Assembly: GCA_016790285.1 (NCBI GenBank) | Contig: JAEUPJ010000074.1 | Span: 1-33,656 of the forward strand | DNA from: Roseateles sp. | GTDB taxonomy: Bacteria > Pseudomonadota > Gammaproteobacteria > Burkholderiales > Burkholderiaceae_C | Direction: 5' to 3' | DNA length: 33,656 nucleotides | Shown: positions 1 to 33,656 of the stretch, piece after piece | Layout: each line of letters starts with the position of its first letter | Numbering within the stretch: the stretch's first letter is position 1 | Program-made: the position numbers and the translations under genes | Notes under the pieces: model-generated | What the model was told of the DNA's origin: nothing | Seen by the model: only the letters and a program-made list of their open reading frames with translations | The model's database searches: none

Positions 1-1
1 G

Positions 2-451
2 ACCGGGCCCGTGGTGCTGTACTTCTACCCGGCAGCCTTCACCAAGGGCTGCACCGCCGAGGCCCACGCCTTTGCCGAGGCGACCGATACCTTCAAGTCC
101 ATGGGAGCCACGGTCATCGGCATGTCCAAGGACGATATCGAAACCCTGAAGCGGTTCTCGGTGTCGGAATGCGGCAGCAAATTCGCCGTCGGCTCGGACG
201 CCGACAAGAAGATCATGAAGGCGTATGACGCCGTGCTGTTGAAAATCCTGCCCATGTCGGACCGCACATCTTATGTGATCTCTCCGGACATGAAAATCAT
301 CTACACCTATTCGGCGTTTTCGCCCGACGATCATGTGAGCAACACGCTGGCCGCCGTGAAGAAATGGCGCGAAGCGAACCCCATGGTGACGGCGGACGCC
401 GCAGCCGCAGCCGAAGCAGCGCCGGCTCCGGCGGCTGAAGCGCCGAAGTAA
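2..451 (+). CDS. BCP-like peroxiredoxin (5' end outside window)
   Basis: A thioredoxin-fold peroxidase that would reduce hydroperoxides through a reactive cysteine. The frame is open to the window edge, so the true start lies upstream and the first residues seen are TGPVVLYFYP. The motif FYPAAFTKGCTAEA matches the AhpC/TSA-BCP active site (Pro, Thr and peroxidatic Cys). A second Cys in SECGSKF could resolve the disulfide. The C-terminus is an Ala/Pro/Glu-rich tail of about 25 residues that is not part of the fold. A strong terminator follows directly. The next gene lies on the other strand, so this is the last gene of its unit. Confidence 0.85.
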   Translation, partial: TGPVVLYFYPAAFTKGCTAEAHAFAEATDTFKSMGATVIGMSKDDIETLKRFSVSECGSKFAVGSDADKKIMKAYDAVLLKILPMSDRTSYVISPDMKIIYTYSAFSPDDHVSNTLAAVKKWREANPMVTADAAAAAEAAPAPAAEAPK

Positions 452-470
452 CCTCATTTTTCACTTATGC

Positions 471-503
471 AAAAAGCCGCGTGATCGCTCACGCGGCTTT
501 TTT
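471..503. terminator. Bidirectional intrinsic terminator
   Basis: A perfect 12-bp stem (473-484 with 489-500, core AGCCGCGTGA) and a TCGC tetraloop lie between convergent genes. An A-run on the left and a T-run on the right let it work in both directions. It separates the peroxiredoxin from ppnN. Confidence 0.9.
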
Positions 504-517
504 GTTGGGTGGCCCGG

Positions 518-1936
518 TTAAGGAACGATGCGGTAAACCGGCTTGTAATCGCCCGCGAGCTTCATGCGGTTCTGGGCAATGAATTGCGCCAGCAGTTCGT
601 CGATAGGCTTCATCATGCGAGCATCGCCGTGGATCTCGAAGGGGCCGTTGGCCTCGATCTGACGGATGCCGTTTTCCTTGATGTTGCCCGCAACCAGTGC
701 CGAGAACATGCGCCGCAAGTTCGCCGCACGCGCATGGAGCGGTTGATCGAAATGCAAATCCAGCGCCGCGACACTTTCGTGAGTCACTTCAAACGGCAGC
801 TGGAACGCCGGCGGAATTTTGAGCGTCCAGTTGAAGTTATAGGCATCGCCCGTGGCGCGGCGGTGGTTGTAGACATGGCCCAAGCCGGAAGCCATGACGC
901 GCGCCACTTCCGCGGGGTCATCGATGATGATCTTGTAGCGCGACTGGGCCTGCGTTCCGAGCGTGAGGCCAATGAATTCGTCCATGCGCTCGAAATACGC
1001 CGCCGCCGAAGCCGGGCCTGTGAACACCACCGGCATGGGCTGCTTGATGTTGGCGGGATCGAGCAAAACGCCTAGCAGATAGAGAATTTCCTCGGCCGTG
1101 CCGACGCCGCCGGGAAACACGATGATGCCGTGGCCCAGGCGCACGAAGGCTTCCAGGCGTTTCTCGATATCCGGCATAATGACCAGATGATTGACGATGG
1201 GATTGGGCGATTCGGCCGCGACGATGCTGGGCTCGGTCAAACCGATGTAGCGGCCTGAACTGACACGCTGCTTGGAATGCCCGATGGTGGCGCCCTTCAT
1301 GGGGCCCTTCATGGCGCCGGGTCCGCAGCCGGTGCAGACGCTTAGTCCGCGCAGGCCCAGTTCGTAGCCGACCTTTTTGGTGTAATCGTACTCATCGCGC
1401 GAGATGGAATGCCCACCCCAGCACACGACCAGGTCAGGCTTGCCTTTCGTGTCAAGAATGCGCGCGTTGCGCAGAATGCAGAACACCGCATTGGTGATGC
1501 TGTCGGGTTCCTGCAGATTAAACCGTCCGTTTTCGACGATCTCGTTGGCGATGTAGACGATGTCGCGCAAGACCGCGAACAGATGCTCCTTCACGCCTTT
1601 AATCATCTTGCCGTCGACAAAGGCCACGGCGGGAGCGTGCGTCATTTCCAGCTTGATGCCCCAGGACTGCTGGACGATGCGCAGTTCGAAGTCCTTGTGT
1701 TTCTCGAACAGCGCGCGGGCGTCGTCGCTGTTGCTGCCCGAATTCAGCACCGCCAGGGCGCAGCGGCGGAACAGCGGGTAAAGCCCGCCCTGCCCGCGGT
1801 CGAGCAGCTTGGATACTTCGTCGTGCGAGAGGATTTCAAGGCTGCCTTGGGGGGTAACGCGGGCGTCGACGAATTCGTCGGCTTCTATCACGGCTTTGGG
1901 TTGGGATACTTCAGCGGTCTTCAATTTTTTGCTCAT
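518..1936 (-). CDS. ppnN: PpnN-like nucleotide 5'-monophosphate nucleosidase (LOG family)
   Basis: Expected to cleave the N-glycosidic bond of purine and pyrimidine nucleoside 5'-monophosphates, giving a free base and ribose 5-phosphate. In E. coli the homologue is a (p)ppGpp-regulated salvage enzyme. The Rossmann-like LOG core carries the diagnostic PGGVGTAEE motif and GCGPGAMKGPMKGA. The N-terminal part (RRCALAVLNSGS, AFVDGKMIKG) and the long C-terminal part match the three-part PpnN architecture. Its 472 aa compare with about 454 in E. coli. An upstream in-frame start at 1987 would add 17 Arg/Cys-rich residues. I chose the ATG at 1936 because the protein then begins MSKKLK, closer to the family start; no strong ribosome site decides it. 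Confidence 0.8.
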   Translation of the reverse strand: MSKKLKTAEVSQPKAVIEADEFVDARVTPQGSLEILSHDEVSKLLDRGQGGLYPLFRRCALAVLNSGSNSDDARALFEKHKDFELRIVQQSWGIKLEMTHAPAVAFVDGKMIKGVKEHLFAVLRDIVYIANEIVENGRFNLQEPDSITNAVFCILRNARILDTKGKPDLVVCWGGHSISRDEYDYTKKVGYELGLRGLSVCTGCGPGAMKGPMKGATIGHSKQRVSSGRYIGLTEPSIVAAESPNPIVNHLVIMPDIEKRLEAFVRLGHGIIVFPGGVGTAEEILYLLGVLLDPANIKQPMPVVFTGPASAAAYFERMDEFIGLTLGTQAQSRYKIIIDDPAEVARVMASGLGHVYNHRRATGDAYNFNWTLKIPPAFQLPFEVTHESVAALDLHFDQPLHARAANLRRMFSALVAGNIKENGIRQIEANGPFEIHGDARMMKPIDELLAQFIAQNRMKLAGDYKPVYRIVP

Positions 1937-2111
1937 CTTCTGTCTATGGTCGCCGCCACGATAGCACCGCGGGAAACGGTTGAGCACACCTGTTTGTGAA
2001 TAAAGCCGGGAAAAGGGGGCATGGGCCCCTCGCCCGTGCGTGCGAGATTGAGTATGCTGAAGCGCGACCGTTCGTCATGCTGTTGTGACGGCCCCATGAA
2101 GCCCTACGGCC

Positions 2112-3143
2112 ATGCATAAACCTGTGTTGGATACCCCAGATTTAGCGAAACTCGAGGCCTTTTCGCTGATTTTCGCCGCCTTGGCCCTGTATGCGATTTT
2201 GGCGTTCGGGCTTCTGTCGGCTTTGCTGTCGGGCCTGTTGATTTACCAGCTGGTGCAATTCGCCGCCCCCGCCCTGCAGCGCTTCGGCATGAACCGCAGC
2301 GTCGGGACCACGCTGGCGGTCACGATTGTCGCAACGCTGATCGGCCTGGCCATCACGGTCGGTGTGATCGAACTGGTGTCGTGGCTGACGCTGGGTTTCA
2401 ACAATTTAGCGGTCCTGCTGCAAAAAATGGCCGAGGTCATCAGCACCGCCCGCGCACAGGTGCCCGCCTGGGCCGTGGATTACCTGCCCAACAACATCGA
2501 GGAAGCGCAAACCGTCGCCGCCCGCTGGCTGAGCGAGAACGCGGGGCAAGTGGGCGTCATCAGCCAGGATATAGGCAAGTTCCTGTTTCACCTGATCATC
2601 GGCCTGATCATCGGCGGCATTGTCGCCTTCCAGGCGGCGGCGGTCAGCACGCGCGAGCCCGGCCCCCTGGCCGTGGCGCTGAATGAGCGCGTGAAAACCC
2701 TCAGCGGCGCTTTCCGCAGCGTGGTGTTCTCGCAGGTCCGCATTTCGGCGCTGAACACGTTCCTGACCTCGATTTACCTGGCCATCGTGCTGCCGATCTT
2801 CGATGTCCAGTTGCCGTTCCTGAAAACCATGATCGCGGTGACGTTCTTTGCCGGGCTTTTGCCGGTGCTGGGCAATCTGATCTCGAACACCGTGATCGTG
2901 GTCGTCAGCCTGAGCGTCTCGCCGCTGGTGGCTGCAAGCTCACTTGCCTTCCTGGTTATTATTCACAAGCTGGAATACTTCGTGAACGCCCGCATCATCG
3001 GCACGCGCATCCGGGCCCATGCCTGGGAAATCCTGGTGGCCATGCTGGCGATGGAGGCGTTCTTCGGCCTGCCGGGCCTGATCGCCGCCCCCATTTACTA
3101 TGCGTACATCAAGGACGAGCTGTTCTCGCGCAAGCTGATCTAG
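2112..3143 (+). CDS. AI-2E family transporter (TqsA/PerM type)
   Basis: An inner-membrane permease of about 343 aa. It has hydrophobic segments near residues 15-55 and 65-95, then a polar region (about 100-155) and a cluster of membrane segments from 160 to the end. This layout, with the late GLLPVLGNLISN and FFGLPGLIAAPIYYAY stretches, is that of the AI-2E family (DUF20). Members export varied small molecules or ions, and the substrate cannot be told from sequence. No clear ribosome site precedes the ATG. The DUF486 gene follows after 36 nt on the same strand and may be co-transcribed. Confidence 0.8.
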   Translation: MHKPVLDTPDLAKLEAFSLIFAALALYAILAFGLLSALLSGLLIYQLVQFAAPALQRFGMNRSVGTTLAVTIVATLIGLAITVGVIELVSWLTLGFNNLAVLLQKMAEVISTARAQVPAWAVDYLPNNIEEAQTVAARWLSENAGQVGVISQDIGKFLFHLIIGLIIGGIVAFQAAAVSTREPGPLAVALNERVKTLSGAFRSVVFSQVRISALNTFLTSIYLAIVLPIFDVQLPFLKTMIAVTFFAGLLPVLGNLISNTVIVVVSLSVSPLVAASSLAFLVIIHKLEYFVNARIIGTRIRAHAWEILVAMLAMEAFFGLPGLIAAPIYYAYIKDELFSRKLI

Positions 3144-3179
3144 CTCTCCCCAGCCCTCACCTTCCTCAAGGACGCCACC

Positions 3180-3539
3180 ATGCCGACAGTCTCAGCCTAT
3201 TTCTGGCCGGTCGTGATGCTGAGCATCTCGAACGTTTTCATGACCTTCGCCTGGTATGGTCATTTGAAATTCAAGGCCACACCTCTGTTTCTGGCCATAC
3301 TCGTCAGTTGGGGGATCGCCTTCATCGAATACTGCTTCGCCGTGCCGGCGAATCGTATTGGCCATGCGGTGTATTCAGCCGCACAGTTGAAGACGATGCA
3401 GGAGATCATCACCCTGATCGTTTTCGCCGTGTTTTCCGTGACGTACTTGGGCGAAAGCTTGCGCTGGAACCACTTGGCGGGCTTCTGTCTTCTGGTGGGC
3501 GCCGCCTTCCTGATCTTCTACGAGCCGGGACAGGCTTAG
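3180..3539 (+). CDS. DMT-superfamily small membrane protein, DUF486
   Basis: A 119-aa integral membrane protein with four predicted helices. The conserved pieces MTFAWYGHLKF, WGIAFIEYCFAVPANRIG and TYLGESLRWNH identify the DUF486 family, a four-helix relative of small multidrug-resistance proteins with no established substrate. AAGGA upstream of the ATG supports the start. It ends 2 nt from the end of the convergent small exported protein gene. Confidence 0.85.
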   Translation: MPTVSAYFWPVVMLSISNVFMTFAWYGHLKFKATPLFLAILVSWGIAFIEYCFAVPANRIGHAVYSAAQLKTMQEIITLIVFAVFSVTYLGESLRWNHLAGFCLLVGAAFLIFYEPGQA

Positions 3540-3541
3540 AC

Positions 3542-3961
3542 TTACTGCTTCGGGAGCGTGAGGGCCTTCAGCCGCGTGGTCACGTCCTCAAGACGCTTAA
3601 TCACCCGCTCGGCATCGGCCTTGCTGGCACTTTCGTGCGCCGCCTCCAACTGCTCGTGCAGATTGCGCACTTGATCGACATTAAAGCTGTAGCGTTCTTT
3701 GGCTTCCGCTGCGACATCGCCCGCGCGGGTCTTCAAACCCCCTACAATGCTGTGCAGGTCTTCCGAGGTTTCGTGCAGCGCCTTGAAGTTACCTGCTGCG
3801 ACTTTTGCCTTGGCGTCGGCAATGGCGGCCTCCAGCGCGCTTAAACCCGCTGCGACCGAGGCAAATACCTTTGCGTCGTGCTGATGATCGCCCTCTTTGG
3901 CTGGGGCGACGCTCGTCATCAGGACAAAACTTGTGGCGGCGAGAATCAGGGTCCGTTTCAT
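3542..3961 (-). CDS. Small exported helical protein downstream of czcA
   Basis: I do not recognise a named family. The 139-aa product starts with a typical signal peptide (MKRTLILAATSFVLMTSVAPA) and then HQHD, a possible metal-binding patch. The rest is Ala/Glu/Lys-rich amphipathic helix (LSALEAAIADAKAKV, LHEQLEAAHESASK) likely to form a bundle or coiled coil in the periplasm. The start is fixed by a good GGAGGA site 3 nt upstream of the ATG. A longer frame upstream lacks a signal peptide. It is the last gene of the unit czcA - 4430 gene - this gene, so a periplasmic accessory role in metal efflux is plausible but inferred. Confidence 0.65.
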   Translation of the reverse strand: MKRTLILAATSFVLMTSVAPAKEGDHQHDAKVFASVAAGLSALEAAIADAKAKVAAGNFKALHETSEDLHSIVGGLKTRAGDVAAEAKERYSFNVDQVRNLHEQLEAAHESASKADAERVIKRLEDVTTRLKALTLPKQ

Positions 3962-3986
3962 AAGTCCTCCGTAAGTAAATAAATTG

Positions 3987-8865
<4,879 letters not shown>

Positions 8866-8868
8866 GGG

Positions 8869-10089
8869 TCAGGGCTCCGTGGGAAGGGACGGGCTGCCGA
8901 GCAGCCGGGCGAGGTCGGCGGCGGCGCGGTGGGCGTCGGTGGTGTGCTGCACGCGCTCTCGGCGCAGCTGGGCGAGCGTGCGCTGGGCATCCAGCACGTC
9001 CAGGAAGCTGAACTTGCCGAGCTCGTAGCCGCGCAGGGCGGTGTCGTGGGCGGCCTGGGCCGTGGGCAGCGCGTCGTCGGCCAGCCGGCGGGCCTGCTCG
9101 CGGCTCAGGCGCAGGCGCGTGAGAGCCTGGGTGACGTCGAACTGCAGCTTCAGCGTCGCGGCGTTGAGGGCCTCGCGGGCCTGGTCTTCGCGGCGCAGGG
9201 CTTCGAGCAGCGCGCCGGTGTTGCGGTCGGCCAGCGGCAGCGGCAGTGACAGGCCGACGACGGCCAGCGTGCGGCCGGTCTCGGCCTCGCGCTTGGCCCC
9301 CACCGTCACGGTCAGGTCGGGCACGCGGCGGGCGCGTTCGCCGTCGCTCAGGGCCTGGCGGCGGGCGATGTCCAGGCGTGCCAGCTGCAGGGCGGGGGCG
9401 TCGGGCAGGGCCTCGGCCAGGCGCTGTGCGTCGGGCACGCCGGGCAGTGCCGTGGCGTCGCCCTCGGCGGTGGCGGCCGACGCGGCGGTTGCAATGCCCA
9501 GCGCCGCCAGCCGGGCCCGGGCCAGGGCGAGGTCGGCGTCGGCCTGGGCGAGGTCCGCCTGGGCGGCCGCCTGCGCGACCTGCGCCTTGGCCACCTCCAG
9601 CGGCGGCACCTTGCCAGCCTGCAGCCGCTTGCGCGCCGCCTCGGCCGCGCGCGCGGCGATGGCCAGGGCTTCGTCTGCCTGGAGGCGCTGCGCCTGGGCT
9701 CCGAGCACCTCGTGGAAGGTGGCGGTCACGGTGGCGATCAGGTCGGCCTCACGCGCCGCCAGTGCCACGCCGGCCTGCTCGCGCGCCAGGGCCGCAGCGG
9801 CCTGGCGGGCCGCGCGCTTAGCCCCCATTTCGAGCGGCTGGGCCCATTGCACGGTGGTGGTTCGGGTGGCGCTGCGCGTGTCTTCGACGAGCACGCCCAA
9901 CTCGGGGTTGGGGCGGGCGCCGGCCTGGGTTTCGGCTGCCTGCAGCGCCTGCAGCTCGAGGCGGGCCTGCGCCAGCTCGGGGTTGTGGGTGCGGGCCAGG
10001 GCGTGGGCCTCGGCCAGGGTGAGGGCGTGGGAGATGCCCGGCGCCAGCGCGCACAGCAGCGCGGGCAGCCAGGCCAGAGGGGTTCGCAT
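8869..10089 (-). CDS. czcC: CzcC-type outer-membrane efflux channel (TolC family)
   Basis: Outer-membrane exit duct of the metal pump. The signal peptide MRTPLAWLPALLCALAPGISHA is followed by LTLAEAHALARTHNPELAQAR, the typical start of an OEP repeat. Two long Ala/Glu/Arg-rich coiled-coil regions follow, with a conserved GYELGKFSFLDVLDAQRTL near the C-terminus. Length 406 aa is usual. The ATG at 10089 has TGGAG 6 nt upstream, and the frame extends further up without a signal peptide, so I use the internal start. Confidence 0.9.
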   Translation of the reverse strand: MRTPLAWLPALLCALAPGISHALTLAEAHALARTHNPELAQARLELQALQAAETQAGARPNPELGVLVEDTRSATRTTTVQWAQPLEMGAKRAARQAAAALAREQAGVALAAREADLIATVTATFHEVLGAQAQRLQADEALAIAARAAEAARKRLQAGKVPPLEVAKAQVAQAAAQADLAQADADLALARARLAALGIATAASAATAEGDATALPGVPDAQRLAEALPDAPALQLARLDIARRQALSDGERARRVPDLTVTVGAKREAETGRTLAVVGLSLPLPLADRNTGALLEALRREDQAREALNAATLKLQFDVTQALTRLRLSREQARRLADDALPTAQAAHDTALRGYELGKFSFLDVLDAQRTLAQLRRERVQHTTDAHRAAADLARLLGSPSLPTEP

Positions 10090-10187
10090 CGAACACTCCA
10101 GAAGTTGAGACAACGACGGACGGTTCGGCGCGGCCGGCACCGGTCAGGTGCGGCTTCCGGGGGAAGCGGGGAGGGGCGCGCGCCGGG

Positions 10188-10526
10188 TCAGGCGCGCAGC
10201 CAGTTGGGGCGATCGAGGCCCGCGGGGATGTGGGATTGGAGGCGGCTGCCGGACGCGGCCTCGGGTGCCAGCGCCTGGGCGGTGCCGGACGGCGTGGTGT
10301 CGGCACCCGTCGCGCAGCCGGCGTGGTGGCAGTGGCAATGCCCGGCCGCCTCACACACCGGGTGGGCGTCGCTGGCTGCCGCGGCGTGCGCCTGCTCGGA
10401 CACGACGAGGGCGGGCGTGCCGCCGGTCGAGCCGCCCAGCTCACCCACGCAGCACACCGCGGCGCCAGCCCAGGATAGCTGGGCGGCGACGAGCAGGGTC
10501 AGCAGGGCGGTGAACCAGCGGCGCAT
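10188..10526 (-). CDS. CzcI-like small exported Cys/His-rich protein
   Basis: A 112-aa exported protein at the head of the czc operon, in the position of czcI in Cupriavidus. It has a signal peptide (MRRWFTALLTLLVAAQLSWA), a conserved-looking AVCCVGE just after it, and a Cys/His cluster (HPVCEAAGHCHCHHAGC) suited to metal binding. CzcI is thought to modulate metal response; that role here is inferred from position and composition. 98 nt separate it from czcC. A GC-rich hairpin (10178-10197) spans its stop codon and may tune downstream expression. The ATG has no strong ribosome site. Confidence 0.6.
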   Translation of the reverse strand: MRRWFTALLTLLVAAQLSWAGAAVCCVGELGGSTGGTPALVVSEQAHAAAASDAHPVCEAAGHCHCHHAGCATGADTTPSGTAQALAPEAASGSRLQSHIPAGLDRPNWLRA

Positions 10527-10560
10527 GGCCGCGGATTCTAGGGGCGCGTTTGCGCTGACC

Positions 10561-11160
10561 TCAGGCCGTGGGGCCTTCCAGCAGCGCGTCGCGCAGCGGG
10601 ACGTCGGCCGGAGACTCGCCGAACCAGATGCGCAGCACGAGGGTGAAGAACTCGTCGTCACCCACGGGTGCCCCCTGGGGCTGGCCCTGGATGTAGAACT
10701 GCGTGCCCTTGCCCGGCACGAAGTCCATCGCGAACGTGTCGCCCGGCATCAGCTTGGCCTTGCCCGAGAAGATCTCGATCAGGCGCGTGGTGGCCAGCGC
10801 GTGGCGCGTCATCTGCGCGCTGGGCGTGTTGTCGCCCATGCCACGCAGGAAGAGGCGGCCCAGCTCGGTGCCCGGCAGCTCGCGCAGCGCGATGAACTGC
10901 AGGCGCTTCGGCCCGGCCAGTGCAAACAGCTCGGCCGGCGTGTTCACGCGCTTGGTGGTGTACAGGCCCATGTCGTAGGCCTTGAACACCAGGCGCACGC
11001 GCGTGCCCTTGCCGTTGAGCTGCAGGGGGCTGCCGCCGAGCTGGGCTGTCGGCTCGAACTTGTTGACCGTGGGGGCCGCGGTGGCGTGCAGGCAGGCGGC
11101 CGTGGCGGCCAGCAGCAGGGTGAGGCGGGCGCGCGCGGCGAGCCGCTGGGCTGGGGTCAT
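10561..11160 (-). CDS. Exported chalcone-isomerase-like protein
   Basis: The 199-aa precursor has a signal peptide ending near AACLHATAAP. The mature part (GKGTRVRLVFKAYDMGLYT, then LRELPGTELGRLF, and PGKGTQFYIQG) matches the bacterial chalcone isomerase-like family (Chalcone_3), which has the fold but no proven isomerase activity. GGAGGAG lies 3 nt before the ATG. It ends 34 nt upstream of the czcI-like gene on the same strand, so read-through into the czc operon is possible, but I see no functional link. Confidence 0.8.
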   Translation of the reverse strand: MTPAQRLAARARLTLLLAATAACLHATAAPTVNKFEPTAQLGGSPLQLNGKGTRVRLVFKAYDMGLYTTKRVNTPAELFALAGPKRLQFIALRELPGTELGRLFLRGMGDNTPSAQMTRHALATTRLIEIFSGKAKLMPGDTFAMDFVPGKGTQFYIQGQPQGAPVGDDEFFTLVLRIWFGESPADVPLRDALLEGPTA

Positions 11161-11264
11161 GTCTCCTCCGGGATGGGATCTCTTCTCGCCACGACGGCGG
11201 CCGGCGGATTCTGCGTGTGGAACTCGCTGTAACTGTCGCCCGTTGAGGGGTCACGGTAGCGATA

Positions 11265-12302
11265 TCAGCCGTGAATCCTCACGACCCGCGCCGGCCGCCC
11301 GACGGCCTCCCGGGCGCGCAGCTGGCCGCAGCCGCCTTCCACGTCCTGGCCGGCCGAATCGCGCAGCTTGGTCAGCACGCCGCGGCGGCTGAGTTCGGTC
11401 GCGATGGCGCGTGCGCGCTCCCAGCTCGGCCGGCTGAAGGGCAGCCCGGGCGCGGTGTTGAACGGGATCATGTTGAGCAGGCCGTAGCGGCCCTGCAGCA
11501 GGCGCACGATGCCGTCGAGTTCCTCGGGCCCGTCGTTGACGCCGTCCAGCAGCGTCCACTGGTACTGGATGGGGTAGCCGCTGGCGCGCGCATAGGCGTC
11601 GGCGGCCTCGACGAGGTCTTCTGGCGTGATGCGCGGCGCGCGGGGCAGCAGGTCGGCCCGCTTGGCGGCATCGGTCGTGTGCAGCGACAGCGCCAGGGCG
11701 GGCTTCACGTCGGCCTCGTTCAGCGCCACAAACGCCCGCTCGTCGCCGACCGTCGAGAACACGAGCTGCTTGTGCGCGAACCCGCCTTCGCGGCCGAGCA
11801 GCGTGATGGCGTCCAGCACGTTCGCCAGGTTGTGCGAGGGCTCGCCCATGCCCATGAAGACGACCTTCTTCAGCTTCGGGTTCTTGCGCCGCGCCATCAC
11901 CACCTGCGCCACGATCTCGGCGCTGCCGACCTGGCGGATCAGGCCCTCGGTGCCGGTCATGCAGAAGCGGCAGCCCACGGCGCAACCCACCTGGCTGGAC
12001 ACGCAGACGCCGTCGCGGGGCAACAGCACGGTCTCCACCGTCTGGCCGTCCGCCAGCCCGAGCAGCAGCCGGGCCGACTGGCCGTCACCGCCGGCATGCT
12101 CGCTGCGCAGGGCCACCAGGCCGTCGAGTTCGGCCATCAGCCCTGGCAGGGCTTCGAGCACGGCCTTGGGCAGCCAGCCCTGCAGTGGCCGCTTGCCGCC
12201 GTCCAGCGGCAGGCATTGCAGCCAGTGGCGCAGCAGGCGGCTTTCGTGGGCAGGGTTGGCGCCCAGCGCGCGCAGGCGCTGGCGGAGGTCGGGAATCAGC
12301 AT
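11265..12302 (-). CDS. RlmN-family radical SAM RNA methyltransferase (divergent)
   Basis: RlmN enzymes methylate C2 of adenine in 23S rRNA (A2503) and some tRNAs, using a 4Fe-4S cluster and two SAM molecules. The cluster motif is present as SSQVGCAVGCRFCMTG (CxxxCxxC). So are VVFMGMGEPSHN, FSTVGD, the LSLHTTDAAKR strand, and a C-terminal Cys in DVEGGCGQL matching the methyl-carrying cysteine. At about 345 aa it is slightly short, with an abbreviated N-terminus and several substitutions against the usual MGMGEPLxNxxN. It may be a second paralogue with another RNA target. The start at 12302 (MLIPDL) is preferred over the in-frame start at 12350. Confidence 0.8.
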   Translation of the reverse strand: MLIPDLRQRLRALGANPAHESRLLRHWLQCLPLDGGKRPLQGWLPKAVLEALPGLMAELDGLVALRSEHAGGDGQSARLLLGLADGQTVETVLLPRDGVCVSSQVGCAVGCRFCMTGTEGLIRQVGSAEIVAQVVMARRKNPKLKKVVFMGMGEPSHNLANVLDAITLLGREGGFAHKQLVFSTVGDERAFVALNEADVKPALALSLHTTDAAKRADLLPRAPRITPEDLVEAADAYARASGYPIQYQWTLLDGVNDGPEELDGIVRLLQGRYGLLNMIPFNTAPGLPFSRPSWERARAIATELSRRGVLTKLRDSAGQDVEGGCGQLRAREAVGRPARVVRIHG

Positions 12303-12391
12303 GACGGCGCGATTGTCCCTGCAGCCGCCGAGGCGACACCCCGGCCGCACGCGCCGGCCTATGCTGGCGCGACAACGACCGAGGAGACCCC

Positions 12392-13138
12392 ATGACCCAT
12401 CCCGACTTCAGCCCCGAGGAATGGTCGGTCCGCTGCGACCTCGCCGCGCTCTACCGCCTGGCCGCCCTGCACGGCTGGGACGACCTCATCTTCACCCACA
12501 TCTCGGCCCGCGTGCCGGGCCCGGATCACCACTTCCTGATCAACCCCTACGGGATGATGTTCGAGGAGATCACGGCCGGCAGCCTCGTGAAGGTGGACCG
12601 CGCGGGCGAGAAGGTCGCGCCGAGCGACTACGACGTCAACCCCGCCGGCTTCATCATCCACAGCGCCGTGCACGAGGCGCGGGAGGACGCGCAGTTCGTC
12701 ATGCACCTGCACACGGTGGCGGGCGTGGCAGTGAGCGCGCAGCGCGAGGGCCTGCTGCCGATCTCGCAGCACAGCCTCTTCCCGCTGGCGTCGCTGAGCT
12801 ATCACGACTACGAAGGCGTGGCGCTCAACCCCGACGAGAAGGCGCGGCTCGTGGCCGACCTGGGGCGCACGTCGCTGATGATGTTGCGCAACCATGGCCT
12901 GCTCACGTTGGGCCACAGCGCGGCGGACACCTTCCTGAAGATGTTCATGCTGCAGCGGGCCTGCGAGATCCAGATCGCGGCGCAGGCGGGCGGGGCCGAG
13001 CTGATCCGCATCCCGGCGGCCATCCTCGCGGGCATCCGCGCGCAGAGCGACAAGGTCATGCGCGGCTCGGGCGCCTCGCTCGCGTGGCCGGGGCTGCTGC
13101 GGCGGCTGGCGCGCGAGAACCCGGGGTACGACACCTGA
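12392..13138 (+). CDS. Class II aldolase/adducin family protein
   Basis: A 248-aa cytosolic metal-dependent aldolase-fold protein. It shows the substrate loop DDLIFTHISARVPG, the zinc-ligand region HSAVHEAREDAQFVMHLHT with paired His, and NHGLLTLG near the C-terminal third, all typical of the fuculose-phosphate aldolase/adducin superfamily. Such proteins act as aldolases, epimerases or decarboxylases, and the substrate cannot be assigned. GAGGAGA precedes the ATG. It is divergent from the RlmN-like gene and 22 nt upstream of ispD. Confidence 0.85.
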   Translation: MTHPDFSPEEWSVRCDLAALYRLAALHGWDDLIFTHISARVPGPDHHFLINPYGMMFEEITAGSLVKVDRAGEKVAPSDYDVNPAGFIIHSAVHEAREDAQFVMHLHTVAGVAVSAQREGLLPISQHSLFPLASLSYHDYEGVALNPDEKARLVADLGRTSLMMLRNHGLLTLGHSAADTFLKMFMLQRACEIQIAAQAGGAELIRIPAAILAGIRAQSDKVMRGSGASLAWPGLLRRLARENPGYDT

Positions 13139-13160
13139 GGCCGCAGGGAGAATGCCGGGG

Positions 13161-13862
13161 ATGAGTTCACCCCGCTTCTTCGCCCTGGTCCCGGCCGCCG
13201 GTGTCGGCGAGCGCTCCGGCGCCGGGCAGCCCAAGCAGTACGTCGACATCGCCGGGCGGCCCATGCTGGCCCACACGCTGGCCGCACTCGCTGCGGTGCC
13301 GCGGCTGGTGCAGACGCTCGTGGTGCTGTCACCCGCCGACGACCGTTTCGAGGCCGCGCTGCCCGGCTGCACCGCCTGGGTGGCGCGCGTGGGCGGCGCC
13401 AGCCGGGCCGAGAGCGTGCTCGGCGGCCTGGCCGAGCTGCGCCGCCGCGGCGCGGTGGACGGCGACTGGGTGCTGGTGCACGACGCCGCCCGCTGCCTGC
13501 TGCAGCCGGCGTGGGTGGATGCCCTCATCGATGCCTGCCAGCACGACGCCGTCGGCGGCCTGCTGGCCCAGCCGGTGGCCGACACGCTCAAGGCGGGCGA
13601 CGCCGACGGCCGCGTCACCGCCACGGTCGACCGCCGCGACAAGTGGGCCGCCCAGACGCCGCAGATGTTCCGCCTCGGGCTGGTGGAGCGCGCGTTGACC
13701 GCCATGGGCGCAGCCGCCACCGACGAAGCCAGCGCCGTCGAGGCCATGGGCCTGGCGCCGCGCCTGGTGCGCGCGTCGATGGCCAACTTCAAGGTGACCT
13801 GGCCGGAAGACTTTGCGCTCGCCGAGCGCTGGCTTCACCAGGTGGGGCCGAGCAGCAGGTAG
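13161..13862 (+). CDS. ispD: IspD, 2-C-methyl-D-erythritol 4-phosphate cytidylyltransferase
   Basis: Transfers CMP from CTP to MEP in the non-mevalonate isoprenoid pathway. It shows the nucleotide-binding VPAAGVGERSGAGQPKQY, the metal-binding VHDAARCLL, QTPQMFRL and TDEASAVEAMG, all family signatures, in 233 aa. The second ATG (13161) fits the AGGGAG spacing better than the one at 13152, which would add three residues. Its last 28 nt overlap the end of the convergent patatin gene. ispF lies about 3 kb downstream, separated by two unrelated genes on the other strand. Confidence 0.93.
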   Translation: MSSPRFFALVPAAGVGERSGAGQPKQYVDIAGRPMLAHTLAALAAVPRLVQTLVVLSPADDRFEAALPGCTAWVARVGGASRAESVLGGLAELRRRGAVDGDWVLVHDAARCLLQPAWVDALIDACQHDAVGGLLAQPVADTLKAGDADGRVTATVDRRDKWAAQTPQMFRLGLVERALTAMGAAATDEASAVEAMGLAPRLVRASMANFKVTWPEDFALAERWLHQVGPSSR

Positions 13863-16075
13863 GCGGCCGTGTCGCCGCCGCGTGTGGCGCCGACAGCCAG
13901 GAAGAACGGCCCGAAGCGCGTGTCCACGCTCAGGAAGCCGCTGGCCGCCTGCTTCCAGCCCTCGCGCGGGAAGTTGGACAGCTTGAGCCCGGCGCCGGAG
14001 CCGACCGCGCCGGTTTCCAGCGAGAAGCCCACGCGCACGGCGCCGCCCAGGCCCACCGGCATCTCGCCAATGCGCCGCGCCATGACGATGCGCGCCAGCG
14101 CCATGTTCTCGCCCAGCAGCGAGCCGTCGGCCGTGCCGGACAGCCGCAGGTAGCCGCCCAGCGAACGGGTCTGGCCGCGTTCGGCGTGCGCCACCTCGCC
14201 ATAAAGCTGCCCGGCCCAGTCGCCCAGCCGGAAGGCTGCCAGGCCCAGCAGCGAGGCGTTGATGACGCGTGCCTCGCCGCGCGGGCGCAGCCACTCGATG
14301 CGCGCCGTCGTCCACTGGCCGCGGCTCGGGAAGGCCAGCGAGTCCAGGCTGTCGGTGTGCAGCTCCAGGTAGCGCTGGGCATAGGACTGGGACTGCGGGC
14401 CCCGGCCGGGGATGACGGGCAGGACGATCTCGTCGCTGGCGCGCAGCTGGCCCACGCCGAAGCGCAGGTCGCCCAGGCCCGCCACGCGGTGGCCGAGTTC
14501 GAGCTGGGCGCTGGTCAGGCTGCTGGACAGGCGCAGCGCGCGCTGGCCCTGGTAGAAGACGTCGTTGGCGCCCGCCTCGTAGCCGAGCTTGGCGCTGGCG
14601 AACCAGCGCGAGCCCGCGCCCAGCGGCTGGTAGAACTCGGTGTTCAGCCCGCGCGTGGAGCCGATGCGGGCGACGCTGCGCAGCTCCGCGCCCCAGCGGT
14701 TGAGCCAGTTGGCCACGTGCATGGCGACCAGCGAATACGTGCTCGCGTCGGAGAAGTTGCTGTAGAGCTCCAGGCCCAGGCGGATGCGGCTCGGGGCCCA
14801 GTCGGCCTCGGTGAGCTTGAACTCGACGTTGCGCTGGCCGTCGCGGTCGTCCACGTCGGTCTCGATGCGGTCGAAGTCGCCCATGCCGTCCAGCCGCTCG
14901 GCGGCGCGCGCCAGCTCCACACGGCCGATGGGCGTGCCGGGCGCCATGGCGAGCTCGGCGCGCAGCGCCTCGGCGTTGACGCGGTGCGTGCCGCTGAACT
15001 TCAGCTCGCCCAGGGGCAGGGCGCCCGGCGTCTCCTCCGGCGAGCCCAGGCGGCGCGCCTGCAGCCGGGCCGCGTCCGCGGGGGCGGCCAGCGCGGCCAG
15101 GCGCTGCACGGCCGCCAGCGCGGCGCGCCGGCCCGTGGCCATGGCCTCGTCGGCGCGCTGGAAGTCCATGAAGCCCATGCCGGGCAGGTCGGGGTCGATG
15201 ATGATGTCCTGCGGGCGCAGCTCGCGCAGGGAGCGCTGCACGTTCTGCTCGGTCAGGATCTGCAGCATCTGGTTGGCCACCATCACGGCGCTCGTGATCT
15301 CGCGGTCTTCGAGCAGCGGCGTGCCGACGTTGACGGCGATGATGATGTCCGCGCCCAGCTGGCGGGCCAGGTCGATGGGCAGGTTGCGCACGAGGCCGCC
15401 GTCCACGCGGGGGCGGCCGTTCACGCGCAGCGGCGCGAAGACGCCCGGCACGGCCATGGACGCGCGCAGGGCCTCGAACAGCGGCGTGTCGGCCTGGTCG
15501 AGCATGGCGCCGGAGAGCAGGTCGGTGGCCACCGCGCGGAAGGGCATGGGCAGCTTGCGCAGCGGGTCGTCGGTGCGCGTGGCGGGCAGCAGGGACGACA
15601 GCGTCGCCTCCAGCTGGCCGTTGCCGGCCGCGCCGCCCGGCAGCATGGCGCCGCGCTCCAGGTTGAAGCCGAACTCGATGCGCGAGGGCAGGCGTTCATC
15701 GTCCTCGCGGCGGCGGATGGACAGGCGGTCGCGCGCCGGGCGGTCGGCCAGGATGGCGTTCCAGTTCGCGCTCTTCACGAGGGCTTCAAGCTCGTCGACG
15801 CTGCGCCCCGACGCGTAGGCGCCGCCGACCACCGCGCCCATGCTCGTGCCCACGATGAGGTCGATGGGCACCTTCATCTCCTCGAGCACGCGCAGCACGC
15901 CGATGTGGGCCAGGCCCCGGGCGCCGCCGCCCGAAAGCACGACGCCGATCCGGGGCCGGGCCCCAGGCGCGCCCAGTGTGGCCTGCGCCGGCTCCACCTG
16001 GGCGACGGCGGGGGCGCCCGTGAACAGAGCCAGGGCGATGGAAACGCAGACGAGGAGCAGGGGCGGGCGGCGCAT
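13835..16075 (-). CDS. Patatin-like phospholipase with POTRA and beta-barrel (PlpD type)
   Basis: A type Vd autotransporter-like outer-membrane protein of 746 aa. It has a signal peptide (MRRPPLLLVCVSIALALFTG), then a patatin lipase domain at about residues 45-320 with oxyanion loop SGGGARGLAHIG, nucleophile GTSMG and catalytic Asp in DGGLVRNLP. A POTRA-like segment (about 350-430, FSGTHRVNAEALRAELAM) and a C-terminal surface-antigen beta-barrel (about 440-746) follow; the barrel ends in an aromatic residue (GPTW). The lipase would hydrolyse phospholipids. The 3' end runs 28 nt into the convergent ispD gene. Confidence 0.88.
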   Translation of the reverse strand: MRRPPLLLVCVSIALALFTGAPAVAQVEPAQATLGAPGARPRIGVVLSGGGARGLAHIGVLRVLEEMKVPIDLIVGTSMGAVVGGAYASGRSVDELEALVKSANWNAILADRPARDRLSIRRREDDERLPSRIEFGFNLERGAMLPGGAAGNGQLEATLSSLLPATRTDDPLRKLPMPFRAVATDLLSGAMLDQADTPLFEALRASMAVPGVFAPLRVNGRPRVDGGLVRNLPIDLARQLGADIIIAVNVGTPLLEDREITSAVMVANQMLQILTEQNVQRSLRELRPQDIIIDPDLPGMGFMDFQRADEAMATGRRAALAAVQRLAALAAPADAARLQARRLGSPEETPGALPLGELKFSGTHRVNAEALRAELAMAPGTPIGRVELARAAERLDGMGDFDRIETDVDDRDGQRNVEFKLTEADWAPSRIRLGLELYSNFSDASTYSLVAMHVANWLNRWGAELRSVARIGSTRGLNTEFYQPLGAGSRWFASAKLGYEAGANDVFYQGQRALRLSSSLTSAQLELGHRVAGLGDLRFGVGQLRASDEIVLPVIPGRGPQSQSYAQRYLELHTDSLDSLAFPSRGQWTTARIEWLRPRGEARVINASLLGLAAFRLGDWAGQLYGEVAHAERGQTRSLGGYLRLSGTADGSLLGENMALARIVMARRIGEMPVGLGGAVRVGFSLETGAVGSGAGLKLSNFPREGWKQAASGFLSVDTRFGPFFLAVGATRGGDTAAYLLLGPTW

Positions 16076-16105
16076 GGCGCGGCACCATATCAGGCCGCGC
16101 GCGGT

Positions 16106-16846
16106 TCAGCGCACGCCGAAGTCGGCCAGGTCGCCATTGCGGCGCAGGCGCTGCAAGGCCTGCCGGAGCTTGTCGATGACGGTTGCCGGCACCTCCAGGT
16201 TGCAGGCCATGTAGCCGTCGATGCGCGCCGTGGTGAAGAGGGGCTTGATGGCCGGGCCACCCGCCGCATTCGCGGTCGATTCCGCCACGATCTGGTGCGA
16301 GTACCAGTAGTCCACCCGCCCGGCCTGCAGCATCCGCAGCGCACTGAGCGCGCTGCTGACCTCCTGGACGGCCACGCCATGGTCGCGCAGCTCACTGGCC
16401 GTGGCGGTTTCGCGCAGGGACACCACCGCCTTGCCGCGCAGGGCGGCGAGGTCGTGGGGCAGGGGGGCTGCGTCGGCGCGGCCGTAGACGATCAGGTCGG
16501 CCCGAGAGACGACGCTCACCCACTGGAAGCGCGCCTCGCGTTCCGGCGTGCGCGCCATGCCCAGCACGCAGACCTGCGGCTGGCCCAGGAGCATGCTCCA
16601 GGCGCGGGCGATGGGCAGGCTCTCTGCTTCGAACGGCACCTCGCTGGCGTGGCTGATCTTCGTGAGCAGCGCGCCGCCCGTGCCGCCGATGCGGCCATCG
16701 TCGTGCACGTCGAAGAGCCCTGGCACGGGGTACACCAACACCCGCAGCGTCGGGGCCGCCTGCACACTGGCCACGGCCCATGCGGTGAGTGCTGCGGCCA
16801 CCCAGCCAGGAGGCGGGCGGCGAGCGTTGGAGCGGGGGATGCGCAT
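16106..16846 (-). CDS. Periplasmic solute-binding protein (SBP_bac_3-like)
   Basis: A 246-aa exported protein. The basic N-terminus with hydrophobic core [17 protein letters not shown] is a signal peptide, followed by [15 protein letters not shown]. The layout ([73 protein letters not shown]) follows the bacterial extracellular solute-binding family 3. No permease or ATPase gene is adjacent, so it may be an orphan receptor rather than a transport component. It ends 30 nt upstream of the patatin gene start on the same strand. Confidence 0.75.
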
Positions 16847-16896
16847 GGCCCGAGGTTAGCGCGAGCCCCCGTCGCTTTGCCCCGACAATCCGGCCC

Positions 16897-17388
16897 ATGA
16901 TCTCCGTGTCTTCCCTGCGCATCGGTGAAGGCTGGGACACCCACCAGCTCGTCACCGGCCGGCCGCTGATCCTCGGCGGCGTCACCATCCCCCACACCCA
17001 CGGCCTGCTCGGCCACTCCGATGCCGACGCCCTGGCGCATGCCATCACCGACGCCCTGCTCGGCGCCACGGCGCTGGGCGACATCGGCAAGCTCTTTCCC
17101 GACACCGCGGCGGAGTTCAAGGGCGCCGACTCCATGGTGCTGCTGGCCGAGGCCTACCGCCGCGTGCGCGAGGCAGGCTGGCAGCTCGTGAACCTGGACA
17201 CCACCATCATTGCGCAGGCGCCCAAGATGGCGCCGCACATCCCGGCCATGCGCGAACGACTGGCCGAGGTGCTGGGGGTGGACGTGGGCCAGCTCAACGT
17301 GAAAGCCAAGACCGCCGAGAAGATGGGCCCCGTGGGCGAAGGCCGGGCGATCGAGGCCCGCGCCGTCTGCCTGCTGGCCCGGGCGTGA
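16897..17388 (+). CDS. ispF: IspF, 2-C-methyl-D-erythritol 2,4-cyclodiphosphate synthase
   Basis: Converts CDP-ME 2-phosphate to the cyclic diphosphate in the MEP pathway, as a zinc-dependent homotrimer. Zinc ligands appear in GWDTHQL and [21 protein letters not shown] and [11 protein letters not shown] follow in family order. Length 163 aa is normal. No ribosome site precedes the ATG (CGACAATCCGGCCC lies just upstream), so the transcript could be leaderless or the start weak. Confidence 0.93.
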
Positions 17389-17410
17389 TCACATAACTGC
17401 CCATCGTTCG

Positions 17411-17443
17411 GCCCATCGCGTGCCGCACGGGCGCGAGATGGGC
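17411..17443. terminator. Hairpin between convergent ispF and envZ
   Basis: The arms GCCCATC (17411-17417) and GATGGGC (17437-17443) can pair, with further GC pairing inside. There is no T-run, so termination strength is uncertain. It sits between the ends of two convergent genes. Confidence 0.3.
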
Positions 17444-18763
17444 TCAGCCAGCCTGCAGTTTCAGGACGGTCAGCAGCCCGCCTTCGGGCGAGTTGCTGAT
17501 CGACAACTGGCCGCCGAGCCGCTGCACCGATTTCTCCACGATGGCCAGCCCCAGGCCGGCCCCGCTGGCGGCCGTGCGGGCGGCGTCGCCGCGGTAGAAC
17601 GGCGTGGTCAGGCGTTGCAGCCGGTCGGGGGGCACGCCGGGCCCGTGGTCGCGCACCTTCAGCTCGACCCACGAGCCCTGGCGCGTGGCGCTCACGTCCA
17701 CGCGCGCCGGCTCGCCCGGCTCGTGGCCGTAGCGGCGGGCGTTCTCGAAGAGGTTGAGCAGCACGCGGCCCAGCTCGGTGTCGTCCACGAACACCTTGAG
17801 CGCGGAGCTGACCTGCACGCGGAAGCGGATCTGGTCGGGGTCGCGGAAGCCCTGCACCTCGCGCTCGACGATGTCGGCCAGGCGGGTCTCGCGCAGTTGC
17901 GTCTCGTTGGGCCGCGCGTAGTCCATGAACTTGCTGATGATGGCGTCGAGCTGGTCGATGTCCTGCGCCATGAAGTGACGCGCCTGTTCGTCATTGACGC
18001 TCATCTCCGTTTCTAGCCGCAGGCGTGCCAGCGGCGTGCGCAGGTCGTGGGAGATGCCCGCGAGCATGACGGCGCGGTCTTCCTCGAGCTTGGCGAGCTC
18101 GCGGGCCATGCGGTTGAACCCCATGTTGACCTCGCGGATCTCGCTGGTCATGGTGTTCTCGTCCAGGCGTGAGTCGTACTCGCCGTCGCGGATGCGCCCG
18201 GCGGCTTCGGCCAGCTCGCGCAGCGGCTGGTTGATGAGGCGTGCGATCAGCGCGGAGCCGACGATGGTGGCCAGCAGCGCGATGACGACCCACCACCAGT
18301 TGCTCGTCAGCGAGATGGACAGCGGCGCAGGCGTCGTGCGCAGCCAGAAGGCGTCTTCACCGACGACGTAGCGCACCCACAGCCCCGGGACGTCGTTGAC
18401 ACTGCGCGCAACCACCGTGTCAGGCCCGAGGGTGCTGCGCAGTTCGGCAGCCAGCTGCTTGGCGAACGGGCTGGTGTCGTACGGGAGCCAGCGGTCGCTG
18501 GTCTCGGCCACGCGCACCTGCACCGTGTCGCCGCGCGACATCGAGCTGATGACGGCCACGCGGTTGATCGGGTCGGTGTGCTCCAGCGCGATGCGGCTCA
18601 ATTTGACGAGCCCCGCGAGCTGCTCGGCCGCCTCCAGCGCGCGCGGCTGGGCTTCGAGCAGCTTGAAGGTGTACTGCCAGGCCAGCACCGCCCCGGCCAG
18701 CAGCAGGGCCAGCCAGGCGAAGGTGCGCCAGAACAGATTCAGCGCGAGATGAGGGCGTGGCAT
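17444..18763 (-). CDS. envZ: EnvZ-like sensor histidine kinase
   Basis: Membrane sensor kinase for the OmpR partner upstream. The 439-aa protein has a first membrane helix (residues about 12-32), a periplasmic domain to about 165, a second helix (WWWVVIALLATIVGSALI) and a HAMP domain (INQPLRELAEAAGRIRDGEYD). Then come the phospho-acceptor H-box GISHDLRTPLARLRLE, N-box LLNLFENARRYG, and ATP lids RDHGPGVPPDRL and GAGLGLAIVEK. The ATG at 18763 has GAGGGG 6 nt upstream; an upstream in-frame GTG at 18862 would add a basic tail without a ribosome site. A 229-nt gap separates it from ompR. Confidence 0.88.
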   Translation of the reverse strand: MPRPHLALNLFWRTFAWLALLLAGAVLAWQYTFKLLEAQPRALEAAEQLAGLVKLSRIALEHTDPINRVAVISSMSRGDTVQVRVAETSDRWLPYDTSPFAKQLAAELRSTLGPDTVVARSVNDVPGLWVRYVVGEDAFWLRTTPAPLSISLTSNWWWVVIALLATIVGSALIARLINQPLRELAEAAGRIRDGEYDSRLDENTMTSEIREVNMGFNRMARELAKLEEDRAVMLAGISHDLRTPLARLRLETEMSVNDEQARHFMAQDIDQLDAIISKFMDYARPNETQLRETRLADIVEREVQGFRDPDQIRFRVQVSSALKVFVDDTELGRVLLNLFENARRYGHEPGEPARVDVSATRQGSWVELKVRDHGPGVPPDRLQRLTTPFYRGDAARTAASGAGLGLAIVEKSVQRLGGQLSISNSPEGGLLTVLKLQAG

Positions 18764-18859
18764 CACGAGCCCCTCGCCCAGTCCCGCCCCGCTGGACGTG
18801 GGCGTGCCCGGTCGGTCTTGCAGACCGCGCAGCCGACGGCGCGGCTGCTCTTCGGCAGG

Positions 18860-18886
18860 CACGACAAGTCCTCAGGACTTATCGTG
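18860..18886. repeat. 27-bp near-perfect palindrome between ompR and envZ
   Basis: CACGACAAGTCCT at 18860-18872 and AGGACTTATCGTG at 18874-18886 are inverted copies with one mismatch, around a single central C; the core AAGTCCTCAGGACTT is perfect. No T-run follows. It could fold in the ompR-envZ transcript or serve as a binding site. Confidence 0.7.
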
Positions 18887-18992
18887 TCCGGCCTCAGCCC
18901 CCGAGGGGACGGCGATGCGTGCCGGTTTGACCAGCACGCACATCGCCCGGCGGGCCGGCTTGGGGCGGCCCGGCGCTCGGCCCGAAGCCTAT

Positions 18993-19727
18993 TCACGAGT
19001 TCTCGTCGGGCACAAACACGTAGCCCACGCCCCAGACGGTCTGGATGTAGCGCGGCTGCGCCGGGTCGGCCTCCAGCATCTTGCGCAGGCGCGAGATCTG
19101 CACGTCCAGGCTGCGGTCGAAGGGTTCGAACTCGCGCCCGCGGGCGAGCTGGGCGAGCTTGTCGCGGCTCAGCGGCTGGCGCGGGTGGCGCACCAGGGTC
19201 TTGAGCATGGAGAACTCGCCGGTGGTCAACGGCAGCTGTTCGCCGTTCTTGGTCAGGCGGCGCAGCGCCAGGTCGAACTCGAACGGGCCGAAGGTGACCG
19301 TCATCGGCTCCTTGCTCGGCGCGCCCGGGGCTTCCGGCGGCGGGCGGCGGCGCAGCACCGCGTTGATGCGGGCGAGCAGTTCGCGCGGGTTGAAGGGTTT
19401 GGCGAGGTAGTCGTCGGCGCCCACTTCAAGGCCGACGATGCGGTCCACGTCCTCGACCTTGGCGGTGAGCATGATGATGGGGGTGCTGTCATTGGCAGCG
19501 CGCAGGCGGCGGCAGATGGTCAGGCCGTCTTCGCCGGGCAGCATCAGGTCCAGCACGATGAGGTCCACCGTCTCGCGGGTGAGCTGCTTGTTCAGGGCGC
19601 GGCTGTCCTCGGCCAGCAGCACTTCGAAGCCTTCCTGCGTGAGGTAGCGCCGGAGCAGGTCGCGGATGCGGGCGTCGTCGTCGACGACAAGAATTCGGTT
19701 GGGACGGGGTGTCGCGCTGCTGTTCAT
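18993..19727 (-). CDS. ompR: OmpR-family response regulator
   Basis: A 244-aa two-component regulator. The receiver domain has the acidic pocket VVDDD, phospho-acceptor Asp in VLDLMLPGEDG, Thr in MLTAK and Lys in YLAKPFNP. The C-terminal winged helix is present (LTTGEFSMLKTLVRHP, SLDVQISRLRKMLEADP, IQTVWGVGYVFVPDE). The family is activated by EnvZ phosphorylation and binds direct repeats in promoters. It precedes envZ on the same strand and is divergent from the SIMPL-domain gene. Confidence 0.9.
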   Translation of the reverse strand: MNSSATPRPNRILVVDDDARIRDLLRRYLTQEGFEVLLAEDSRALNKQLTRETVDLIVLDLMLPGEDGLTICRRLRAANDSTPIIMLTAKVEDVDRIVGLEVGADDYLAKPFNPRELLARINAVLRRRPPPEAPGAPSKEPMTVTFGPFEFDLALRRLTKNGEQLPLTTGEFSMLKTLVRHPRQPLSRDKLAQLARGREFEPFDRSLDVQISRLRKMLEADPAQPRYIQTVWGVGYVFVPDENS

Positions 19728-19741
19728 CGCGGTTCCTGAAT

Positions 19742-19808
19742 TTGTAACAGCGCCATTGTGAGCAGGTTTGAAACCCGGTTTTGTAGGACAGGGCGCAGCG
19801 GTTACAGC
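19742..19808. promoter_or_regulatory. Possible OmpR half-sites in the divergent ompR/SIMPL promoter
   Basis: Three short elements resemble OmpR recognition halves: TTGTAACAG (19742-19750), TTTGAAACC (19767-19775) and GGTTACAGC (19800-19808). The region is AT-richer than its surroundings. Autoregulation by OmpR is inferred from similarity to E. coli half-sites containing GTTACA or TGAAACA. Confidence 0.35.
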
Positions 19809-19864
19809 TCGTTGCCAACTGGGCCGCTAAGCTGGGCTTTCCCTCCTTGTATTGAGAATTTCCC

Positions 19865-20557
19865 ATGCGCCACCTCCTCATCCTGTCTTCCCTGGCCCTT
19901 GTCGCGTCGGCCCCGGCGCTTGCCGACACGCCGGCACGGGAGCGTTTGAGCCTCTCGGCCAGCGCCAGCGCGGACGTCACGCGCGACGTGCTCGGCGTGA
20001 GCTTCTCCACCACCCGCGAAGGCGCGGACGCCGCCAGCGTGCAGACGGCGCTCAAGCAGGCCCTGGACGCCGCCCTCGCCGAGGCCCGCAAGCTGGCCAA
20101 GCCGGGCCAGGTGGACGTGCAGACCGGCAGCTTCTCGCTGTACCCGCGCAACGACCCCAAGACCGGCAAGCTCAACGGCTGGCAGGGCAGCGCCGAACTG
20201 ATCGTGGAGGGCCGCGACACGGCGGCCATCGCCCAGCTCACCGGCCGCATCACGACGCTGAGCATCGCGCGCGTGGGCTACAGCCTGTCCCGCGAGGCAC
20301 GGGAGAAGGCCGAAGGCGAGATCACCGCCCAGGCCATCTCGCGCTACCGGGCCAAGGCGGCGGACTACGCCCGGCAGTTCGGCTACGGGAGCTATGTGGT
20401 GGGCGATGTGGCCGTGAACAGCGACGAGGCCGGCCCGCAGCGCCCCATGATGATGAAGGCGATGCGCATGGGTGCGGCCGACGAGGCCCTGCCGACCGAA
20501 GCCGGCAAGGCGACCGTGACGGTGACCGTCAGCGGCTCGGTGCAGCTGACGAAGTAG
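19865..20557 (+). CDS. SIMPL domain-containing exported protein (DUF541)
   Basis: A 230-aa periplasmic protein with signal peptide MRHLLILSSLALVASAPALA. The pattern LSLSASASADVTRDVLGVSFSTTREG at the start, VDVQTGSFSLYPRND, and a closing beta strand TVTVTVSGSVQL are characteristic of the SIMPL/DUF541 family (BP26-like), which forms oligomeric rings and whose function is largely unknown. It is transcribed divergently from ompR, so it may belong to that regulon. Confidence 0.85.
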   Translation: MRHLLILSSLALVASAPALADTPARERLSLSASASADVTRDVLGVSFSTTREGADAASVQTALKQALDAALAEARKLAKPGQVDVQTGSFSLYPRNDPKTGKLNGWQGSAELIVEGRDTAAIAQLTGRITTLSIARVGYSLSREAREKAEGEITAQAISRYRAKAADYARQFGYGSYVVGDVAVNSDEAGPQRPMMMKAMRMGAADEALPTEAGKATVTVTVSGSVQLTK

Positions 20558-20575
20558 CCGCAGCCCGGCGGCGGC

Positions 20576-21346
20576 TCAGACAGCGGTCCAGCCGCCGTCC
20601 ATCGCCCAGGCCTGGCCGCGCACGTTGATGGCGGCGTCCGAGCACAGGAACACCGCCAGTGCGCCCAGCTCCGTCGGCGTCGTGAACTGGAGCGAGGGCT
20701 GCTTCTCGGCCAGCAGGCGGCGCTTGGCTTCGTCGTTGTCCACGCCGTCCTTGGCCGCCAGCGCGTCCACCTGCTTCTGCACGAGCGGGGTCAGTACCCA
20801 GCCTGGGCAGATGGCGTTGACCGTCACGCCGGTGGTGGCCGTCTCCAGCGCGATGCTCTTGGTGAAGCCCACCAGGCCATGCTTGGCCGCCACGTAGGCC
20901 GACTTCTGTGCCGACGCGACCAGGCCGTGCGCGGAGGCGATGTTGACGATGCGCCCCCAGCCCTTGGCCAGCATGCCCGGCAGGGCCAGCCGCGTGGTGT
21001 GGAAGGCCGAGCTCAGGTTGATGGCGATGATGGCGTCCCACTTCTCGACGGGGAAGTCCTGCACCGGTGCCACATGCTGGATGCCGGCGTTGTTCACGAG
21101 GATGTCGATGCCGCCGAATTCGGCCTGGGCATAGGCCACCATGGCGGCGATGTCGTCGGGCTTGCTCATGTCGGCGCCGTGGTAGCCCACCTTCACGCCG
21201 AGGGCCGCCACTTCGGCCTTGGGGCCTTCGGCGTCGCCGAAGCCGTTGAGGATGATGCTGGCGCCCTGGCGCGCCAGTTCCAGCGCGATGCCCAGCCCGA
21301 TGCCGCTGGTGGAGCCGGTGACGAGAGCGGTCTTGCCTTTCAACAT
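20576..21346 (-). CDS. 3-hydroxybutyrate dehydrogenase-like short-chain dehydrogenase
   Basis: An NAD-dependent SDR of 256 aa, probably interconverting 3-hydroxybutyrate and acetoacetate during polyhydroxybutyrate breakdown. The cofactor loop is VTGSTSGIGLGIA, the structural motif VNNAGIQH, and the catalytic set Ser in NIASAHG with Tyr and Lys in SAYVAAKHG. The SAHGLVAS and AINVRGQAWAMDGGWTAV segments favour 3-hydroxybutyrate dehydrogenase over other SDRs. The ATG at 21346 follows GAGG; the frame continues 150 nt upstream without family sequence. Confidence 0.85.
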   Translation of the reverse strand: MLKGKTALVTGSTSGIGLGIALELARQGASIILNGFGDAEGPKAEVAALGVKVGYHGADMSKPDDIAAMVAYAQAEFGGIDILVNNAGIQHVAPVQDFPVEKWDAIIAINLSSAFHTTRLALPGMLAKGWGRIVNIASAHGLVASAQKSAYVAAKHGLVGFTKSIALETATTGVTVNAICPGWVLTPLVQKQVDALAAKDGVDNDEAKRRLLAEKQPSLQFTTPTELGALAVFLCSDAAINVRGQAWAMDGGWTAV

Positions 21347-21386
21347 GGAGGGATCCTCTTGGGTTGCTACGATGATTCCGACTGCC

Positions 21387-21417
21387 CCTCGGGCCGCGCC
21401 ACGCGCGGCGCCCGAGG
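21387..21417. repeat. GC-rich inverted repeat in a divergent intergenic region
   Basis: CCTCGGGC (21387-21394) and GCCCGAGG (21410-21417) are perfect inverted arms, with additional CGCG pairing inside. It lies between the divergent dehydrogenase and hydrolase genes, and could be an operator or leader hairpin for the hydrolase. Confidence 0.5.
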
Positions 21418-21437
21418 TGGTTTGCAAGGATTGAACC

Positions 21438-22319
21438 ATGACCCAGCCCCAACTCCGCTTCGTCAACTGCCTGGACGCCACGGGCCTGCACCGCATGGCC
21501 TACTGGGAGTGGGCCGGCCCGAGCGCCGAGGCGCCGGTGCTCGTCTGTGTCCACGGGCTGTCGCGTCAGGGGCGTGATTTCGACGCCCTCGCGCGCGCCC
21601 TGAGCGACCGCTACCGCGTCATCTGCCCGGACGTCGTCGGCCGCGGCCATTCCGACTGGCTGCGCCAGCCCGCGGGCTACCAGGTGCCGGCCTATGTGTC
21701 CGACATGGTCGCGCTGCTGGCGCGGTTGGACGTGGCGCAGGTGGACTGGGTCGGCACTTCCATGGGCGGCCTCATCGGACTGGGCTTGGCCGCGCTGCCG
21801 CGCCCGGACGGCGTGGCCAGCCCCATTCGTCGCCTGGTGCTCAACGACGTCGGCCCGGCGATTCGCTTCGAGGCGCTGCAGCGCATCGGCACCTACCTGG
21901 GCAAGGCGCCGCGCTTCGCCTCGGTGGCGGAGGGGGCGGCCTACCTGCGCACCATCTCCGAGGGGTTCGGCCCGCACAGCGACGATGAGTGGCTGGCCTT
22001 GTCCGCGCCACTGTTCCGTCAGGACGGTGCCGAGTGGCGCCTGCACTACGACCCGGCCATCGCCTTGCCCTTCGCGGCCGTGACGCCCGAGCTCGTGGCC
22101 GCGGGCGAGGCTGCACTCTGGGCTGCCTACGAGCAGCTGCGCTGCCCGACGCTGCTCATCCGGGGCGCCGAGTCGGACCTGCTGACGGCCGAGACGGCCC
22201 GCGCCATGACCACGCGCGGCCCGCATGCGCGGCTGGTGGAACTGCCCGGCATGGGGCATGCCCCGACCTTGATCCACGATGATCAGGTCTCGATCGTGAG
22301 GGAATTCCTGAGTACATGA
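21438..22319 (+). CDS. Alpha/beta-fold hydrolase
   Basis: A 293-aa cytosolic hydrolase. VCVHGLSRQGRDFDALA gives the oxyanion hole, GTSMGGLIGLG the nucleophile elbow (GxSxG), and GMGHAPTL the catalytic His; an Asp in LLIRGAESDLLT completes the triad. The substrate is not predictable. Its TGA overlaps the relA ATG (ATGA), implying translational coupling to relA. Confidence 0.85.
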   Translation: MTQPQLRFVNCLDATGLHRMAYWEWAGPSAEAPVLVCVHGLSRQGRDFDALARALSDRYRVICPDVVGRGHSDWLRQPAGYQVPAYVSDMVALLARLDVAQVDWVGTSMGGLIGLGLAALPRPDGVASPIRRLVLNDVGPAIRFEALQRIGTYLGKAPRFASVAEGAAYLRTISEGFGPHSDDEWLALSAPLFRQDGAEWRLHYDPAIALPFAAVTPELVAAGEAALWAAYEQLRCPTLLIRGAESDLLTAETARAMTTRGPHARLVELPGMGHAPTLIHDDQVSIVREFLST

Positions 22320-24574
22320 AGACCGGCTCGATGGCCGAGGGCGCGGCGACCGCGCCCATCGTCGCGCTGCTGGATGCAGGCGCAGCCCACTCCCATGCCG
22401 AAGTCGTGCGCGCCCGGGCCTTTGCCGAGCCGCTGCTCGCGGCCGAGCTGCTGGACACCGGCGAGAACGCGCTCGCCCATGCCGACGGCGTCGCGGCCAT
22501 CCTGCATGCCGTGGGCGCCGCGCAGGAACTGCAGGCGGCGGCCTACCTCGTCTATGCGGCGGACTTCCTCAACAAGCCCGAGGAGATCGTCGCCAAGGCC
22601 TTTGGCGACAGCTTCGCGAGCCTGGTCACGCACACGCGCCGGCTCGTGCAGCTGCAGCGCGCCGCGCGTGACGCGAAGGTGCAGACCGACCACCGCGCCG
22701 ACGTGCGCGCCGAGCAGACCGAGCGCGTGCGCAAGATGCTGCTGGCTTTCTCGCGCGATCTGCGCGTGGTGCTGCTGCGCCTGGCCTCGCGCTTGCAGAC
22801 GCTGCGCTGGTATGCGGCCAGCAAGCAGCCGTGCCCGCCGGAGCTGGCTGACGAATCGCAGGCGGTTTTCGCGCCGCTGGCCAACCGGCTGGGCATCTGG
22901 CAGATCAAGTGGGAGCTGGAGGATCTTGCGTTCCGCTTCCGCGAGCCCGAGGCCTACAAGGCGCTGGCCAAGGCGCTGCTGGAAAAGCGCGTGGAGCGCG
23001 AGCAGCGCGTGGAAGCCGCCCGCGCCGCGCTGCAGGCGGACCTGTACGCGCAGGGCATCGCCGCCGAGGTGCAGGGGCGCCCGAAGCATCTGTACAGCAT
23101 CCACAAGAAGATGCAGGGCAAGGCGTTGTCGCTGGACCGCGTGTTCGACCTGCGCGCGCTGCGCGTCGTGGTGGCGAGCGTGGCGGACTGTTATGCGGTG
23201 CTCGCGCGGCTGCACGAGTTGTACGCGCCGGTGCCGGGAGAGTTCGACGACTACATCGCCAAACCCAAGCCCAACGGCTACCAGTCGCTGCACACCGTGG
23301 TGCTGGGGCCCGATGGCCGGGCCATGGAAGTTCAGATCCGCACGCGCGAGATGCACGAGCATGCCGAGCACGGCGTGGCGGCGCATTGGGCCTACAAGGA
23401 GGCTGGAGCGCGGGGCTACGCGGGTGTCAGTGCGGCTGGGGAGTTCGAGGAGCAGGTCGCGCGCGCCCGCAAGGCCGTGCTCAACCAGCTGCTGGCCTGG
23501 GAGCGGGACACGGCGCAATCCGACGGCGGCGCGGGCTTCGATGACCGCATCTACGTCTTCACGCCGCAGGCCACCATCGTGGAGCTGGCGGCTGGCGCGA
23601 CGCCGGTGGACTTTGCCTACGCCGTGCACACCGACCTCGGCCACCGCTGCCGTGGCGCGCGCATCGACGGGCAGATGCTGCCGCTGAACACGCCGCTGCA
23701 AAGCGGGCAGACGGTGGAGATCATCGCGGCCAAGGAGGGCGGGCCGTCGCTGGACTGGATCAACCCCGAGCTCGGCTACCTGCAGAGCCAGCGTTCGCGC
23801 GCCAAGGTGCGGGCGTGGTTCAACGCACTGCAGCAGGCACAGACCATCGCCAAGGGCCGGGAGCTCGTCGAGAAGCTGCTGCAGCGCGAGGGCAAGACGG
23901 CGCTCAAGCTCGACGAGCTGGCTGCGCGGTTGGGGTTCAAGGGGGCAGACGCACTCTTCGAGGTCGTCGGCAAGGACGAGTATTCCTTGCGCAACATCGA
24001 GCTGCTGCTGCGCCCGCCCGAGCCCGTGGCCGACGAGAACGAACTGCTCGCGCAGAAGCACACGCGCAGCGCCAGCAGTGGCGCGCGCGGTGGCGTGCTG
24101 GTCGTGGGCATCGACTCGCTGCTGACGACCTTGTCGCGCTGCTGCCGGCCCGCGCCGCCGGACGCCATCGAAGGCTTCGTCACGCGCGGCAAGGGCGTGG
24201 CCATCCACCGCAGCGACTGCAGCAACCTCGCGGAGATGAAGCGCCGCTCGCCCGAGCGCGTCATTGCCGTCGCATGGGGCGGCAGCGAGGCCGCGGGCAA
24301 GAACGCGCCGGTCTATCCCGTCGACGTGCTCGTGGAGGCCGGCGACCGCCAGGGCCTGTTGCGCGACGTGCTGGAAATCTTTGCCAAGGAGAAGATGAAC
24401 GTCGTCGCGGTGAACACGCAGTCGCTCAAGCCCGGTGCGACCAAGCCGCGCGCGGGCGGCGGAGACACCGCGTGGATGAGCTTCACGCTGGAGCTCTCCG
24501 ACGCCTCGCGGCTGGCCAAGGTGCTGCGCGAGCTCTGCGCCATCCCGGGCGTGCGCTCGGCTCGCCGGAAATGA
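22316..24574 (+). CDS. relA: RelA-type (p)ppGpp synthetase
   Basis: Makes (p)ppGpp from ATP and GTP/GDP during amino-acid starvation on the ribosome. The 752-aa order is: degenerate N-terminal HD domain (the usual HD and ED pairs are replaced in AAYLVYAADFLNKPEE, so hydrolysis is probably lost), then the synthetase domain (GRPKHLYSIHKKM, DLRALRVVV, KPKPNGYQSLHT, VQIRTREMHEHAEHGVAAHW). TGS (DDRIYVFTPQ, GATPVDFAYAVHTDLGHRC), a zinc-finger-like SRCCRPAPPD and a C-terminal ACT domain (PVDVLVEAGDRQGLLRDVL) follow. A missing HD motif marks it as RelA rather than bifunctional SpoT. It starts within the preceding hydrolase stop codon. Confidence 0.93.
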   Translation: MKTGSMAEGAATAPIVALLDAGAAHSHAEVVRARAFAEPLLAAELLDTGENALAHADGVAAILHAVGAAQELQAAAYLVYAADFLNKPEEIVAKAFGDSFASLVTHTRRLVQLQRAARDAKVQTDHRADVRAEQTERVRKMLLAFSRDLRVVLLRLASRLQTLRWYAASKQPCPPELADESQAVFAPLANRLGIWQIKWELEDLAFRFREPEAYKALAKALLEKRVEREQRVEAARAALQADLYAQGIAAEVQGRPKHLYSIHKKMQGKALSLDRVFDLRALRVVVASVADCYAVLARLHELYAPVPGEFDDYIAKPKPNGYQSLHTVVLGPDGRAMEVQIRTREMHEHAEHGVAAHWAYKEAGARGYAGVSAAGEFEEQVARARKAVLNQLLAWERDTAQSDGGAGFDDRIYVFTPQATIVELAAGATPVDFAYAVHTDLGHRCRGARIDGQMLPLNTPLQSGQTVEIIAAKEGGPSLDWINPELGYLQSQRSRAKVRAWFNALQQAQTIAKGRELVEKLLQREGKTALKLDELAARLGFKGADALFEVVGKDEYSLRNIELLLRPPEPVADENELLAQKHTRSASSGARGGVLVVGIDSLLTTLSRCCRPAPPDAIEGFVTRGKGVAIHRSDCSNLAEMKRRSPERVIAVAWGGSEAAGKNAPVYPVDVLVEAGDRQGLLRDVLEIFAKEKMNVVAVNTQSLKPGATKPRAGGGDTAWMSFTLELSDASRLAKVLRELCAIPGVRSARRK

Positions 24575-24583
24575 AGTCGGAAA

Positions 24584-24614
24584 TTGGACAGGTCCGAAAA
24601 ATCCATGCTATAGT
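24584..24614 (+). promoter_or_regulatory. tRNA-Val promoter
   Basis: A -35-like TTGGAC(A) at 24584-24590 and a -10 TATAGT at 24609-24614, with an 18-19 nt spacer, lie 12 nt before the tRNA and just after the relA stop codon. Confidence 0.65.
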
Positions 24615-24626
24615 GCGCAGCTCTTC

Positions 24627-24703
24627 AGGCGCGTAGCTCAGTTGGTTAGAGCACCACCTTGACATGGTGGGGGTCGTTGGTTCGAGTCCAATCGCGCCTA
24701 CCA
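24627..24703 (+). tRNA. tRNA-Val (anticodon GAC)
   Basis: A complete 77-nt tRNA with encoded CCA. The acceptor stem AGGCGCG pairs with CGCGCCT, then discriminator A and CCA. D-arm TAGCTCAGTTGGTTAGAGC, anticodon stem CCACC/GGTGG with loop TTGACAT (anticodon GAC, valine), and T-arm GGTTCGAGTCC are all present. It reads GTC and GTT codons. In many Burkholderiales this tRNA lies between relA and thrS; here accessory DNA follows instead. Confidence 0.96.
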
Positions 24704-24720
24704 AATTTGGTAGTGAAATC

Positions 24721-24754
24721 AAGCACTTAGCGGCGACGCTAAGTGCTTTTTTTC
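24721..24754 (+). terminator. Intrinsic terminator of tRNA-Val
   Basis: A perfect 12-bp stem AAGCACTTAGCG (24721-24732) with CGCTAAGTGCTT (24737-24748), GCGA tetraloop, followed by a run of T. Confidence 0.92.
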
Positions 24755-24756
24755 TT

Positions 24757-25190
24757 TTGCGCTCGTCTTCAGTCTTCCAATTTTCCAAAGTTCTTCCATC
24801 TCTCGGAGGTACTTTGATGTGGGCCGTGGAGCCGTTGGAAGCCGGAGCGCCCGTGGGTTCCCCCGCTTCAGGCTGATCTCGGTCGTTCGATGGCGTGGAC
24901 TCCGGTGACCGCTGTTGCCGTTAGCGGACGCACTCCCGGAACCCGCCTGTCCGGTCGCCTAGCCCCTGGAACCAACCTTTGAGTGCCGCCTTGGCATATG
25001 AACTGGCCGGGTGAGCGCGCTCTCGGATCCTGCAACCTACCTCGGATCGACCGAGAACAGAAGTAGCTGTGGACGCCCGGCGATCGATTGTCGTGTTCGT
25101 ACCGAGATTCCAGGCAGCACTGAGCCCTACTCCTGTCGTGTCTGCGTCTGCGTTAGCGAGCTATGGTGAAAACTAATAGTCGCCAACTCG
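24757..25190. other. Intergenic region between tRNA-Val terminator and folE
   Basis: About 430 nt without a convincing gene, apart from one tiny reading frame (24817-24876). It contains a repeated CTCGGATC (25022-25029 and 25041-25048), the second copy of which forms a short hairpin CTCGG-ATCGA-CCGAG (25041-25055). I see no recognisable protein remnant. Likely the junction zone of the island. Confidence 0.5.
24817..24876 (+). CDS. Possible 19-codon small ORF
   Basis: An ATG with a good CGGAGG site 7 nt upstream opens a frame for MWAVEPLEAGAPVGSPASG, then TGA. No family is recognised. It could be a leader peptide, a remnant start of a displaced gene, or chance. Confidence 0.2.
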   Translation: MWAVEPLEAGAPVGSPASG

Positions 25191-25219
25191 GGAACACGAA
25201 GCAGCGTCACGGCGTCTTA
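25191..25219 (+). promoter_or_regulatory. ECF-type promoter, site A (folE)
   Basis: CGGGAAC core (GGAAC 25191-25195), 19-nt gap, TCTTA (25215-25219). The same arrangement occurs at two other sites in this cluster. It ends 18 nt before the ATG at 25238, which argues that folE starts there rather than at the earlier ATG at 25163. Confidence 0.55.
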
Positions 25220-25237
25220 GCGGCTTTCCACCATTGG

Positions 25238-25969
25238 ATGCCCATGCTTGCCGACGCTCCATCGACCCTTCTCCCCGACACGCTGCTCCGCAGGGCAGTG
25301 TCGGATCGAATCCGCCACCGCCTCATCCACGCCGGACAGCAGTACCACGCCAACGACAACATCTCAGCGTTCATCCGAGACGGCGAACTCGATGAGTTGC
25401 GCGGCGAGGTGGAGCAGCGGATGCGCGATGTGCTTCACGCCTTGGTGATCGACACCGAGAAGGATCACAACACCGCCGCCACCGCCCGGCGCGTGGCCAA
25501 GATGTTCGTGACGGAGCTATTCCGCGGGCGCTACGAACCGGCCCCGCCGGTGACCGAGTTCCCCAACGTCTCGCGACTCAACGACGTGATGCTGGTTGGG
25601 CCGATCACCGTTCGCAGCGCCTGCTCGCATCACCTTTGTCCTATTGTCGGAAAGGCCTGGATTGGCGTGCTTCCCAATGCCGCGTCCAACCTCATCGGCT
25701 TGTCCAAGTACGCGCGCATCTGCGACTGGATCATGAGCCGCCCGCAGATCCAGGAGGAGGCCATCACGCAGTTGGCGGATGAGTTGGAGCGGCGCGTGAT
25801 GCCGGATGGCCTCGCGGTGGTGATCGAGGCCACGCATTTCTGCATGCATTGGCGCGGTGTGAAGGAGGCCGAATCACTGATGACCAACTCCGTGATGCGA
25901 GGCGCTTTCCTGAGGGACCCGGCGTTGCGCCGTGAGTTCCTAAGCCTGAGGCGTGTGACAGGCCGCTGA
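25238..25969 (+). CDS. folE: GTP cyclohydrolase I (FolE) variant
   Basis: FolE opens GTP to 7,8-dihydroneopterin triphosphate, the first step to folate, tetrahydrobiopterin and queuosine-type products. The C-terminal catalytic domain has zinc ligands in SACSHHL and HFCMHWRG, GLSKYARI (Ser, Lys, Arg of the active site) and PQIQEE (guanine-binding Gln-Glu). In most members the zinc Cys is followed by Glu (CEHH); here it is Ser (CSHH). The first 70 residues are unlike housekeeping FolE. An upstream ATG at 25163 would add 25 residues, but promoter-like site A lies inside that stretch, so I use 25238 despite no strong ribosome site. Its company (cytochrome, cupredoxin, sigma factor) suggests an accessory copy under stress control. 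Confidence 0.82.
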   Translation: MPMLADAPSTLLPDTLLRRAVSDRIRHRLIHAGQQYHANDNISAFIRDGELDELRGEVEQRMRDVLHALVIDTEKDHNTAATARRVAKMFVTELFRGRYEPAPPVTEFPNVSRLNDVMLVGPITVRSACSHHLCPIVGKAWIGVLPNAASNLIGLSKYARICDWIMSRPQIQEEAITQLADELERRVMPDGLAVVIEATHFCMHWRGVKEAESLMTNSVMRGAFLRDPALRREFLSLRRVTGR

Positions 25970-25973
25970 GACG

Positions 25974-26002
25974 GGAACGCGGGAGCGGGTCGTGACGTCT
26001 AA
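25974..26002 (+). promoter_or_regulatory. ECF-type promoter, site B (cytochrome)
   Basis: ACGGGAAC core (GGAAC 25974-25978), 19-nt gap, TCTAA (25998-26002), 25 nt before the cytochrome ATG. It resembles the GGAAC...TCTAA pattern of sigma-E-type promoters and matches sites A and C. Confidence 0.6.
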
Positions 26003-26027
26003 CGGGCATCGCAACCTTGGAGATCCC

Positions 26028-27233
26028 ATGAGATACCTGACATGGAGCGCGTCAGCGACGCTCGCCGCGGCGCTGGTCGCCTGCGGCGGCAGCAGCGGCG
26101 AGGCCGCGCCTGAGGCGCCGTCCGACAGCAAGCTGATCGAAGAAGGTCGCCAGACATTCCGCTACGAGACCTTCGGCGACGAGGCAAAGTGGACTGACAA
26201 GTTGCGCATGCATGAGGTCGTGACCACGACCGTCACGCCGGCGCTGGCATTCGACGTGGGCCTTAAGGTCGACGCCGACGTACTACCTGATTCACTCAAG
26301 CAGGCGCTCGCCGCCGGCAAAGTACCGCTGGACGACCCGCAGACCACACTCGCCCTGTTGCAACTGGACGCTGTGGTCGGCCTCAAGGCACGAGTGGAGA
26401 AGGAAGGCGCGGTGCTCAAGCTGCGCAGCCTCGGGGTGACCTGCGCGCTGTGCCACTCCACCGTGGACAACTCGTTCGCACCCGGCATCGGCAAGCGCCT
26501 GGACGGCTGGGCCAATCGCGACCTCGACGTCGGCAAGATCATCTCGCTGTCGCCCGCACTCGACGCGGCCACCCAGGCGGTATTCGCCAGTTGGGGCAAG
26601 GGGAAGTACGACGCGCGCTTCAACATCGACGGCAATAGCAAGCCCGCTGTCATCCCTCCGGCCTATGGCTTGGCCGGCATCCACAAGATCACCTTCACTG
26701 GCGACGGCGACGACATTGCCTACTGGAACCGCTACGTGGCCGTTACCCAGATGGGCGGTCTGGGCAGCTTCTTCGACCCGCGAATGCCGACGGCCACCAC
26801 CATCAACAGCACCGTGGACTTGGTCAGCCCCAAGTTGGCGGGTCTGCAGGCGTATCAGCTCTCACTCGCTGCACCGGCGGCGCCTGCCGGCAGCTTTGAC
26901 GCCATCGCAGCGGGGCGCGGAAAACTTCTCTTCGAAGGCAAGGCGCAATGCATTGCCTGCCACAGCGGCAGCCTCTTCACCGATGCCAACGCGCGACTGC
27001 ACGGGCCGGACGCTTCCATGGCCGAGCCCGAGACACCCAGCCACGCAGGCCGTTCGGCTACACGGATGTACCGCACCACGCCATTGAAGGGGGCGTGGCA
27101 GCACGCACCCTACTTCCACGACGGCAGCGCCGCGACGCTGGAAGACGTGGGTGCCACCTACAACGCCAGGCGCAACCTCGGCCTCACACCGTCCGATATC
27201 AAAGACCTCGCGCAATACCTGAAATCACTTTGA
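26028..27233 (+). CDS. Diheme c-type cytochrome lipoprotein
   Basis: A 401-aa exported electron-transfer protein. The N-terminus MRYLTWSASATLAAALVACGG ends in a lipobox (LVAC, Cys19), so the mature protein is lipid-anchored. Two haem c sites are visible: CALCH (139-143) and CIACH (308-312). The second half resembles MauG/cytochrome c peroxidase-type cytochromes (GRGKLLFEGKAQCIACH, TTPLKGAWQHAPYFHDGSAATLEDV), with Met or His ligands possible. GGAG precedes the ATG at 26028; an earlier ATG at 25992 lies before the promoter's expected transcription start. Substrate unknown; a periplasmic redox enzyme or electron relay is likely. Confidence 0.82.
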   Translation: MRYLTWSASATLAAALVACGGSSGEAAPEAPSDSKLIEEGRQTFRYETFGDEAKWTDKLRMHEVVTTTVTPALAFDVGLKVDADVLPDSLKQALAAGKVPLDDPQTTLALLQLDAVVGLKARVEKEGAVLKLRSLGVTCALCHSTVDNSFAPGIGKRLDGWANRDLDVGKIISLSPALDAATQAVFASWGKGKYDARFNIDGNSKPAVIPPAYGLAGIHKITFTGDGDDIAYWNRYVAVTQMGGLGSFFDPRMPTATTINSTVDLVSPKLAGLQAYQLSLAAPAAPAGSFDAIAAGRGKLLFEGKAQCIACHSGSLFTDANARLHGPDASMAEPETPSHAGRSATRMYRTTPLKGAWQHAPYFHDGSAATLEDVGATYNARRNLGLTPSDIKDLAQYLKSL

Positions 27234-27235
27234 CG

Positions 27236-27264
27236 GGAACGACCGCGCGATTCGCAACATCTAT
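27236..27264 (+). promoter_or_regulatory. ECF-type promoter, site C (DUF4142-cupredoxin-sigma)
   Basis: ACGGGAAC core (GGAAC 27236-27240), 19-nt gap, TCTAT (27260-27264), directly after the cytochrome stop codon and 40 nt before the DUF4142 ATG. It shares spacing and core with sites A and B. Confidence 0.6.
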
Positions 27265-27304
27265 CACCTGTCGGCACTTCCGACGTCAACCTCCAGCACC
27301 AACT

Positions 27305-27826
27305 ATGACCCGACGCCTCTCCCTCGCAGTACTCGCCGCTGCCGCTACCCTGACCCACGCCGCCCACGCCGCCGAAGGGCCCAACGACGCGCAAATTGCC
27401 GCCATCGTCGTGACCGCCAACCAGGTGGATGTCGATGCCGGCAAGCTCGCCGCGGGCAAGACGAAGTCCGCCGCCGTCAAGGCCTTCGCGCAGCAAATGG
27501 TCACCGATCACAGCGGTGTCAACAAGCTGGCGGTCGACCTCGTCACCAAGCTGAAGGTCAAGCCGCAGGACAACCCCACGGCACAAAGCCTGCAGAAAGG
27601 GGGCGACGACAACCTCGCCCGGCTGCGCACCCTGGACGGTGCGGCTTTCGACAAGGCCTATGTGGATCGCGAAGTCGACTACCACGTGGCCGTGCTCGAC
27701 GCCCTGGACAAGGTGCTCATCCCCAGTGCCAGCAACGCCGAGCTGAAGGCACTCCTGGTGAAAGTGCGCCCTGCCATCGATGCCCACCTGCAGCACGCTC
27801 GTCACCTTCAGGGTGAGTTGAAATGA
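27305..27826 (+). CDS. DUF4142 exported protein
   Basis: A 173-aa periplasmic helical protein. The signal peptide MTRRLSLAVLAAAATLTHAAHA is followed by NDAQIAAIVVTANQVDVDAGKLA, FAQQMVTDHSGVNKLA and YVDREVDYHVAVLDALDKVLIP, a recognisable DUF4142 (ferritin-like four-helix) pattern with conserved His and Glu. Function is not established for the family, which often appears near stress and sigma-factor genes. Its TGA overlaps the cupredoxin ATG by 4 nt. Confidence 0.85.
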   Translation: MTRRLSLAVLAAAATLTHAAHAAEGPNDAQIAAIVVTANQVDVDAGKLAAGKTKSAAVKAFAQQMVTDHSGVNKLAVDLVTKLKVKPQDNPTAQSLQKGGDDNLARLRTLDGAAFDKAYVDREVDYHVAVLDALDKVLIPSASNAELKALLVKVRPAIDAHLQHARHLQGELK

Positions 27827-28137
27827 AGCTGCGGCTTCGCGCCGCCGCGGTCGCCTGTGCCTGCCTCGCCGCAGGGCCGGCGGCCTGGGGCAAGACTCAT
27901 ACGGTCATCATCGAGGGTATGCGCTTCAACCCCGAGACCTTGACGGTCAAGCGCGGCGACCGCGTCACATGGGTAAACCGCGACGTGGTGCCGCATACCG
28001 CGACCGCTGGCAGGACGTTCGACTCGGGGGCCATCGGGCCTGGCGCGTCCTGGAGCATAAGGGTGAAGACGCCCGGACAGACGGGCTACGTCTGCGCACT
28101 GCACCCGATGATGAAGGCCTACCTCAACGTGCAATGA
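27823..28137 (+). CDS. Cupredoxin (plastocyanin/pseudoazurin-like)
   Basis: A 104-aa exported blue-copper-type protein. After a signal peptide (to about residue 23, AWG) comes MRFNPETLTVKRGDRVTWVN, then copper ligands His58 (VPHTAT), Cys91, His94 and Met97 (YVCALHPMMKAYLNV). The compact fold fits a type 1 copper electron carrier that could pass electrons to or from the adjacent diheme cytochrome. It overlaps DUF4142 and is followed 5 nt later by the sigma factor, so the three form one transcript. Confidence 0.87.
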   Translation: MKLRLRAAAVACACLAAGPAAWGKTHTVIIEGMRFNPETLTVKRGDRVTWVNRDVVPHTATAGRTFDSGAIGPGASWSIRVKTPGQTGYVCALHPMMKAYLNVQ

Positions 28138-28141
28138 CGCC

Positions 28142-28888
28142 ATGAACACGACGATTTCCCTCCCGGAACTGAGCGGTCGCCAGGCAGATCTCGACTTGGC
28201 GCTGCAGGTGGCTGCGGGCGACTCTGCCGCCTTCGCGCGCCTGATGCGCCAGTACAACCGACGGCTCTTTCGCCTCGCGCGAGTCACACTAAAGCATGAC
28301 AGCGACGCGGAGGACGCGCTCCAGGAGGCCTATCTGCAAGCCTACCGCGCGATTGGAAAGTTCCGCGGGGAAGCATCGCTGGGAACCTGGCTGTCGCAAT
28401 TGGTGGTGAATGAATGCTTGGGCCGGCTGCGCAAGCAAGCGCGCCGCGACGGCATTGCCAGTTTCGTTCCCACTGCGTCCGAGGTGGAGGAGGCCCCGCT
28501 AGACACGGAGATTGACGCCATGGTTACAGCGCCGGCCGAAAAGCCCGAAGACGCACTCTCCCGCGCGCAGTTGCGCACCCTCATCGAGCGCAGGCTGGAC
28601 GATCTGCCTGAGAGTTTCGCGGCGGTCTTCGTGCTGCGCGCTGTTGAGGAGCTGAGCGTGGAAGAAGCCGCGCAATCGCTCGGCATTCCTGAAGCGACGG
28701 TGCGCAGCCGCTATTTCCGGGCACGCGGGCTGCTTCGCGAGTCGCTCGCGCAGGATCTTGACTCCGCGCAGCGCGACGTCTTCGCATTCGACGGTGAGCG
28801 TTGCGACCGCATCGTGGCTTCGGTGCTGGCCAGGCTGCGTGAGCAAGCCGACCATGAGCGCCGCTTTACGCTCGCGCCCACGCGCTGA
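28142..28888 (+). CDS. ECF-family RNA polymerase sigma factor
   Basis: A 248-aa sigma factor. Region 2 spans about residues 20-90 (FARLMRQYNRRLFRLARVTLKHDSDAEDALQEAYL is split here over core-binding and -10 helices), then an acidic linker. Region 4 is at about 140-195 (LDDLPESFAAVFVLRAVEELSVEEAA, GIPEATVRSRYFRARGLLRE). A 50-residue C-terminal extension is present, which is longer than minimal ECF sigmas. No intact anti-sigma gene is visible next to it. It probably recognises the CGGGAAC-N19-TCTA sites in front of its own operon, the cytochrome and folE; that link is inferred. Confidence 0.9.
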   Translation: MNTTISLPELSGRQADLDLALQVAAGDSAAFARLMRQYNRRLFRLARVTLKHDSDAEDALQEAYLQAYRAIGKFRGEASLGTWLSQLVVNECLGRLRKQARRDGIASFVPTASEVEEAPLDTEIDAMVTAPAEKPEDALSRAQLRTLIERRLDDLPESFAAVFVLRAVEELSVEEAAQSLGIPEATVRSRYFRARGLLRESLAQDLDSAQRDVFAFDGERCDRIVASVLARLREQADHERRFTLAPTR

Positions 28889-28899
28889 GAGGGCTTTTC

Positions 28900-29109
28900 A
28901 TGCGCATTTGGGCTGAGCGCTGGAAGTTCACACTGAAGGTCGCCGGCGCGCTGCTGGCGATTGGCCTCGCAACAGCGGATGCCTACGTTGACCTCGTCCA
29001 GCCGGCAGACGTGTGCCGCGTCCGGCAAGCTCTTTGGCAAGAGAATGGAATCGACGCGACGCACGACCGACTGCGGCGTCCGTTCATTGTGGTCACAACG
29101 GAATTCTGA
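28900..29109 (+). pseudogene. Truncated membrane-protein start
   Basis: The 69-codon frame has a good GAGAGGG site and begins MRIWAERWKFTLKVAGALLAIGLA, a single membrane helix or signal anchor. After about residue 45 the sequence loses pattern, and its last 17 nt overlap the opposite-strand histidine-kinase remnant. It looks like the 5' end of a gene cut by rearrangement, immediately downstream of the sigma gene. Whether it was the anti-sigma factor cannot be told. Confidence 0.45.
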
Positions 29110-29425
29110 CGGCCGCGACGAACCCGCCGCCCTCTCGGGGCGACAGTTCCAAATCACCTTGGCAATGCACCAGAGGCCGCTGAACGATCGCAAGCCCCAA
29201 TCTCGTGCCGCCAGTTTCACGACTACGAGATCCTTCAATTCGGTAGAACGGCTTCGTGATTTTATCGGCATCTCTTGCCGGTATCCCAGAACCTCGGTCC
29301 ATGACGCACATCACTAGCTTGCCGTCTTGCCGCTCCATCTAAACATCTGCCGCGCGGGCGAACTTTGGAGAGTTGTCGATGAGATTCACCACAATTCGGT
29401 GGAGCGCCTTCCGCCTGGTTCTCAC
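29093..29425 (-). pseudogene. Histidine kinase C-terminal remnant
   Basis: Only the ATP-binding domain end of a two-component kinase remains. N-box ALHRIVVNLIDNSPKFA, then an in-frame TAG (29339-29341), then DRGSGIPARDADKITKPFYR, TGGTRLGLAIVQ and GGGFVAAVRIPL to the stop. The G2 box has Arg for Gly (GTRLGLAI instead of GTGLGLAI). The dimerisation and sensor parts are missing. It is decayed and non-functional. Confidence 0.75.
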
Positions 29426-29454
29426 GGTGGTGAGCGGGCCACCTTTCCGGCTCC

Positions 29455-29870
29455 TTTGACATCGCAGCAGCCGCCTGCATGCGGCTGCTGCGGCCGAATT
29501 CGGCTGGCGTTGACCATTCCAACGCCGAGTATCGGCGGTTCTCGTTGAAGTTCTGTCGTCAAGCCTCGATCTTGGCGCGCGCATCGTCCAGTGACAAGAA
29601 CCAATGCTCGTTCAGGCATTCCTGGCGCGGTCGCCCGTTGAAGCTCTCGACCGCGACGTTGTCTCCGTCGGTCTGCCTGGCCTGCTGAAGTTCAGTTCGA
29701 CGCCCCGCGCGTACGCCCATTTGTCCATGGCTTTGGAGATGAACTCACTGCCGTTGTCGGTCCTGATGGTCTGCGGCGGCCCACGGTGCAAGACGATGCT
29801 GCCGAGGACGCGCATGACGTCTCCGCCCTTCAAGCTCTGGCCCGCATCGATCGCCCAACATCAGCCCGTA
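29455..29870 (-). pseudogene. IS3-family transposase remnant (integrase core, C-terminal part)
   Basis: The pieces IRTDNGSEFISKAMDKWAY, GVELNFSRPGRPT, VAVESFNGRPRQECLNEHW and ALEWSTPAEFGRSSR are the rve core and C-terminus of an IS3-family OrfB. A frameshift near 29,660 and an in-frame TGA (29559-29561, originally Trp) break it, and the N-terminal half and inverted repeats are absent. It lies directly upstream of the kinase remnant on the same strand. Confidence 0.8.
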
Positions 29871-30083
29871 GCATCCGCTCTTGCCGTTGGGGCAGTGGGT
29901 CGGAGCCTGATCACGCTGGCGCGCGGAGACCGGTATGCGCTGATGACCGGTCACACGGCGCTCAGCGCCGACCGACTGAGATCGCTGCAAAGCGGTCAAC
30001 CACACCATCACTAGGGCCGCTATTTGTGGCCCTGTAGTGGAGCGTCTGCAGTTTCGACTCTCACTGAGAGAGCTCCGCAGCGT
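29871..30083. other. Unassigned sequence between IS3 remnant and IS5 element
   Basis: About 210 nt with no convincing gene. The part next to the IS3 remnant may be its decayed upstream half, but I could not align it by eye. Ends at the CTAG target duplication of the IS5 element. Confidence 0.4.
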
Positions 30084-30087
30084 CTAG

Positions 30088-30103
30088 GGCTACGCTGAAT
30101 AAG
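30088..30103 (+). repeat. IS5-family left inverted repeat
   Basis: Perfect 16-bp match, in inverse orientation, to 31251-31266; preceded by target duplication CTAG at 30084-30087. Confidence 0.92.
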
Positions 30104-30161
30104 GTCGGCGTACCGGGTTGATCTGGTGGCAATGCAGGTGCCGCGTCGGGATGATGCTCGC

Positions 30162-31130
30162 ATGAAGCAAGCAACCCTGGCAGCGGCAGCCGATCAAGGC
30201 GCGGAGTTCGAGCGATTCCGTAGGCCGACGCGGCGCGACGTGTTCCTGCAGACGATGGACACCATCGTGCCGTGGGCCGAGTTGTGCGCGGTCGTCGAGC
30301 CGCACTACCCCAAGGCGGGCAAGGGGCGCCCGCCTATCGGACTGCAGCGCATGCTGCGCATGTACTTCGTGCAGCACTGGTTCAATCTCGCTGACGAGGC
30401 CTGCGAGGAAGCGCTGCTGGACAGCACGGCGCTGCGCCGCTTCGTGGGCATCGACCTGGGCCGCGAGCGCGTGCCCGACGGCACCACCTTGCTGAAGTTC
30501 CGCCGCTTGCTGGAGGACGACAAGCGCAAGCTGGGTGCGGCGCTGTTCGCCAAGGTTGGCGAAGTGCTGCAGGACAAGGGCCTGAAGATCGGCACCGGCA
30601 CCATCGTGGACGCCACCATCATCTCGGCGCCGAGCTCGACCAAGAACGACAAGGGCGAGCGCGACCCCGAGATGCACCAGACCCGCAAAGGCCAGCAGTG
30701 GCACTTCGGGATGAAGCTGCACATTGGCGTGGACAGCAAGACCGGGCTGGCGCACAGCGCGGTGGTGACGGCGGCCAATGTGCACGACAAGCACGCGATC
30801 CCGCAGCTACTGCACGGGGCCGAGCGGGAGGTGTACGGCGATAGCGCCTATGCCTCGCAGCAGGAACTGATTGCCAGCAAGGCTCCGCAGGCGCAGGACC
30901 GGACGAACCGGCGAGTGGGCCCAGCAGGCATCACGGCTGACATCGAGCGCATCGCCAACCGCATCAAGTCCAAGGTGCGCTCGCGGGTGGAGCACGTGTT
31001 CGCGGTGGTCAAGCGGCAGTGGGGCTTCAGCAAGGTGCGCTACAGGGGCTTGGCCAAGAACGCGACACGCGCGTTTGTGGCGCTGGGCCTGGCCAACATC
31101 TACATGGCGCGCAGCCACTTGATGGGATGA
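30162..31130 (+). CDS. IS5-family transposase (DDE)
   Basis: Catalyses cut or copy steps of the surrounding IS5-family element. From the ATG at 30162 (MKQATLAAAADQG) it is 322 aa. An N-terminal DUF772-type domain (GRPPIGLQRMLRMYFVQHWFNLADEA, LLDSTALRRFVGIDLG) is followed by the DDE catalytic fold: Asp in IVDATIISAPSSTKN, Asp in VYGDSAYAS, Glu in RSRVEHVFAVVKRQWGF. In-frame earlier starts at 30126 (GTG) and 30132 (ATG) exist. The reading frame is intact, so the element may be active. Confidence 0.92.
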   Translation: MKQATLAAAADQGAEFERFRRPTRRDVFLQTMDTIVPWAELCAVVEPHYPKAGKGRPPIGLQRMLRMYFVQHWFNLADEACEEALLDSTALRRFVGIDLGRERVPDGTTLLKFRRLLEDDKRKLGAALFAKVGEVLQDKGLKIGTGTIVDATIISAPSSTKNDKGERDPEMHQTRKGQQWHFGMKLHIGVDSKTGLAHSAVVTAANVHDKHAIPQLLHGAEREVYGDSAYASQQELIASKAPQAQDRTNRRVGPAGITADIERIANRIKSKVRSRVEHVFAVVKRQWGFSKVRYRGLAKNATRAFVALGLANIYMARSHLMG

Positions 31131-31250
31131 GTGCGTCTGCAGCGCACGGGGGCCGAGCCCGTAGCCCGAGCGGGGCATACGGATGGGCAGATTCGCAGTC
31201 CGACGTCTTCGCGATGATCAGCTCGCCGCGGGAGGCTTGGAAATCGATGG

Positions 31251-31266
31251 CTTATTCAGCGTAGCC
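31251..31266 (-). repeat. IS5-family right inverted repeat
   Basis: Inverse copy of the left terminus; followed by target duplication CTAG at 31267-31270. Confidence 0.92.
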
Positions 31267-31283
31267 CTAGTTCAACAACGGTG

Positions 31284-32339
31284 CTACGCAAGCGGCGTCA
31301 CCTTGATGGTCTTGCGTCGGTCATAGACGGTTCGCATGGTCTGCGGGTTCTTGTGCGTGTTTGGGTCACGCTTCTGTTCCAACATCTCGGACACATACAG
31401 CGCACGCAAATCGTGTGCGCGGAACCACCTCGTTGACTTCGTTCCCTCCGGTGCGTACGCGCGCATCAGTTTCTGCCAGAGCGCCTTGAAACCGTGGTCG
31501 GTGTATGGCTGACCTTCGCGGTTGGCAAACAGGAACCCGGAGATCAGCGGCGGCCGGTTCTTGGCGCGTCGGTGCTTGATCGACATGGCCTCCGTGATGA
31601 CCTGACGAAGTGTTGGGCTCCACTCGACGAGGTAGAAGCGCTCAGCCTCGCCGGCCTTCGTCTTGTTGTCCTTCACGTTAATGCCGTGCTCGGTCATTGC
31701 CGCCTTTGGCAGCCGCAGAATCTCCCCGCGCCGACGCCCAGTCAGTGCTACGCAGCATCCGATCAAGGCGACAAGGTAGCTGGAGCCGCCCTTGCTCCTC
31801 GCAAATGCCAGGAAGTCGTTGAACTCGCTGATCGCGACCTTGCGCTGGCGGGGGCGCTCCGGGTTGCGCTTGTATCCGCGGCACGGATTCGACTCCACGG
31901 CTCCGCTCGTCATGCCGTAGTTGAATGCCGACGACAGCGCGCTCATCTCTTTGTTGGCCCGCACACCGTTTCCTTGTTTGCGGCGCATCTTGAGGTACTG
32001 CGCGGCGTCGGTCGGCTTGAACGCGCGCGGGTGCATCTCACCGAAGACCTTGCATACGGTCTTCAGGCAAAGCTCGTAGTCGACCAAGGTGTTCTCCCCG
32101 AGCGCCGTTTCGTCACCATCCGCACGCATCTGCCTTTGCTCGGCAAGGTATCCATCGCACAAGGCCCGGATGGTGGTCTCGCCGCTTGGCAGTTCTAGCA
32201 GCGCAGCGAGTCTGATGATCGCTTGTTGTTCGTCGTGACCGAGCGAGACCCGCTTTCCTCCGAGGCGCGTGTAATAGGTTGAGCGCCGCTTCCCAATGGT
32301 GGCGTACAAGTTGGGCGCAATCTTCACTTCCTCAGTCAT
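31284..32339 (-). CDS. Tyrosine recombinase / phage-type integrase
   Basis: Site-specific recombinase of 351 aa that would integrate or excise the island. The N-terminal arm-binding region and SAM-like core-binding domain (about residues 55-150) are followed by the catalytic domain. Catalytic residues visible: Arg203 in TGRRRGEI, His309 and Arg312 in HDLRAL, and nucleophile Tyr339 in TMRTVYDRR. The ATG at 32339 lies 4 nt after the DUF4224 stop, so the two are one operon. It sits about 6.6 kb from tRNA-Val, further than usual for a tRNA-targeting integrase. Confidence 0.88.
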   Translation of the reverse strand: MTEEVKIAPNLYATIGKRRSTYYTRLGGKRVSLGHDEQQAIIRLAALLELPSGETTIRALCDGYLAEQRQMRADGDETALGENTLVDYELCLKTVCKVFGEMHPRAFKPTDAAQYLKMRRKQGNGVRANKEMSALSSAFNYGMTSGAVESNPCRGYKRNPERPRQRKVAISEFNDFLAFARSKGGSSYLVALIGCCVALTGRRRGEILRLPKAAMTEHGINVKDNKTKAGEAERFYLVEWSPTLRQVITEAMSIKHRRAKNRPPLISGFLFANREGQPYTDHGFKALWQKLMRAYAPEGTKSTRWFRAHDLRALYVSEMLEQKRDPNTHKNPQTMRTVYDRRKTIKVTPLA

Positions 32340-32343
32340 GGCG

Positions 32344-32688
32344 TCATGCTCCCAATAGCGCGGCCCAGTTCGGCGAGCCTCCGTCGATCCGATCGCCGGT
32401 CGTGCCAAGCTTGCAACCCATCTTCGTTTCGTAGTGCGCCCGATCGACGCGCGGCTTTCCGAGCCGGTCTAGGCGGAACTTGAATCCGTTCTCCTTGAGC
32501 CAGCGGGCCTGCTCCGCGCCGCGCTTGTAGCCAGTGAGCTCACGCAACTGCTCGGCGGTTAGGGTCAAACGCGTTGGCGTCGCCATCGCGGACTCAAAAT
32601 CTTCCGTTCGGGCGCGTGCCCCATCAGGGCGCTGAGCGAGACGGGAAAGGGGCTCCTCCGATTTGCGGGAGGACAGCAGTTCGGTCAT
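32344..32688 (-). CDS. DUF4224 protein, possible recombination directionality factor
   Basis: A 114-aa protein. The C-terminal half (LTAEQLRELTGYKRGAEQ, then WLKENGFKFRLDRLGKPRV) is the DUF4224 domain, a small winged-helix-like fold commonly encoded just upstream of phage integrases. GGAGG 6 nt before the ATG at 32688 fixes the start; an internal ATG at 32586 would leave only the domain. An excisionase-like or regulatory role is inferred from position and size. Confidence 0.8.
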   Translation of the reverse strand: MTELLSSRKSEEPLSRLAQRPDGARARTEDFESAMATPTRLTLTAEQLRELTGYKRGAEQARWLKENGFKFRLDRLGKPRVDRAHYETKMGCKLGTTGDRIDGGSPNWAALLGA

Positions 32689-32809
32689 GGCGACCTCCGA
32701 TGTCTGGTGCACGGGTGCCGAGAAATAGCTCTCGGCAGGCCGCAGCAGCGCTGGCGGCGCTAAGCAGCCTCGGCAGGGGTGAAACGAACAGGTGGCGACA
32801 CTGCTATCG

Positions 32810-32836
32810 CGACACACGGGACGGTTGTGTGTGTCG
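32810..32836. repeat. Inverted repeat upstream of DUF4224-integrase operon
   Basis: CGACACAC (32810-32817) and GTGTGTCG (32829-32836) are perfect 8-bp inverted arms around an 11-nt centre, about 120 nt before the DUF4224 start. It could be an operator for the recombination genes or an excisionase site. Confidence 0.5.
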
Positions 32837-33268
32837 GGATGAGCTCAGCAGTGCGCTGGTGAAGGATTCACGCTTGGGACTCTAGGGCCCCAAGGCCAAC
32901 CGGTGCGAAGCATCCGGCGCCTCATACGAGGTCAATGCTTGTGCGGGTCACGACCACTAACGGCTGCCTATCGGGGGCAGCGCCAGAACGCCACTATCCA
33001 AGCTGGATGCTTGCGCAGTGCGTCGACAGGATTAGGCGCCATACGCTGGGTATCGTCAAGCGGCTTGCGTGTTCTGCGGCGGGCCCATGTCGGTTTGCGC
33101 TGAGCCCCAGAAATCGATGTCCATGTTGAATCAATGACTTGTCCTTCGCCGTGCAAGCGACCTTTGAACCGCTGTCTCATTCAACTTTGAACTATCGGTT
33201 ATTCGTATCGCTCAGTGTTGAACTTTTGGATGCCGCGGGCGCCGCGTCGACCTTCTCACCGGGGCGAT
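32837..33268. other. Region without recognisable genes
   Basis: About 430 nt. Short open frames exist on both strands but lack ribosome sites and family features. Around 33180-33222 the arms TTCAAC and GTTGAA flank a small palindrome. Possibly decayed sequence downstream of the fragment at 33269-33457. Confidence 0.4.
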
Positions 33269-33457
33269 TCAGACATGCGCATCGCGCAAGTACCGGATTG
33301 GACACCTCCAGTCCGTACCGCCGACACTGGGCACGTCTTGAACAGGCGCCCCTATCTCCACGGTCAAGCGAGCAGAACCCACCGGCCCCACCAACTCAAA
33401 CTCTCGCGAGGCAATCACATGAGTGAACTCGTTCGGAATGGGCGGAAGTGCCTCCAT
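33269..33457 (-). pseudogene. Gene fragment, possibly DUF6968-like
   Basis: A start with TTGGAG 6 nt upstream opens MEALPPIPNEFTHVIASREF, continuing through ELVGPVGSARLTVEIGAP and GGTDWRCPIRY before a stop at residue 62. The composition and the TDWRCP motif look like a real domain, and I recall similar small proteins of the DUF6968 type. The C-terminal half is missing, perhaps by frameshift (a GARGIQKF-like continuation appears in another frame). Assignment is tentative. Confidence 0.35.
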
Positions 33458-33474
33458 TGACGCTCCAAGCAACG

Positions 33475-33612
33475 GGGTAGAGAGAACCTAACGATTGAGC
33501 GGACGTCCCGCTCCGGTGATGGGATGGACTCCCCCGTTTGTTTACCGCGCAAGATCGCGGCACTGGTTTCCATGGGCGTGGGGATCAGGTTTGCAAACAC
33601 GAGGAGTCCGAC
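33475..33612 (+). ncRNA. Candidate IS110 left-end / bridge RNA region
   Basis: The 138 nt before the IS110-type transposase start can form successive hairpins: GAGCGG/CCGCTC (33497-33502 with 33508-33513), GGGA/TCCC (33521-33524 with 33530-33533) and CCGCG/CGCGG (33545-33549 with 33556-33560). A GTTTGCAAAC palindrome lies at 33588-33597. IS110-group elements encode a bridge RNA in this non-coding left end. Boundaries and function are inferred; the left edge is a guess. Confidence 0.35.
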
Positions 33613-33656
33613 ATGCATGCTACGACCGTGGCCGTGGACCTGGCCAAGAGTGTTTT
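33613..33656 (+). CDS. IS110-family transposase, N-terminus (cut by window end)
   Basis: After GAGGAG with a 6-nt spacer, ATG begins MHATTVAVDLAKSVF and runs off the window. This is the characteristic start of IS110-family recombinases; the Asp in AVDLAK is the first residue of the RuvC-like DEDD site. Only 14 complete codons are visible. Confidence 0.75.
   Translation, partial: MHATTVAVDLAKSV

Follow-up and report, generated by a model that had tools for sequence, protein, structure and literature searches.

The cluster at positions 25191-28888 of the window, by which we mean the whole 33,656-nucleotide stretch of Roseateles sp. DNA analyzed here, contains three matched elements that are very likely the promoters of one ECF regulon, read by the sigma factor encoded in the cluster itself and subject to positive feedback, as judged from sequence comparison. 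The elements share one motif and one spacing that are conserved in other genomes and tied to a single sigma factor family, and no equally good sites occur elsewhere in the genome, in which the regulon appears to be confined to the cluster.

The cluster and its three elements

The window corresponds to contig C59 in a genome of 5.88 Mb (107 contigs, 95% complete); the five proteins of the cluster match those of a Roseateles sp. MAG locus (L039), which is its own record, at 100% identity. All features lie on the plus strand in the order P1, folE-like gene, P2, diheme cytochrome gene, P3, and the genes for a DUF4142 protein, a cupredoxin and the ECF sigma factor. The predicted promoter P1 (25189-25219; -35 element GGAAC at 25191-25195, -10 element CGTCTT at 25213-25218) is the weakest of the three and is assigned to a gene for a FolE-like GTP cyclohydrolase I (25238-25969; PF01227, 145.8 bits). 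P1 falls within the longest open reading frame of this gene, which begins with ATG at 25163. Since the reading frame of the corresponding locus in Pelomonas aquatica (L040) begins at the ATG that matches position 25238, this is the likely folE start and P1 is located upstream of it. Four NCBIfam FolE models match the protein, each with a score under the respective cut-off, and the genome has one further PF01227 locus. P2 (25972-26002; GGAAC at 25974-25978, CGTCTA at 25996-26001) is the predicted promoter of a gene for a diheme protein resembling MauG and cytochrome c peroxidase (26028-27233), which exceeds the cut-offs of PF21419 and PF00034 and carries two CxxCH motifs in its translation; every NCBIfam relative stays below its cut-off. 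P3 (27234-27264; GGAAC at 27236-27240, CATCTA at 27258-27263) would serve an operon of DUF4142 (27305-27826; PF13628, 138.8 bits), a cupredoxin of the plastocyanin/amicyanin type (27823-28137; PF00127, 37.7 bits), the start of which overlaps the DUF4142 stop, and the sigma factor (28142-28888), which starts 4 nt past the cupredoxin gene.

A small open reading frame for 69 amino acids with one hydrophobic stretch follows the sigma gene (28900-29109, plus strand). It matched no Pfam family at E≤0.001 and, among the loci compared, was confined to copies of the window and Pelomonas aquatica loci; residues 1-44 are 89% identical in Pelomonas aquatica. Upstream, the cluster is preceded by a tRNA-Val gene with a terminator-like hairpin, and the sole sigma-70-like promoter between 24560 and 29600 sits ahead of this tRNA and not ahead of the units of P1-P3. 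Downstream, the stretch 29093-32408 contains histidine-kinase fragments on the minus strand, a transposase gene (30126-31130) and, also on the minus strand, an integrase-like gene (31284-32408) whose Phage_integrase match is under the Pfam cut-off. The arrangement, with tRNA-Val on one side and the transposase and integrase genes on the other, resembles an island; among 20 of the 36 repeat families, no direct repeat bounding such an island was recognized between tRNA-Val and the end of the window.

The first-pass annotation had described three GGAAC-N19-TCTW elements of equal spacing, and these are exact: GGAAC starts at 25191, 25974 and 27236, the gap is 19 nt each time, and the sites read CGGGAAC followed by TCTT, TCTA and TCTA, respectively. 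The starts it gave stand, but its ends lie one base too far, the TCTW elements ending at 25218, 26001 and 27263. In the window, GGAAC-N{17,21}-TCTW matches six times where 0.70 matches are expected, a count reached in 0 of 100 shuffles, and the gap is N19 only in the three sites. Across the genome CGGGAAC-N{17,21}-TCTW yields eight matches, four of them with N19: P1-P3 plus a match on contig C23. GGAACG-N{16,19}-TCTA yields six, which are P2, P3 and four elsewhere, two of these with the same spacing, and a fuller consensus with two mismatches tolerated yields 133. Because such looser patterns match elsewhere in the genome, the short pattern alone is no proof.

A more discriminating picture is given by matrices built from relatives. 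When both strands of the window were scored with an independent matrix of 60 training sites, none of them from the window, from its own record or from Pelomonas aquatica, the three sites ranked as the top three (34.2, 25.0 and 15.7 bits), followed by a match of 12.7 bits. Among 59.6 million simulated positions none reached the score of P2 or P3 and 21 reached that of P1; with about four chance matches per genome at its score, P1 is weak on sequence alone and not significant genome-wide by itself. With the leave-one-locus-out matrix described below, its counterpart before folE in Pelomonas aquatica scores 22.3 bits as compared to 18.9 bits for P1. A sequence-only profile of 66 sites, the training set of which includes the three window and three Pelomonas sites, ranked P2 (E 9.8e-6), P3 (0.0065) and P1 (0.26) first to third in the own genome, ahead of a fourth match at 0.45. 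The best three matches of the genome under this profile, which was trained with them, are P1-P3, so that sites of comparable strength are not scattered over unrelated genes. As promoters, P2 and P3 are more firmly supported than P1.

Conservation of the motif and its linkage to the sigma gene

A scan of GTDB genomes returned 110 relatives of the sigma factor, of which the best 80 (L039-L118) were used. On the strand of the sigma gene, the TCTW form with N19 gave 31 matches in 27 loci as compared to 0-4 at other spacings from 12 to 25 and four on the opposite strand. From an ungapped alignment of 66 sites, comprising the three of the window and 63 chosen from 90 sigma-strand matches, the consensus CGGGAACGC-N16-CRTCYA was obtained, that is, a -35 element GGAAC, 17 nt and a -10 element CRTCYA. 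The -35 element reads GGAAC in 64 of these sites and GGAAT and GAAAC in one each; the -10 element begins with CATC in 51 and CGTC in 13, together 64/66. The downstream element, TCTA/TCTT in the first-pass annotation, is more aptly taken as a -10 element CRTCYA behind a 17-nt spacer. With the window's own record and Pelomonas aquatica excluded, 78 loci remain, among them L117, which NCBI likewise assigns to Roseateles; 62 of these contain GGAAC-N17-CRTCYA on the sigma's strand, 68 times altogether. Any other spacing between 8 and 24 gives 0-3 matches, and the opposite strand has a single one at N17. A leave-one-locus-out matrix built from the 31 TCTW sites and applied with a threshold of >12 bits found a site in 70/80 loci versus 1/80 on the opposite strand, many matches carrying TCCA, which is absent from the training of the matrix. 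A pattern variant found afterwards is present in five further loci (L043, L046, L053, L094, L108). Neither matrix nor pattern detected a site in four of the 80 loci (L079, L085, L111, L115), and L089 has no upstream sequence. As the 80 loci include several close kin, for example from Paraburkholderia and Achromobacter, they are not independent cases. Pelomonas aquatica KCTC 42961 keeps all three sites and genes; the 3.9-kb block that it shares with the window (91% identical) has its left end at 25175, 16 nt upstream of the GGAAC of P1.

A search for RpoE-type promoters in 18 loci with weaker sigma matches (L021-L038) produced three GGAAC-type matches in two loci and offers no usable contrast. 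Covariation between -10 element and sigma residues, computed for 60 of 68 loci with kinship included, pointed mostly to fast-changing linker residues for the T/C/G position and to residues 53, 24 and 49 first for the A/G position; no conclusion is based on this pattern.

In a sample of 100 related genomes including the own one, a sigma factor of at least 40% identity divides 12 carriers from 88 genomes without it. At E≤0.01 the 66-site profile gave ten matches, all at the sigma locus, which are present in 6/12 carriers versus 0/88 of the remainder (Fisher 7.8e-7); dropping the two genomes tied to the training set by contig (G000 and G005) leaves 4/10 versus 0/88 (Fisher 5.8e-5). An order-wide sample of 250 genomes, which overlaps the first and possibly the training loci, gave 7/13 versus 4/237 at the same threshold (Fisher 4.7e-8): eight of its 12 matches lie at the sigma gene in seven genomes, and four in genomes without this sigma (about 2.5 expected). 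Six of the 12 related and six of the 13 order-wide carriers have no match at E≤0.01. Weaker matches at the sigma locus were found in G026 (E 0.0127), G089 (0.054) and G082 (0.30), and just beyond G026 follow three genomes without a PRK11922-type sigma (G034, G024, G012; E 0.02-0.05). The carriers G029, G051 and G095 show no profile match among those listed, which extend to E of about 0.6. Profile searches over 40 genomes apply stricter filters, by which weak matches are lost. Less clean is an exact scan of the 100 relatives for SGGAACG-N16-CRTCTA, with five of 13 matches at the sigma locus and eight elsewhere.

These distributions bear directly on the question of which sigma factor reads the sites. 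The three sites resemble sigma-E promoters, which have a GGAAC-type -35 element; the solved proteins closest to the cluster's sigma factor include RpoE and AlgU; and a protein matching this factor at E≤1e-20 is encoded in 75/100 related genomes, mostly at about 30-40% identity. Another ECF factor of the cell, for example the housekeeping RpoE, might accordingly be the reader, with the cluster's own factor a bystander or directed to other sites. Such a widespread reader predicts the motif in genomes without a PRK11922-type sigma, however, and none of the 88 has it at E≤0.01; moreover, the best sites adjoin the sigma gene, and we regard this alternative as unlikely. A separate transcription factor, for which the conserved element would serve as operator, is very unlikely: sequence conservation alone does not distinguish operator from promoter, but the two boxes differ from each other, are set 17 nt apart in almost invariably the same orientation, accompany a sigma gene and mostly lie directly ahead of a member of the gene set, all of which argues for a promoter. 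Chance or leftover intergenic duplication, to which the 72% likeness of P2 and P3 across 32 nt might point, can be set aside, since both boxes and one sharp distance are conserved across loci and the spacer sequence is not, just as the first-pass annotation had argued against plain repeat duplication from the differing spacers. Its proposal that the ECF factor of the cluster is the reader agrees well with the outcome of the co-occurrence check in relatives that it had suggested, and recognition by this factor is the reading adopted in the following.

Predicted targets and the probable feedback loop

RNA polymerase carrying the cluster's sigma factor would recognize the -35 GGAAC via region 4 and the -10 CRTCYA via region 2, 17 nt apart, and would thereby jointly start transcription of the folE and diheme cytochrome genes and of the DUF4142-cupredoxin-sigma operon. 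As the sigma gene is the last of the third unit, activity of the factor would raise its own level. Transcription from the sites and operation of the loop in vivo are what we infer from this arrangement. The inducing signal is perhaps envelope or redox stress, judged solely from the nature of the targets.

Such autoregulation appears to be a recurrent arrangement, because the sites of relatives mostly precede DUF4142 or sigma genes. The first conserved gene past 91 matches, 90 of them on the sigma's strand, is DUF4142 in 42 cases, sigma in 26, a ferritin-like gene in four, and folE, a diheme cytochrome or a reductase-like gene in three each, with another gene or none in ten; the assignment was automatic and is incomplete, the cytochrome site of the own record having been scored as 'none'. 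The positive autoregulation put forward earlier for the P3 operon would thus extend to relatives. Clustering of neighbors separates 47 loci with DUF4142 in 43 and cupredoxin in 34 from 33 loci with Ferritin_2 in 17, cytochrome c in 16, the diheme cytochrome in seven and FolE in six, one of the latter (L085) being a FolE of the ordinary type. The partner genes of the sigma factor are thus interchangeable within L039-L118, DUF4142 and cupredoxin on the one hand or Ferritin_2 and cytochrome c on the other.

The FolE paralogue adjoins the sigma gene in the window and in L040, L093, L102, L109 and L111, and carries the motif SACSHH versus SLCEHH in the FolE of L085. A 21.9-bit site at position 6762 of L051, counted as opposite strand, lies before a small family resembling membrane proteins that is also present in L109 and possibly marks a further target. 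A DUF4142 protein is increased in an exponential-to-stationary comparison in B. thailandensis, with no link to this sigma factor being shown (PMC12322963).

A sigma factor family with a cysteine-bearing tail and its relation to known systems

The factor has the properties of an ECF sigma factor in that it contains sigma-70 regions 2 and 4 only (PF04542, PF08281/PF04545; TIGR02937 above cut-off) and is associated, at the level of sequence, with group-specific -35/-10 promoters including its own. It belongs to NCBIfam PRK11922 (NF008888; 289.1 bits versus a cut-off of 204), as do all 69 aligned sigmas (that of the window and 68 from the set of 80, after removal of near-duplicates and truncated genes; E≤1e-30). 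The closest solved chains by sequence are P. aeruginosa AlgU and E. coli RpoE. A fold search placed RpoE first, M. tuberculosis SigE second and AlgU third, at low whole-chain TM-scores of 0.28-0.36, and region 2 alone gave 0.88-0.90 by the length of the target. The resemblance to sigma-E noted at the outset holds in so far as RpoE and AlgU are the nearest solved proteins and the factor is RpoE-like by its sequence, but not as membership, since its score against the RpoE model TIGR02939 is far below the cut-off (117.3 versus 236.15 bits).

The predicted model (mean pLDDT 83.1, pTM 0.60) shows an extra helix of residues 218-243 within a C-terminal extension (28757-28846) of the motif FxFxGxxCDRxV. 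Cys221 (codon 28802-28804) within this helix is present in 80/80 relatives and invariant among the 69 aligned. The extension is a candidate for a self-sensing tail that controls the sigma factor. ECF factors usually, though not always, have an anti-sigma gene next to their own. No anti-sigma family was found among the cluster genes of the window by Pfam scan or among eight recurrent neighbor families, nor among ten mechanically selected sigma-adjoining open reading frames in ten of the 80 loci, three of which matched no family. With considerable doubt, we propose a widespread sigma factor family without an anti-sigma, in which the factor would be held inactive by a C-terminal helix, some 40 residues long and with a single invariant cysteine, that would also sense a redox or metal signal, the feedback switch then driving an interchangeable periplasmic electron-transfer module and a FolE paralogue.

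The kind of gene control considered here is well known, but the regulon itself is undescribed in the literature searched: an open full-text search retrieved no description of it, the main ECF classification, which may list the motif, being outside its scope, and nothing on this sigma family under ECF22, PRK11922 or DUF4142. PRK11922, apparently an uncharacterized family, is given a predicted promoter of precise form, a list of targets and a hypothesis of self-control, and searches with the motif can locate the regulon in further genomes that have this sigma. The genes that recur as targets point to a role of DUF4142 in periplasmic redox processes, to which they also link the FolE paralogue. 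The more interesting question is how an autoregulated sigma factor with no recognized anti-sigma stays off.

Among known systems, PRK11922/NF008888 itself includes the factor under a model name, 'RNA polymerase sigma factor', that gives neither function nor promoter. With RpoE/AlgU the factor has in common the region 4 helix TVRSRxFRAR, also present in the AlgU chain, and this shared helix fits a GGAAC -35 box as in sigma-E; the factor differs by its C-terminal extension and in that no RseA/MucA-type gene was found near it. The ECF26 factors (RpoE1 and RpoE4 of Sinorhizobium meliloti, SigE of Starkeya novella) are similar in having a -10 element CGTC and small regulons with pseudoazurin and a cytochrome c-like protein (PMC6180224, PMC6527743). 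Their -35 element is GGAAT (PMC6527743), and an anti-sigma gene adjoins the sigma gene; with GGAAC in 64/66 aligned sites the promoters described here are not of the ECF26 type (GGAAT, CGTC). CorE of Myxococcus xanthus (ECF238) has an extension with six cysteines, whereas the tail of the cluster's sigma contains one conserved cysteine and hence does not represent the Cys-rich C-terminal domain of ECF238. Nevertheless, CorE is likewise an ECF factor that lacks a linked anti-sigma, and its C-terminal extension, only 38 residues in length, controls its activity (PMC3107203).
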